A DNA stretch of 64,000 nt, taken from contig NC_073304.1 in assembly GCF_027595985.1 (NCBI RefSeq), forward strand, positions 213,434,500 through 213,498,499, written 5' to 3'. The position numbers and the translations under genes were made by a program. Shown here in pieces: positions 1-64,000 of the stretch; positions within the stretch are counted from its first letter, which is position 1; each line of letters opens with the position of its first letter. Below the pieces are notes generated by a model. That model was not told the DNA's origin. It did not search any database and was given only the letters and a program-made list of their open reading frames with translations. Origin of the DNA: Sorex araneus (lineage: Eukaryota > Chordata > Mammalia > Eulipotyphla > Soricidae).

Positions 1-288
1 TTGATCAAGTGAGTGCCAGTAACGTCTTTATTTGTCCCTGTCATGTGCTAGTGTAGCCTAATGGTATCTGCTCGCTCCAGGAACACAAAGAGCCTCAAAC
101 TATTCGTTCAGGGTCTTGACGAAAAAGTCTGATTATCTCGTAGGTGAGCGGCCACGCGATCTTTTGACATCCTGTGGAAACCAGTCAGTAACAGCTCTAG
201 TCCAGCAGTCGTCTCTAAATCACATTACGTGTACTGCCCATCTGATTTTTGATGCCTTGGCAAATGAGACAGAGTCCCTGATTCTTGA

Positions 289-579
289 TCATCGATGGAG
301 GTCAGAACTCCGGATTCCTTCTCTCACTTGAGTGAAACGTGATACTCCGAACATAGCTCTTTTGATTTCTCTTTGGAATACCCTAATAGCGTTCTCATCC
401 TGTTCTCGTAGGGCCCAGGTCTCTGAGGCATATATTAGTGCAGGAAGAATGGTGGACTCGAAAAGATGTCCCTGGAGCCAGAGGTTCTTTGTCCTCTTAA
501 CAACTTCTTCGACGCTCTTGAAGGCGTTCCACGCTGCTCTCTTCCTTCTGTGCAGTTCTGGCACCAAGTCATTCCTCAT
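289..579 (-). pseudogene. RTE C-terminal domain fragment
   Basis: A 96-codon open stretch with the segment that follows RT in RTE proteins: RRKRAAWNAFKSVEEVVKRT, then LPALIYASETWALREQDENA, then GVSRFTQVREGIRSSDL. Further decayed matches (VTDWFPQDVKRSRGRPPTR and a final RDK-RRYW-like end) continue to position about 10. Confidence 0.85.
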
Positions 580-834
580 GTTGATTTCTCAACCCAGGCA
601 CACACAGGGCAGCCATGCTGCATTCGGAGATGTTTGTTCCATTGAGAGCAAATGGAGCGACAGGGACTAGTTCGATTTTCATGAACATTGTCTTGGTGAG
701 ATTCAGCTGCAGTCCGACCTTTCCACACTCTGGTCGAAGTCGGCCAGCATTTGTGCTGCTTGGCTAATGTTTGGCGTTATGAGAATGATGTCATCAGTGA
801 AGCCTAAGTAATGTAGCTGCCAACCATCTATCTT

Positions 835-1099
835 TTCTTTTTAATTTTTTTCTTGAATAATTTTTTTAATTCTTTTATTGAATCACCATGTGGAAAGTTA
901 CAAAGCTTTCAGGTTTAAGTCTCAGTTATACAATGCTCGAACACCCATCCCTTCACCAGTGCACATATAACACCACCAAGAATCACAGTATACCTCCTCC
1001 CCACAACCCCACCTCCCCAGCCCCCCACCCCGCCTGTGTAACTGGTAAATTTCACTTTACTTTCACTTTACTTTGATTACATTCAATATTTCAACAACG
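835..1099 (-). mobile_element. 5'-truncated L1 3' end inserted in the RTE
   Basis: Reverse-oriented L1 tail: T-rich start, then the complement of 'ggtgattcaataaaag', which also ends the L1 copies at 25.15 and 25.85 kb. It is bounded by a perfect 12-bp target-site duplication, accatctatctt, at 823-834 and 1,100-1,111. It therefore entered after the RTE. Confidence 0.85.
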
Positions 1100-1138
1100 A
1101 CCATCTATCTTCACTCCAATTCTTTCCCATTCCAGTCG

Positions 1139-1483
1139 TCACATGACGTTCTCAAGGGTGGCACTGAAGAGTTTCGGTGAAATGGTATCACTCTGCTGAA
1201 CCCCTCTCTTTACGTCGATGGTCACTTCCTTGTAGAATGGTGAGATCCTAGTGGTGAACCCGTAATACAGCTCGCAGAGGATCCTGATGTGTTGAGTTTG
1301 AATGCCCTGTTTGGCTAAGGCTTCAATGACCACTTCGGTCTCAACAGAATCAAAGGCTTTCTTTAAGTCGATGAACGTTAGACAGAGTGGCATCTTGAAC
1401 TTTTGCAAAATTTCAATGAGCTTGGTCACCATGTGGATATGGTCAATTGTACTGAGTCCTTTTCGAACCCGGCTTGCTCGCAT
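1139..1483 (-). pseudogene. RTE reverse transcriptase core fragment
   Basis: A 114-codon open stretch carrying the central reverse transcriptase motifs: STIDHIHMVTKLIE, then LTFIDLKKAFDSVE (motif A), then the GVQQSDTISPKLF box (family usually GVRQGDTISPKLF). It has no start of its own and is an internal piece of the 1-2,490 element. The next segment, with FTDD instead of YADD, lies beyond the inserted L1 near 790-830. Confidence 0.85.
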
Positions 1484-1938
1484 GGTTGTCCTTCACCTAG
1501 TGTTCTGCCTATTCTATTCAGGATGACTCAAGTAAACAATTTGTAGATGACAGACAACAGGCAGATTGGGCGATAGTTGCCGATGTTGTGGATGTTTCCT
1601 TTCTTGAACAACAGAATGGTCCTGTTGGTTTTTCATTGGGATGGAACCTTGCATTCGGAGAGGTAGCATGTGAAGAGCTGAACCAGTGTGTTGACGAGTA
1701 CTGGCAGCAGATTCTTCAGGTGTTCGGGTCTGATCTTGTCTGGACTGGGTGCTGTACGCGTCTTTACCAATAAAATGGCGTGTCGGATTTCGGAAGGGAG
1801 AACGTTGGGAACGACATATCCATCCTGCAGAATTTGTTATGTGGGCAGGTGGACATGGCTATCGAAGATATCTGAGCAGGAGTCGTGAATAATCCTCTCC
1901 ATTGCCCTTCTGGAAGATGTGATAGATCCATTAGGACG

Positions 1939-2406
1939 TCAGAGGGCATTCACCCGGGTCTTGTAATTGGTGAAGGACAGGCAAGCGTTATGAATACTTT
2001 TCCTGGTTTCTGCCACATCAGCCAACACTGCTGCCTTCTCTCTTTGAGGTCTTCCTTTATTGCTTCTGCACAGCTTTTCGAGCTCGGACGTTAGCTTGTA
2101 ATTGCCTGCGGCTCGTGCCAAACCACGTTGGCGAATGAGCTCGAGAGTTTCCAAAGATAGGCATCTGTTTGTGGCTTTCCCACTCTCGGCATTCCTTGTG
2201 CAGTCATGGAGGTGTTGAACCAGCTGATTGTATTCTTCGTCGATGTTGTCAACGATGGCATTTTCCCATGTTGCCGCAATAGTGCCAAACAACTCCCAGT
2301 TGGTGGTCATTCTGGGAGTTCTCTTCTTAAATTTAAACTTTGCAGTCCTTTCTCCACGCTCTGTGAAGTAGAATTTTGCACGAAGGAGATGATGGTCCAA
2401 TCCCAT
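1939..2406 (-). pseudogene. RTE endonuclease-RT linker fragment
   Basis: A 155-codon open stretch that starts at the last endonuclease motif (LDHHLL, family SDHRLL) and continues through a Lys/Arg-rich linker typical of the region between the APE endonuclease and reverse transcriptase in RTE elements. It is collinear with the RT fragment downstream on the same strand. Confidence 0.75.
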
Positions 2407-2493
2407 TTGGAATTTTGGGATAACAGCAACATCGGTCAGGCAAAACCGTCAATTGAATATGATGTGGTCCCGTGCGGCCGCTATTGCAGCTAT

Positions 2494-2703
2494 GCAACTT
2501 CATATCTCTTCATTCTCAGCAACAGAAAACTAATTATCAAATGATTCCTTGTCAGCAGGGCTGTTTTTCGGGGGGAAACTCCAACAACAATAGTGAATTT
2601 TGTGTTGAAATATGGAATGTAATCAAGGTAAAGAGAAAGTGAAGTGAAATTTATCAGCTACATAGGCGGGGGTGGGGGGTGGAGGAGGGGGTGGGAGGTA
2701 TAC
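2494..2703 (+). mobile_element. L1 3'-UTR fragment
   Basis: Closely matches 24,776-25,010 over its length, including 'ggaatgtaatcaaggtaaag' and the following G-rich run with 'gggatgtatac'-like end. It abuts the broken 5' end of the RTE and may explain that truncation. Confidence 0.75.
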
Positions 2704-2710
2704 CTCTTTT

Positions 2711-2862
2711 AGTGTTTTTGAGCTGCACCCAGCAATGCTCAGGGGTTACTCCTGGCTCTGCACTCAGAAATGATTCCTGACAGAGCACACACAGGATGCT
2801 GGGGATTGAACTCAGGTTGGCCGCGTGCAAGCCAAGGGCCCTACCTCCTGGACTGTCTTTCC
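2711..2862 (-). repeat. Shrew SINE
   Basis: Reverse copy: 'gctgcacccagcaatgctcagg' core, then the head at the right end. Diverged, with no clear tail. Confidence 0.7.
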
Positions 2863-3707
2863 AAACCCTTTCTCTTAAGGTCTCAGCTTGGGGTGGGAAG
2901 AGCCCTGAACCCCTTATGGATGCCCTGCTCTTCAGGCTACAGCCCGGCCTGGCCCCCCTGGAGGCTGACACAGCAAGCCTGAGAGTTAATGGGGCCGTCT
3001 GAGAGTCACACCTGCCCAGAAAAACCCCTCCTGGATGGGGGGCCTGAATGCGCCCCCCCCGGGATGGAGACATCCCCCCTGCTCTCTCTCTCACTCCTCA
3101 AGTGCCCGCTGGCCCTTTGCAGTGATGTCCTTGTGTTTATCTATTTATCCCACTGGCTGCCTCTGTTGTCACCGCCCTGTTCTTATGGCTCCAGCTCTTC
3201 CCTCTGGGCACCACACCTTAGCCTTGGCCCTTGTGCTGCACCAGCTCCCCCCCGCCACCCCCCAGCCCTGCAACACCATCCTAGAATGCCACGTGCCCTG
3301 TGGGGGGTCCTGCCAGCCCAGCCCGACCCACCAGCCCAGATCTGGAGGGAGCACATGACAGGGAAGAGTGTGAAGCCAGAGCAAACAGAGCTGACAGAGG
3401 GGGAAACCTGTTTGTTTTACCTCCTGGCACTTATTGCCAGGAGTGGAGGCTCTCGGGACCCAGGCCAAAGGCCTGCAGGCGGACCCTGCCCCCGCCCGTA
3501 GACTGGAATCCACTCAGGTCCCGGGCAAGGTTCTTCTTCCTCCTCCCAGAAGTCACCTGGGAGAAGGGTGATTACCTGCAAGCTGTCCTTGGAACTTCAG
3601 GGATGTCCCCTGCCTGCCGATGACCACAGCTTCCCTGGGCAAGGAGCCGTCCCAGCCACTACCACCCCCCACCCCCGCTGCAAGGCAATCCTCAGAATCA
3701 AAACTAA
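2863..3707. other. Unassigned intronic stretch
   Basis: GC-rich, proline-biased in every frame, with no splice-bounded exon or repeat that I recognise. Confidence 0.5.
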
Positions 3708-3895
3708 GAGCTGGAGGGAGAGAGCAGGCATTTAGGCGCTTGTCTTACATGTGGCCAGCCCAGTGCCGATCCCCAACACCACATACGGTCCCCCAAAGCA
3801 CCTCCAGGTGTCATCGCTGAGCACAGAGCCAGGAGTAATCCCTGAGCACAACCAGTATGGCCCCAAAACAACGACCAAAAAGACAGAAGCAAAAC
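3708..3895 (+). repeat. Shrew SINE, old
   Basis: Diverged head (gagctggagggagagagcagg), then 'gagcacagagccaggagtaa' and an A-rich end. Confidence 0.65.
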
Positions 3896-3987
3896 TGAAA
3901 GCAGATGCTACTTTTATTGCAATCATGGGGTTGGCCCTCCCCGACAGGCATTTGATGCCAGGCTGATCCTAGGCCCTCAGAACAACG

Positions 3988-4165
3988 TCATGGGGCGGGG
4001 AGATGGCTCGAAGGGCTGGGGCATGTGCTCTCATGCGGAAGCCCCAGGCCTGGTCCCCAGCACCGCTGGGAGCAGCTCCGAAGGCAACAAGTTAGGAGCA
4101 GTGTCTGAGCATCATCAGACATTGCACCCCCGCAATGCCCCAACTCCAAAAGGGAAAGCTACCAA
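3988..4165 (+). repeat. Shrew SINE, 'gatggctcgaagggctgggg' subfamily
   Basis: An older head type ('gagatggctcgaagggctgggg') also found near 8,040, 10,180, 10,690 and 12,215. Confidence 0.6.
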
Positions 4166-4321
4166 TCATCAACAAGGACACAAGACAAGCAACTGCCTAC
4201 GCTTGTAAATTTTGTTTCATAGGTTAAAAAAAAATCAATTTTGACTGTATTTCAGAAAAACCCACAATGCATGAGGACAAATGGCCTATACCTGGCTCAA
4301 TAAAATGAGTCAAAGCTATGA

Positions 4322-4465
4322 ACAGAGTAGCTGGGAAGCTGGCTCAAAGACTGGGCACAGTTGGGAACCCTCGGATTGGCACACGTGGGTACCAAGGATT
4401 TGAACTCAAGACCCCACGCTCGCCAGACAAATGTTTTAAGCCACTGTGTCATGTGTGCTCCCAGG
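4322..4465 (-). repeat. tRNA-like SINE of a different family
   Basis: On the minus strand it shows A-box-like 'cagtggcttaaaacat' and B-box-like 'gagttcaaatcc', spaced as in tRNA-derived SINEs. The body differs from the common shrew SINE. Confidence 0.4.
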
Positions 4466-4477
4466 TGAAAATGTCGA

Positions 4478-4651
4478 CTTTTTCTTTGGTTTTGGAGCCA
4501 CATCTGGTGGTGTTCAGGGCTCACTCCTGGTTCTGTGCTCAGGGATCACTCTTGGAGGTGCTCCCGGGACTATCTAGCACACCAGGTATCAAACCGGGAT
4601 CGGCTGCATGCAAGGCAACTGCCCTGCCTGCTGTACTATCTCTCCGCCCCC
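4478..4651 (-). repeat. Shrew SINE
   Basis: Starts 'tttggttttggagccacat', ends at 'tactatctctccgcccc'. Confidence 0.75.
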
Positions 4652-5121
4652 ACAAAAGCCAACTCTTCAACGTGGCAATGGCACAAGCCAGAGACACGGC
4701 CATGAGAGCCGTCTCTGCGGCAGGCGGGAGGGATCACAGCGCCCTGCAGGAGTCTTCGTCCACGGACTCAAACATACACAGTGGAGTGCAGAGGGGCCCT
4801 GTGTGCCACACAAGGGCACACAAATGTGAACGAAGAGCACTAATTACTTGCATAACAGGATTCGAAGTGCTTTGCAAATGACGCAAAGTGCAGTTTATAT
4901 GTTCCGAGACATTTTAACGTCAAGGCGCTCTCTGCCTCGGCATGATACGTTGACGGCAGCTCTCTGGCAAGGAAGGAAGGCTGCGCAAACCTTAGAGATG
5001 GCACTTCCGCCGGGTCCCAGATGTCTTCTTTCCTTCATTTCTAATATTCTGTGATAGGTGTTTGCTATTTTATCATGTGATGGTGTTTTAAACTATTTTT
5101 GCACATAAATTTTTATCCTAC
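4652..5121. other. Unassigned intronic stretch
   Basis: No gene, repeat or regulatory motif that I can support. Confidence 0.4.
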
Positions 5122-5309
5122 GGGGCTGGAGCAATCGTACAGCAGGCAGGGCATTTGCCTTGCACACGGCCGTCCCAGGTTCGATTCCCAGTATCCCATA
5201 TAGCCCCCTGAGCACTGCCAGGAGTAATTCCTGAGTGCACGAGCCAGGAGTAACCCCTGAGCATTGCCTGGTGTGACCCAAAAAAGCAAAAATAAATAAA
5301 TAAATAAGT
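5122..5309 (+). repeat. Shrew SINE with AAATn tail
   Basis: Complete copy, 'ggggctggagcaatcgtaca' to 'gtgtgacccaaaaaagc', then an aaataaataaataa tail. Confidence 0.85.
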
Positions 5310-5311
5310 TT

Positions 5312-5392
5312 CTCCTGTGCCAGAGGTCAAACCCAGGGCCTCACACATACAAGGTATATGCTCAATCACTGAGGCACATCCCCAGTCCCAAA
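5312..5392 (-). repeat. tRNA-Ala-like SINE fragment
   Basis: The reverse complement begins 'gggactggggatgtgcctca', similar to a tRNA-Ala 5' half. About 80 bp. Confidence 0.45.
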
Positions 5393-5609
5393 ATGAACAT
5401 TTTTAGAAGAAAAACACAAGAGGCTGAATGACCACCTGAGAAGGGTGAAGTGTGCAGATGATGGAGCAATTTCCTGGCCTGAGCAAACTGAGACTCACAG
5501 AACCTGTTCTGTAAAGAACTGAGGCCAAGACTTGCATTTCTGCAGTGGCCAAGAGAAAGTGTCCTCTTGCTCAACTCCCAGGCAAGTGGCAGGTAGTAAA
5601 GGGCTCTAG

Positions 5610-5756
5610 GGGCCAGAGAGATAGTACAGTGGGTAGGATGCTTGCTTGCACACGGCTGATCAGGGTTTGATTCCCGGCATCCCATAAGGTCCCCTGAGCA
5701 GAGCCAGGAGTAACCCCTGAGCATCACCGGGTGTGACCCCCCAAAACAACAAAAAT
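5610..5756 (+). repeat. Shrew SINE preceding a GAT microsatellite
   Basis: Head 'ggggccagagagatagtacag'. The A-rich end passes directly into the (GAT)n at 5,757. Confidence 0.8.
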
Positions 5757-5758
5757 TA

Positions 5759-5795
<37 letters not shown>

Positions 5796-5796
5796 C
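5757..5796 (+). repeat. (GAT)n microsatellite
   Basis: About 13 GAT units at the 3' end of a SINE. Confidence 0.9.
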
Positions 5797-6164
5797 GTGC
5801 TCTAGGATAAGACACGGTTCCAGTGCGATCCTCTTAGCTAATGACAGATGAGAGGCAGGCCCGCCTCCCCCCTCCCCCAAGCAAATCCCTCCAATGTTTA
5901 TTATCCAACACACTGTTCTTCCAGCCCCCGGCCCACTCACTGACCCACACACCCTGGAGTGACCTCCTCCTGCTTCCATTTGTGCGGGACATGAGGTGAG
6001 TGGGTGACCTGGAAGCAGTTCTCACTCTGGAATTAAAGGTGGTTGATGCTGGGTCAAGGAGGGCCCTTGGATTCCTGCATATAACCTGTAATCGCTATGT
6101 ATTCTGAAATCCAGTTATAACTTGTAAATGGACCTATAAAGAAGGGGCGATATCTTTGGGGGGT
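5797..6164. other. Unassigned intronic stretch
   Basis: Nothing recognised. Confidence 0.4.
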
Positions 6165-6316
6165 CTGGAGAGTGGGGGAGATGGGCCACACCCAGCAGTG
6201 CTTAGGAATCACCTCTGCTGGTGCTCGGAGGACCATATGCTGTGCCAGAGACGGAAGCCACGCTGGCTGTGTGAAAGGCAAACACCTTCACCGCTGGGCT
6301 GACTCTCTAGCCCGCT
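6165..6316 (-). repeat. Shrew SINE, old
   Basis: Reverse copy: 'gggccacacccagcagtgct' to 'gactctctagccc'. Confidence 0.65.
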
Positions 6317-6476
6317 GCTGATGTCCACATAAACACAAGGTAGCCACTGGAAGAACCAGACTGACTTGATGGGTGGGGGATGCAGCTCAGCAACCATGTG
6401 CCCACTCTGCACTCGTGATGTGCTGGGAGCCCCAACACCCACACACTGACGTTAGGAAAAAGAAGAAAAAAGATGA

Positions 6477-6612
6477 GGCCAGAGAGATAACACAGAGGTT
6501 AAGGCACTTGCCTTGCACGTGACTAGCCCGGGTTTGATCCCCAGCATCCCGTAAGGTCCTCTGAGCCCCACCAGGAGTGATCCCTGAGCACAAAACTCGT
6601 GACTGAAAACAC
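6477..6612 (+). repeat. Shrew SINE preceding GGAA array
   Basis: Head 'ggccagagagataacacaga'. The body stops after 'tgatccctgagcacaaaact', where the microsatellite replaces the tail. Confidence 0.75.
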
Positions 6613-6737
6613 GAAGGAAGGAAGGAAGGAAGGAAGGAAGGAAGGAAGGAAGGAAGGAAGGAAGGAAGGAAGGAAGGAAGGAAGGAAGGAAGGAAGGAAG
6701 GAAGGAAGGAAGGAAGGAAGGAAGGAAGGAAGGAAGG
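6613..6737 (+). repeat. (GGAA)n microsatellite
   Basis: About 31 uninterrupted GAAG/GGAA units (125 bp). GGAA is the core of ETS-factor sites; any enhancer role here is speculation. Confidence 0.95.
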
Positions 6738-7339
6738 TTGGCCTAGAGGGAGGAGCGAGCTCAAGGGGCTGGAGTGCATGCAGACCAGACACAGCACAGC
6801 AGATACCCCCCCCCACACACCGCCAAAGTCCTCAGTTGAAACTTTTCTTTTATCAAGGGCTCATGGAAAACAATCATTCAAAACAGATCCCAGACTTACA
6901 TGTGGAACACAAAACCAATAAACTTTTTTTAATATAGGAGAACAAATTTAGGATTTAAGGCAAAGCAAAAACGTGTTTAGCCTTGATGCCATACAACCAT
7001 AATGTACAAAAGGAAAAATGTCATACACTGAACATCATCAAAATTTTAAACCAGCCCCAGCCAACAACAGCAAGTCATCAGCATAAGACCTTCCTGTTTT
7101 CCCCCTCCCGGAGGGAGGGTGTGTGTCTAAAACGGGCTTTCCTCTTACTCCATAGTCTCTCTGTATTCCTGGCTGCTTCTGAAGTAATAACCTTCTATTT
7201 GCACAGCCCATCTGACCATAGACTCCACCAGCAAGACGGCCTGCGGCCCCTTCTTGAATCGTTTCAAGATTCCCTTTGTTGTTGTGCGAAAGGGGGCCTG
7301 GCACACCTGGCCTCAGTGCTTGCTAGGAAACACGCACTT
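6738..7339. other. Unassigned intronic stretch
   Basis: Nothing recognised on either strand. Confidence 0.4.
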
Positions 7340-7425
7340 CCGCTGGATCACATGCTTGGCATGTGGGGTAGAGAGCCTTCAAAGAAGCAGGCTCTCTGCC
7401 TCTGAGCTAACCCCAGCCCCTCCAA
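7340..7425 (-). repeat. Possible tRNA-Ala-like SINE fragment
   Basis: The reverse complement starts 'ggggctggggttagctcaga', like a tRNA 5' half; the rest is decayed. Confidence 0.3.
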
Positions 7426-7826
7426 ATGCTGAATTTCTGACTCACATCCAGAGTTGCTCGGGGGCGACTGCCAGCTTGGGATTTGAAGGTCACTGTCAGA
7501 GATACGGTGGCTGGGGGAGACCAGGAGGTGCCAGAAACGGAAGCTGAAATTCCTGCATGCAAAGCATGTGCTGCCATCCCTGGAGTGACTTGCCCGGATG
7601 CTGTTTTGAACAGCAGCCTCTACTCTCACCTAGCTCCCTTTGAAATGCAATTGGTTCAAGTGGAGGTGTTTTGTATATTACATACCAGTGTGGGAAAACA
7701 TTATGGGGGAGGAAATATCAGATAATCTCTTCAGTGCATGCCAAAATGATATTTGACTTTACTAAGCTAAACATCAGGCTTCCACCCCAGCTCTCACTCA
7801 ATGCTTATTTCGAGAGGCAGCAGGCT
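7426..7826. other. Unassigned intronic stretch
   Basis: Nothing recognised. Confidence 0.4.
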
Positions 7827-7841
7827 GGTGCCAGAGAGATG

Positions 7842-8033
7842 TTTCTTTGGGTTTTTTTTTTTTTTTGGCTTTTTGGGTCACACCTGGCGATGCACAGGGG
7901 TTACTCCTGGCTCTGCACTCAGGAATTACCCCTGGTAGTGCTCAGGGGACCATATGGGATGCTGGGAATAGAACCCGGGTCAGCCACATGCAAGGCAAAC
8001 GCCCACCCCGTTGTGCTATCGCTCCAGCCCCCC
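7842..8033 (-). repeat. Shrew SINE nested in another SINE
   Basis: Full reverse copy with poly-T. A 15-bp duplication, ggtgccagagagatg, at 7,827-7,841 and 8,034-8,048 shows that it inserted into the head of the older SINE that follows. Confidence 0.9.
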
Positions 8034-8165
8034 GGTGCCAGAGAGATGGTTCAAAGGGCTAGAGTGCCTGCTCTGCATGCAGGAGCCCTGGGTTCTATTC
8101 CTGGCACCCCAGAATCCCCTAACACCACCAGAGTGGCCCTCTAGCACCAGGCCCGGAACAAAGCA
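8034..8165 (+). repeat. Shrew SINE, old, hit by 7,842-8,033
   Basis: 'gatggttcaaagggctagag' head type. It lacks the usual 3' end. Confidence 0.65.
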
Positions 8166-8508
8166 CAACTGAAACAATTAAAAACGAACATAAAAATGAA
8201 TGTCGTCAATAAGTACAAATAATGGAGAAGGACAAATACCAGATGATTTCATTCCTTTCTGGCCCACAGAAACAGAACAAGGAAAGATAGTATTGAACAA
8301 CAGATAAGCCCTTGACCTTGGATTACAAAACGGAGGCTACCAAGCAGCGGGGAAGAGGCAGAAGCAGATTCCAAGTGTCAGGAAGACAGTGGTGGAGGGT
8401 CTGGAGCACTTCCGTGGCGGTGAAGGTGTAGTAACTTTGTATATCAAAGCCATAAATGTTGACACTATTGCAGCCAGGTTATCTTAACATCAATAAAAAT
8501 TAAAATTA
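8166..8508 (+). other. Unclassified stretch ending in AATAAA/A-rich tail
   Basis: Ends 'aacatcaataaaaattaaaa', which looks like the end of a retroposed sequence. I could not name the family and saw no coding potential. Confidence 0.3.
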
Positions 8509-8690
8509 GGGGGGACTGGAGCCATAGCACAGTGGGTAGGGCGTTTGCCTTGCATGTGGCCGACCTGGGTTCGATTCCCAGCATCCCATATGGTCCCCCA
8601 AGCACTGCCAGGAGTAATTCCTGAGTATAGAGCCAGGAGTAACCCCTGAGCATCACCGGATGTGACCCAAAAAGCAAAATATAAAAATTA
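8509..8690 (+). repeat. Shrew SINE
   Basis: Near-consensus: 'gggggactggagccatagca' to 'gtgacccaaaaagc'. Confidence 0.85.
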
Positions 8691-8712
8691 AAAAATTAAA
8701 ATTAAAATTAGG

Positions 8713-8880
8713 GGTCAAGGGACCAAAGAGATAGTAGAGTGGGTAAGGCGCTTGCATGCAGTCAGCCTGGCTTGATTCATGGTCCCTTGAGCACCGCACC
8801 AGGTTGATCCCTGAGCACACAACCAGGAGTAGCACCATAGCACCACTAAGTGTAGCCCAAAATCAAACACAAAAGCAAAC
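8713..8880 (+). repeat. Shrew SINE, diverged
   Basis: Head 'gggaccaaagagatagtaga'. A small deletion follows the B box. Confidence 0.7.
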
Positions 8881-8885
8881 AAAAC

Positions 8886-9000
8886 TAGATATGGAGAGAT
8901 AGCTTCATGGACTGAGGCCCAGATTCCATCTCTGGCACTGCATGGTTCCTTGAACACAGCCGGATATGGCCCCCCAACCCACAAAACAGATAAAAGCAAA
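8886..9000 (+). repeat. Shrew SINE, shortened
   Basis: Lacks most of the B-box segment; ends 'atatggccccccaac'. Confidence 0.5.
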
Positions 9001-9018
9001 TGAATGAAAAACCTCATC

Positions 9019-9180
9019 AGGGGCCAGAGAGATAGTACAGCAGGAAAGGTGCTCGTCTTGCGACCAACCCGGGTTTGATCCTTGGCACCCATCTGGTGGC
9101 CTAAGCCCCACCAGGAGCTATTCTGAGTACAGAATCAAAAGGAATCCTTGAGCCCTGCCAGGTGTGGCACCCCCAAAAAT
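9019..9180 (+). repeat. Shrew SINE
   Basis: Head 'ggggccagagagatagtaca'; ends in ccccaaaaat. Confidence 0.75.
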
Positions 9181-9549
9181 CTAATTAGTGTTGCCTTTTT
9201 CTTGTTACTTTCAAGGTATTAGGAAACAAACAAAACTATATGTGTGACTGATATATTTCTAGTGAATAGCTTTATTTTTTAGATTTTTGGTAACCAGGAT
9301 GGGGAGGGGAGGGTAGGAGGGACAGAGAAGTGGGGAGTCAGCATGTTCCTTTATGATGGGGCCAACAGTGAGGTGTTCCCTTTTGGTTTTGTGGTACCAG
9401 GGATGAACTGATGGGCTACGCTCAGCCCTAAACCCACCACCCCCCCACACACACGTATGTGTGTACCACAAACACCACAGCCTGGGGTTCAGCCCCTCAG
9501 TCTCTGGGGGAGCAAGCCAGTGCTTGCAGTGAACCCAAATATCTTTTTC
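9181..9549. other. Intronic stretch with a short repeat piece
   Basis: Near 9,343-9,367, 'gttcctttatgatggggcca' matches 9,863-9,888 almost exactly, so it is a fragment of the unclassified repeat seen at 9.86-10.03 kb. Otherwise nothing. Confidence 0.4.
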
Positions 9550-9720
9550 TTTTTTTTCCGTTTTGGATCACACCCAGCGATACTCAGGGGTTATTCCTGG
9601 CTCTGCACTCAGGAATTACTCCTGGCGGTGCTTGGGGGACCATATGGAATGCTGGGGATTGAACCTGGGTCGGTTGCGTGCAAGGCAAACACCCTACCCA
9701 CTGTGCTATCGCTCCTGCCT
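9550..9720 (-). repeat. Shrew SINE with target-site duplication
   Basis: Bounded by the 16-bp repeat cccaaatatctttttc at 9,534-9,549 and 9,721-9,736. Confidence 0.9.
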
Positions 9721-9859
9721 CCCAAATATCTTTTTCATTGGTTTCTTTTTCTTCTTGTTCATTTCCCTTCACACATTCCTGGAAGTTATGTGAGCTCTTG
9801 GTGTGATTAATATGTTCTGTCTGCACATGAATTCTCTAAGCAAGCAAGAATCTTCTCTT

Positions 9860-10110
9860 CCACTTGTTCCTTTATAACGGGGCCAACTGCACGGCGGGGT
9901 AACGTAACACTGCAGATCCTCCCAGCTTCTCCATGTCAACAAGGTGGAACATTCCCTTCCGAACAGTATCCATTCCTTGACCTTGCCAGCACTCGTCCTT
10001 TCCCGTGGATTTGACTGCTGGTGGCCAAAGGAACGCCTCCCCGTTATGCAAGGGGACCACAAAACAGAGTGGGGCTCTCTCCTTTTTCCTCCTCTGTGGG
10101 AACATTCCGG
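9860..10110 (-). repeat. Unclassified interspersed repeat, copy 1
   Basis: Reverse-oriented relative to copy 2 at 10,257-10,357, with 57 of 66 bases shared over the best block. Copy 1 has about 25 extra bases inside and longer flanks. A third short piece lies near 9,343. No coding potential that I trust. Confidence 0.55.
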
Positions 10111-10169
10111 CAACTTACTGGAAGGACTTTCTGGCTAACAAGCTGAACACCTGTTTTAAGAGTGATGCA

Positions 10170-10435
10170 CAAGAGACGAGGAGATGGCTGGAAGGGTTGG
10201 GGCACACGCTTTGCATGCTGGAGCCCTGGGTTTGATCCCCACGCCAGCTTTGGTCCATGTCAAAAGAGGGGTTCCTTTGGGCACCAGCAGTCGAATCCAC
10301 AAGAAAGGATGATTGCTCGCAAGGTCAGGGAATGGATTGTTGACACGGCGAAGCTGGTTTGGTCCCCAGAGCACCCCCAGGAGCCACTCCTGGAATAGCA
10401 CCTGAACACTGCCCGGTGCGGCCCTAAAACAGAGT
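10170..10435 (+). repeat. Old shrew SINE split by an insertion
   Basis: The head (to 10,256) and the 3' half (from 10,358) belong to one SINE. About 101 bp of the unclassified repeat separates them, flanked by the 8-bp direct repeat tttggtcc. Confidence 0.65.
10257..10357 (+). mobile_element. Unclassified ~101-bp insertion, repeat copy 2
   Basis: It interrupts a SINE and is flanked by tttggtcc at 10,249-10,256 and 10,358-10,365. It is an inverted match to 9,922-10,032. Confidence 0.5.
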
Positions 10436-10654
10436 GATGAACAAGTTCCGTATCTCGGGGAGCTGTATAATAGATGTATAATAGATCAGCTCACACCCAT
10501 CAAGGGATACACTTAAGACAGGTGTGTTTTATTGTACGCAATCACATACCAGAAAGTCCTGTGATCCTTCTACTCCCCAGCCTGACCCCCCCAAAGGAGG
10601 CTCCACCCCACAAAGGTCATAGACTATGACCCAGCAGTGCTCATGACCCCCCCG

Positions 10655-10862
10655 TGTCTCTGCACTGTGGGTAAGAGAATAAATCATAGAGGGGTGGGGG
10701 TGCAGATGGCTCAAAGGGCTGGAACATGAGCTGTGTGTGTTGGAGTCCCGGGTTTGAGTCCGCGACCACATAGATCCTGTGGTCCCCCAGCACAGCCATC
10801 AAGCACAGAGTGGAGAGTAGCCCCTGAGCACAGCCAGATGTGACCCCAGATGTGGTAGGAGC
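10655..10862 (+). repeat. Extended SINE subfamily, copy A
   Basis: The SINE is preceded by 'gtgggtaagagaataaatca', which is shared, in the same position, with 12,170-12,390. Confidence 0.65.
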
Positions 10863-12169
10863 TGAGAGAAGGATCTGGAACCACATCCTGCAGACCGGGG
10901 CGTGCGTGCTTCCACTTCCCTGGGGGGCTTTGTGCCTCTGCAGAGGAAGCTTTCTGAGATTCAGTGCACTCTAGGGCGGGAGATACCCACACTGCAGGGG
11001 TCTCCTTGGGACACGTATACAGACCCCCTGGCTCCCTACCACACCCTCACCCCACAAGGGAAAGTACACAGGCGTCAGGTGGTTGCAGGGATGCTGATTC
11101 AACACAACAGCCAGACGGGGTCACTAAGGCACAGCTCTTAGCTGTCTTTGGACAAAACCTCAAGAAACGAAAGAAAAGCACAGAGTTAAGAGGCTTTTCA
11201 GGGGGGGGTCAAGATAAAACTGCATTTAGGGGGTGGAGGAGAGAGCTCAAAACAATGGAGATTTTGGGAGTCTCTGATTTGATTCCTGGTACTCAGCACT
11301 GCCTGTGTGAGGCCATTCAGAAAAAAAGATAATTTAGCATGAAGAATTTACACTTCAGACACCACCCTCCTAGATTCAGGGACCAGGTGGAAAAGCCCAG
11401 ACTCCCCAGGACACAGTACGTGTATAGACATGCAGATGAAAGATGTCCAAGCAGCTGGTATGACAAAGGAACCAAGATGATGAGGGTGCTCCTTGCCTGA
11501 AAACACACAGAGTAAGAAATGGTTGGATGGGACCCGCTCCCCTGTCGTCCAAAGTGGATTTCCTTGGCATCCCAAGTTTTCCACTCTCACGTAGAAAGAC
11601 AAAATGACTCCAGCAAGATTCGCTGGACTGATTCTAAGCTCCCACCAACTTGTTTGTATCTGAAAGGAGAGGCACCCAACAGAGTGGCCACCCCATGTCC
11701 CCCTGTCAGTCCCCACACAAGGCCCCATCAAGACAGGAAGCTACAGACAGCAATTGGGTTGGATCAACCTATACTCCCCCCAAATAAATGGATACATCAG
11801 CTCTTGGAGCCAAGTACTTGGCGTCAACATGAGTCTGTCAGTACCCTGAGCAGCCCGGGTCTGGTGTGGGCAGTCGCCCACCCCCATTTGTCTTCTTTCT
11901 CCAGTAAACTGTGGCTCTAAGGGTCACTTGCAGGAATGTGCAAAGCCATTGTTAACCGAGCACTATTTGGACAGGAGCTGGGCACTGCAGGGGACTGAAG
12001 ACTTCCTTTGTCTCGGGCTATAGACTGAGCATTTTCTGGGGTGACCTCATTTAATCCTCATAACCACCCTGTTTATTCATGCTCATGAGAAAAATCAAAT
12101 TCAACCTTCATCCCAAAGAAACCAGCTAGAAAGCGATCATTGTGTATCAGCCCCCTCCCCCCACCAAAT
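10863..12169. other. Mostly unassigned intronic stretch
   Basis: One decayed SINE at about 11,230-11,330. The remainder shows no exon or repeat that I recognise. Confidence 0.4.
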
Positions 12170-12390
12170 CTCTCTGGCACTGTGGATAAGAGAATAAATC
12201 ATAGTGGGGTAGGGGTGCAGAGGGCTCAAAGGACTGGGACATGAGCTGTGTGTGGAGGAGCCCTGGGTTTGAGTCCCCCGCCCCATAAACCCCGTGGTCC
12301 CCCAGCCTAGCCAGGTACATCCCCCTTTAAGCACAGAGCTGAGAGCAGCCTCTGAGCGCAGCCAGATGTGACCCCAGACAACAGCAAATA
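12170..12390 (+). repeat. Extended SINE subfamily, copy B
   Basis: Same 5' extension and body as copy A; ends 'gatgtgaccccagacaacag'. Confidence 0.65.
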
Positions 12391-12404
12391 AAGACGCAGG
12401 AGGG

Positions 12405-12562
12405 CCAGACAGATAGAATAAGGGTTAAGACGCTTGCCTTGCAAAGCAGCCGATCCTAGTTCTATCCCTGTCGCTGTATATGGTCCTCTTCCCCTCAGCA
12501 TGGCCAAGAATCACTCCTGAACACAGAGTCCGAAATAGCCCCTGAGCACCACCAGATGTTGC
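12405..12562 (+). repeat. Shrew SINE, diverged
   Basis: Head 'gccagacagatagaataagg'; ends in a short A-rich run. Confidence 0.65.
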
Positions 12563-14040
12563 CAAAAAAGAAAAAGGAAGTGGGGGGGGGGCGCGGTCAA
12601 GAGGCTTCACAGCCAGTGTCCATAGAGTTAGGGCACAAACACCACTTCATTCCAAGAGTGAAGACTTCCGACTTCAAACAACCATGCTGTTAGAGACACG
12701 GGTTCAAACCCACTTCCTTAGACAGTTTTCTCTGGTCCCCCTCCTTCCTACTAATCAGATTCTCCCCTGGCTTGATTCTTCCTGACACTCATTCTGATTC
12801 TTACTGATTCGTTCTGGTATTTTTACTGACAAAACACCCTTTAAGCCTTGATTTTTCCTTTTTCAGATCTAAGATCTACCCCAATAGATGCCTTCTAAGC
12901 AAGGAGCTCTTTGCAAGAAAATAAGTTCATTCATCTTTCTACTCCATACAAACGCTCCACACCTAGGTAGAGGTTGCGTAACTAGAGGAAAGGCTAATAA
13001 CTCATGAGATGATTACAAAGTCCAAGTGTGCAGTTTATGTTCTGTTCTGTATGTGCCCAAGGTGTGTGTGGGGGGGAAACTCTCACTGGAAGATACTATT
13101 AGCAAATTGTTGAACTTTTCAGGATGATGGCAGGAGCCCATTTGGGGAATAACAATCTGGTTATACACTCCAAGCTGAATATACGCCACCCTGCACCGAG
13201 GGGAGCATTTCCAGCTTCTGATCCTGGTGCCACTGACCACAGACCTGGAGGGAGATCCATAATGCCCACTCACCCCTCCGCCCTGACCATCAATTTCAAA
13301 TCACTGTGTCCATCCTCTCCAAGCACCAAACCCAGCTCTGAAAAGCTTTAGCTCTGCTTACTCTCTCCCCACTCCCCGTGTTTTGCAGTGTCAGAGGAAT
13401 GAAGCCCTGGGCCTCCCGCTGACCCTGTCCTCTCCACCTTCGCCAGCTCCCCCAGGAGCTGCACTCGAAGTTCCAGAAATCAGCCGAGGATCCCTCCCTC
13501 CAGGGCTTTCGGGAGGCCCGCACCAGCCCACCTGCCTTCCCTGGGGAAGGTTGTGCAGACAGGGCCAAAGGGTTGGTGGGTCGGGGGATGTGGGAAGCCA
13601 CACAAGGGATCGTCCTTCCCTCTGTGGACGAGGCCCGCACAGCAACGGCTCAGATGGAGCGGGGAGTGTCCAGCAGGACAAGGGGCTGGGCTGAGTTTGG
13701 GCAGAGGCCACCACCTTGGCCGCTGTCCAGGAAAGAGAAGCAGGTGTTAGAGAAAGGTCACTGAGAGAGAGCCTCTCCTGTTTTCACACCAGCTGGAGTC
13801 CCGAAGCAAGTTCTCAAGGGCCCTGGGAGGCAGCTCTGGGTCAGTGCAGCAAGCCGGGCAGCGGGAGGGAGACAAATGCACCCAGCTGCACCACTGAGGA
13901 GAGTACCCAGGGCCGTGTGGTCGGAGGAGATTCAGGGCAATCTGGCGTCACAGTTCTAGCTTGTCCCTATGAGGCAAAGCCAGGATCAGATAAGGAACAG
14001 ATAAGCTAGACTACGTCGGAATCAGAAAGAACCAGATGTT
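12563..14040. other. Unassigned intronic stretch
   Basis: Low-repeat sequence with no exon signal. Comparison with other mammals would be needed to see conserved elements. Confidence 0.4.
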
Positions 14041-14063
14041 GCGGGGGGGGGGGGGGGGGGGGA
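14041..14063 (+). repeat. Poly-G run
   Basis: More than 20 consecutive G; the length is likely unreliable in the assembly. Confidence 0.85.
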
Positions 14064-14800
14064 GGCTTTCCACACCTGGTCTCCTGGAACCCTGAGAAGT
14101 GGATCCCTAAACTTATCTCCACGTGAAGTCCAGGATCTAGAGCCACAGCATCCACCGTGACTGGATCCCTGATCTCTTCCCAGGAAGGTCAGTCTCTTAA
14201 ATGTTTGACTCCAAGATTTTTCCAGGTGACAGGGGGCAAGAAAGAGGCTCAGGTGGGCAGCAAGCAAACACCACCTGGAGGGGACCAGGAAGGGAACGGG
14301 GAGAGTCTTATCTGGGGGTGACTGGACAGGATCCAGGATTTCTCTGCTCCCAGAGGCAGCAGGACTCCAGCAGGCAAGGGAGCTGTCTTGTTAACACACA
14401 AAAGGGCCCAAGATCAGGAACACCCAGTGGCCTGACTTGTCCTGAAACAGGCACACTTTGGGGGGCGACTTTGCTCAGTGCTCTCACAGTCAAAGGGGAC
14501 TCCCCAGATAGGGCTGGCAGGCTAGGGTGCTGGCTGAGGGGCTCTCTGAGGAAAGTGCTGGCAAAGAAGGTGCCCTCTGCATCACCATCCCATCTACTGC
14601 CCAGCCCTAGTGGGGTCGCAGGTCCCCCCTGCGGGGAAGGTGGGAGAGGGAGGCTGATTCCTAGAAAACGCAGCAGAAGCATGGGGAAGCTGCAAGCACC
14701 CTAGCTCAGGAGCCTGGCTGTCCTAAGAGCCTGTGAACTGGAACTTCTTGGCCAAAAGAGGAATTTGCTGCTCCCTCCAACTCCTTCAACTTGTTTAAAA
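14064..14800. other. Unassigned intronic stretch
   Basis: Nothing recognised. Confidence 0.4.
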
Positions 14801-14827
14801 AAACAATAATAATAATAATAATAATAG

Positions 14828-14985
14828 TGGGCTGGAGCAATAGTACAGCAGGTAGGGTGCTTGCCTTGCAGGCAAGGCAAAGAACTGTGCCAAGGCTGGA
14901 TCCCTGGCACCCCGTGTGGCCCTCTGAATTCAGCCCGGAGTGATCCCTGAGTGCAGAACCTCTGGGATCTGCCACAAACAACAAC
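14828..14985 (+). repeat. Shrew SINE
   Basis: Head 'gggctggagcaatagtacag', directly preceded by (AAT)n at 14,803-14,827; internal duplication of 'ggcaaggcaa'. Confidence 0.7.
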
Positions 14986-15239
14986 TACAAGACCAAACTT
15001 CTCTCAGAGAAGAAGCATGCCTCGAGAACTTCTCCCTTTTCCATGTCCAGAGCTCACTCTCCCACCCCCATCTGGTGCCCAGACTTTTTCCTGACTCCAG
15101 ACTTAGTCCCTGGTCCAGGTGGGGGTGTCGGGGGGAGGGGGTGGGAGGGCCAGGCAGCCCCCTGGGCACCAACGCCTTACAGGCTGGGTAGCAAAGGTAA
15201 CCTCCCCCGGAATCCTCGGAGGAGGAGGTGGATTCTGGA

Positions 15240-16650
15240 CTTGACGCTGCTTTGTGGCTGCAGAGGTCATGGGGGGCAGCGTTCCCCCTCCCTACCCCCC
15301 CCACCCACCCACACACCCCCCCCCCCCGCGCCAGAGTGCGTTTGCGCGCGCCAGGCAACGGGAAGCTGCTGGGCCGAGTGGTGCGGGGCAGAAAGCAGCA
15401 CCCACCCCTCCTTCTCCCCAAAGTTCCTCTCTGAAGCCGGTACAGCTCCGAAGCAGAGTCCTGGGCTGGGAGCCCAGACTTTCGCGCCGGCCCCTCCCCC
15501 TCGGGCCCGTCTATCAAAGACCCGCATTCGGGGATCCCGAAAAGAATGCGCGGAGGCCTGGCGCGGCACCCCTGGTCGGCGCGGGCCGGCCCCAATCCAC
15601 TTCGCATCCTGCTGCTGATGCGGGGGTCCCGGCCTCTGCGCACCCTCCGGGGCCTCCCAGCTCCCGAGGAGGAGGGGGAGCGGTCAGCCCCCCCCCCGCC
15701 TCCCCGCCCAGGCTCTATAGGCACCCCCACCCCCAGCTGCCCCCTCGGGGACCGGGCCCGCCCCCTCCCTCCCCGGGCCTCCTACCTTAGCAGACGCACG
15801 CCCTGGCGCCTGGCCTCCTGCCCCCCGGGAGAGAGGACGGCCCGAGCCCCCGGCCCCCGCAGGCCCCCGCTGCACAGCCTGGCGAGTCGCAGCATCCCGG
15901 CGTACAGGGCCATGGCTCAGGGCACCGGGCGTCCCCGCCCGCGCGAGTAAACTTTTAAAGTGAGCCGAGGCGGGGCGAGCGCGGGGCCGGCGTGGGGCGG
16001 GAGGGTCGCCTCTGCCTATGGGGTGCGGAGGCCTCGGGCCGGCGGCGCGGGGCGGGGCGCGGGCGGGCGAGCGGGCGGGCGACCCGGGGCCACCGCCCCC
16101 TCCCCCCCTCCAAGAACTGCCCGGGTTTCCTTCCGGATCCGAGATCCGGGCCGTGGCCGCTCACGGGTCCCCCCGCAGGCGGTCACCAAGGGCTGGGGAG
16201 AGAGCGGGGTGATTCCGTGCCCAGGGCGCTCAGAGGCGCCGCCAGCAGCCGCGCCCCCGCGCGCCCGGCCGGTCGCAGGCGGGGCGCGCCCCCACCCCAC
16301 CCCGCCCCTGGTTTCCAGCACCCCAGAACTGTGCCAACTGGAGCAAAGGGCCGGCGGGGGTGTGCAGGGCCGCCGGGACAAAGGGTGCAGCGGGTGAGCC
16401 CCCCTCCCAGCCGGGACCCGCAGAAGCAGGTGGGAAAAGAATCCACAGGGTGCCTCGCTCACCCGCATGCCAGCCTCCCAACTCTGCCACCGAATGGCAG
16501 CTGCTGGGGTGGAAGAGGCCGGTCGCACCCTTGGTGCAGGCGGCCGTCCGGGCAAAGAGGCTCCGCATCGCTCCCCCCAGCACTGCCCGGCGCACTGGCC
16601 CGCGCGCCCCAGCCCCTCCCCGCTCCGATCGCTCTCCTGGGGTCCCCTGA
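15240..16650 (-). promoter_or_regulatory. ACSF2: ACSF2 CpG-island promoter
   Basis: Dense CpG and GC boxes around the first coding exon. On the minus strand a TTTAAAAG element lies about 40 bp before the ATG. Transcription start not determined. The homopolymeric C and G runs produce many long but meaningless open frames. Confidence 0.75.
15786..15913 (-). CDS. ACSF2: Acyl-CoA synthetase family member 2, first coding exon
   Basis: Encodes the N-terminus of a mitochondrial medium-chain acyl-CoA synthetase, which activates fatty acids to acyl-CoA using ATP. The exon starts at ATG 15,913 in a good context (GCC before, G after). It gives 42 codons plus two bases: MALYAGMLRLARLC, then QEARRQGVRLL, which aligns with the mammalian ACSF2 mitochondrial leader (MxxYxGMLRLxRLC ... 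QEARxQGVR). It ends at a GTAGG donor. The Arg/Ala/Leu-rich, acid-poor sequence fits a matrix targeting peptide. The catalytic body is outside the window. Minus-strand placement, divergent from LRRC59, agrees with mammalian synteny. Confidence 0.85.
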
Positions 16651-17204
16651 GATCCCAGTGAAGTAGTGGGGTGCTACAGCGATCCGAACTGAGCTGCAGG
16701 AGAGATGGGAGGTGTCCATGGCCTCGCTCAGATCCCGTCTGGGAACGGTGTCACCAAGGTCTCTGGGCAGAGCCCTGACCCTTGCCCCAGAGGAGTTGGG
16801 GAGAGCAGTGGGGGAAAGGCCCTGGCGGAGGAGCTCTGTCCGCCCCCCTCACACACACACCCGACCTGAGCGCGGATGTTGTAAGCTGGATGGCAGGACG
16901 GACCGACGGCCAGGGTGGGGCCTGGCCTGAGCAGACCTTTGTCCTTCTCGTGCTCTTTGGATCTCGGGATGGCCTAGATCCGTTTTCTTCTGTAAACTCC
17001 ACTCTTCCACCGCACCCCACCTTCGGGAGCCAGAGCGCGAGCAGGACTAGTAAGGCGCTTGCATCGGGTTCCCCATCCCCAGCATCCCATAGGGTCCCTC
17101 GTGCCCCCGCCTGGAGTGATCTCTGACCACTGCAGGGTGTGAACACTTACCCCCCACCACACCCACACACACACACAATTAAATTCCCACTCTCTCTCCC
17201 CTTC

Positions 17205-17388
17205 TTTTTTTTTTTCTTGTGAGGAAAGAGCTTTTGGGTCACACCCAGTGATGCTCAGGACTTACTCCTGGCTCTGCATTCAGGAGTTACTCCTGGCAGT
17301 GCTCTGGAGACTTTATGGGATGCCGGGGATTAAATCCAGGTTGGCCGCATGCAAGGCAAATGCCCTCTCTGCTGCACTATTGCCCTCC
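17205..17388 (-). repeat. Shrew SINE
   Basis: Poly-T, then 'gggtcacacccagtgatgct', to 'gcactattgccctccccc'. Confidence 0.8.
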
Positions 17389-17594
17389 CCCGACCTCCTT
17401 CTTTTGGCTGAAGCCTGAAGATGCAGCTTCCTGCTGTGACTGCACTCTTGTCCGCAGTGTTTGCTCTGTGGAGGTTTACACCCCCTTACAGACCATCCTT
17501 GTGCACACGCTCATTGCAGTGTGCACGCTTTAGTTGAGCCAGCCTGATTAGCGTTTTGGTAGTTGTGAGATTCAGACACCTACTTGCTACAGGT

Positions 17595-17776
17595 GGCACT
17601 TTCTTGGACTGGGGGAGTGGGTTTAGAACCACACTCAGAGAGAGGTGCTCAGACGCTATTCCTGGCTCAGGAGGGGACCCTGGCCTGAGCCCAGAGAACC
17701 TTTGGCACCCAGGGTTTGAAACTGGTTCTGCAGCCAGTAAGGCAAGTGCCCTCATCCCTGTACTATCTCCAGCCTT
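17595..17776 (-). repeat. Shrew SINE, old
   Basis: Recognised by 'gctattcctggctcagg' and the 'tactatctccagcc' end. Confidence 0.55.
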
Positions 17777-17845
17777 GTAGGTGACACTTCCTGGCTGTGG
17801 TTCCCTGCACACATACCCTCTTCAATCGCCCCACCCACCCACCCA

Positions 17846-17878
17846 ACACACGCACACACACACACACACACACACACC
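17846..17878 (+). repeat. (CA)n microsatellite
   Basis: About 15 CA units. Confidence 0.9.
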
Positions 17879-18734
17879 ATTACACCTGTTTTGTATGGTG
17901 TTCACACCCTCTTGACTTTGATGCAGCTGGAAATCACTTCCGGTACTGGTGACCCCAGGTAACAGGGACACCAGGCTCAAACTACAGTACTGCTAGGGTC
18001 AGGCTCCATGCATGTGGGACATCCAGGGTTCAAACTCATGACCAAATGCTGGTGAGGCATGAGCTCCGAGTCCTGGTGCTATTCTCTTAAGGGCTCTGTG
18101 CAGTCCCGAGAGAGACCTCAGCGTGTCCTCTGAGACTGTGGCTATTGGGAGGGGTCTGCACACAGACTGTGTGGAGGGGAGGGAGGGGGCAGGCAGACAC
18201 CCAGAAGGACAGAAATCCTGAGGATGGGGATGGAACAAGGGCACCACTTCAGAATGTGGAGCAGGTGGGAGGATCCCAGTTCAGTATTTGGAGTCGAGGA
18301 GCCAGCCCTGCTGGCAGGCCCTGCCACTCATGCCCTGGGTGACCCTGGGTGACCTGGGGAAGCGGTGGTTCCTCCGGGAGCTGGTGCAGAAAGGTGGATG
18401 CTGCTCCCCCACACCCTCCCACGTTCCCTGCTCCTGAAGGACCAATCCTGGGGGAAGAGAGATACGCCTTCCTCCTCCAAACTTTCTGCTCCAGGCTTCT
18501 CAGCTCTTCCCAGACACAACAATCCTGACCTCCCAGCCACCAGCTTCAGGACAAGACAAGCATCCCGCCAGGTCTGGCACACCTGGACACAGTCTGTGTT
18601 TCTGGAATATGAAACGGAGCTTGCCCAAGCATGGGGCATGATGGGCACAGGTCATAGCTCTGCCCATACTTACCTGTCACGGGGCAAGTCCTAGGACCTC
18701 TCCAGCTTGAGTCACCAGCTTTTGGGGGAGTTCC
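17879..18734. other. Unassigned intergenic stretch
   Basis: Possibly a decayed SINE near 17,940-18,080; otherwise nothing. Confidence 0.35.
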
Positions 18735-18897
18735 TTTTTCATGCACCCTCAGCGATGCTCAGGCGTTACTCCTGTCTCTGCAGTCTGGAATCACTCCTAG
18801 TGGGGTTTGGGGGACCATAGGTGATGCCAGGGATCAAACCTTGGTCAACCAAGTGCAGGGCAATCGGCTTACCCACTGTACTATCATTCCTGCCCCT
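18735..18897 (-). repeat. Shrew SINE
   Basis: Ends 'tactatcattcctgcccc'. Confidence 0.75.
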
Positions 18898-19089
18898 GGA
18901 GTATGACTTTCTTGCTTTGTTCATGCACCACACCCAGAAGTGCTTGTGGGAGTCCCAGCTGTCTCAGAGATTGTACCAGGCATTGCTCGGGGACCAGGTA
19001 CTCCAGATAAAACCTGTACCTCCTCTCTTGCTCTTCACGCCCATATTCTCCCTTGAACACTTACTTGCCTGCTGGTCTATATTTATTTC

Positions 19090-19245
19090 TTTTTTTTTTT
19101 CCTTTTAGGTCACACCTGGCGATGCTCAGGGTGTGAGCATCCTAGCTCTGCACTCAGGAATTACTCCTGGCAGTGCTCAGGGACCATATGGGATGCCGGA
19201 GATTGAAGTTGGGTCAGCTGGGGCAAACGTCCTGCTCCACCCCCC
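19090..19245 (-). repeat. Shrew SINE lacking its head
   Basis: Poly-T and body present; stops at the A/B box region with 'aaacgtcctgctcc'. Confidence 0.7.
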
Positions 19246-19319
19246 AAATGGTCTATATTTCTTTGCTTGCTTTCTTGACTCTGGAGAAGCCCATGTTCTT
19301 TTCTTTTTCTTGTGGTTGG

Positions 19320-19490
19320 TTTTTTTTTGTTTGTTTGTTTTTGGGTCACACCAGGCAACGCATAGGGGTTAGTCCTGGCTCTGCACTCAGGAATTACTCC
19401 TGGCGGTGCTCAGGGGACCATATGGGATGCTGGGAATTAGACTTGCAAGGCAAACGCCCTACTCGCTGGGCTAGCTCCAGCCACGAAGCC
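19320..19490 (-). repeat. Shrew SINE
   Basis: Contains a deletion near the B box ('ggaattagacttgcaaggca'). Confidence 0.8.
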
Positions 19491-19589
19491 CATGTTTTTG
19501 TCTGAGCACATTTCCCCCTCTTTCTCTCTCCTCTCACATTTTTCCAAGTAAGTTCTATTCAGTATAAATTATCTTACTTCATAAAAAAA

Positions 19590-19756
19590 TGGGACTGGAG
19601 CGATAGCACATCGGGTAGAGCGTTTAACCTTGCAGGAGGCCGACCTGGGTTTGATTCCCAGCATCCCATATGGTCCCCTGAGTACCTCCAGGAGTTAATT
19701 CCTGAGTGCATGAGCCAGGAGTAACCCTGTGCATTGCCAGGTGTGACCCAAAAAGC
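19590..19756 (+). repeat. Shrew SINE preceding homopurine tract
   Basis: Head 'gggactggagcgatagcaca'. The tail grew into the GAAA array. Confidence 0.85.
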
Positions 19757-20017
<261 letters not shown>

Positions 20018-20941
20018 CAAATGAACAAGAAAACCTGAGCCACCTGCCTGCAAAGCATGCGCTCCAACCCTCTGGCACTGTCTCTCTGACCCCTTTAAGC
20101 TGAGGATATTACCCAGCTGAGGCCTGAGGTCAGAGGCACAGAATTGGTCCTGGGCAGATTTTAGTAATCATTCCTTTCTTTCCCCATCATCTCCTTCCTC
20201 CTGCGTCCACACTGTGACCTTGCTTTGTGTGCTATTGCGGGCGTTTTCAGGAGGAGGGGTTCACTTACCTCCCTGCAGACTTGCGGTGGGCACAATTCCA
20301 GGGACTAGGAGGAAGGCTGGGAAAAAGGAAAATGAAGAGACCTGAGGAAGGGGTGTTGGGAGTACAGTGGGACGCTGCGGAAGCAGGCCCAGCACCCTTC
20401 AGGCCCTTCAACATTCCTCCCTGGCCTGGTGCCGTTCCCCCAACCCCCCTCCTCCAAAAAAGAAAGCTCTTGAGGTTCAAGGAGTATTTGGACCCTGTTT
20501 CCTGTGAACTTGCGCAATCCTGTGAGCACTTTCCAGGAGTAGGAAGACTGTGGGGTTTTGCCTGGGGCTGGAATCGATTTTTCTCTGTCTCTGTGTGGTA
20601 ACCTATACCTGTGATTTCTGGGGCAGAAAGGGATGTGGGTGGGGGTGGGGTAGCACTATGCAAAAGGGAAATTCTGATTTTCTAGAAACCTCGCAGGTGT
20701 GAGAAATCTGAAAGCTTGAGATCAGATTAGCATCAAAAGGAGAAAACCTCCTGGCCAGATCTGATTGAACTAGTGTGCAATCGGACAAACTGCATCATTG
20801 CTGCAGTAATCTGGCAATTCTGAGGAACTAAAGTGGCCTTTAGCTGGAAGAGTTCTCCTACCCGCCTGTCAAAGCTTTTTGCAACTTCCCTCCCTTTTCC
20901 TCCTTCGCCCCTACCCAGAAAATTTAGAAGGACTCGGGGTT
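20018..20941. other. Unassigned intergenic stretch
   Basis: Low-repeat sequence; no exon signal that I can support. Confidence 0.4.
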
Positions 20942-20956
20942 AAGAAAAGCTAAAAC

Positions 20957-21138
20957 TGGGGCTGGAGCGATAGCACAGCGGGTAGGGCGTTTGCCTTGCA
21001 CGCGGCTGACCCGGGTTCTAATCCCAGCATCCCGTATGGTCCCCTGAGCACCGCCAGGGGTAATTCCTGAGTGAAGAGCCAGGAGTAACCCCTGTGCATT
21101 GCCGGGTGTGACCCAAAAACAAAAAAAAAAAAAAAAGA
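20957..21138 (+). repeat. Shrew SINE with target-site duplication
   Basis: Near-consensus. Bounded by the 15-bp repeat aagaaaagctaaaac (20,942-20,956 and 21,139-21,153), hence a fairly recent insertion. Confidence 0.9.
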
Positions 21139-21257
21139 AAGAAAAGCTAAAACAGATGGGCCTGAGGCTCGTAATTTGGAGCATACGATGATCTCTCTCT
21201 GGGAGAAGCTGCTCCCTGGGATTATTGGCTTTTGGTTGGGCTAATAGAATCTTAAGA

Positions 21258-21442
21258 ACCTGGAGAGACAGTGCAGTGGGTGAAGGAGCTTGTCTCGCAC
21301 AGACAACCCAGGTTCAATCTCTGGCACCACATTGGCTCCCCAAACACCACCAGGAATGATCCCTGAGCAGAGAACAAGGAGTAAACCCTGAGCACAGAAT
21401 TTGGAGTAAGCCCCTGAGCACAGCTAGTTTTGACCCCAAAAC
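21258..21442 (+). repeat. Shrew SINE, diverged
   Basis: An extra internal copy of 'gagcacagaatttggagtaa' lengthens the body. Confidence 0.7.
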
Positions 21443-22394
21443 AAACAAAAGAATTCTTTTGCACTGCCAAGACACCCGACCAGTGTAGAATACACAGGAG
21501 AACTCACTGCAAATTCTAGTCTCGCTGGTCTTCACTAACACATCTCTCCTCCATTTTCTGTCCTTGCCACGTGTGTTCTTTGTATGTTCCTCAATTGTGC
21601 ACACTCACCCGTTCTCCCTCATGAATATGGATGAGTTTCCTGAGAAGGGCTGGAGAAGGTCTAAGCTGTGATTTCGCTCCGACGCTGCTGGGCATAAAAC
21701 CAGACAGCTTCTCTTTGAGCTGCTCTCCAGCCCCTGCTGGTGGACACCCTCCCCATCAGCTATTCTATGCCTTTTCTAGGGTGACACACCGTGACCCCCT
21801 CAAGGCCTTTGGGAGAGGCTGGTTGGGGTTGGGGGTTTACGTACGTGCTCTGTCCTATTTGTTTCATATGCTCTGTGCTGTGATTTTGGGGTTTGCCTGA
21901 ATCTGTAAGTTTGGAGAGTTTTTTTTTTTTTCCCCTTCTATGAGCTTTGTATGTAAGAAGGTCTGGTCTGCGTCTTTTTTGTACTAAGAAAAAAAGCCAA
22001 AGTCAGTACATCTGAGAGCGATTCTAGGCTCCGAGGATCCAATTCCAAGATTCAGCTGTTAATATGGCAATCCTTTTCCTCTTGTCTGCTCTTATGGTGA
22101 GTGAACTCTAGGTTCCTTGGATAAAGAACAACAACAACAAAGTGTTTATTAATTTGTAGGATCACAATCTGGAAAATGGCTAGTCTGACTCGTGGGCCTG
22201 TGAGAGGAAAACTGGAATTTTAAATTCAGATTTCTTACTGGGAAAACATTAAATGGATTTTTAAAGGTAAAGAAATAATGTCAAAATATTGTGACTAGCA
22301 AAGTGATATTTTAACACCTGAGATCCAATAGGATCTTAAAGTTTAACAGCCAACAAGGAAAACTTGAGTTAAAAAAAAAAAGACATGCTGGTTT
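21443..22394. other. Unassigned intergenic stretch
   Basis: Nothing recognised; becomes AT-rich after 21,900. Confidence 0.4.
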
Positions 22395-22570
22395 TTGTTT
22401 TGTTTTATTTTGGGCCCATACCTAGTAGTGCTCAGGGACTAATTCCGGCTCTGGGCTCAGGGATCACTCATGGCAGTGCTCAGGGGACCATAAGTAGTGC
22501 CCAAGAGTTGAACCAGAGTCGACCATAAGCATGACCAATCTTAACCTCTAAACTACACATCGTGGCCCCC
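22395..22570 (-). repeat. Shrew SINE, old
   Basis: 'gggcccatacctagtagtgct' to 'acacatcgtggcccc'. Confidence 0.65.
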
Positions 22571-23217
22571 CAAAATTGCACTAAGCTTAGAAACACAAGC
22601 CTAAATGAAAAAATTGGAATGGGCCTAGGAAATATAGAAAGTAAGATATGAGATCTGTCAGTCTCTGAGTGCCTGAGAGCTGTCTCTCATGACCTTCAGA
22701 AAAAAGAAAATCATGAGATTGGATTAAGGTTATTTTTCCTTGGTTGATCAGAACTGGGTTTGATACATTGGTCTAAAAAATGGTCGAATAACTATTGGAC
22801 TTATAGACCAAGACTTAGGTACTTTTGACTAGCTTGGATGTCTCTAATCCTAAGGAATTAGACTGTCTTTCTTACAAGTATAGGTATGATTTCCAAAACA
22901 TTAAAGCGAACATTTGGAAACAGAGGTACAGAGCTATTTAAATTAATCAAAGAAAGTTTTTAAAGTTTTTTTTTTAAATAAACCATGGCAGTTCAAATAT
23001 TTTCCTTACAGATAATTGAAATTTTAATGAAAACTGGAACACTATTTTTTGTATCACAATGGATTTTTTTTTCTCACTTACTTTTGCTTCTGGATAAAAT
23101 TGTTAGAATATCTGACCAAAAAAAAGTACTGAGATGAATAAAAACTTGTCAAAAATGTAGTGGTTTAAATACACAAAACTCTAGAATTATAAATTGAGAT
23201 ACAAAAATTTTTATTCT
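22571..23217. other. Unassigned AT-rich stretch
   Basis: No coding or repeat family recognised. It could be retroviral internal debris, but I cannot support that. Confidence 0.35.
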
Positions 23218-23394
23218 TGGGGCTGGAGCGATAGCACAGCGGGGAGGGCGTTTGCCTTGCATGCGGCCGACCCGGGTTCGAATCCCAGCATCCCATATGG
23301 TCCCCTGAGCACCGCCAGGAGTGGTTCCTGAGTGCAGAGCCAGGAGTAACCCCTGTGCATCGCCGGGTGTGACCCAAAAAGCCAAAAAAAAAAA
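23218..23394 (+). repeat. Shrew SINE, near-consensus
   Basis: 'ggggctggagcgatagcaca' to 'gtgtgacccaaaaagcc' plus A-tail; one of the least diverged copies here. Confidence 0.9.
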
Positions 23395-23847
23395 ATTTAT
23401 TCTAGCTTGTTTATGAATCAAAATTTGTTCCTGTTATATAAACAGGGAAAAGAATTGGCTTGGTTTTCCAACATTTTTGACTCATATGGAGATAAAATGG
23501 AACTGTGAGTACTATTACCATTGGAATTTCAAATCAAGTAGATGAATTTGAAAAGTAAAAAATTAAACCAAATGATAGAAATTCCTAGATATAATTGATC
23601 TCATATTTTTTGTAACTTAATTTCTTTCAAGCTACTTAACAAGAGGGTTAGTAGTGGATGCTACCCTGATGAAGCTGAAATCATAGCATGGAGTCTTAGT
23701 AACTATTTTGAAGGTTTGTCTCTAATTGTTTTCCAAATCTCATGGGGAAATTAAATTGTATTAAGTTTTGTAATAATGTTTCATTGAGTGCTTTTATTTA
23801 TTTGTTTGTTTATTGGGGAATTGTTGGGCTTTTTTCCCCAAGATTTT
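23395..23847. other. Unassigned AT-rich stretch
   Basis: Nothing recognised. Confidence 0.4.
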
Positions 23848-24018
23848 TTTTTATTTTTGGGTCACACCTGGCAATGCACAGGGGTTATTCCTGGTTATTC
23901 CTGGTTATTCCTGGCTCAGGAATTACTCCTGGAAGTGCTTTGGGGACTATATGGGATGCTGGGGATTGAACCTAGATTGGCTGCATGCAAGGCACTCTTG
24001 GCCCCAGTGCAAGGCCCT
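23848..24018 (-). repeat. Shrew SINE with internal triplication
   Basis: The unit 'ctggttattc' occurs three times near 23,890-23,918 where other copies have it once. Confidence 0.8.
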
Positions 24019-24019
24019 A

Positions 24020-24720
24020 CCCATTTTTCCTAACAACTGTGTAGTATTCCATTGTGTAGATGTACCATAATTTCTTTAACCAGTCTGTTCGTGGGCACTC
24101 AGTTTGTTTCCAGATTCTGGCTATTGTGAATTGTGCTGCAATAAACTTAGGAGTGCAGATTACTGCTGTGTGTTTTTGGGTATATTCCCAGAAGTGGTAT
24201 TGCTGGGTCAAATGGGAGCTCAATTTCTAGTGTTTTGAGAAATGTCCATATTGTTTTCCAAGAAGACTGGACCAGTCGGCATTCCCACCAACAGTGAAGG
24301 AGAGTCCCTTTTTTTTCTTTTTCTCTTTTTAAGATTTGTTCTTTTTTTGAAGGGGGGCTCTTTTTGGGTCACACCCAGCGATGCACAGGGTTACTCCTGG
24401 CTCATGCACTCAGGAATTAACTCCTGGGCACCATATGGGATGTTGGGACTCGAACCCGGGTCGGCCGCGTGCAAGGCAAGCGCCCTACCCACTGTACTAT
24501 CGCTCTAGCCCAGGAGAGTCCCTTTCTCCCCACATCCACACCAGCACCTGTTGTTCTTTTTCTTTTGGATGTGTGCCAGTCTCCGTGGTATGAGATGATA
24601 TCTCGTTGTTTTGATTTGCATCTCCTTAACGATTAGTGATAAAAAGCATTTTTTCATGTGTCTTTTGACCATTAGAATTTTTTCTTTGTCATTGAGTACT
24701 TTTAAAATAGGGAGTTAAAC
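24020..24720 (-). mobile_element. L1 ORF2 3'-region fragment, SINE-interrupted
   Basis: On the minus strand this is the familiar mammalian L1 region near the end of ORF2: 'gcaataaac', 'gggtatattcccagaagtgg', 'ccaccaacagtg' and 'agcacctgttgtt' appear on the plus strand as its complement. A SINE splits it at about 24,315-24,513. Confidence 0.85.
24315..24513 (-). repeat. Shrew SINE inside the L1 fragment
   Basis: Bounded by aggagagtccc at about 24,298-24,308 and 24,512-24,522, so it is younger than the L1. Confidence 0.8.
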
Positions 24721-24775
24721 CTATAAAATGTAGTTTAAAAGAGCATGGATGTTTACTTCAAGAAAAACTGCATAG

Positions 24776-25185
24776 TTATCTCTTCATTCTCATCAGTGGA
24801 AAACTTATTATCAAATATTTCCTTGTTAATAGAGCTGTATTCTTGGGGGATAAATTCCAACAAAAATAGTGAGTCGGTTTTGAAACTCCAACAACAATAG
24901 TGAGTTGTGTGTTGAAATTTGGAATGTAATCAAGGTAAAGAGAAAAGGAAGTGAAATTATCACTCACGCACAGGGGGGGGGTTTGGGGGTGAGGGGTGGG
25001 ATGTATACTGGTTTTTTTGTTTTTGTTTTTGTTTTTGTTTTGTTTTTGTTTTTATTGGTAGTGGAATATGGGCACTGGTGAAGGGGTGGGTGTTCGAGCA
25101 TTGTATAACTGAGATATAAGCCTGAGAACTTTGTAACTTTCCACTTGGTGATTCAATAAAATAAATTTAAAAAAAAAAAGAAAAA
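24776..25185 (+). mobile_element. 5'-truncated L1 3' end
   Basis: Perfect 16-bp target-site duplication aagaaaaactgcatag at 24,760-24,775 and 25,186-25,201. The body carries a G-rich run (about 24,970-25,008), a T-rich (GTTTTT)n segment, then the conserved end 'ggtgattcaataaaataaat' and an A-tail. Confidence 0.9.
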
Positions 25186-25470
25186 AAGAAAAACTGCATA
25201 GCGATATCTTTGGGAGAAAGGAAGAAATCCTATCTTAAACTGAAATTGGTTATGAAATGGAATGTAGAAAAGTTACAGGACAGAATGAATGCAAAGGAAC
25301 CTGTAGAAGACTTGAGGATTTGTTAAAAATAGAAACTTTCTATGGTTAAGCCAAATTATTATAAGGATCTTAAAATTAAGCTTTAATGTCTGTAGTATAT
25401 TTGGGTAAAATCAGATTTTAACTTTCCTTTGCCAAAAGGACAAAAATTTTTGTAAAGATTGGTATGCTTT

Positions 25471-25876
25471 CGGTAGATACAATGGCCAGGGGGATTGCCC
25501 ATAGCTGGAAGACTGCTTCATGAGCGGAGAGGAGAAGGCAGATGGAATAGAGAAGGGATCACTAAAAAAATGATGACTGGAGGAACCAGTTGGGATGGGA
25601 GATGCATGCTGAAAGTAGATAATGGACCAAACATGATGACCTCTCAGTGTCTGTGTTGCAAGCTATAATGCCCAAAAGTAGAGAGAGAGTACGGGGAATA
25701 TTGTCTGCCTTAGAGGCAGGGGAAGGGTTGGAAAGGGGGGGTATACCCGGGATATTGGTGGTGGGGAATGTTCACTGGTTGAGGGATGGGTGTTTGATCA
25801 TTGTGAGATTGTAACCCAAATATGAAAGCTTGTAACTATCTCACGGTGATTCAATAAAATTTAAAAAATTAAAAAA
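25471..25876 (+). mobile_element. 5'-truncated L1 3' end
   Basis: Perfect 17-bp target-site duplication aaagattggtatgcttt at 25,454-25,470 and 25,877-25,893. Ends 'ggtgattcaataaaattt' plus A-tail. Older inner part differs from the 24,776 copy. Confidence 0.9.
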
Positions 25877-26204
25877 AAAGATTGGTATGCTTTTCAAACT
25901 GGATTGTTTAACTAGTCTGCCTAAATAATGATTAAGACTCTTTCATGTTAGTTTTTTCATTTGTTGTTTAAGTAAATCTAGTTTGAGTTTGAAGACAGCT
26001 AAGTTTTAGTTGAAATGTTGAAATCTTTACTACTTTGTTTATAGGTAGTTGAGTAGTGTTTCATGTTTCTTTTGGCATTTTAAACCTGTTAATACCTATG
26101 AGACAAAGCTTTCCAGATGAGAATTCTAAGAAGGAAAAAATTCTTGGTTGGTTAAGGGGAAAGCAAATGTGCAAGGTCTTAAAAGATCTAAAATAGCCCA
26201 TAGG

Positions 26205-26345
26205 GCTGGAGCAATAGTACAATGGGTAGGACATTTGCCTTGCATGTGGCCGACCCAGATTAGATCCCTGAACACCAACCAGAGGTAATTCCTGAGTGCA
26301 GAGCCAGGAGTAACCCCTGAGCATCACCAGGTGGACCCAAAAAGC
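26205..26345 (+). repeat. Shrew SINE, internally deleted
   Basis: 'gggctggagcaatagtacaa'. It lacks the 'cccatatggtccc' segment. Confidence 0.75.
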
Positions 26346-26399
26346 AAATAATTAATTAAATAGCTCATATTATTACTTTCTTTCTTTATTGAAAGAGGA

Positions 26400-26578
26400 A
26401 TATAAGACAAGAGAGATAGAACAGTAACAGGGCACTTGCCTTGCATGCCATCAACCCAGGTTGCATCCCTAGCATCACATATGGTGCCCTGGTTACTGCC
26501 AGGAGTGATCCCTGAGTATGAAACCAGGAGTAACACCCCTAAGCATAGCTGAGTGTGACCCACCCCTTCTCCCCCAAA
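26400..26578 (+). repeat. Shrew SINE, diverged
   Basis: Head 'caagagagatagaacagtaa', tail of C then A runs. Confidence 0.7.
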
Positions 26579-26689
26579 AAAGCGAAGTACGCATGAATTG
26601 GTATGTTATGTCATATTCCAAAATTATTTTGGAATCTCAAAGACTCCTATAGTTCTGGTTCATTCTGGAGAGTTGAAGGGCTACAAAGT

Positions 26690-27135
26690 ATAGCTGGTAG
26701 AAAGAGAATGTCTTAGGAGCTTTAACCAGGTGGGGAAATACGATGCTCCTTCTTTTCTCCAAAGCCTAGTAGGAGTTTGTGGGTTAAGTAAATTAAAACA
26801 GACTGGTATGACCCCTAGATTGGGAAATATGACTAACTGTTCCCTGGGAAAAGCCACCTTGTCCCAGTTTACGCCAAAGCCCAGAGCAGCCACATTAACT
26901 TTGCTGATTAAAGGAATCTGTATAATTTTTACTATACTCATGCAAAATGACTGTCCATGTTTATCTGAAGTAAACTCAGTCTTGTTACTATAATTATTTA
27001 GTAGAGCCCCAGTGAGGGTAGAGAGAAAAATTGTCACCATTCCATGATGACCAGGTTCCCTGGTGCATTTGGGACCAATATACGTCCCCCCAGTTGATGG
27101 GTGGAAGAACGGATTACAGGCTGGTGGCCGGCAAC
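26690..27135 (-). other. Possible retroviral leader/internal remnant
   Basis: Lies downstream (minus strand) of the putative primer-binding site. It includes a second copy of an LTR-end segment at about 27,050-27,145, resembling 27,177-27,266. No gag, pol or env motif recognised in its open frames. Confidence 0.35.
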
Positions 27136-27157
27136 CCATGTCTCCGTTCAGGCCCCA
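27136..27157 (-). other. Putative retroviral primer-binding site (tRNA-Lys-like)
   Basis: On the minus strand, 2 nt after the LTR end, the sequence starts 'tggggcctgaacgg'. About 16 of 21 positions agree with the tRNA-Lys type site known from betaretrovirus/lentivirus-like elements. Confidence 0.5.
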
Positions 27158-27159
27158 TT

Positions 27160-27526
27160 TGTCACTGACCTGGTGCTGACTGGGTCTTCTGGTGTGTTCG
27201 GGACTAATATACATTTCCCAGGCTGATGGATGGAAGAACAGGTGACATCCTGGTGGCAGGCAGCTTTTTTATTGGGATCAGACAGAGCTTATGCAGAAAA
27301 AAAAGAAACCATTCTTTGTAAGGGTATGGGGACAGGGATAAACATGGTTTTGGTTGAACATAGCATAAACATGGGTTTGGTTGAGCATAAATGTAAACAT
27401 GATTTGGTTGAACATAAATATAAACATATGTAAAGCACTTGCTTCAGGGAAAATTCTTCTAGGAGATTCTCCCAGAGTTGACACTCTATCTCGGAGTGCC
27501 AACATTCTGGATTCTGGTCCCCAACA
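27160..27526 (-). mobile_element. Endogenous retroviral LTR, class-II-like
   Basis: Minus-strand LTR of 367 bp. It begins TGTTGGGG, ends GTGACA, contains AATAAA about 110 bp before its end and is followed by a tRNA-Lys-like primer site. The U3 part holds about three 27-bp tandem units (27,340-27,427; 'taaacatg...ggttga'), common in retroviral enhancers. No partner LTR was found, and no intact viral gene is present. Confidence 0.6.
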
Positions 27527-27920
27527 ACAAAATGTGTGTCAAGTAACATGTCTTTTTGTGAAACTCAGAGTCTGGTCCTCTTAATCATGGTTTAAAAATT
27601 TTTTACTCGTGAACTGGAATGAATTTTTTGTGTGTCTTTCTGAGCTGGTGTTTTTAGTTGTTTTTTGTTGTTGTTGTTGTTTGCCCCCTTGTTTTAGCCC
27701 TAGTTTGCACTTGACTTGCTCTGATTAACAATTCCAATAGTCTTCTAAAGCTAGAGAAGAACTTACAGATCTCAGAGATGATTGGTGACGTGCTGTTTTT
27801 CTGAATGTATGAGAACATCAGAGACACTGTAAAGCCAGAAAAATCTGTCACCTGAAGACCCTCTGACTGAGAATTAAAAGCTGCCATGTCTTGGAGCTTT
27901 GGCTTGGATTTATGGTTCAC
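27527..27920. other. Unassigned stretch
   Basis: Contains a (GTT)n run near 27,658-27,682; otherwise nothing. Confidence 0.35.
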
Positions 27921-28052
27921 TTTCTTTCTTTCCTTTTTTTTTTCCTTTTTTTCTTTTTTCCTTTTTTCCTTCCTTCCTTCCTTCCTTCCTTCCTTCCTTC
28001 CTTCCTTCCTTCCTTCCTTCCTTCCTTCTTTCTTTCTATCTTTCTTTCTTTT
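27920..28052 (-). repeat. (GGAA)n-type microsatellite at a SINE tail
   Basis: On the plus strand a (CTTT/TTCC)n pyrimidine tract with about 15 TTCC units, running into the poly-T of the reverse SINE. Confidence 0.9.
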
Positions 28053-28221
28053 TTTGCTTTTTGGGTCACACCCAGTGATGCTCAGGGGTTACTCCTGGCT
28101 CTGAACTCAGGAATTACTCCTGGTGGTGCTCAGAGGACCACATGGGATGCTGGGGAATGAACCCAGGTCAGCCGGGTGCAAGGCAAACACCCTACCTGCT
28201 GTACTATCACTCTGGCCCCCA
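28053..28221 (-). repeat. Shrew SINE
   Basis: 'gctttttgggtcacacccag' to 'tatcactctggcccc'. Confidence 0.85.
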
Positions 28222-28445
28222 GTTCACTTTCATTTTAACTTTTTCCCCCTCTTTTGTCAAGGGTTTGACAAAACTCCCTAAATGGACTAAATGAGCCTCA
28301 GAGCTGAGAGTTTGGTTCTGTAAAATAATTGGATGAAGCAGCTTCTGAATTATGGAACCTCTCAAGAAGTCCCAAAAGGTGGGATTGTAAAGCAGCAAAA
28401 TTCTGTCACCGCAGAGTAAGTCTTGGGTGAAAGATTGCTTTCAAG

Positions 28446-28615
28446 AACTGGAGAGTTAGTTCAGGGGGTTAAGGTGCTTGCCTGGCACACAGTCCACCTG
28501 GGTTCAACTCCCAGAAGCATGGAATACTCCCCTGAACACCTCCAGAAGTGACCCTGAGCACAGAGCCAGGAGCAGGCCCTGAATACCACTGGGTATGGCC
28601 CCAAGCACCCCCTGA
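28446..28615 (+). repeat. Shrew SINE, diverged
   Basis: Head 'aactggagagttagttcagg'. Confidence 0.7.
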
Positions 28616-28834
28616 AAAACCCCGAATGTATAATATAGTTTACCTTTGTAGGTATTTCCCCCATCATGTCAGTTTGTTCTATTCTCTTACCTCTCATCCC
28701 TGCCACCTGATAGCCCTGTTTAGCAGAAAATTACTAAATCTGAGTCAGGAGATCCATTTCTTTTGAACAATTGACTGTGAGGACTAGAAGAACTAGTTTA
28801 GAAAGGAAATACATTTTGAGAGGGGAAGTGATTT

Positions 28835-29220
28835 GGGGGCCACACTAAGCTGCACTTGAACTGTTCCTGTTCTATGCTCAGGACTAGGACTGGAGCGATA
28901 ACACAGTGGGTAGGGCGTTTGCCTTGCACGTGGCTTTGATTCCTCCGTCCCTCTTGGAGAGCCCTGCAAGCCACCATACTGTCCGCATGGCAGAGCCTGG
29001 CAAACTACCTGTGTCGTATTCGATATGCCAAAAACAGTAACAAGTCTCACAATGGAGATGTTACTAGTGCCCGCTCGAGCAAATCGATGAACAATGGGAG
29101 GACAGTGCTACAGTGCTATGCTCAGGACTGACCCCTGGTGGTGCTCAAAAGAACATACTCATTACCAGGGATTGAACCAAGGCTGGTTACCTTGACCCCT
29201 GCACTATTTCTCTCATCCCC
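28835..29220 (-). repeat. Old shrew SINE, split
   Basis: Halves at 28,835-28,885 and 29,116-29,220, interrupted by the RTE-tailed SINE. The 14-bp ctatgctcaggact is repeated at the break. Confidence 0.7.
28886..29115 (+). mobile_element. SINE with RTE-like 3' end (230 bp)
   Basis: The head is the usual tRNA-like SINE ('aggactggagcgataacaca'). The body is different ('cagagcctggcaaactacct', 'gatatgccaaaaacagtaac'). The 3' end, 'aatggagatgttact...cgagcaaatcgatg', resembles the LINE end at positions 1-42. There is no A-tail; it ends in acagtg-type repeats. The 14-bp duplication ctatgctcaggact (28,872-28,885; 29,116-29,129) fixes both ends. Confidence 0.85.
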
Positions 29221-29317
29221 AAAGGGAAATATCTTTTAAAAAAAACAACAACTCCCTTTATGTTAGAATTCAAAAAAAAAGGGAATCAGTATTACTCCAG
29301 TAGGACGAAGTAAAGTT

Positions 29318-29486
29318 TTTTTTTTTTTTTTTTTGCTTTTTGGGTCACACCTAGCGATGCACAGAGATTACTCTTGGCTCATACACTTAGGAATCTCTCA
29401 GGGGACCATCTGGGATGCTGGGAATCGAACCCGGTCGGCCGTGTGCAAGGCAAATGACCTACTCGCTGTGCTGTCGCTCCAGCCCC
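29318..29486 (-). repeat. Shrew SINE, body deletion
   Basis: Long poly-T; skips part of the 'actcctggcggtgct' segment; ends 'gtcgctccagcccc'. Confidence 0.85.
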
Positions 29487-29726
29487 AAGCAGTCAGTTTT
29501 GACTCAAAGCCTCATCTTCCACAGAAATGGAAGCAAAAACTGACAGTGGGATTTGAAACCAGGACAATGGTTTCAAGGACAATGGCCCTTGCACAGAAGC
29601 ATAAAGAGAAGGAGAGTTTGTCCTCAGTTTACCCTCTCTCCAAAGCTTAACCCTTGGTGAAGTTTTCAGTAAAGATAGTATGTCTTGGAGGACCACCTGT
29701 GGAGGTATATATAAAATAAATATTTC

Positions 29727-29890
29727 AGGGACTGAAGAAATAGTACAGCGGTTAGGGTGATTGCTTTTTAGGATCTCCAAGCACCACCAAGGAATGATTC
29801 CTGAGTGCACAGCCAGGAATCACCAAGCCCTGAACACTGCCAACTGCATCCCAAAGCCCAAGACCCAAAAATAAATAAATAAAATAAATG
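29727..29890 (+). repeat. Shrew SINE, B-box region deleted
   Basis: 'gggactgaagaaatagtaca', then directly 'ggatctccaagcaccaccaa'; AAAT-type tail. Confidence 0.7.
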
Positions 29891-30539
29891 TTCGTTCTGG
29901 TACCCACTAATCTGAAGCCCATCTTTCTTAAAAACATGCGCCCTTGTTCTCTTTCTCCATGAAACCCCCTTGTTATGACCATGAAGTAAAGATGGCCATC
30001 TCGAATACTTGATTCCACGGTCTTCCCACCTGCCCGCTGGTGTTAGTACAGCTATTTCTCCACCCACCACTGCCCTTGTGTCTTTGTTTGTTTGACCCTC
30101 TTGAGCAGTGGTGGAACGAGATTTTTTGCCCTTGTAGGAATGCAGACCTGCCAAACAGAAAAATTAGGAAATAGACAAATATGTATATTTGCACATAAAC
30201 AACAGGAGATAAAGTCAAAGTGACAAAATAGTATAGAATGGTCCCCTTTGGACTTGAATAGACATTTCTCCAAAAAAGATATCCAGGGAGCCCACAAGGG
30301 CCACAGTAGATAGAAAATGTGTGAAGCCCTGTCCATCACCACAGACTCTCCCTGCCCCAACATGCCAGAGTACCGCCAAGATGAGCAACGTCTCCAACAC
30401 CTCTTGTGCCAAGAGGTACTGGGCAGCTCTGCTGTCACTGCCCCCAGCTGCTGCGATGTCTGGCCACACCAAAACCAGTTGGGTGTCAGCACTGCAAGTG
30501 GAAGGTGCAAACTCCAGGGCACAGCAAACTTTAGAAAGA
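29891..30539. other. Unassigned stretch with possible L1 scrap
   Basis: 'gacatttctccaaaaaagat' near 30,260 resembles an L1 ORF2 segment; the rest is unassigned. Confidence 0.35.
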
Positions 30540-30705
30540 TGTTCCAGGGCCAAGGAAGTGGCTTACTGTGCTGGAATAAATGCTTTGCAGGCAACAGCCT
30601 AGGGTTCATCCTCGGCAGCACATAACCACCCCATCACCCAGGGATTCAGTCTGGAGTGGCCCCTAACACTGTCAGGTGTTGCCCAACAACTCCCCCCGGA
30701 AAAAA
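30540..30705 (+). repeat. Shrew SINE, very old
   Basis: Weak head, but a recognisable 'gcaggcaacagcctagggtt' and '3' cctaacactgtcaggtgt'. Confidence 0.45.
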
Positions 30706-30844
30706 AATATAGATGCTCCAGCATTGTGGCTCAGAGTGTCCCCCAGGGAGTACCACTGTGAGCTCTGGCAAGCTCAGTGTGTGAGCACTGTTCCCTGCTG
30801 TGCAGTCCCAGGAGCACCAATACCAAGTGTGTCATCAGCGGGAG

Positions 30845-31018
30845 GGGACAGAGCGATAGGAGAGCAGGTGGGGGCTTGCCTTGCATGCAGCAGATCTGGG
30901 TTTAATTCCCAGTGTCCCATATGGTCCCCTGAGCACTGCCAGGAATGAACCCTGAGTGCAGAGCTAGGAGTAACCCCTGAGCAAAACAATCTGGGTGTGG
31001 CCCAAAAGGGAAAAAAAA
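30845..31018 (+). repeat. Shrew SINE
   Basis: 'gggacagagcgataggagag' to 'gtggcccaaaagggaaaa'. Confidence 0.75.
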
Positions 31019-31039
31019 ATGTGTGTCATCACAACAGCA

Positions 31040-31312
31040 ACTGCAGGTGGGGAAGGGGGAAAGAAGCTGAGTTGGAGAGGTGGTGGGGGAAAAGGAGAGA
31101 GAGAGTAAGAGGGAGTGTGCCTGCCACAGAGGCAGGGGGATGGGGGTGGAGTCAGGGTGGCAGGAGGGACACTGGGAACATTGGTGGTGGAGAATGGGCA
31201 CTGGTGGAGGGATGGGTACTCAATCAGTGTATGACTGAAATTTAATCAGGAAAAATTGTAAGTCTGTAATGGTATCTCATAGTGATTCATTAAAAACGTT
31301 TTTTTTTTTTAA
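31040..31312 (+). mobile_element. L1 3'-UTR end
   Basis: Contains the 'gcctgccacagaggcagggg' hairpin plus G-rich run, 'gagaatgggcactggtggag', and the end 'agtgattcattaaaaacg'. Target-site duplication not found. Confidence 0.75.
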
Positions 31313-31406
31313 GAGAGGTGGTGGGAGAGTCAGAACATCTGTGCATTCTTAGTAGCAGTGCGCCACTGGGAGAAGTACAGGGATTCCTCAAAATATTGAA
31401 AATAGA

Positions 31407-31568
31407 GGGCCAGAGCGATAGTACAGTGGGGAGGGCATTTGCCTTGCACGGGGCCGACTAGGGATTGATCCCTGGCATCCCATATGGTCCCCAGGAGTAA
31501 TTCCTGACTACAGAGGCAGGAGTAACTCCTGAGCATTGCTGGGTGTGACCCAAAAGGTCAAAAATATA
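31407..31568 (+). repeat. Shrew SINE
   Basis: 'gggccagagcgatagtacag' to 'gtgtgacccaaaaggtc'. Confidence 0.8.
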
Positions 31569-31577
31569 TATTTGAAA

Positions 31578-31775
31578 ATAGGGCTGAAGGGATAAAGGCA
31601 CTTGCCTTGCATGGGGCCAATCCTGGTTTAGTCCCCAGAACCCCATATGGTTCCCTGAGTCCTACCAGGAGCGATCCCTGAGTCCTGAGGCAGGAGTAAG
31701 CCCTAAGTATATAGTCAGGATTAAATCCTGAGCACAACTGGGTATGGTCCACGCCCCCCCCCCACACACACAAAG
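31578..31775 (+). repeat. Shrew SINE, lengthened
   Basis: Contains an extra 'aggagtaagccctaag' repeat unit in the 3' half, before a C-run and A-tail. Confidence 0.7.
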
Positions 31776-32389
31776 AAAAAAACTGCATGATCCAACCCCC
31801 TACCCCCTGCCTATATTCTAAAAGCAGATGTTTCTGATTTTCAAAGTGAAGGTAAAAAAAAAAAAAAAAAGAGGAGTTCTCCTTAAGTGCAGCATAGAGT
31901 AAACTGATTTTGATCACAAGCTAATGATTGATGGCAGACCCAGGCAGATCCCATGCAAAGCTGTCACTGTTTTCCTACTAAAAGGCCCCAAAGGGAAAAC
32001 TAAATAAGCCGGGGTCCCACCACTGCCCAGGCTTGTGAAAGTCGTACTTTGAGACAGAGCAAGGATCAGAATCTTCCTGGGCTAGATGTAAAGGTTAGCT
32101 TTTCTGGGATCCAAGCCAAGAACTAAAGTCTACTGTGAAATCTTGGGTGAGGACAAATAGGACTGGCCTCCTTCAAGGTGCCCTGGGCACAGTACTGGCC
32201 CTCAGGCTGGAGACCTGCGGGGGAGGACACCTGCTCCCCAGGAATTCAGCACCCGATGCGGGACGTCACTCCTGAGAGTGACCACAGCAGTGGAGTGCTA
32301 AGTTCTGGACTGAGGGGACCAGGGGACAGGCCTTACTCCTGGCCATGCTGTAGAGCAAAGCTTCTTGGATTGATTTATGCCTTTCATTA
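31776..32389. other. Unassigned intergenic stretch
   Basis: Poly-A at 31,854-31,870; nothing else recognised. Confidence 0.4.
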
Positions 32390-32548
32390 TTGATTTGGGA
32401 CCACACCTGGGGGTGTGAGGGCTTACTTTTGATTGTGCTCCAGGACCACTCTTGGAAAGGTTCAGAGAACCCTATGCAGTGCTGGACATTGACCCCAGGC
32501 CAGTTGAATTCCAGGAAAACACCCTATCCGCTATAGCTGTACTGTCTC
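32390..32548 (-). repeat. Shrew SINE, old
   Basis: 'gggaccacacctgggggtgt' to 'gctgtactgtctctg'. Confidence 0.65.
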
Positions 32549-32610
32549 TGTGTCTCTGTTTCTGTGTCTCTCTGTCTCTGTGTCTCTGTCTCTGTCTCTC
32601 CTCTCTCGGT
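32540..32610 (+). repeat. (TCTCTG)n-type simple repeat
   Basis: Imperfect TCTG/TCTCTGTG repeats beginning in the SINE head. Confidence 0.8.
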
Positions 32611-32744
32611 TTTATTGCAGTGGTGCGGATTCATCCCAGAACCTCACACACGCTCCTCTACAGAGACACATCGTGAGCCACATTGCCATCATTGCCACCC
32701 TGGCAGCCTACAGTGCTCAGGGCACAAGGCAGCCCTGAGGTGTC

Positions 32745-32890
32745 AGTGAGATAAGATCACTTTTATCTGGGGCGACCAGGCAAGAATCCCTGGACCACAT
32801 AGTTCCCCTGATCACCACCAGGTGTCGCTCTTGAGCATAGAGCCAAGAATTCCCTGGGCACTACTAACGTGATCCCAAATACCCCACCCC
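32745..32890 (+). repeat. Shrew SINE, old fragment
   Basis: 3' half recognised: 'ccctgatcaccaccaggtgt', 'gagcatagagccaagaat'. Confidence 0.5.
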
Positions 32891-32974
32891 CACCCCAATG
32901 AAATAAAATAAGTCAATAAACTGGGTCCAGAAAGATGAAAATGATGGTGCCAACATAAAAGAGAGAAAAGACGT

Positions 32975-33190
32975 GTGTTTGTTTTTGTTTGGGGGTTACA
33001 GTGGCAGTGCTCAGGGGACCAACCATGTGATGCCAGGGATGTATCCAGGATCCAGCATGTGCCCTTTGAGCTATTCCCCAGTCCAGAAAGAGCAGTGCTC
33101 AGAGGGCCATCTGGGGTGCCAGGGATCGAACCCGAGTCAGCCTCCTGCAAGGCAAGCACCTAACCTGCCATACGATCTTTCTAGCCCCGG
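32975..33190 (-). repeat. Two overlapping old SINE pieces
   Basis: 'gcagtgctcaggggacc' and 'cagtgctcagagggccatct' in succession, followed by 'acgatctttctagcccc'. May be one duplicated copy. Confidence 0.5.
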
Positions 33191-34314
33191 AAACACGTGT
33201 ATTTATGCTTGCAGCCTACTCTTAAGTAGCTCAGGAATATCTCTTTCTAGAGTGAGTGTTGACTATTGAGAAATCTGAGTGAAAGGTATCCAGGAATTCT
33301 CCCCTTTATGCTTAAATCTGTCCTACAAGTCTGAAACAACGTCAGCATTTAAAAACCTGTTTTGCACACCTCAGACACTTTATTTAAAGCTTTGTAAATC
33401 ATGATGCCTAAATAAAATTAAGTCATTTAGAAATGTGTTTCATGTGGTCACAGCATACATGTCACTGGGTAAGTTGCATTTTTACATAACCAAATGTATC
33501 CTTTTTTCAAGGTCAGTGTATCCATTTCTGCTCCTTCTCTTTAATGGCTGCATAGTAATGAGCCCCTGAGTACCACAGTGATGTTCCACTACAGCCAGAC
33601 ACTCTAATTTTTCAGCCACTCCTCCTTTGAAGGACTTTCTTTAAGTGCAGTCTTTATTACATATCAGGACTCGTAATTGTGTCTGTGTCCACATCCTCTC
33701 TGTTGTTCCACTGACTTCTGCCCATGACAATGCTCTAGAGTTTTCAGTTTTATTATAAGTCTAAGCTGGCTAGGCCCCTTTGGCCGTCCCCCCGCCCCCC
33801 TGCCCATGAAGTATTCCTGGCAATGCTTGGAAATGTACCCAGTGAACTGGATTTTTCCTTCTACTTTGAATTTTTAGATCCTTTTTTTTTTTTTTTTTTA
33901 CCTAGCTCTACAAACAAAACAAAAATAAATCTGGTGAGATTTCTAATTGCGGTTCCCTTACATTTGAAGTTCATCTGGGGACAGACTGGTTTCCCGGAAT
34001 ATGATATTTCTCTGCGTGTGCGCGTGTTTGATCTGTGTAAATAAATAAAGTATAAAAACAGGAAAAAATCCATAAATTTCACTACATAAACATGGAAAAG
34101 GGCTTTGAGGCTACGGTTTCCTGGGGGGCTACCCAAGCTGCTTTTCTAGACGCACCTCCTGCGGTGGGCCCCGGCAGTAAAAGGACAGTCCTGGTGCCAC
34201 TTGGCTCTTTCTCAGAGACTCCGTGTGGGTCCTTGACATTTGGTCCCACTTCTTCCTTCTCTTTCCTTTGTTGTGTGGTGAGGTCTTGCACTCACCGCAG
34301 TTATAGCTTGTAGG
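33191..34314. other. Unassigned intergenic stretch
   Basis: Includes poly-T at 33,880-33,899. No exon or repeat recognised with confidence. Confidence 0.4.
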
Positions 34315-34520
34315 AGGCCCCAGTGCTGGGGCCTCGGTGCTCACCAGGGGGCGCACCCTTGGCTGCAATGTGCCCACACTGCAGTGCGCTTGTTGGGGTC
34401 ACAGACTTTAGTTGTGGGGTGCAAGAGATCACCCACCATGTGTGGCACCGCAGATCACGTGTGGCATGTCTCACGGTGCCGGGGATCGAGCTCTTGGCCT
34501 CATGGGTGCAAGGCAGCTGT
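34315..34520 (-). repeat. Shrew SINE, very old
   Basis: Only the 'gtgccggggatcgagctctt' B-box side is clear. Confidence 0.4.
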
Positions 34521-34549
34521 TGTCCCAATAAGCTGTTCCTGTACCTGGG

Positions 34550-34552
<3 letters not shown>

Positions 34553-34604
<52 letters not shown>
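34553..34604 (+). repeat. (TG)n microsatellite
   Basis: About 25 TG units, uninterrupted. Confidence 0.95.
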
Positions 34605-34605
<1 letters not shown>

Positions 34606-35069
34606 TTTTGGGGACACCTGAAGGGCTCCTGTACCCCACTACCAACTACATGCCTGACTCACGTTCCCCACCCTGCAGAAGGAGAGACTGAAGCTTGGGG
34701 AATGAACCAACTTGCCTGAACAGGGACCACTTGAGCAGGGACCTCACGGCCCCATCAGCCGAGGCTTATCCAGGAAGCTGCCACATCCTGTCCTGGTTCT
34801 GATCTTTGGTTCCTCGAGGGCTGCTGGTACTTGTGTTCGTGTTGGCAGCGCCTCAAATAGCTATGCACAGGGCCAGGCTGTTATTCCCAAGGAAAAGCCT
34901 TTCGACAGATGACAGGCTCTCATCTCTCTTGAAAGCAACTTTTCATCTAAAGAGTTAAGAAGAATTTTTAAAATTCTTGATTGTGAATTTCACACTCTGC
35001 TGCCCAGCTTCTCTGGGTTGTGTCTCTGCCTGTCTGAATCTGGTATGTTATTTTTCGCTTGTTTGTTTT
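34605..35069. other. Unassigned intergenic stretch
   Basis: Nothing recognised. Confidence 0.4.
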
Positions 35070-35208
35070 GGGAGGGCCACACCCAGCCGTGCTAGGGGGC
35101 TACTCACGGCTCATTCTGGTGGTACTTAGGGGACATGCGGTGGTGCTGGGTATCAAACAGGTTTAACCACCTGCAAAGCCAAGTGCCTTCACTGCTATGT
35201 CTCTAGCC
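35070..35208 (-). repeat. Shrew SINE, shortened
   Basis: 'gggccacacccagccgtgct' to 'gctatgtctctagcc'. Confidence 0.65.
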
Positions 35209-35217
35209 TTCCTCATA

Positions 35218-35395
35218 CATTCTATTTTGGGGCAGGGGGCACCACTGACTGTTATCAGGGATTCCTCCTGGCTCTGGGCTCATGGATCACTCCTGGAGGG
35301 GCTGGGGGGATCATATGAGGCCTGGGGCTCAAACCCAGGCCAGCTGCATGCAAGGCAAGCACGCTACCCGCAGTATTATCACTCCACCACCACAC
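35218..35395 (-). repeat. Shrew SINE
   Basis: Tandem with the previous one in the same orientation. Confidence 0.7.
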
Positions 35396-35903
35396 CACCA
35401 CCCTCCACGCCCCCTGCCCCCATCCGTTCTGAATGTTAGGTAGTGACTGAGAGGAGAAGGGGGCCAGATAATGAAGCTTCTGGCTGGTTCCTGTTTCGTG
35501 TCTATGATCTGATTGGTCAGTTCCACAAGCCCTTATTTACATAAGGCCTCATTACTCAGATAAAGGGTGGGGATGCAATAATGTCTACAGGCTCAGGTTA
35601 TTGTTCATGCTGGTAGGATCCTGCTATTGTTGCTGCTGTTTGGCTGAGTGAAGAGTCAACTCACAGAGATGGCCCCGTGCACGTGTGGTGAGAGAGCTGT
35701 AAGACAGCTGATGGCCCCGCATGCTGTTCTTACTCGCTGTCCACAAGAACCTGAAGTTGTTCAGACCCACTGCATCACTCATGATGCCTTCTCTGGAGAG
35801 TCTCTGAAATCACGGCCCTAGGGACAGGGCTGTCCAACATGGCCCTAAAGGACTAGGCAACCTGACCTTGATAAACTGGTTTAGAAGAAAGAATTAACTC
35901 TCT
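35396..35903. other. Unassigned intergenic stretch
   Basis: Nothing recognised. Confidence 0.4.
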
Positions 35904-36070
35904 AGGCTGGGGAGATAGTACAGGGGTTAAGGCACTCACTTTGCATGCAACCAACCTGAGTTTGATCCCCTGCACCATATATGGTCCCTGACCCTCGCCA
36001 GAAATGACCCCTTAGCACAGTCAGGAGTAGCCACGAGTACCTCTGGGTCTAGGTCTCAAAACCAAAAATC
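35904..36070 (+). repeat. Shrew SINE
   Basis: 'ggctggggagatagtacagg'. Confidence 0.75.
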
Positions 36071-36094
36071 CAGATAAAAGAAATAAAAAATGTA

Positions 36095-36250
36095 AAGAGA
36101 CGGTACAGGGGACAAAAGTGACTCTGGTTCAATCCCTGGCACTTGCTATTGTCCCATGAACCCCACTAGGAGGGATTCCAGAGTTCCCAGCCAGGAGTAA
36201 ACCCCAAGAACAGCTGGGTATGGCCTAAAAGCCAAAATTTAAAAAAAAAA
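36095..36250 (+). repeat. Shrew SINE, head truncated
   Basis: 'agagacggtacaggggacaa', lacks the box A-B spacer; A-tail at 36,238. Confidence 0.65.
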
Positions 36251-36489
36251 ACAAAACAAGAAGAAATATGTAAGTCAGGGCTAGACACAGGGAATGTTCT
36301 GACATGCTAGTCGAACATGACCACACTCATTCATACCCACATCCTCCGTACCTTCACATAGATCTTATCTGTATAGGCTCGGCTCATATCTTTTCTTCCA
36401 TGTTTAATAATTACTTGCCTTGGCTGTGCACTCCCTTGTCTAGGGAAAACAGGAATGTAGGAAAGAGAACATAATTTTTGTCTGTTTGT

Positions 36490-36658
36490 TTGTTTGCTTT
36501 GGAGCTACACCCAGTGGTGCTCAGGGCTTACTCCTGGCTCTGTGCTCAGGGATCACTCCTGGAGTGGCTGGCGGGTCCATATGCCGTGCCAGGGATTAAA
36601 TGAGTTTGGCCTGATTCAAGGCAAGTGCCGTAAGGTTGTACTTCCTCTCTGGCTCCAA
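36490..36658 (-). repeat. Shrew SINE
   Basis: 'tttggagctacacccagtgg' to 'cctctctggctcc'. Confidence 0.7.
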
Positions 36659-36764
36659 GAGGAAAGAACTTCTGTCCCTCCATCCGCTATATGACTGAGG
36701 ACAAGTAGTTTCTGACTTCCTTCCTGAAACAGAGCTAATGATGAAAATGTCTCAAAGGGCCCCA

Positions 36765-36930
36765 GAATCAGCTCATGCTTTGGACTGAGCACATGCTTTG
36801 TATGCAGGAAATCCAGGCTGGATCCCAGCATTGCCTGGTCCCCTGAGCACTGCCTGGAGAGATTACTCCCAAGAACAGAGCCAGGAGTAGCCCCCCAGCA
36901 TAGCTGAGTAGCCTCCTACCAAACAAAATG
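36765..36930 (+). repeat. Shrew SINE, old
   Basis: 'gctggatcccagcattgcct', 'agagccaggagtagcc'. Confidence 0.6.
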
Positions 36931-37062
36931 TGTCTTCTACTCTCTTCGTGACCATCAAGGTTATCAATAAGTTCTTGGAAACTGAATATGTGTACGCTAA
37001 TTGATGTAAACAAGAGTTGGTTCGTAAGGTATATTTCTGGCCACAAAACACATCACCAAGTG

Positions 37063-37240
37063 TGGGGTTGGACTAATGATATGGCTGGTAAAGTCACTTG
37101 CCTTGCATGTAGCCAACCGAGGTTTGATCGTCAGCCTCATGTTTGGTTCCTCAAGCACCACCAGGAGTGAACCCTGAGTGCAGAGCCAGGAATATGTCCT
37201 GAGCACAGCTGCGTGTGGCCCCCGAACAAACGGACAAAAA
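37063..37240 (+). repeat. Shrew SINE, diverged
   Basis: 'gttggactaatgatatggct' head. Confidence 0.65.
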
Positions 37241-37294
37241 TCATCAAACTAAACAAAGACCACAAACACTTTTGGTATTAAGTGATCCTATTGA

Positions 37295-37336
37295 TTCATT
37301 TATTTATTTTTATTTATTTATTTATTTATTTATTTT
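37295..37336 (+). repeat. (TTTA)n microsatellite
   Basis: About ten units. Confidence 0.9.
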
Positions 37337-37435
37337 CCAGTCTGCTTATTGAAGTTCAGGGTCTGGATGGCCAGAGCACATCCCAGCATCTCAGGGCACA
37401 GGGCAGGAATACCTCAGATAAGATGCACAACCGTG

Positions 37436-37605
37436 GGGCTGGTGAGATAGCACAGCAGGTAGGGCATTTGCCTTGCATGTGGCAGACCCAGGTTCAATTC
37501 CCAGCATCCCATATGGTCCCCCGGGCACCGCCAGGAGTAATTCCTGAGTGCAGAGCCAGGAGTGACCCCTGTGCATCCCCGGGTGTGACCCAAAAAGAAA
37601 AAAAA
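37436..37605 (+). repeat. Shrew SINE, near-consensus
   Basis: 'ggggctggtgagatagcaca' to 'gtgtgacccaaaaag'. Flanked by 'agatgcaca' at both ends (37,421-37,429; 37,608-37,616), a probable target-site duplication. Confidence 0.85.
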
Positions 37606-37616
37606 AAGATGCACAA

Positions 37617-38369
37617 ATGTTCACTCAAACTGTACAGCTGAGTCACAACTGGAATCCAGCAGGCACCTGTTTAGAATGGGGCAAATCCCCAGAGAACACC
37701 CCACCCCACCCCCCAATACATACTCACGAGATACACACACACTCCACTATGGGCCCTAGCCAGGAATCTATTTTCTTCATCATCAACAGTATAAGGAAAT
37801 GACTTTGAAGGAAACAGTCAAGGACGTGCTGTACATGATCAAAATCTCATCAGGGATGCTCCAGGGCTTTGGAGATTGCTAAATGCTAATGTCTCACTGC
37901 TCACTTGCCCTGATCTCATTCCCCGAAACGCAGTTCCAGAAGATTGGGAGCCACTCCTTGCTGGGGGAATGTGTAGGGGGCACCCAGGGATAGTATATGA
38001 TTACGCCCTGGAACTCCCTTCTTCTGGTTCTCAGTTTTCTGAAATGAGCTCTAAAATCCCCATTTTACACTGAGGTATGGAGAGGGCATAACGAGCTTCA
38101 TTCATTCTGTGGGCAGCAAAAGAAGCACAGACACGGAGGCCAGAGACAGAACCTCACCCTTCAGAGTAAGACAGATCCATCAAGATGAGACGTAAACTTG
38201 GGTGAACTCTGAGTCATAGCTAAGTGTCATTGCAACAAGTTCTTCATGTGTTCCGTTCTATCTTTGTAAAACTTGCCTGTTGAATGCCATTATACACATT
38301 TCTCAAGCACCCATGGATCAGGCAAGGGGACTGTTTAAGGTTTCATAAGTAGTAAGTTATATAGGCATG
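37617..38369. other. Unassigned intergenic stretch
   Basis: Nothing recognised. Confidence 0.4.
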
Positions 38370-38423
38370 GGCTCTCTCTCTCTCTCTCTCTCTCTACCTC
38401 TCTCTCTCTCTTTCTCTCTCTGT
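38370..38423 (+). repeat. (CT)n microsatellite
   Basis: Two CT blocks with a short break. Confidence 0.9.
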
Positions 38424-38530
38424 GTTTATTTGGGGGCTACACCAGAAGTGTTCAGAGGCTGTTCTTGGATCTGTTCATGGAGTCAATCCTAGGGGTGCTC
38501 ATGGTCCTGGAGATCAAACCCAGGCCTCCA
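38424..38530 (-). repeat. Shrew SINE, partial
   Basis: 'ggggctacaccagaagtgtt' to the B-box side; head missing. Confidence 0.6.
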
Positions 38531-38559
38531 GTTAGAGTAAGAAAGTCACCCATACTTGG

Positions 38560-38953
38560 GAAAGGTCAACTCAGAGAAGCGATCACCAACTACATTGTAG
38601 TCGAAGGCCATGTGGGGGAAGGGAGTTGCGGGCTGAATGAGGGCTAGAGACTGAGCACAGCGGCCACTCAACACCTTTATTGCAAACCACAACAGCTAAT
38701 TAGAGAGAGAAAACAGAAGGGAATGCCTTGCCACAGTGGCAGGGTGGGGTGGGGGGGAGATGGGATTGGGGAGGGTGGGAGGGACACTGGGTTTACGGGT
38801 GGTGGAGAATGGGCACTGGTGAAGGGATGGGTTCCAAACTTTGTATGAGGGAAGTATAAGCACAAAAGTGTATAAATCTGTAACTGTACCCTCACGGTGA
38901 TTCTCTAATTAAAAATAAATAAATTAAAAAAAAAAAACAGAAAAAAAAAAAAA
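38560..38953 (+). mobile_element. 5'-truncated L1 3' end
   Basis: Flanked by tcacccatacttgg at 38,546-38,559 and 38,959-38,972. Carries the 'gccttgccacagtggcaggg' hairpin, a G-rich run at about 38,738-38,788, and 'cggtgattctctaattaaaa' before the A-tail. Confidence 0.85.
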
Positions 38954-39253
38954 GAAATTCACCCATACTTGGTTGGTCTAGTGCCAGAGAGAGGCATTTG
39001 CTACCAAGCTCAATCCCCATTAATAACAAAGATTTATTATTGCTTGGGCACTGAACTTAGCCTGGAGTTTCAGTTGGTCAGAGAAGGCTACCGGAAGACT
39101 AGGGATTAGCTAGGGTGGCTGGGGGAAGGTATGACATTCCTGGTGAAGGAGAAGGGTGAAGCCACAGAAAACTACTCAGCACCCCACATCTGGAGGGACT
39201 GGAAGGTTAGTCCTCAGATAGGGCCCAATGTAGCACGAAGACCACCCATATTG

Positions 39254-39405
39254 GGCCGGAGAGATGGTACAGGAAGCCGGATGCCACCCTCGAATATGGC
39301 TAACCCAGATGTGGTCCGTCCCCAGAGCTCCATCAGGAGTGATCCCTGAACTCAGAGCCAAGAGCGAATCCTGAGCACTGATGGGTGTGGCCCCCAAACA
39401 AACGA
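39254..39405 (+). repeat. Shrew SINE
   Basis: 'gggccggagagatggtacag' to 'gtgtggcccccaaac'. Confidence 0.7.
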
Positions 39406-39714
39406 TATAAGAAAGGACAGTTCGTATGTTGGAAGTAGCTGGAGGTCTGAGAGACATTTTTGGGTCCTTAAAGGAGCCGCTTTGGAGCATCATGAGGTGC
39501 CAGGGATCAGCCTTGAGCCTTGTCTGCTACACCATTTAAACTGTCTTCGTATCTAGTTTTAAGGTTTTATTCGAGCTCGGAAAGGATTTTATTAGAAAGT
39601 GAAAGCGAACCGGGAAACTCCCAGGCAGCATGGGCAAGGTCTCATTTGGAAGGGCTAAGTGAGGGCTGACAGGAGGGAGACAAACTCAGGAATCCAGAGC
39701 CCCAGAGTGGAGAT

Positions 39715-39868
39715 CTCGGCCACGGTGATGCTCGGGGCTGTCTCTGGTGCTCTGCACTCCAGGATCACGCCCTTGCCAGGGAGGAATATGTCGTAAAAAG
39801 GGTTGAGTGGGAGTTGGCTGCATGCAAAACAAGAGCACTACCTACTGCACTCTCTCTTTGGTCCTGTA
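39715..39868 (-). repeat. Shrew SINE, old
   Basis: 'ggccacggtgatgctcgggg' to 'ctctctctttggtcc'. Confidence 0.55.
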
Positions 39869-39897
39869 ACATGTGGTTGTTTTTAAGTGAACCTAGA

Positions 39898-40068
39898 TTT
39901 GTGTTTGCTTGGACCATACCCAGCTACGCTCAGGGGTAAACTCCAGGCTCTGCCTGCACTCAGGAATCACTCCTGCTCGGGAGACCCCATGAGGCGCCAA
40001 GGATCGAACCCAGGTCGGCGGTGTGCAAGGTAAACACCCCACCTGCGGTGCTATCACTCCGATCCTAA
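39898..40068 (-). repeat. Shrew SINE
   Basis: 'ggaccatacccagctacgct' to 'tatcactccgatcc'. Lies just outside the LRRC59 CpG island. Confidence 0.75.
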
Positions 40069-40199
40069 ACAAGGAGCGGTTTTGAAGAACATCCAGTTCC
40101 TTCCCCTGATCCTGGAAATGGGAGTGATCTGATGAGGTCAGTTTTGGACAGGAATTCAGGTCTCCTGGCCCAGAATCCGTGCTCTTTGGCCTCCTGGCA

Positions 40200-41620
40200 C
40201 TTGGCACTGCCAGAAAAGACGCCCGCGGAGGCGCTCTCAAGGTCGCGTTCGCTGCAACTTGGGCGCTCCAGAGCCTCGAACCCTAGCTCCCCCGGGGCGG
40301 CGGCGGGGGCGGCGGCGGCGGCTGCAGCGCGCGATTCTGGGCACCAGAGGGCGCGCCCGCACGCCCTCGCGCCGCTCTGGCCCGGCCCGTCTCAGTGGTC
40401 GCGGAAGGTGACGTGGACACGGAAGTGGTCGTCGTCGCAGTGGCACCGGTGGGAGCGGGGCGCGGGGCTCAGAGTGCTGCCTGCCAGCGGACGGGTGGCC
40501 GCTGTCTCGCACCTCCTGCAGCAGAGGCCAGCGGCGCTGTCGGTTGGCTGTGACTCCGCCGAGCCGCCTCGCGCTTTGGCATCCCCGCCCCTGCCCGTCG
40601 GAGCCCCGGCGCCGGGATCCTCTCTGCTGGCGTCACCATGACCAAGGCCGGGAGTAAGGGCGGGAACCTCCGCGACAAGCTGGACGGCAACGAGCTGGAC
40701 CTGAGCCTCAGCGACCTGAATGAAGTCCCGGTCAAGGAGCTGGTCAGTGCTCGCGCCCGCCGGGACCCTGCGCCCGCCGCTGACCCGTGCGCGGGGCCGC
40801 CTCCCTGCCCGGCCTCAGTTTCCACGTCTCCGTCCCCGGAGGACGTGGACTGGGGGTGGGGGGGAGGGGAGGGGACAAGGGCTGAGCCCCCCTCCCCTTC
40901 TTCCCCCTGCGCTGTACACGTGTCACTGGGGAGCGCTTCCAGGAACTGGGGAGTTGCGCTCTGCCCGCCCGCAAGAGTCCAAAGCTGCGGGGTCCGGAGT
41001 GAGACCCCCCTCCCCCTTATGGGGTGGGGAGTGCGGGGGGGTTTAGGGGGGCGACCAGGGACTCCTTCTGCGGCCCGCCCCGCGCCCCGGGCCAAGTGGG
41101 CGCCCCTGCGAGCGCTCCCTGGCAGCCTCGGGAGAATGAATGAACGAATGAATGAATGACTCGGTTGGCGGTGCCGGGCCTGCCGGGAGGAGGCCTGGGT
41201 GTGGCCAGAACCGGCCGGGCAGGCAGCGGCCGGCCCCGCGCGCGCCGCTGCCCCGGGCCTTCCTGGCTGGGTCTCCTTGGAGGCTGCGCCGAAACTGGCG
41301 GGAAGCGGCCGCGCACCCCACCGCCCGCCTCCCCCACGCCCGGGTCTGAGCTCGGGCACCCCCGCCCCCACCCCCGGAGGTCTCACAACTAATTGGGGGG
41401 CCCAGGGAGTCCCTGGAGAGCCCGTCGGCGCCTCCCCTGCTCCCCCACCCCCCCATCCCCCCACCCCACCCCCCCGGCGCCCCGCTGCCCCCCTCTGCCT
41501 CTAACCGGGTACCTTGGCCGCTGGCGCCCGGCCCAGCCCTCCTCGCCCGGGCCGGCTGCGATTCCGGGCGCAGCTCCCAGCGCCTTTGCTGTAGAGCCCA
41601 GGGCCCTTGGCACGCAAGGT
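40200..41620 (+). promoter_or_regulatory. LRRC59: LRRC59 CpG-island promoter
   Basis: GC-rich, CpG-dense block spanning the first coding exon and the start of intron 1, including a GGC-repeat stretch at about 40,290-40,325. Start site not determined. No TATA box seen. Long open frames on both strands here reflect GC bias. Confidence 0.75.
40638..40742 (+). CDS. LRRC59: LRRC59 coding exon 1
   Basis: 35 codons, phase 0, [20 protein letters not shown]; donor GTCAGT. Confidence 0.95.
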
Positions 41621-44600
41621 AACCTTTATTCCTAGATTGCCGCCGTTTGTGGCAGGGGGGCAGCGGGCCCCCTCCGCAGCTGGCCTGAGGGTGGAGGAAG
41701 ATTGTCAGGTACCTGGTATTGGGCTTGCAGCTACCCCTGGAATAGCTGAGGTTTTTTTTGGGGGGGGGGTGAGAGTGAAGCAAGACCGTTTTCGTTGAAC
41801 ACAGTTTACTTGGATGTGAGGGGAGAGAAAGAGAGGAATACATATTGGAGAGAGAACACGGGCTTCTCCAGAGTGGGAAATAAAAAAAGCTGAAAGTGAA
41901 AATAAAAGAAGCAGGCGCTCATTCATTCATTCACTCATTCACTCATTCACTCATTAGTCCTTACTTGGTTGGCACGTACTTTGGTGCTGGAAGCCCCCAT
42001 ATTGGGGCGGTAGGCATTACAGATGCTTGGGCGGTTGGACACGGCTGAGACTCCTGGTGAGGGTGCTAGGGAACCGCATCAGGGCGACCTAGAGACTCTC
42101 TGAGAACCTGTTTCCTCTCCTAGAGATCCCCCAGCTGGTGCCTTGCCCGTTGCTGGCTTTCCCGGCTCATTCCTGGCTGCTCCTTAGTTCCTCTCCAGGA
42201 GCGTTATGCCTTTGGTGCCATTGCCCAGGGCCTCGCCTGGCTGCAGGAACTTTCTCTGGACCAGCTTCACGGGCAGTGTCCCCTAGCAGTTCCATGTATC
42301 AGTCTGACGTTTTGTTCTTATTCTCCTAGGCTGCCCTCCCGAAGGCCACTGTCCTGGATCTGTCCTGCAATAAACTGGCCACTCTACCGGTAAGGCTGGC
42401 GGCAAGGTCCTCTGAGAGCCCTGGGCACTGCTCCTTCCCGCTGTGGGAGGTGTGTTGTGGGGCACAGATTCAGGAGAGGCGTGCAGATGGGATAAGGCTA
42501 AACCTGAGGATGTCGGAAACACAGGATTCACCTCGGAGGGGGGACGCAAGGCAGAGCTTCCTGCAGCAGACCAGTAGGCCGGTCAGGCCACAGAAAACGG
42601 AAGTCTCCGGGATGCTGGGGAAATTGCTTACTGTGAACTTTTTTCTGTTTTTCTGTTTCATTTGTTCCTTTGAAAATAGCGTTTCCCTCTGTCCTGCAGA
42701 GAGGAGGTGGGAGACCAGTTTGTACATCACTCTGCGTTCCAGGGGGAAAGTTGTTGTAAACAGTCTCCTTGTGTATCCCCTTTTGATGGAGAGCAGAACA
42801 AAGCAGCTTTCCAGATTACATGGCACTAACCTCCTAATCCCTTAATTACCTGGATGTGCGTGTGTTTGCTGGGAACTGAACTGAACCCTGGTCCAGTTGC
42901 AAGGCCGGTCCTTTACCACTGGGCCCCATCCCTGGCCCTCCACACGTGTTTTGTTCGGTGCGTTCAACCTGGTCCAGTCTTTGTGGGTTTTCTCGCACGG
43001 CTTCTCCCGCTTCTCCTTTGCTCCCCTGTGTTACTGCAGGTCGCACCCCCACCATTCTCCCTCCCGTAGGCCAGGCTGCTCCTCCTGTAGGCCCGACCTG
43101 TTCCCATCCGGGGCGCAGGCCCCTTTTCTCGCCTTTTTCCCCGGCCTGGCTCACGCTCTGAGTCTTGGACGTTGACACGTTCTTCTCTGGCTCGTTAGTT
43201 TATCTGCCTTCGCCGGTCTCCTGGGCCTCCCTGATTGTTTCTAGCGTCTTCCCATGGCTCACCAGGATCCTTCCCTAACCCTGAAAATGCACCTGGGGTT
43301 CCGCTTCTTCCCAGAGCATCTGGTGTCTGAATCAAGGAGGGGCGCCAGTCTCCGCAGGCTGGCCCACCATCTGCTTTGTCGGTCACTCGGGGTACCCCAT
43401 GCGCATGTCCCACACAGCCCCAGCTCCCTCGCAGTGTGGGTACCCTGACGTGCACAGTCCCCAGAGTCGTGTCCCTCCCTCCCTCCCCCTCCCCTCCCCT
43501 CCCCCGAGAGCTCGAGCATGCCTTGTTAGCGGAGGTTGGCATGTCATCTCAGAAGGATGCTGAGCAGAGGCATAATGACCAGGGACCTGTTCTGAGCAAG
43601 GCACAGGTAGGCTGGGCCTGTCCCTCTGTCTGTCCAAGACTGGTCGCTGAGCGCCTGAGCACCCCCTGGTGGTGTCCTAGAGTGAAGCTTAAGGCAGGAC
43701 AAGAGGTGAGCTAGGAAAGGCTGAAGGAAGCAGTGCGGGGAGCCACGCAGAGACCTTCGGGCGCTTTGGGAGGGTGAGACGGGGCCAACTGTGTGTCTGC
43801 CTCCTGCAAAAGGCGGCCTTGGGGTGTGGTGGGAGGCTCGAAGCCTCCCCGGGTGCCAGAGCAGCTGGAGGGCAAGGTGGCAGGAGAACGGGGAACAGTG
43901 ACGCGCTCGTGTGCGCTCAGCCCCCTTATGGGCACGTCTGGCTGCACCCGCCGAAGCCCCAGAGTCCCCAGCCGCTCTCCAGGTTCATTCACTGCGGTAG
44001 CGGGGAGCCGTGGGACTCCCCCGAAGGCGCCCCTGACCCCGGGGTCCTGGCCCGTTTGAACCAAGCGAGGCGCGACTAAGGCTGAGCTGTCCTCTCTTTG
44101 GCCCCTAGTCTGATTTCTGTGGCCTCACACACCTGGTGAAGCTGGACCTGAGCAAAAATAAACTGCAGCAGCTGCCTGCCGACTTCGGCCGTCTGGTCAA
44201 CCTGCAGCACCTGGACCTCCTCAACAACAGGCTGGTCACCCTGCCAGTCAGCTTCGCCCAGCTCAAGGTAACCGGCCCCGCGCCAGGGCTGGGCCTTCAA
44301 AGTGCGGCTGGAGCCCCGGGGCCGCCACCCCAGTCACTCCTCCTTGCGGGATGCCGTGTGCGGGCCCGGGTTCACCCAGCTCTCCGCCTGTCCCTCTAGA
44401 ACCTGAAGTGGCTGGACCTGAAGGATAACCCCCTGGACCCCGTCCTGGCCAAAGTGGCCGGCGACTGCTTGGACGAGAAGCAGTGCAAGCAGTGCGCCAA
44501 CAAGGTAGGCCTGCGCTCCCCAGGGGTCCCCGGGGCTCCCTCGGCAGCTCGTGTTTTCCCTCCCAGGCCGCCTGAGAGCAGGAGGCCTCGGCGTTAGTGG

Positions 44601-47600
44601 CCACGGGCTGTCGGCAAGCGGCCCCCTCCTCCCCGCCGTCCACTCCTGCTCTTCTGCACTGCCGCATCCTGGGTGCCATCCCGAGAGGCGTTGTTCACGT
44701 GGGGTAGAACGAGAGGGTAGAGGCCTTGGCTGGGCAAGGGTCATAGTTATTGTAGGAATTTTGATCCCGAAGGGGCTGGTGTTTGTAAGTCTCTAACCCT
44801 AAATAAATATCCTGGGCAGATGGAATGTTAACTTTGGGTCAGATCATCCGATACCAGAGTGAGGAAGGGAGGGGGCATGTTTGCTGGCAAAAGTTGCAGC
44901 AAAGTCTTTTTTGTTCTTTTTCTTCCTGAGCCCTGCTCAGGGGGCCCCAGGGCCAGGCCTCATGCTACTCCCTCAACTGTTCACTGCCAGGCTGCCTGAG
45001 GCTCGTGTCTGGGGGGCCATTCAGTGCCTAATTTGGGTCCTTCTGAATGCAAGGCACGTGCCCGTGACCCCCCAAACGCCCCTCGTGTCCTGTCTTAGGC
45101 CTCCCCCTGTCTCTCTGCAGCGCCTACTGTAGCCATTTCCCGCTGCACCCTCCAGGGCTGGCTTAGCTGAGTGCCAGATGACCAACTTGGCATTGTTTAG
45201 GGAGCCTGGCGAGCAAAATGAACATACCTGCCGGGTTTCCGTGCAGATGTTGCAGGAGGCCACCCGTGCTTTTATCCGTGGCTGAGGACTGCTTCCTCAC
45301 CTGGTGGCCCATGGCTAAGAAAGCCATATGGGACGCAGTGTCCTGAGTGGGAGGGCCCGGGACGTGACATTCAGGGAGTGATGGGGGCTCTAGAGACCCA
45401 TAGTGCCTCCCCCCGACTATCCTTGGTCCTGCCTGGTTTCCAAGCCTCCCCCTCCCAACCCTCACTCAGAGTCTACAGAAAGAAAGTTGTTTGTGTCACG
45501 GGATGAAACCCACACAAGTTACACATCTTGATATTTCTCCACCTATCAGATAAGGGCAAACCTAGAGTCTGGGCGGTAGTACAGCAGGTAAGGTGCTTGC
45601 ATGGCACATGGCGGGCCCGGGTTCGATCCCAGGCTCCCCATATGGTCCCTGAGCATCTTGGGGTCACTGTCACTGTCACTCCTTGCTCATCGATTTGCTC
45701 AAGCGGGCACCAGTAACATCTCCATTGTGAGACTTGTTACCGTTTTTGGCATATTGAATACGCCACGGGTAGCTGCCAGGCTCTGCCGTGCGGGTGAGAT
45801 ACTCTCAGTAGCTTGCTGGGCTCTCAAGAGGGGCAGAGGAATCGAACCCGGATCATCCAGCATGCAAGGCAAACGCCCTATCTGCTGTGCTATCACTCCA
45901 GCCCCATCTTTGGGGGTAGCCCAAAAAACTAAACAGACAAAACAAAATAAAAAATGAGGGCAGACCTTTTCAGGCAGCGGAGCACACACTGGACATGTGA
46001 CAGGCCCTCAGGACTCGACTGGCACCGCCTGCCCCTGCCCACCAGTACCTTATGTGTAGCCCTGGGGGTCTCTGAGCTCTGCGGGGAGGGCGTTTGCCTT
46101 GCATGTGGCCGACCCAGGTTCGATTCCCAGGACTCCATATGGTCCCCCGAGCACCGCCAGGAGTGATTCCTGAGTGCATGAGCCAGGAGTAACCCCTGTG
46201 CATCGCCGGGTGTGACCCAAATCCCCCCTCCCCCGCAAAAAAAAACAAAAGAAAAAGAAAATAAAGAATAACTAGTTAATAAGGGACTGGAGAGATAGTA
46301 CAGCAGGAAGAGCGCTTGCCTTGCACATGGCCGACCCAGGTTTGACCCCCCCCGCATATGGTCCCCCGAGCATCACTATTCCTGAGCGCAGAGCCAGGAG
46401 TAAGCGCTGAGCATCACCAGATGTGGCCCAGAAGCAAATGAGAGAGACTAGTTATCGTCCTGGTGTTTGTCAAGTGCTCCTGTCTGCGGGGCTGCGGGAG
46501 GGAGGGCAGTCTCGGTCCCTCCCGTTTCTGGGCTGGCCGGCTTTCCTGACCATGGACTCCTGGTGTGTCAGAGCAGGCGGAGAGGGACAGCCCTTGGCTC
46601 TGCCGCTTGCTCGTTAGCTGGTGCTGTGTCCCCAGCAGCAGCCTATTTACCATGCTGACTCTTTACTACTCTGAGTTCAGAGCGTGACTGGCACGTGGCA
46701 CGTGGCACTGGGCCTACCTCTGTAGCGTTGAGTCCTCCACACAGAGCCACCGGCCGCGCCTGGGCTTGACCCTCCTCCCGAGAGGTGCCAGCTGGCCGAC
46801 AGCCTGGACAGGGCTCCCAGGGGCTTTGCCCCAGGCCCCTGGAAGGAGCAGCTTCTGCAGCGCCTCTCTGCCCTGGGGTGGTGGTGTGCGTTTGTCCAAC
46901 GGTCATGTTTGCACACGGACTCCTGCCTGTTGTCCAGTGCGTGCAGCACGAAGGGTTTGCCGTCTCAGTTTAGGATCACTGAGGTTTTTCTCTGATTTGA
47001 GAAGAGAAAGAAGTGGTTGAATAAAAAAGGGCGACAAATGGTTGAGCACATGTAACACCAAGGATGATGTTGTGCAAACAGCACAAGTTACATCATTTAT
47101 CATCCTCACGCTGGCCCTTTAAGCGGGTCTTATCTCCTCTTTCCAGATGAGAGAATTGGCTTGGAAAGGCCACTCGCCTTTACCTCCTCCCTAGCCATGC
47201 CACGTGTCCGTGGTGACACTCTGCGGCTCCTTTAGGTCAAGACCATCGGGATATTACCGACAGGACTTGGCTGGGCTCGGAGTTGTCCGTGCATTGTATG
47301 GCGTGGGCCTGATGGTTCCCGGCCTCCTCTGGGTGAAGCACCACCCTGGGGGCAGCTGGACTTACCCTCCGAGCCTTGTCGCTTCCCAGCCTGAGGCAGG
47401 CGGGCAGAACTCCCCATCCCTCTAGTTCCTCAGCAAACTCTTGTTGAATGCTTTGACCACGGCCTGCAAGAACTGGAGCCCTAGAAGAAGAGGCTGAGGG
47501 AGCGTCTGTGGGAAGCGCAGGCCAGGGGCTGGCAGGTGGAGGGTCAGGAAAGCTCGTGGGCCAGTGCAGGCTGCACGGCAGACTCGCAGGGAGCCTGAGA

Positions 47601-50600
47601 GAGCCCTGAAGGTCTTCGAGTGGCAGAACAGGGCCCAGTTAGCACGGGGCGCTGCGGGCCGGCTTTTCAGCTTCCTGGCGGCTTCCGTGGCCTGCGCTGA
47701 GCTGGCCCTTCTCGGGCTAAGGTGGGGCCGGGCCCCGTCTGGCTCACACTGTTTGACACGGGGACCTGGAGCCCCAGAACGGGCCGTCTCTGCCTGCACT
47801 CAGTGCCCGCCTCTTCCTCCGCAGGTGTTGCAGCACATGAAGGCTGTGCAGGCCGACCAGGAGCGGGAGAGGCAGCGGCGGCTGGAAGTGGAGCGAGGTA
47901 AGCAGCGGGCATCTCTTCTTGGGCCTTCTTGGGTGGGGGTGGGGGCGTGCAGGGGGAGAAGGTCTGTAAGGAACCAGAACCCCCAGGCCTCACTCACGTG
48001 CCATCTGCTCTCTGGCTTAGCCACTGCCCGGCCTCTCCTCTGAGCAGACAGTGTCCACTGCCCCCCTCCCGGCTGCCGAGAGGGTGACACAAGCCCCTCT
48101 CCTCGCGCCCCCAGCAGTGGGGATTCCGGTGCCTGCTCAAGCCTGAACTTGGGGTTTCCTCCACATCTGGATTCTCGGCAAGGGGGCTTTCTCCCGCTCC
48201 ACGCAGCTCCACTCCCCCAACCCCCAGGGGCCACAGCCCCTCCTCACTTTCTCCACCCCTTTGGCACCCAGCGACCAGGGAGAGCTCTTTCAAGCAAAGC
48301 AATTACGCAGCCGTCTGCTTCAAGCCCACTAATAGCTTCTAATTGTACTTAGCACTAGGTTTCAGCTCTGCGGTGTGGCCAGCCAGGCCTGCCCAGGCCG
48401 GCAGTGGCCCGGGGACAGGGCACAGGCCCAGCTGTGTTCCGCCCTGCTGCGCCCGCACCAGCAGGACTCGCCGAGGAGGGTCTTGCCTCGGGGGCTTTTC
48501 GAGACTTTTGGGAATCTCTTCCGGCCACGCCAGGTGGCCTTTGGCTTTGACCCGCTGATCCCTCCAGCTGGAGTGGATTGTCCCCCATCCCTCTCTCCCT
48601 CCCGCCCTCTCTTCCCACCCCCTTCCCTCTCTCCTTCCTGGTGAAGGAGACTCGTTCCTTGTCTCCTTCTAGAAAGTAGGCAGCTTGGGCACTGGAACCG
48701 ATTTGTCCTTAGCACTGTACCGGGAGCTCCCAGCACACGGCTGACAGAGCCTCCTGCGTGCGACAGGTGGGAGGTGGGAGGCGCTGCCTACTGGCAGCCT
48801 GTCTGGGGCTGTCCTACCGCTGGCAGGGCTCTGTGCCACCCTGTTTTCTCTGACCGCTGTCGGGGCCGCTTCTGAGGTGGCACATACTCCCCGGAGGCCA
48901 GGTGTGGCTTGTGCCAGCTTGTTTGTCTATCAGGCAGCGGTGAGCAGCTACAGTACCCAACTGTTTTGCTACATTGTGTCCAGAGGCCCTTCAGCCCTAA
49001 GCAGCATGTTGGACCCCATCCTGGGCATTCTGGCTTTGGGAAAGGTGCCTCAGACCTCCAGATCCCGGGTTTGGAGGTGCTGTTTCAGACCCCGGTGCTC
49101 TGTGAGTGAGCTGGGCACCGAATGTAAGCGTGCCCGAGCAGTGATGTCGTGTCCTCGCTCCGAGTTGACCTCCAGAGCAAGCTCTCTGAGGAGATGTCCC
49201 CATCCCTGACCCTGAGCACGAGGACTCTCGTTCTCTTTTGCCTTCCGTGCTCCATTCTGGTTCCCTGGCGTTCAGTTGTGCCCTCCCCGCCTCTCTGAGT
49301 TGTGGAAAGCTGTCAGCGCTGTGTCTTCTGACCTGTCCGGAATTCCCGCAGGGCACCCGTTCGTGGCCCGCGGCCCCGCTTCCCCACGAGCTCTCCTGCA
49401 GGGGCCCAGGGCCCTCGGTGAGCTGCCCAGGTGCAGCGTCCCTGGAGCACCCATCCGCGTGTGGTCCCTCTCCCGGCAGCCTCGCCTGTGCTTCACGCCC
49501 CGGGGAAAGCACAGAGGGGCTCGGGGGAGCACTCACTGGGCGCATGTTCTTCAGAGGCTGAGAAGAAGCGGGAAGCCAAGCAGCGAGCCAAGGAGGCCCA
49601 GGAGCGGGAGCTGCGGAAGCGGGAGAAGGCGGAAGAGAAGGAGCGTCGGAGAAAGGAGTACGACGCGCTCAAGGCAGCCAAGCGGGAGCAGGAGAAGAAG
49701 CCCAAGAAGGAGGCGAACCAGGCCCCGAGTAGGTGTCCTCTCCGGGGCGGGCACACGGGGTGTTGCGGGAGGGGCCTGTCCTCATGGCAGGCCTGGGCTG
49801 GGGGTCACACGTGCAGCACGTGAGGTCACGTGTGCAGCAGGTGCACCGCATGAGCTCCACGTTGGGTGTCAGGGCAGCTCCAGATAGACAGGAAAGCTGA
49901 CTGTCCCCTGGGCCAGGAGGGTCGCCGGCAGGGCTGTGTGTGGGTCCGTGTCCCTGTCTCAGTCCCCGCTGCCCCCACTCACTGTGAACAGGTGACCTCG
50001 TCTTCCTCTTTTGTGGGACGTGAGAGATGAGAAGAGGGAGAAAGTGGCAGTGTGGCCATTCCTGCCACGGGGCGCTGAGCCAAGTGGGTGTTGGGGGTGA
50101 AGGTTTGATATCCATTTTGGGGGGTGGTCAGGGCTGGAGGGGAAGAAAGAGTGGGGAGCAAGATGTTGCTTGCTTTTTTTTTTTTTTTTTTGCTTTTTGG
50201 GTCACACTTGACGATGCTCAGGGGTTACTCCTGGCTCTGCACTCAGGAATTACTCCTGGCGGTGCTCAGGGGACCATATGGGATGCTGGGAATAGAACCC
50301 GGGTCAGCTGCGTGCAAGGCAAACGCCCTCCCCGCTGTGCTATTGCTCCAGTCCCGCAGATGTTGCTTTTTTGTTTGATTTCGTGGCACCAGGGGCAGAA
50401 CCAAGGGCTCAGTGTGTGTGAGGGTGGCCTGTGGCCCCAGCTGCAGCTCAGTCAAGTTTAAAAACTGCCGCAGAGTTTCAGGATGATTTGTTTCCCCTGG
50501 TCACACATGTGCTACATGTATTCTCTACAGGCATTTCAGAAAGTCTTATGTAATAAAAGTCAGAAAATGGGGATTGCTGCCGCCCGGGCCCAGGAGTCAT

Positions 50601-51338
50601 ATGGGACCAGTGGATAATCACAGCAGCAAGGGTTTGGGTCAGCCGTGGCTCTGGCCCCTCCTCCTGGTCCCGAGGGGCCTGGGTCATCACCACGTCACGG
50701 AGCTCGAGGCCCGTGGGGACCACGAGCTCTGAAGCACCTAGAGTGAGTTCCAGGCCTGAGTGTTCTCTCCGGAGACCTCAGGGGGAGGGTTTATTTGGAG
50801 TCTCTGCTTAGCAACGCGTTCAAGAGCGCAGATGTTCTTCCGTTAAAGAAAGGTCATGAGTTGGGGCGGGGGACACCCCTAGCCGTGCTCCAGGGGACCA
50901 TACGGTGTCGGCAAATTGAACCCCGGGGGGTTTTTCTGGAGGCATGGGGGGTCCAGGGGGCTCAGGCCCAGGCCTCACCCATGCTGCTTAGCCGGCCCAG
51001 CCCCGCAGCGGGCACCGTTGTTAGAGAAGGCGGAAACAGGTCTCCCCAAACCCACTGAGCGTCTGTTGCCTGCCCTGCCTGTTCCCCCAGAATCCAAGTC
51101 TGGCTCTCGGCCCCGCAAGCCGCCACCCCGGAAGCAGACGCGCTCGTGGGCCGTGCTGAAGCTGCTGCTGCTGCTGCTGCTGTGTGTGGCGGGCGGGCTG
51201 GTGGCCTGCCGGGTGACAGCGCTGCAGCGGCAGCCGCTCTGCACCAGCGTCAACGCCCTCTGCGACAACGCGCTCCGGGGGCTGCGTGGCCACGACCTCC
51301 TGCGCTGGGTCCTGCAGACCGACTCGCAGCAGCAGTGA
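40638..51338 (+). CDS. LRRC59: Leucine-rich repeat-containing protein 59 (complete)
   Basis: Seven coding exons join in frame to 924 nt (307 codons plus stop): 40,638-40,742; 42,330-42,389; 44,109-44,267; 44,400-44,504; 47,825-47,897; 49,555-49,728; 51,091-51,338. All introns are GT-AG. The family is a tail-anchored ER protein (p34) that binds ribosomes and takes part in import of FGF1. Residues about 40-132 hold four LRRs ([47 protein letters not shown]), followed by a Cys-containing cap ([10 protein letters not shown]). A charged K/E/R coiled coil spans about 148-225, a basic Pro-rich stretch follows, a Leu-rich membrane helix lies at about 247-265, and the tail is short and luminal. The length equals the usual mammalian length. 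The ATG has A at -3 and nothing is broken. Confidence 0.97.
40743..42329 (+). other. LRRC59: LRRC59 intron 1
   Basis: First half is CpG island; a TCAT/ACTC repeat lies at about 41,917-41,955. No inserted SINE recognised. Confidence 0.8.
42330..42389 (+). CDS. LRRC59: LRRC59 coding exon 2
   Basis: 20 codons, [20 protein letters not shown] (first LRR); acceptor ttctcctag, donor GTAAGG. Confidence 0.95.
42390..44108 (+). other. LRRC59: LRRC59 intron 2
   Basis: A possible tRNA-like SINE remnant at about 42,860-42,940 (minus); otherwise low-repeat and unassigned. Confidence 0.6.
44109..44267 (+). CDS. LRRC59: LRRC59 coding exon 3
   Basis: 53 codons carrying LRRs 2 and 3, [12 protein letters not shown] to VSFAQLK; donor GTAACC. 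Confidence 0.95.
44400..44504 (+). CDS. LRRC59: LRRC59 coding exon 4
   Basis: 35 codons, last LRR and Cys-containing cap, [10 protein letters not shown] to QCKQCANK. Intron 3 before it is only 132 bp. Confidence 0.95.
45560..45930 (+). repeat. Old shrew SINE, split
   Basis: 5' half 45,560-45,660 and 3' end 45,905-45,930 ('gggggtagcccaaaaaac'). The reverse RTE-tailed SINE lies between, with catctt(t)gggg repeated at the break. Confidence 0.75.
45656..45905 (-). mobile_element. SINE with RTE-like 3' end, copy 2
   Basis: The reverse complement starts 'ggggctggagtgatagcaca' and has the same special body as 28,886-29,115. It reaches 'aatggagatgttactggtgc', then 'gcaaatcgatgagcaagg', and ends in gtgaca repeats (gagtgacagtgacagtgacc) with no poly-A. 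24 of 32 positions match the RTE end at positions 1-33, and seven of the eight differences are transitions. Confidence 0.85.
46070..46245 (+). repeat. Shrew SINE, head truncated
   Basis: Begins within the A-box side ('gcggggagggcgtttgcctt'); ends 'gtgtgacccaaatccccc'. Confidence 0.8.
46283..46442 (+). repeat. Shrew SINE
   Basis: 'gggactggagagatagtaca'; short deletion before 'tatggtcccccgagcatc'. Confidence 0.8.
47825..47897 (+). CDS. LRRC59: LRRC59 coding exon 5
   Basis: 24 codons plus one base, [20 protein letters not shown]; begins the coiled coil. Confidence 0.95.
47898..49554 (+). other. LRRC59: LRRC59 intron 5
   Basis: No interspersed repeat or exon recognised; GC-moderate unique sequence. 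Confidence 0.7.
49555..49728 (+). CDS. LRRC59: LRRC59 coding exon 6
   Basis: Lys/Glu/Arg-rich coiled coil ([19 protein letters not shown] ...), ending phase 1; donor GTAGGT. Confidence 0.95.
49729..51090 (+). other. LRRC59: LRRC59 intron 6
   Basis: One complete reverse SINE at 50,168-50,356 and a probable old one near 50,860-50,935; otherwise unassigned. Confidence 0.75.
50168..50356 (-). repeat. Shrew SINE
   Basis: Long poly-T; 'gcttttttgggtcacacttg'-like body; flanked by 'agatgttgctt' at 50,160-50,170 and 50,358-50,368 (target-site duplication). Confidence 0.9.
51091..51338 (+). CDS. LRRC59: LRRC59 coding exon 7
   Basis: Basic Pro-rich stretch ([13 protein letters not shown]), membrane helix ([20 protein letters not shown]), short tail ending DSQQQ and TGA. 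A run of CTG codons at about 51,159-51,182 encodes the leucines. Confidence 0.95.
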
Positions 51339-52594
51339 GCGGCCCCGACACCGCTGCCCCCCGGCCTCGACGTGCGGATTCCTACGGAACTGGGTTCTGC
51401 TGGACACGAGCGCTCTCCGCGGCACGCCACCTGCGCCGCCGCGGGGCTGCTGACCGGTACTCAGGACCTCTCCGTAGGACTTCTCTGTGCCCCAGCCAGG
51501 GTCTCCCGGCGGGGCCAGGTGACGCGGGAGGTGGGGACAGTGACCTGCATGCCTGGAGGAGTAGGCTTGGGGGCGGGGAGCCGGGGGAAAAACAGCCTTT
51601 TCTAGTTGTTCCACAAAGCTGTGTAAAGGCAAGGTTCATTTCTACTAAATGGTCAGCTGTCACTACATTTCTACTTTTGTATGTCACAAGCCCTTTCTTT
51701 CATTCCCCCCTGGGCCGCCAGGGCAGAGCAGGAGGCAGTGTGCTTTGGAGAGCTAAGGGGACACCACACTCGGCAATTGCAGCTTACATTGGGGGGCGGG
51801 GGTGGGGATATCTATTTTCGTAAGGACCTCAGACGTTCAAACGTTCCAGGGAGCAGATAGAACCTCAGGCCCGTCCCTCCAACCGTGCGGACAGGGCCAC
51901 AGGGCAGCAGTGGCCACCCTCTCCTCTCCCCTCCTCCCCGTTGTGCTCTTGCCCTGTGTCAGTCCCGAGGCCAGAGCCTACGGCAGACCTGACTCAGATC
52001 CAGGGTAGACCCCGGACCCCCGCATGGGAACAGCCCTGAGGGTACCTGCCCTGCTGTCTGGTGCCGACAGGGTGGCGCGTGGCCTCTGTCTGGGAGCAGG
52101 ATCTCCCTGACGCCAGCAAAGTCACAGGTCCGACAGCTGTTGGGCTGCAGTGACCAGATAACCTCAGGGCAGTCCCCACGCACGCCCCAGAAACATCGAG
52201 GCTTCCAATGGTTTCCTGGGCCTTTCGTGGCACTGATGAGGGACACAGGTGTCATGGATTGGTGACGGAGGCCATGCCAGGGCTGGCAGCTGTTCTCACG
52301 CACATCCCAGGGAGCATCTCACTCAGGGCCGGGGTGTGCTGGGACTCAGCCCCTGACAGTGAATGCAAAGGTCCACGTCTCCCTAGGGACACCCAGAGCC
52401 TGGCCTGGGTCCCGAGACAGACTGGGCCCTGCAGGGATGGCACCCGAGCACGCCCTGCCTGCCCTGGGACTGCCCCATCCCGGAAGCAATGGCCTGTTCT
52501 TTCCCCCACAGGGCCGGCCCTGCTGGGCATGCAGGCCCACCCCATGCTCAGGATCACTCCACGTTCCCTCAGTCCCCCGAGCCAGCGGTCCGGA

Positions 52595-52605
52595 TGCTTT
52601 ATTGA
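52595..52605 (-). terminator. EME1: AATAAA poly(A) signal of EME1
   Basis: Minus strand 'tcaataaagc', about 390 bp past the EME1 stop. It lies inside the predicted LRRC59 3' UTR, so the two 3' ends overlap. Confidence 0.6.
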
Positions 52606-52765
52606 AAACAACCCCAGGGCGTAGGTGGGAGCGCGCAGGCTCCAGGCCCGCCCCTGGGTGGCTGGGGAGGCAGCTGGGGTGGGGGGCGGTGGGGGCGCGC
52701 AGCCCCCGAGGCAGTTCCGCATGAGCAGCAGATGGGATGCTGAGGTTTTCTTGGATTTCTACATG

Positions 52766-52771
52766 ATTAAA
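52766..52771 (+). terminator. LRRC59: ATTAAA poly(A) signal of LRRC59
   Basis: Followed within 30 bp by TG-rich sequence ('gtgtctgagtggtctgtcct'). Confidence 0.65.
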
Positions 52772-52987
52772 TACGTGTCTGAGTGGTCTGTCCTGGTGCC
52801 TGTGTTTGAGGGGGGCGTCTGGCTGGCGGGCAGGGCGGTGGGGGCCTGGAAGCCGGCTGTGGCTGGAGGGAACCGGGACTGCGGGTAAAGGAAGGGCACG
52901 GTCCGGCCTCTCCCTCTGAGCTGGTGGGCGGGTGGCCCCCTACTCGCACATCACGCTGCCCAGCCCCCCACGCCCCCCACGGGGGCA

Positions 52988-53164
52988 TCAGTCCGTGTTG
53001 TCCAAGCAGAGGTCTGGCTGCAGAGCGGTCATCTGAAGGTAGATGCGCCGGGACAGCTCTGGCCCCACTCGGCGGGAGGTGGCCGTCACCCCTTCGCCGC
53101 GACGCACCTTTATGTCAGCCAGCAGCCGCCAGCGCTCCTGCTCTGAAAAGCACCTCCTGTAGGC
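52988..53164 (-). CDS. EME1: EME1 coding exon 8 (last)
   Basis: 58 codons plus [23 protein letters not shown] to DLCLDNTD. Confidence 0.95.
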
Positions 53165-56100
53165 CTGCAGGGGGGAGGAGGCCGCTTCATGCCATGCCAT
53201 CCTGGGCTGGGGCCCTCCCTCCTGGGTCCATGCTGAGATCTGCACGGGGCGGGGGCAGCGCTGTCCCCAGAGTCCAGAGCGGTACCTGCAGCAGCAGCTG
53301 CGGGGCAGGGTAGGCATCCACCACGGCACTGGCCACTTCCAGGCTGACGCGGTTCAGCTGCTGGATCTGCCTCCGCCACACCAGGGCAAGTCCCCCGCCG
53401 GCCTGGTCCACCTTAGCGCCCCCGGCCCAGTCACTCTCCAGGCAGAAGGAGAAACTGGTCTGGTCTCGGAGCCTCCTGCCAAGGGCAAAGTGAAGTGCAG
53501 CGGGCAGTGCCCAGCTGGGCCCGGCCCCACACCGGAAGGGACAAGGAACCGGAAGTCGAGCCGTGGGTCTGCCACCACGCTAGGAGCGGGGACAGATCGG
53601 TCCCTGCAGGTCTCGGGCGGAAAATGAAGTGCAGGACTCGGCTGTCTCTGAGGCCCCTTTTTAAGAACCGGGGCTCGGGGCTGGAGAGACAGTCCAGCGG
53701 GGAGGCTGCTTGCCTTGCGCCAGGCTGACCCAGGTTCAACTCCCAGCACCACCTGTGGTTGGTTCCCTGAGTACTGCCAGTGTGGTCCCCAAAATGAAAA
53801 GAAAAAGTGGGACTCTTGGAGCACAGTAGGCTAAAAGTAGCTTGTTCTGTGAGGGCTCATCTCATTGTGACCTGACCTGTAATAAATCCCAGCGGACGTG
53901 GGGGCTGGAGTGATAGCACAGCGGGTAGGGCGTTTGCCTTGCACGCAGCCGACCCAGGTTCGAATCCCAGCATCCCATATGGTCCCCCAGCACCGCCAGG
54001 AGTAATTCCTGAGTGCAAAGCCAGGAGTAACCCCTGTGTACTGCTGGGTGTGACCCCAAAAAAGCAAATAAATTAATTAATTAATAAAATAAATCCCAGC
54101 GGACGTGGCCTGCTGTGGGCCCAGCCGCAAACTGAATAACGAGCTGAAGCAGCACGTTCCAAAGGGAAGAGAACGCAGAGGCACTGCACCGGGTGCCCTG
54201 CACACAGAAGGCCCCGGGTTGGACCCCCAACCCCCACACAGCCCCTGAAACACTGCTGGGCGTTGGTCCTAGTGGCCCCCAGTGCCCTGGGCCGAGTGCT
54301 GGTGCACGACTGGCCTGAGCACTGGACCATCAGAGGCCCTAGGGGGACTGGGGTGGAGGGCTCTTCCCGAGCGCCCAGGTGAGGTCTGGCCGCAGAGCTG
54401 ACGGGGAAACGGACTCCTGGGGTCAGGGCTTCCCCACAGGAAAGGGTGTGCGTGCCCAGGACACTCACTTGAAGGGCGCCTCGGCCACGGCCTTGGTGAA
54501 GGCACACGCCAGCTCCGCCAGCTCCTTCCAGCTGTGCACAGTGAGCGCCTGCGCCGAGGTGTGCAGCTGCAGCTCCACCAACACCTGGGAAGAGCCCGGG
54601 GGAGAGCAGGGCGGGGCTGGGCGTGTGCCAGAGGCTCACCACACCTGCACCCTGGCCCCTTAGGAGTGACCCGGCACACTGTGACCCCCCCACACACGGG
54701 CCCCGGCCACTCTTACCTCCTCCACATCCAACCTGGACACCCCCGGCCCGACGCCGGCCTCTGCTTGTCTCTGCGCTGGCTTCTCCTTGGCCGGGCCTCT
54801 GGCCGCCCCTGCACCCTGCTTCCTTCTCCGGGGAGGGTTCGGAGCACTGGAACAGCGGAGGAAACCAGAGAACAGGAGAGCAGGCCTGAGCGGAGGCAGA
54901 AGAGATGCCGGGACCAGGACCAACCCCCCCACACAGGGCGTGTCTGGGACCCAGTCTGAGATGATGAATCACCCCCATAGGCCACACACCGGATGCAAAG
55001 TGTTGTGGTTACTGGGCCACACACAGCAGTGCTCAGGGATCACTCCCGGCAGGACTCAGGGGAATCAAACCCGGGTGGGCTGCGTCAAGGCAAGTCCCTC
55101 ACCCCTTGTACCATCTCTCTGGTCCCATAAAGTCTTGAGGGCAAATGCAAACCTCGGGGCCTTCTGGTCCACAATCAGCAGCGACAGAGCCTTTCCCGCA
55201 GTTTTGGTCATGATGTCTGTGATGAAGCTGCACAGAGCCTCCTTCCCCTTCTCGGCACCGCCCAGACTGGCCTGTATGAAGGGGCAGAAGCCACATGAAT
55301 GCCTGTTCCCTTGGGGGAGGGAGCTCTGCCCCCCCCCCCCCCCCCCCGCCCCACACCGACCCCTGTATGCCCCGCCCACCTGCTTGAACCCACCCATGTA
55401 AGCCCCGCCCACCTGCTTGAAGCTGCAGATCAGGGGTACGAGTGCCTCCGCCAGCAGCAGCACCAGGACCACGGGCTCCTCCACCCAATCCTCCTTTCCA
55501 TCCTGTCAAAGGGCGGGAAGCCAGTGGAGAGTGTGGGTCAGAGCACCCGGGAGAGACCCAGGCTTCTGGGTGAAGGACCTCACCCATGGGCCTCACCCCA
55601 GGCGGGCCACCCACCAGCACCTCAGGACTGTGCAGTCTCTGGGGGAGCAGGACTTTAGCAGGGAACTTTCCAGCTGAGTCCCCACAATACGGCAAAGCGG
55701 AGGCAGGGCAGGACTCTGGGTTTTGGTGTTTTTGTTTGTTTGCTTTTTGGGTCACACCTTGCAATGTTTAGGCATTCCTTCTGGCTCTGCACTCAGAAAT
55801 CACCCTGGCAGTGCTCAGGGGACCATATGGGATGCCGAAGATCCAAGCCGGGTTGGCTTGCCTGCATGCAAGGCAAACGCCCTACCTGCTGTACTATCGC
55901 TCTGGCTCGGAACTCAGGATTCTACTTCCTGCTTTCTATGGCTTGGCCATAGTCCTTGGCAAGACTCTGCCTCTCTGAGCCTTCACTGCAGTGTGGGATG
56001 TGAGTTCATTCCCAGGGTGGGGGTGGAGGGGTGGGGCAAATGCTACTGAAACACCAGAGAGATCATGAGGGGCCTTGATTGGTGAGGCTGCTCTGCAAAC

Positions 56101-57569
56101 AGCGGGCTTGGAATGGGTTCGCTCCGAGGGCTGGAGTTCAGGCTTTGTGTCTGAGAACCCTGTTCTGTTCTCCACTCCCCTGCACCCCCCACTGCAACAA
56201 AACAAAGCCCGTCCCCTCAAATAGAGGCTTTTTAATATCCCAAATTAATAATCACATGCTGGGCTGGAGAGATCGTTCTGGGATTAAGGCTGGCCTTGCA
56301 TGTGGCCGACCCTGGGCCAATCCCCACTTCAGGTCCCCAGGACACGCCAGGGGAGCCTGGCTGGAGTAGGCCCTGAGCCCCACTGCGTGTGACCCCGTCC
56401 CCAGCCCACTCGCAAAGGAGAAACAGAGCAGCAGCTGAGGTGAGAAGCCATGAGCGGAGCCGGGACTGGCCCTAAGCACCACTTGGTCCTTGGCAGTTCC
56501 TTGTCCCCTGCCCACGACTTGGAAGATGACAGTCCCCTCATTAAATCCTCCTCAGTTAAGCCATCTGTGTTCCCGCCAGGGCCCTGATTGACGGTCTCCT
56601 TCAGAACAGAGCAGATGGCACCCGTCACTCTGAGGAAGCAAGGGGGGGGCCAGCACCGCCCTACCTCAGCCTGCCTGGCCCTCCTCCAGGTGATGCTGCA
56701 GGGCACAGCCTGGGCCTCAATCACACAGCGGCACTCCATGGCCTGCAGGGCGCCGAGGAGCTGGCCGCCCCCTTCCATCTGTAAGAGTTCTGCAAGCGAG
56801 AGGAAAGGGACAGTCAGGGGTGGGTGAGGCGCCCTAAACGAAGGGACACGTGAGCACAGCGGTGAGGAGGACCTGGATCGAGCACCACGACCAGGTGCTT
56901 TAAGCACTCCTCTGGCCTCTGGGCTTTCAGCTGGTGAGCCAGGGCCGCCTTCCTCCGTCTCTCCTCCTGGCTCACGCGTTCCCGCTGCTGACATCCCTGC
57001 GAGCCTCCTCTCGGCGCCTTCTGCCGGGGCCTGCTTGTCTTCTGAGGTGGGGGAACCGCAGCACTGGGGATCTGGGGGTCCTCTGCAGAGTTCCGGGGGT
57101 TCCTCACACCTCTCTCCGGGACGGCAGGAAGGGACTCCTTCAGGATCTTTGGCAAGGGCTGTTGTGTCCGGTCACACGCTGTTGCTCCTTCCTTATTTTG
57201 ATGAGGCCTCACAGTTTTGACCGGGGAGCTGTCAGGGCTCAGTGGCTTAGGGGCCAAAAACTTGCACTTGAGCCGCTGGGCCAGGGGAACCAGTTCCTCC
57301 CCATCCTCACTGCCACTGCTGAGCACCTCGGCTGGTTCTCTCTGTGGGTCGGTCTCGGTCACTCCCGGGACAGGGGACTGGTCTCTCCACCTTGGTGACG
57401 GCGGGCAGGAGGCCTCGGAACCTGAAGTGTCAACCACAACGATCTGCTCTGCCCTCTGAGGCGGCTTCTGGACTGAAGGCGGCTCCTTCTTCAGGAAGGT
57501 GAACACTGGCAGCACCTCAGAGTCACTCTCGCTGGAGTCCAGGAAGAGCGACGGCTTCCGCACAGCCAT
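52988..57569 (-). CDS. EME1: EME1, partner subunit of MUS81 structure-specific endonuclease
   Basis: Eight coding exons join in frame to 1,644 nt (547 codons plus stop), against about 570 in human: 57,569-56,873; 56,789-56,665; 55,502-55,413; 55,271-55,153; 54,846-54,717; 54,584-54,469; 53,475-53,286; 53,164-52,988. All splice sites are GT-AG. EME1 is the non-catalytic partner that lets MUS81 cut 3' flaps, stalled forks and nicked Holliday junctions in the nucleus. The N-terminal ~230 residues are acidic and disordered ([10 protein letters not shown]), with a basic patch. A degenerate ERCC4-type nuclease fold follows ([21 protein letters not shown], then [20 protein letters not shown]), and a C-terminal helix-hairpin-helix region ([37 protein letters not shown]). 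The shorter length comes mainly from N-terminal gaps. Confidence 0.95.
53286..53475 (-). CDS. EME1: EME1 coding exon 7
   Basis: [36 protein letters not shown]; first helix-hairpin-helix half. Confidence 0.95.
53678..53810 (+). repeat. Shrew SINE, shortened
   Basis: 'ggggctggagagacagtcca' to 'gtgtggtccccaaaatg'. Confidence 0.75.
53902..54088 (+). repeat. Young shrew SINE, 21-bp target-site duplication
   Basis: Near-consensus body with an AATT-rich tail. The 21 bases at 53,881-53,901 recur exactly at 54,089-54,109, indicating a recent insertion. Confidence 0.95.
54469..54584 (-). CDS. EME1: EME1 coding exon 6
   Basis: [20 protein letters not shown] to AVAEAPF, 38 codons plus two bases. Confidence 0.95.
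54717..54846 (-). CDS. EME1: EME1 coding exon 5
   Basis: Linker-like, basic: [17 protein letters not shown] to VSRLDVEE. The least conserved part of the folded half. Confidence 0.9.
55005..55128 (-). repeat. Old shrew SINE abutting an EME1 donor
   Basis: Its head end lies only about 24 bp from the exon donor at 55,152. Body shortened. Confidence 0.65.
55153..55271 (-). CDS. EME1: EME1 coding exon 4 of the nuclease-like half
   Basis: [20 protein letters not shown], then [19 protein letters not shown]. Counting from the ATG this is the fourth coding exon. Confidence 0.95.
55329..55347 (+). repeat. Poly-C run in EME1 intron
   Basis: 19 consecutive C; length likely unstable. Confidence 0.85.
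55371..55420 (-). repeat. EME1: 33-bp duplication of an EME1 splice donor
   Basis: The 17-mer cccgcccacctgcttga (plus strand) occurs at 55,371-55,387 and 55,404-55,420, exactly 33 bp apart. On the minus strand both copies read ...AAGCAG|GTGGG, giving two possible donors in the same frame. Confidence 0.85.
55413..55502 (-). CDS. EME1: EME1 coding exon 3 (duplicated donor)
   Basis: 30 codons, [20 protein letters not shown] to LICSFKQ, using the proximal donor that matches the mammalian protein. Use of the downstream copy would add 11 codons in frame. Confidence 0.92.
55726..55906 (-). repeat. Shrew SINE
   Basis: 'tgctttttgggtcacacctt' to 'tactatcgctctggctc'. Confidence 0.85.
56260..56405 (+). 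repeat. Shrew SINE, shortened
   Basis: 'gggctggagagatcgttctg' to 'gcgtgtgaccccg'. Confidence 0.7.
56665..56789 (-). CDS. EME1: EME1 coding exon 2
   Basis: [39 protein letters not shown]; the preceding intron is only 83 bp. Confidence 0.95.
56873..57569 (-). CDS. EME1: EME1 coding exon 1
   Basis: ATG at 57,569 ([20 protein letters not shown]), 12 bp after the acceptor 'tctcttctcctctcag'. Acidic and Ser/Pro-rich, then a basic segment ([14 protein letters not shown]), ending [13 protein letters not shown]. +4 is G. Confidence 0.95.
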
Positions 57570-57711
57570 CAAATTGGTCTCCTGAGAGGAGAAGAGACAC
57601 TGAATTCAACCCATTAGACGTGGTCCACGGCCAAGACTTACAGAGCTAAATGAGAGAAAGAGAGAAACAGGACATGGACCCAGAACATTCCGTCTGGAAA
57701 GCAGAACAGCT

Positions 57712-57845
57712 AGGTGACGGCCTAGAGGTAACACAGAGGCTCAGGTACTGGCTTTGCCTGTGGCCAATCCTGCCTGATTCAATCCCCACCACCACACACA
57801 GTCCCCCAGGCACCATGAGGAGGGACACTTGGTGTGGCCCAAATC
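57712..57845 (+). repeat. Shrew SINE, old
   Basis: 'gtgacggcctagaggtaaca' head, 'ggtgtggcccaaatccc' end. Confidence 0.6.
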
Positions 57846-58451
57846 CCTCACCCATCAAAAAAAATTGTTACACAGTTTAGTAGTTTTTGGTAAATTCACA
57901 CAACTGCACAACCACCACCACTAAGTCCAGAACATGATCTCATCCCCCAGAGGAGTCCCACAGCCATGAAGCAGCCACCGTCCCACATCCCCTCACAGCA
58001 ACCACAAGTCTACTTCTGTGCCTGGGGATTTCTCTATCTTGTACATGGATTATTACATGCTCATGTATGTAATCATGTAAGTAACCATTACATTATGAAC
58101 ATGTAATCATACATGCAATCATACCATATAGTGGTCTTCTGTGACTGGCTACTTCTACTAAGAACGATGTTTGCAAGTTTCATTTATATTCTGGTACTTA
58201 CTCTTTGTGGCTGAATAATCTTTGTATAGATAATGCCACATGTTATCTATTCATCACAGAATAAGCATCTGGTGTGTCTCCAGTTTTTACTGAGCACATT
58301 CATGCACCAGCTTCTGTGTGGGCATGTTTTCAACTATCTTGTACATATACCTAGCAATGCTCCTGCTGGGTGCCAGGGAAGAGTTATTTGAACAAATATT
58401 TCCTAACACTATAGGTGTCACTTGTGATGATTGATGCAACCTCTCTTGTTT

Positions 58452-58600
58452 TTTCTTTATTTTGTTTGGCTTTCAGGCCACACCCTAAAATGCTCAGCGC
58501 TCACTCCTGGCGGGCTCAAGGGACCATATGTGGTGCTGGGGGTGAACCCTGGTAAGCTACAACCAGACAAGCGCCCAAGCTGCGATACTATCTGTCCACT
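58452..58600 (-). repeat. Shrew SINE, shortened
   Basis: 'ggctttcaggccacacccta' to 'tactatctgtcc'. Confidence 0.65.
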
Positions 58601-58934
58601 GAAAACAGGGATAATCACAGGGATAAATAAAATCACACCTTTACTTCTCTACTTAGTGCAGCAGCATCCGGTACCCAGCAAGCGCTCTCAGTAAAGCAAG
58701 ATGAAACGGCTGGACGGGAGTGGGGTGATGAGATGGGTGGGGTCGGGTAGGCTTTAATCCTGTCCACTCCCTGGGCGTTGGAGAATTGCAAAATGAGGCA
58801 GTCGGGCCAGCGCGCCCCTGCGACCCCGCTCGGCACCAGCGCGGGGCGGCTCCTGCACGGGTGGGACGGAGCCCCCGGCGCCTGGCTTCCCGGACCTGCG
58901 CTGGAAACCCGCGGCAGCCCGCCCGATCGCTCAC

Positions 58935-58985
58935 CTGCCACTGTCCCGCCACTCTTTGAATTGCAGCGCTGACCCGGAAGTAGAT
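58935..58985 (-). other. EME1: EME1 non-coding exon 1 (predicted)
   Basis: Minus strand 'gacagtggcag' followed by GTGAGC donor. The 5' limit is only a guess. Confidence 0.5.
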
Positions 58986-59040
58986 CCCGGGCTGACGGAA
59001 GCAGCTGTTTCAGGACACCGGAAGCGCGCGGGCGGCAAAC

Positions 59041-59080
59041 ATGGCGTCAGCGGCGCTGGCGCTGAGGATGCGGGCGGCTG
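59041..59080 (+). CDS. MRPL27: MRPL27 coding exon 1
   Basis: 13 codons plus one base; donor GTAACG. Confidence 0.92.
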
Positions 59081-62000
59081 GTAACGAGACGCCGGGGCCG
59101 TGGTGGGGCGAGGGGTGGAGGCGGAGCGGAGCCCCTGCCGGGCCCCGGGGACATGGTGACTGTGTCCCCGGAGCGTCCTGGGCGCTGGGGGCTGGGGGAG
59201 GGGCGCGGTCACGTGGCGGCGCCGCGCGCCGGGCCGCGGGCGTGGCTCCGGAGCACGTGTCCGGGACGCGGTGCTCTGAGTCCCCCAGCGGGTGGGCCGC
59301 GGGCCCTGCCGCCGGCGCGGAAAATAACCCCCCTGGTTCGGCAGACTGAGCTCGGCCTCTGTGCCCATCGCCGTGCCAGGTGGCAGTGAGCCCAGCAGAG
59401 GAGATTAAAAACAAAAAAAAAGACAAAATACATGTGGCTGGAGCGATAGCACAGCGGGTAGGGCGTTTGCCTTGCAGGCGGCCGACCCGGGTTCGATTCC
59501 CAGCATCCCATATGGTCCCCCAGCACCGCCAGGGGTAACCCCTGTGCATCGCCGAGTGTGACCCGAAAAGCAGGAAAAAAAAAAAAAAACACGGTCCCTA
59601 CCTGCTGGATGGCCCGGTCCCGCGCATGAGCCAGCGAACCGCGCGTGAATAAAAACCCAGTAATCGGTCCAAGCGTGTGCCTCTTTGTAGGACTGGTGGT
59701 CGGGCAGGCTTGAGGCCGTGGACATCCCAGTTCAGATCCGAAGGATGTGCCTGTAGGACAGTGAGGGGCCGGGGGCCGGCGGAGGGACTTGACCCAGTTA
59801 TATGACTTGGAGTCGCGAGGGCTCCTCTGAATTTCAGGCGTAGCAATGGAAAGGAGGAAAAAGGAGATGGGAAGACTGGACAGGGCCGGCGAGATGGCTC
59901 TTTAGCCACGTAGTGTCTGCGAACCTGCATCCAGTGCATGGGTTCCAGAGCTGTTTCGGAGATAGAATCCACAGCGCTTGCTGGTGAACGGAGTATGAGA
60001 GATGAGAAAGGGACAGGGTCAGTGCCCATAGTGGCCACTGTCCTTGGAGGACAGGAAGTGTGGTAAAGGCAAAGGTGTGAAGAAGAGGATGTAGAGAAAA
60101 GCCCAGCTCCTGAGCTTAGTAAGTGAGAAAAATAAAGAGGAAGTAATCAAGGTAGGTAGTTCTGTTGCTATGTGGCTGTAGTTACTGTTTTGGCAAGGGT
60201 TAGGGGCACATACCAGGCAGTGCTCAGGGCCACACCAGGTAAACTCTCTGGAGACCTTGATCTTGGTCTCTGTTTTCAGCCAGGGTTCCTAGGTACCTGG
60301 ATGGTAATTTTTTTTAAAAATTATAATTTAAAAAAATGATAATTTTGTTTCAAAAATAAAAGTCCGAGTTACAAAGATGCTCAGGTTCAGAGTTAGAAAA
60401 TAGAAACGTGAGGGCTGGAGCGATAGCACAGTGGGTAGGACATTTGCCTTGCACGTGGATGACCCGGGTTTAATTTCCAGCATCCTATATGGTCCCCTGA
60501 GCACCACCAGGAGTAATTCCTGAGTGAAGAGTCAGGAGTAACCCCTGTGCTTTGCCGGGTGTGACCCAAAAGAAAAAGAAAAAAAAAATAGAAAAGTTTA
60601 TGAGAAAGTAGAAACTCCCCAGGTGGGGAGGAACTTGGTATAGGACTAAATTAAATATAGCTCACTTTGTGGAGTTTTTAATAGGAAAACTGGGTCTTTA
60701 TGTTATTTGTCAAATGACAGGAAGGTTAGAGAGAATGCAAGGATTTTGTAGAGTGGTCTGGCCAGTGTAGAACCTTTTAGATTATTTTTTTTTAATGAGT
60801 GAACCACAACCTTTTAGATTATTGATTTGGCCATTTGCCCAAGTATTCTCAATTTTCTCTTAGTTTCCTGTGATCTTAAGGTCCGGGGCAGAATCTGTGA
60901 TCTTGGGAAATTGTTAACTCACCATTCTCAGAAAGCCCAGGAATTTGCAGGAGTGTTTGAAATGTGGGATGGATGCAGCTCAGATGGAGCTGCTGGCAGC
61001 AGCTGGCAAGGGCAACTGAGGCTTCCTCTGTCACATCTGGTGCTGACATCCAACCACTGCCCCGCGGCTATAGCCACAGGCGAGGCAAGTGCCCAGGCCC
61101 TCTTGCTAGGTTTCTGAGCCCTTATCTCTGGTCCTGACAGGCTTGTCTCAGTTCTCAGGAAACCCTCGAGGCCCGGAGACCCCCCTGAGAGGCCTCAGGG
61201 AGCCAGGGCTGATGGAGACACAGAAGCCAGAGCTGCTGGCCTTGCCGCTCCGCGAGGGGCTGCAGTCTGGGGCCGTCTGGGCTTGTGGAATGAGGGGAGA
61301 AAGCTCAGCTGATGGAGGCCTGGGGTTGCTGTTGGTGGGGCTCTGCCCAGGAACCTGTGGGGAGGGGTCCGTTCTCAGGCGGCCCAGCGCCTGTGGGACA
61401 TCAAGCTGCCCTTTGGTTCCCAAGCGGCTGGTGTGCAGCCAGCGGGTGGAGAGTGAGGCCTCGGTCTTCTAGCCCCGAGGGCCTGGCGGTGAGTGAGGCT
61501 CAGACAGGTGTTTCCGTGGTGGCTCTTGGTGTGCCTTTCCGCAGTGTTTCTCCTCAACGGGACAGAATGTGCCAGGATCCGCGGGCGGCAGCGTCTTTTA
61601 TCCCCGTTAATATTTCACTGTCCCTGCGCTCGGGCTGTTTGTATCTGGAGCACAGAGTGGCCGGCCAGGAGAGGCGCTCAAGGACCTCCAGACACTCCTC
61701 GAAAGCTAACGGCCAAGTGAGGTTCCTGCTCACGTTTCCGCCCAGGCTCCGAGCTACCCTGAACTTTTCTCTCCTCTTCCCTGCAGCTTCCGCCCTGCTG
61801 AGCATCCCCCAGCCTGCTGCTCTTACCGTCAGACACGCGTCCAAGAAGACGGGTGGCAGCTCCAAAAACCTGGGTGGAAAGTCCCGGGGCAAACACTATG
61901 GCGTCAGGAAGTTGGACGGTGAGCCTGCGCTGTGGTGTCCGTGTCCCAGCCGCCCCCACTCTGCTGCCTTAGTGCTGGCCCTTGCTCTCTGCTCAGCCCC

Positions 62001-62922
62001 CGCCATTCGTTACCTCCCAGCCCGAAGATGGGGCCCCTCGACCAGAGGGACAGCTTGTACCTGAAGCAGGGTGGGGGTCTTGATGAAGAGCAGAGCAGTG
62101 CCGTTGCTGGCATGCGACTGAGCGGGCAGCTGAGGGGGAGGGGACGGCCCTGCTGGACTTGGGGGCAGGCGCCAGCTGCTCAAGGGTGGGCTTGTTTCCT
62201 TAGTCATTTGCTGTATTGCCATGGAGCTGCACTCAGTGCTGGCTCACTCCTCTTTTTTAATTATATTTTTTAATTTATTGGGGGTTTTTTGGCATTTATG
62301 TTATTTATTTGGGGGAACATGCTCCCAAGCAGTATTCAGGGGGCCCAGAGCCACCCCCAGCGCTACCATGTGGACCTAAAGTTTCAGTGTTTTGGCCTCA
62401 TGACACACAGAGCTGCTCAGGCCTGGCAGTGGGGGGCCACCGGGGCCACTCAGCAGGGTGGTGGGAGGCTGGGACTCAGGGACTCGGTGCTGAAGCTTGA
62501 TCTTGTCGCCAGTGGCTGGGTAAAGTGGGAGCAAGGGAGGTTGAAGAGGATGTTTCCACCTCTCTGTTCAACCCACTTCAGCCCTTGGTGCTCAGGGAAA
62601 TGCCCGCCGAGCCGGGGTCGGTCCCAACCTCAGCGTGAACCGCCCAGGGCCATCACAGAGAAGAACTTCAGGGGGAGGCAGAATGGTGACCAAGAGAACT
62701 TTTATTGAAACTTACCTAGAAAGATATGCAGGGAGAGAGTGAAGTCGTGTTCAGGAGACACGGGGTTTTCCAGAGTGGAAACAGGCACAGAAGCGCCGAG
62801 ACCAGCGAGATCCGTGTTCAGGGGAGAGCACGGCCTCACGCGCTTCTCTTCTAGGTGACTACGTGCATGCTGGCAACATCCTTGCGACTCAGCGCCGCCT
62901 TCGCTGGCACCCAGGCGCCCAC
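59041..62922 (+). CDS. MRPL27: Mitochondrial ribosomal protein L27 (bL27m), 5' three exons
   Basis: Exons 59,041-59,080, 61,787-61,918 and 62,855-62,922 join in frame to 80 codons of an expected ~148. bL27m belongs to the large mitoribosomal subunit near the peptidyl-transferase centre. The N-terminus is a mitochondrial leader ([13 protein letters not shown], then [14 protein letters not shown]). The bL27 signature follows: [20 protein letters not shown], then [20 protein letters not shown], matching bacterial HKKGGGS...R..G and NAGNIIVRQRG..FHPG. The start context is strong (A at -3, G at +4). The final exon (VGVGK... in the family) is not found before 64,000, so the gene is cut by the window edge and not broken. 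Confidence 0.93.
59432..59590 (+). repeat. Shrew SINE, internally deleted
   Basis: Near-consensus head; lacks the 'attcctgagtgcagagccag' segment between the two near-identical 'aggagtaa/aggggtaa' motifs, probably by recombination between them. Confidence 0.85.
60190..60290 (-). repeat. Old SINE fragment
   Basis: 'acataccaggcagtgctcag' core only. Confidence 0.45.
60411..60592 (+). repeat. Shrew SINE
   Basis: 'gggctggagcgatagcacag' to 'gtgtgacccaaaagaaa'. Confidence 0.85.
61787..61918 (+). CDS. MRPL27: MRPL27 coding exon 2
   Basis: Leader end plus [20 protein letters not shown]; acceptor ccctgcag, donor GTGAGC. Confidence 0.93.
61919..62854 (+). other. MRPL27: MRPL27 intron 2
   Basis: No repeat or exon recognised with confidence; T-rich segment at 62,252-62,310. 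Confidence 0.6.
62855..62922 (+). CDS. MRPL27: MRPL27 coding exon 3
   Basis: [21 protein letters not shown]; acceptor cttctag, donor GTGAGT. Confidence 0.92.
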
Positions 62923-63014
62923 GTGAGTTCTTCCGCAGCCTTCCCCCACTTTTTTTCTTTTCCTGATACCTCCTCTTCGTGCTCCTCTGTAGAGCAAGAG
63001 TGACCACTGTTGTG

Positions 63015-63150
63015 TCTGTTGTCTTCTGTCTGGTCCTTTGGGCTACACCTGGCCGTGTGCTCTGGGGATACTCCTGACTGCTCCAGAATCACTCCTGGCG
63101 GTGCCCCGGCCCCGTAATGGCAAATGCCTGGACTATCTCTCCAGCCCCTG
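63015..63150 (-). repeat. Shrew SINE, partial
   Basis: 'gggctacacctggccgtgtg' to 'gactatctctccagcccc', with the B-box portion deleted. Confidence 0.7.
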
Positions 63151-63292
63151 CAGACCTGTGGTTATTTTTGTAAATGCTAATTTCATGTGAGTTGATTGTA
63201 CATATAGTTGCTTTATTTGTTTATAATTTGAGGCATTGTATTAACTCTTGACACTAGCAAAATAATCAAACAGTAAAAATGAACATGCTTTG

Positions 63293-63470
63293 GGGCTGGA
63301 GCGATAGCATAAGGGGTAGGGCGTTTGCCTTGCATGCGGCTGACCCGGGTTCGAATCCCAGCATCCCATATGGTCCCCTGAGCACTGCCAGGAGTAATTC
63401 CTGAGTGCAGAGCCAGGAGTAACCCCTGTGCATCGCCAGGTGTGACCCAAAAAGCAAAAAAAAAAAAAAA
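63293..63470 (+). repeat. Young shrew SINE with target-site duplication
   Basis: Near-consensus; flanked by aaatgaacatgctttg at 63,277-63,292 and 63,471-63,486. Confidence 0.92.
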
Positions 63471-63809
63471 AAATGAACATGCTTTGAATGGTTTTCTCAG
63501 CTCTTCGGAAGTTAACTCTTGAGGAATTAATCCTCACAATGACCCTATGAAAAAGTTAATGTCATCCATATTTTGCAAGTGAAAAAACAGATGCGGTGAA
63601 GTAAAGGTGATTGCCAAAGTCACACAATAATAAGTCGTTGTCCTGGACATGTCTCAGACATCCTGGCTTCAGAGCCCTCCTTTTTAAAATCAGACAAATC
63701 TGAGATTGTGCTCGACTTCCTGGGCAGAAATTTCCAGGTATCCAAATTCAAATTCTAAAAGGTTAAAATTGATATATCTTCAAACTGTATGTCCTGTTTA
63801 TAATCTCGT

Positions 63810-63958
63810 GGCAGGAGAAATAGTACAGCTGGCATGGTGCTTGCCTGGCACGCAACTGGCCCCTCTAGTCTCATCCTTAGCATCCCAGATGACCCCATGG
63901 CCTGCCAGGAATGAACCCTGAGCACAGCCAGGTGTGAGTGGCCCCATAGCAAGGCAAA
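63810..63958 (+). repeat. Shrew SINE, diverged
   Basis: 'gtggcaggagaaatagtaca' to 'ggccccatagcaaggc'. Confidence 0.6.
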
Positions 63959-64000
63959 ACAAAAACTATATACGCTTTGCTCATATTTCTGGCATGAAAA

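Follow-up and report, generated by a model that had tools for sequence, protein, structure and literature searches.

Two short interspersed elements (SINEs) in a 64,000-nucleotide stretch of the Sorex araneus genome (NC_073304.1, positions 213,434,500 to 213,498,499; the whole analysed stretch is referred to here as the window) belong, with a probability of about 0.92, to a family of bipartite SINEs that have a tRNA-like head and are parasites of an RTE LINE resembling RTE1_Sar. In the family consensus, columns 1-63 form the head and columns 64-174 correspond to the RTE 5′ UTR, followed by the six bases gtctca and, from column 181 onward, by the RTE 3′ end, which comprises the last ~18 codons of the RTE ORF, a short 3′ UTR and the terminal repeat. 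The two copies, s1 and s2, and the decayed RTE copy of the window are laid out as follows.

28886..29115, plus strand: RTE-tailed SINE copy s1, whole element, with an exact 14-bp target-site duplication
28886..28943, plus strand: tRNA-like head of s1 with putative pol III A and B boxes, common to the A-tailed SOR SINE and internally shortened in s1
28942..29043, plus strand: body of s1, from the RTE 5′ UTR, matched by the 5′ UTR of RTE copy L113 (E 1e-21)
29051..29115, plus strand: 3′ segment of s1, which by profile and consensus matches comes from the RTE 3′ end and takes in the last ~18 codons, the 3′ UTR and the tail repeat
45665..45905, minus strand: RTE-tailed SINE copy s2, whole element, of tail subtype acagtgac, with an imprecise target-site duplication
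45734..45832, minus strand: body of s2, from the RTE 5′ UTR (RTE copies L110, L113 and L117; best E 1.35e-26)
45665..45726, minus strand: 3′ segment of s2, from the RTE 3′ end, by C-terminus profile and 32-column DNA match
1..834, minus strand: 3′ part of the decayed RTE copy, which continues past the window and ends in L032
1102..2469, minus strand: remainder of this RTE copy, set apart from the 3′ part by a repeat inserted at about 835-1101

A preliminary description, made from the window alone, had recognised in s1 and s2 a shared head joined to a distinct body, and both elements were found where it had placed them, apart from the s2 end at 45656, which takes in flanking DNA, the element itself ending at about 45665. 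Aligned over 246 columns, the two copies share 79.7% identity. No more than the first 81 bases of either have a match at other places in the window, the remainder pairing only s1 with s2. An Rfam search of both copies returned no match. Both end in acagtg-type letters (s1 acagtgctacagtg, s2 gacagtgacagtg) instead of poly-A, as had been described. The claim that precise target-site duplications fix both elements holds for s1, where the 14-bp duplication ctatgctcaggact is exact (28872-28885 and 29116-29129), and fails for s2, where acccccaaagatg faces accccaagatg with two single-base length differences. The gapless similarity of the 3′ ends to the RTE at window positions 32-1 (minus strand) was reproduced at the reported 22/32 (s1) and 24/32 (s2) identities, most mismatches being transitions (9/10 and 7/8, respectively, as judged by eye on the alignment).

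The head consensus is identical at 61 of 63 columns to that of the SOR SINE, which is described for shrews in the parts consulted of two papers (PMC11240701; PMC7279448); SOR has a different body and an A-rich tail, neither of which is present in the RTE-tailed SINE. The RTE-derived part starts directly after the B box of the head, which appears to be tRNA-like and of pol III promoter type, the A and B boxes having been placed by eye against a consensus. ARAGORN called neither the s1 nor the s2 head a tRNA. Its six tRNA-Ala calls in the window coincide with heads of SINEs that we take to be of SOR type and, owing to this overlap, are probably not tRNA genes.

9644-9716, 20963-21035, 23224-23296, 53906-53978, 59439-59511 and 63297-63369: ARAGORN tRNA-Ala calls on SOR-type SINE heads

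Copies of the family were sought across the 2.41-Gb genome. With s1 as the query, the best 40 of 4171 candidates were scored and 30 fetched. Inspected by eye, all 30 have tails of the acagtg type, altered by point changes, and no A-rich end is seen among them. Since the s1 query contained tail letters, the search was redone with the body only, and the RTE 3′ segment was present in all 40 copies scored, which were the best of 2270 candidates and included the window copy. Both samples consist of the best candidates only (40/4171 and 40/2270), so old copies are under-sampled. In addition, a local census covered 252,625 bp of the window and flanks (65 records) and gave 18 body-bearing hits that reach the 3′ end, hits cut by a record end or stopping short being left out; two of the records (L039 and L040) represent one duplicated segment, which leaves 17 distinct copies. 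Extrapolation from 2 copies per 64 kb or 17 per 252.6 kb, both small and partly selected samples, gives a rough copy number of ~75,000-160,000 per genome.

Target-site duplications of at least 7 bp were found in 27 of 52 usable copies against 0.6 expected from swapped flanks, with at most 3 in any of 200 swapped sets, although some of those counted are of low complexity (L009, L024). The 52 remained from 65 SINE copies after 13 with an incomplete 5′ or 3′ end or a short flank had been dropped, and in 25 of them the exact-match test detected no duplication of this length. In many copies the duplication directly abuts the RTE-type repeat, which argues against the improbable reading that the SINE is mobilised by L1, its RTE-like end merely captured and its A-tails since decayed away. 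That reading draws on the existence of SOR, an A-tailed family with the same head, which is presumably moved by L1. However, poly-A was seen in 0 of the 39 body-selected copies with a visible flank (all but L085), and A-rich ends in 0 of the 17 census copies, in line with what had been claimed for s1 and s2. Decay would also have to have spared SOR, which at a like divergence from consensus (12.5% over the first ~160 bases in 41 copies, against a mean of 11.4% in 14 copies of the RTE-tailed SINE) is still A-rich in 55 of 68 census copies with its 3′-end motif, a count in which A-rich copies are favoured as the motif itself ends in aa. The difference between A-rich and RTE-type tails fits the two routes of SINE mobilisation put forward in the preliminary description. 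At ~11% from its consensus, the RTE-tailed SINE may be inactive now.

The body of the SINE is identical to the RTE 5′ UTR at 106 of 111 columns of the consensus sequences. Ten RTE N-terminal copies were fetched among 150 scored. Six of them have the stretch at a constant position, 125-235 bp upstream of the ORF; the remaining four are truncated, their RTE homology starting where the stretch ends (L115) or further downstream. The stretch is also present in L064 and L066. With a body from the 5′ UTR and a tail from the 3′ end of an RTE, the SINE is bipartite; the preliminary description missed this origin of the body as well as the nematode-shared nature of the RTE.

The same two RTE pieces also occur joined together without a head. 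At least five such copies that span the junction, with a similar junction in each, were encountered in the DNA fetched.

L011:1172-1391: headless element, RTE 5′ UTR joined to RTE 3′ end
L016:2849-3101: headless element, RTE 5′ UTR joined to RTE 3′ end
L027:1263-1461: headless element, RTE 5′ UTR joined to RTE 3′ end
L051:424-643: headless element, RTE 5′ UTR joined to RTE 3′ end
L112:3007-3137: headless element, RTE 5′ UTR joined to RTE 3′ end

These headless elements likely constitute a third non-autonomous family; they look older than the SINE, and the six bases gtctca between the two RTE pieces recur in them. Their existence lends some substance to the idea that internally deleted RTEs merely adjoin a tRNA-like head by chance, yet the position of the head-body junction is constant from one copy to the next and the target-site duplications enclose head, body and tail as one, which makes such chance adjacency highly improbable.

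Regarding the 3′ segment, the 32-column DNA match seen within the window is modest, the scores of s1 and s2 each having been reached once in 2000 dinucleotide shuffles, and the RTE copy of the window has decayed and is truncated where the window begins. As this match is too weak to rely on, a protein profile and a genome consensus were used. The profile was built from 20 RTE C-termini (19 named nematode proteins and one unnamed protein, the window's own RTE not being used) and run over six frames of the window (1284 pieces), where it retrieved the RTE with an E-value of 7.8e-14, the s2 tail with 1.6e-5 and the s1 tail with 0.003, while the next full-sequence E-value was 0.51. The 3′ segment of the SINE thus codes for the C-terminus of the RTE protein, its 15-residue reading aligning with EWRRYWRPLEQIDDQRDDR, the end of a Nippostrongylus RTE. 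At the consensus level, SINE and genomic RTE 3′ end are identical at 56 of 63 columns, and the likeness first noticed on two copies was borne out with a score of 86 for the RTE consensus of 30 genomic copies against the SINE, compared to a maximum of 29 in 5000 shuffles. All 30 fetched RTE copies (150 scored) stop at the equivalent point, within a repeat related to that of the SINE, ending in ...aatggagacgttactggcgcccgctcgagcaaatcgaagatcaacgggac-tacaagtgatacaagtga or variants of it, and beyond this point their sequences diverge. Chance or convergence as the source of the tail's likeness to RTE, to which the modest match within the window might have left room, is refuted by the profile reading against nematode proteins, the score of 86 versus 29 and the 56/63 consensus match.

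The tails of the SINE fall into two forms, acagtgct and acagtgac/acagtgat. The tail units nevertheless differ between SINE (acagtgct or acagtgat) and RTE (acaagtgat), as do 7 of the 63 columns of the 3′ end, so that from its sequence the 3′ end does not pin down which RTE subfamily may have moved the SINE.

As to the partner LINE, the C-terminal reading of the window RTE has 192 protein matches, and every named protein among the 120 listed belongs to a strongylid nematode, the genera being Nippostrongylus (best, 68%), Necator, Heligmosomoides, Angiostrongylus, Haemonchus, Parelaphostrongylus and Ancylostoma, six of the listed proteins being unnamed. Pfam detected no domain in the N-terminal piece of the RTE; in three homologous proteins, one of them unnamed, it detected RVT_1. 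The window copy is ~85% identical to other genomic copies, and all 150 genomic copies scored, the best of 132,973 first-look candidates, show 71-78% amino acid identity. An earlier study, in whose main text the word SINE is absent, reports that RTE1_Sar moved by horizontal transfer between nematodes and the common shrew, is abundant in the shrew and is nearest to the RTEs of Heligmosomoides and Nippostrongylus (Dunemann and Wasmuth, 2019; PMC6542046). The strongylid relatives of the window RTE fit this nematode-exchanged element and, based on these relatives and on abundance, the partner LINE is very probably RTE1_Sar.

Several further observations concern the RTE copies and their surroundings. 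The repeat at window positions 835-1101 that splits the window copy is a different one, parts of which are found again near 2603-2703 and 24910-25193. One RTE copy together with its flanks is found twice, in opposite orientation and ~78 kb apart (L039 and L040; G000 C1:446.70 Mb and 446.78 Mb), which could reflect an inverted duplication or else a feature of the assembly. Two RTE copies close to the end of contig C6 have identical scores (G000 C6:168947237-168947833 and C6:169011627-169012223), perhaps due to another segmental duplication. Two protein searches with SINE-derived queries matched only P0121 and P0122, short proteins of public contigs that are seemingly read through the SINE, apparently via two head-to-head copies in the case of P0121. 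Another short protein of a public contig, P0024, matches the window RTE at 78%. All three are probably shrew DNA in other samples.

The SINE was most likely copied by the enzyme of the RTE, as its anatomy suggests. The head would drive transcription of the SINE by pol III, the 3′ segment of the RNA would be recognised by the RTE reverse transcriptase, and target-primed reverse transcription would begin at the terminal repeat, making poly-A unneeded. The family itself may have been born by fusion of a SOR-type head with a headless element made of RTE 5′ UTR and 3′ end, after entry of the RTE into the shrew lineage. The headless elements look like an intermediate, and the order from RTE to headless element to SINE is plausible: the SINE shares the variants ccaaaaac and gtctca with some headless elements, while RTE 5′ UTR copies mostly have ccaacaac and ggcctca, a by-eye reading of a handful of copies.

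A more tentative idea, and one we consider rather doubtful, is that the SINE preserves, like a fossil, the state of the RTE on its arrival from nematodes. Soon after its entry the RTE would have gained first a headless parasite and then, by joining of the latter to a resident tRNA SINE just behind its promoter, a second SINE system; the headless element itself might even have been part of the transfer. The idea is prompted by the SINE 3′ end IDEQRDDS, which is closer to IDDQRDDR of Nippostrongylus and Haemonchus than to the usual shrew RTE IEDQRDYK, and by the small variants that the SINE body has in common with headless elements. Against it, other nematodes differ (RDYR in Angiostrongylus, FEDQRESR in Necator), and the window copy, as well as four of the 30 fetched RTE copies when read by eye, still has RDDK or QDDK.

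In the open-licence literature, with Repbase, Dfam and most subscription papers outside its scope, no description of this SINE was found. In the consulted part of one survey, the word shrew is absent and the mammalian section of its table of 58 SINE/LINE pairs holds no shrew pair (PMC3747384). The family belongs to a known class, and an unpublished database entry for it may exist. Collections of viral contigs, genome contigs, phages and plasmids contained no further copies of the SINE. Seven stretches of the viral contigs matched RTE peptide patterns, none of which was confirmed, and a Bov-tA pattern hit one contig with a short ruminant-like piece, too short to use.

If the main reading is true, an RTE shared between a vertebrate and parasitic nematodes has, after AviRTE in birds, once more gained a SINE of its own, this time in a mammal. 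One genome would then hold two SINE families with near-identical heads and either A-rich or RTE-type tails, a natural comparison that could show the effect of the tail itself on copy number, target choice and spread. With RTE, headless element and SINE all present, the steps of SINE birth would moreover be traceable.

Taken together, the putative pol III head, the RTE-homologous 3′ end, the RTE 5′ segment, the short tandem-repeat tail and the target-site duplications place the shrew family in the class of bipartite SINEs. SINEs mobilised by Bov-B consist of a tRNA or 5S head, an RTE-derived part and a short-repeat tail without poly-A. Gogolevsky and colleagues are said to have described them in 2008 as bipartite, with Bov-tA, AfroSINE, Ped-1/2 and Mar-1 as examples. 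The shrew SINE is like them in its tRNA-type head, RTE-derived part and short-repeat tail; its partner, however, has named relatives that among the matches listed are all strongylid, no named Bov-B host appearing among the 120 listed of 192, and judged by these relatives it may not be Bov-B. A closer parallel in construction is offered by the AviRTE SINEs of birds, among them ManaSINE1 and GymnSINE, which have a bipartite tail according to the sections consulted (Suh et al., 2016; PMC4844689). As in the shrew, a promoter-bearing head is followed there by a tail in which a piece of the RTE 5′ UTR is combined with the RTE 3′ end, and the partner RTE was horizontally exchanged with nematodes. The shrew family differs from them in its host and its RTE, and in sharing its head, almost without change, with an A-tailed SINE that resides in the same genome.
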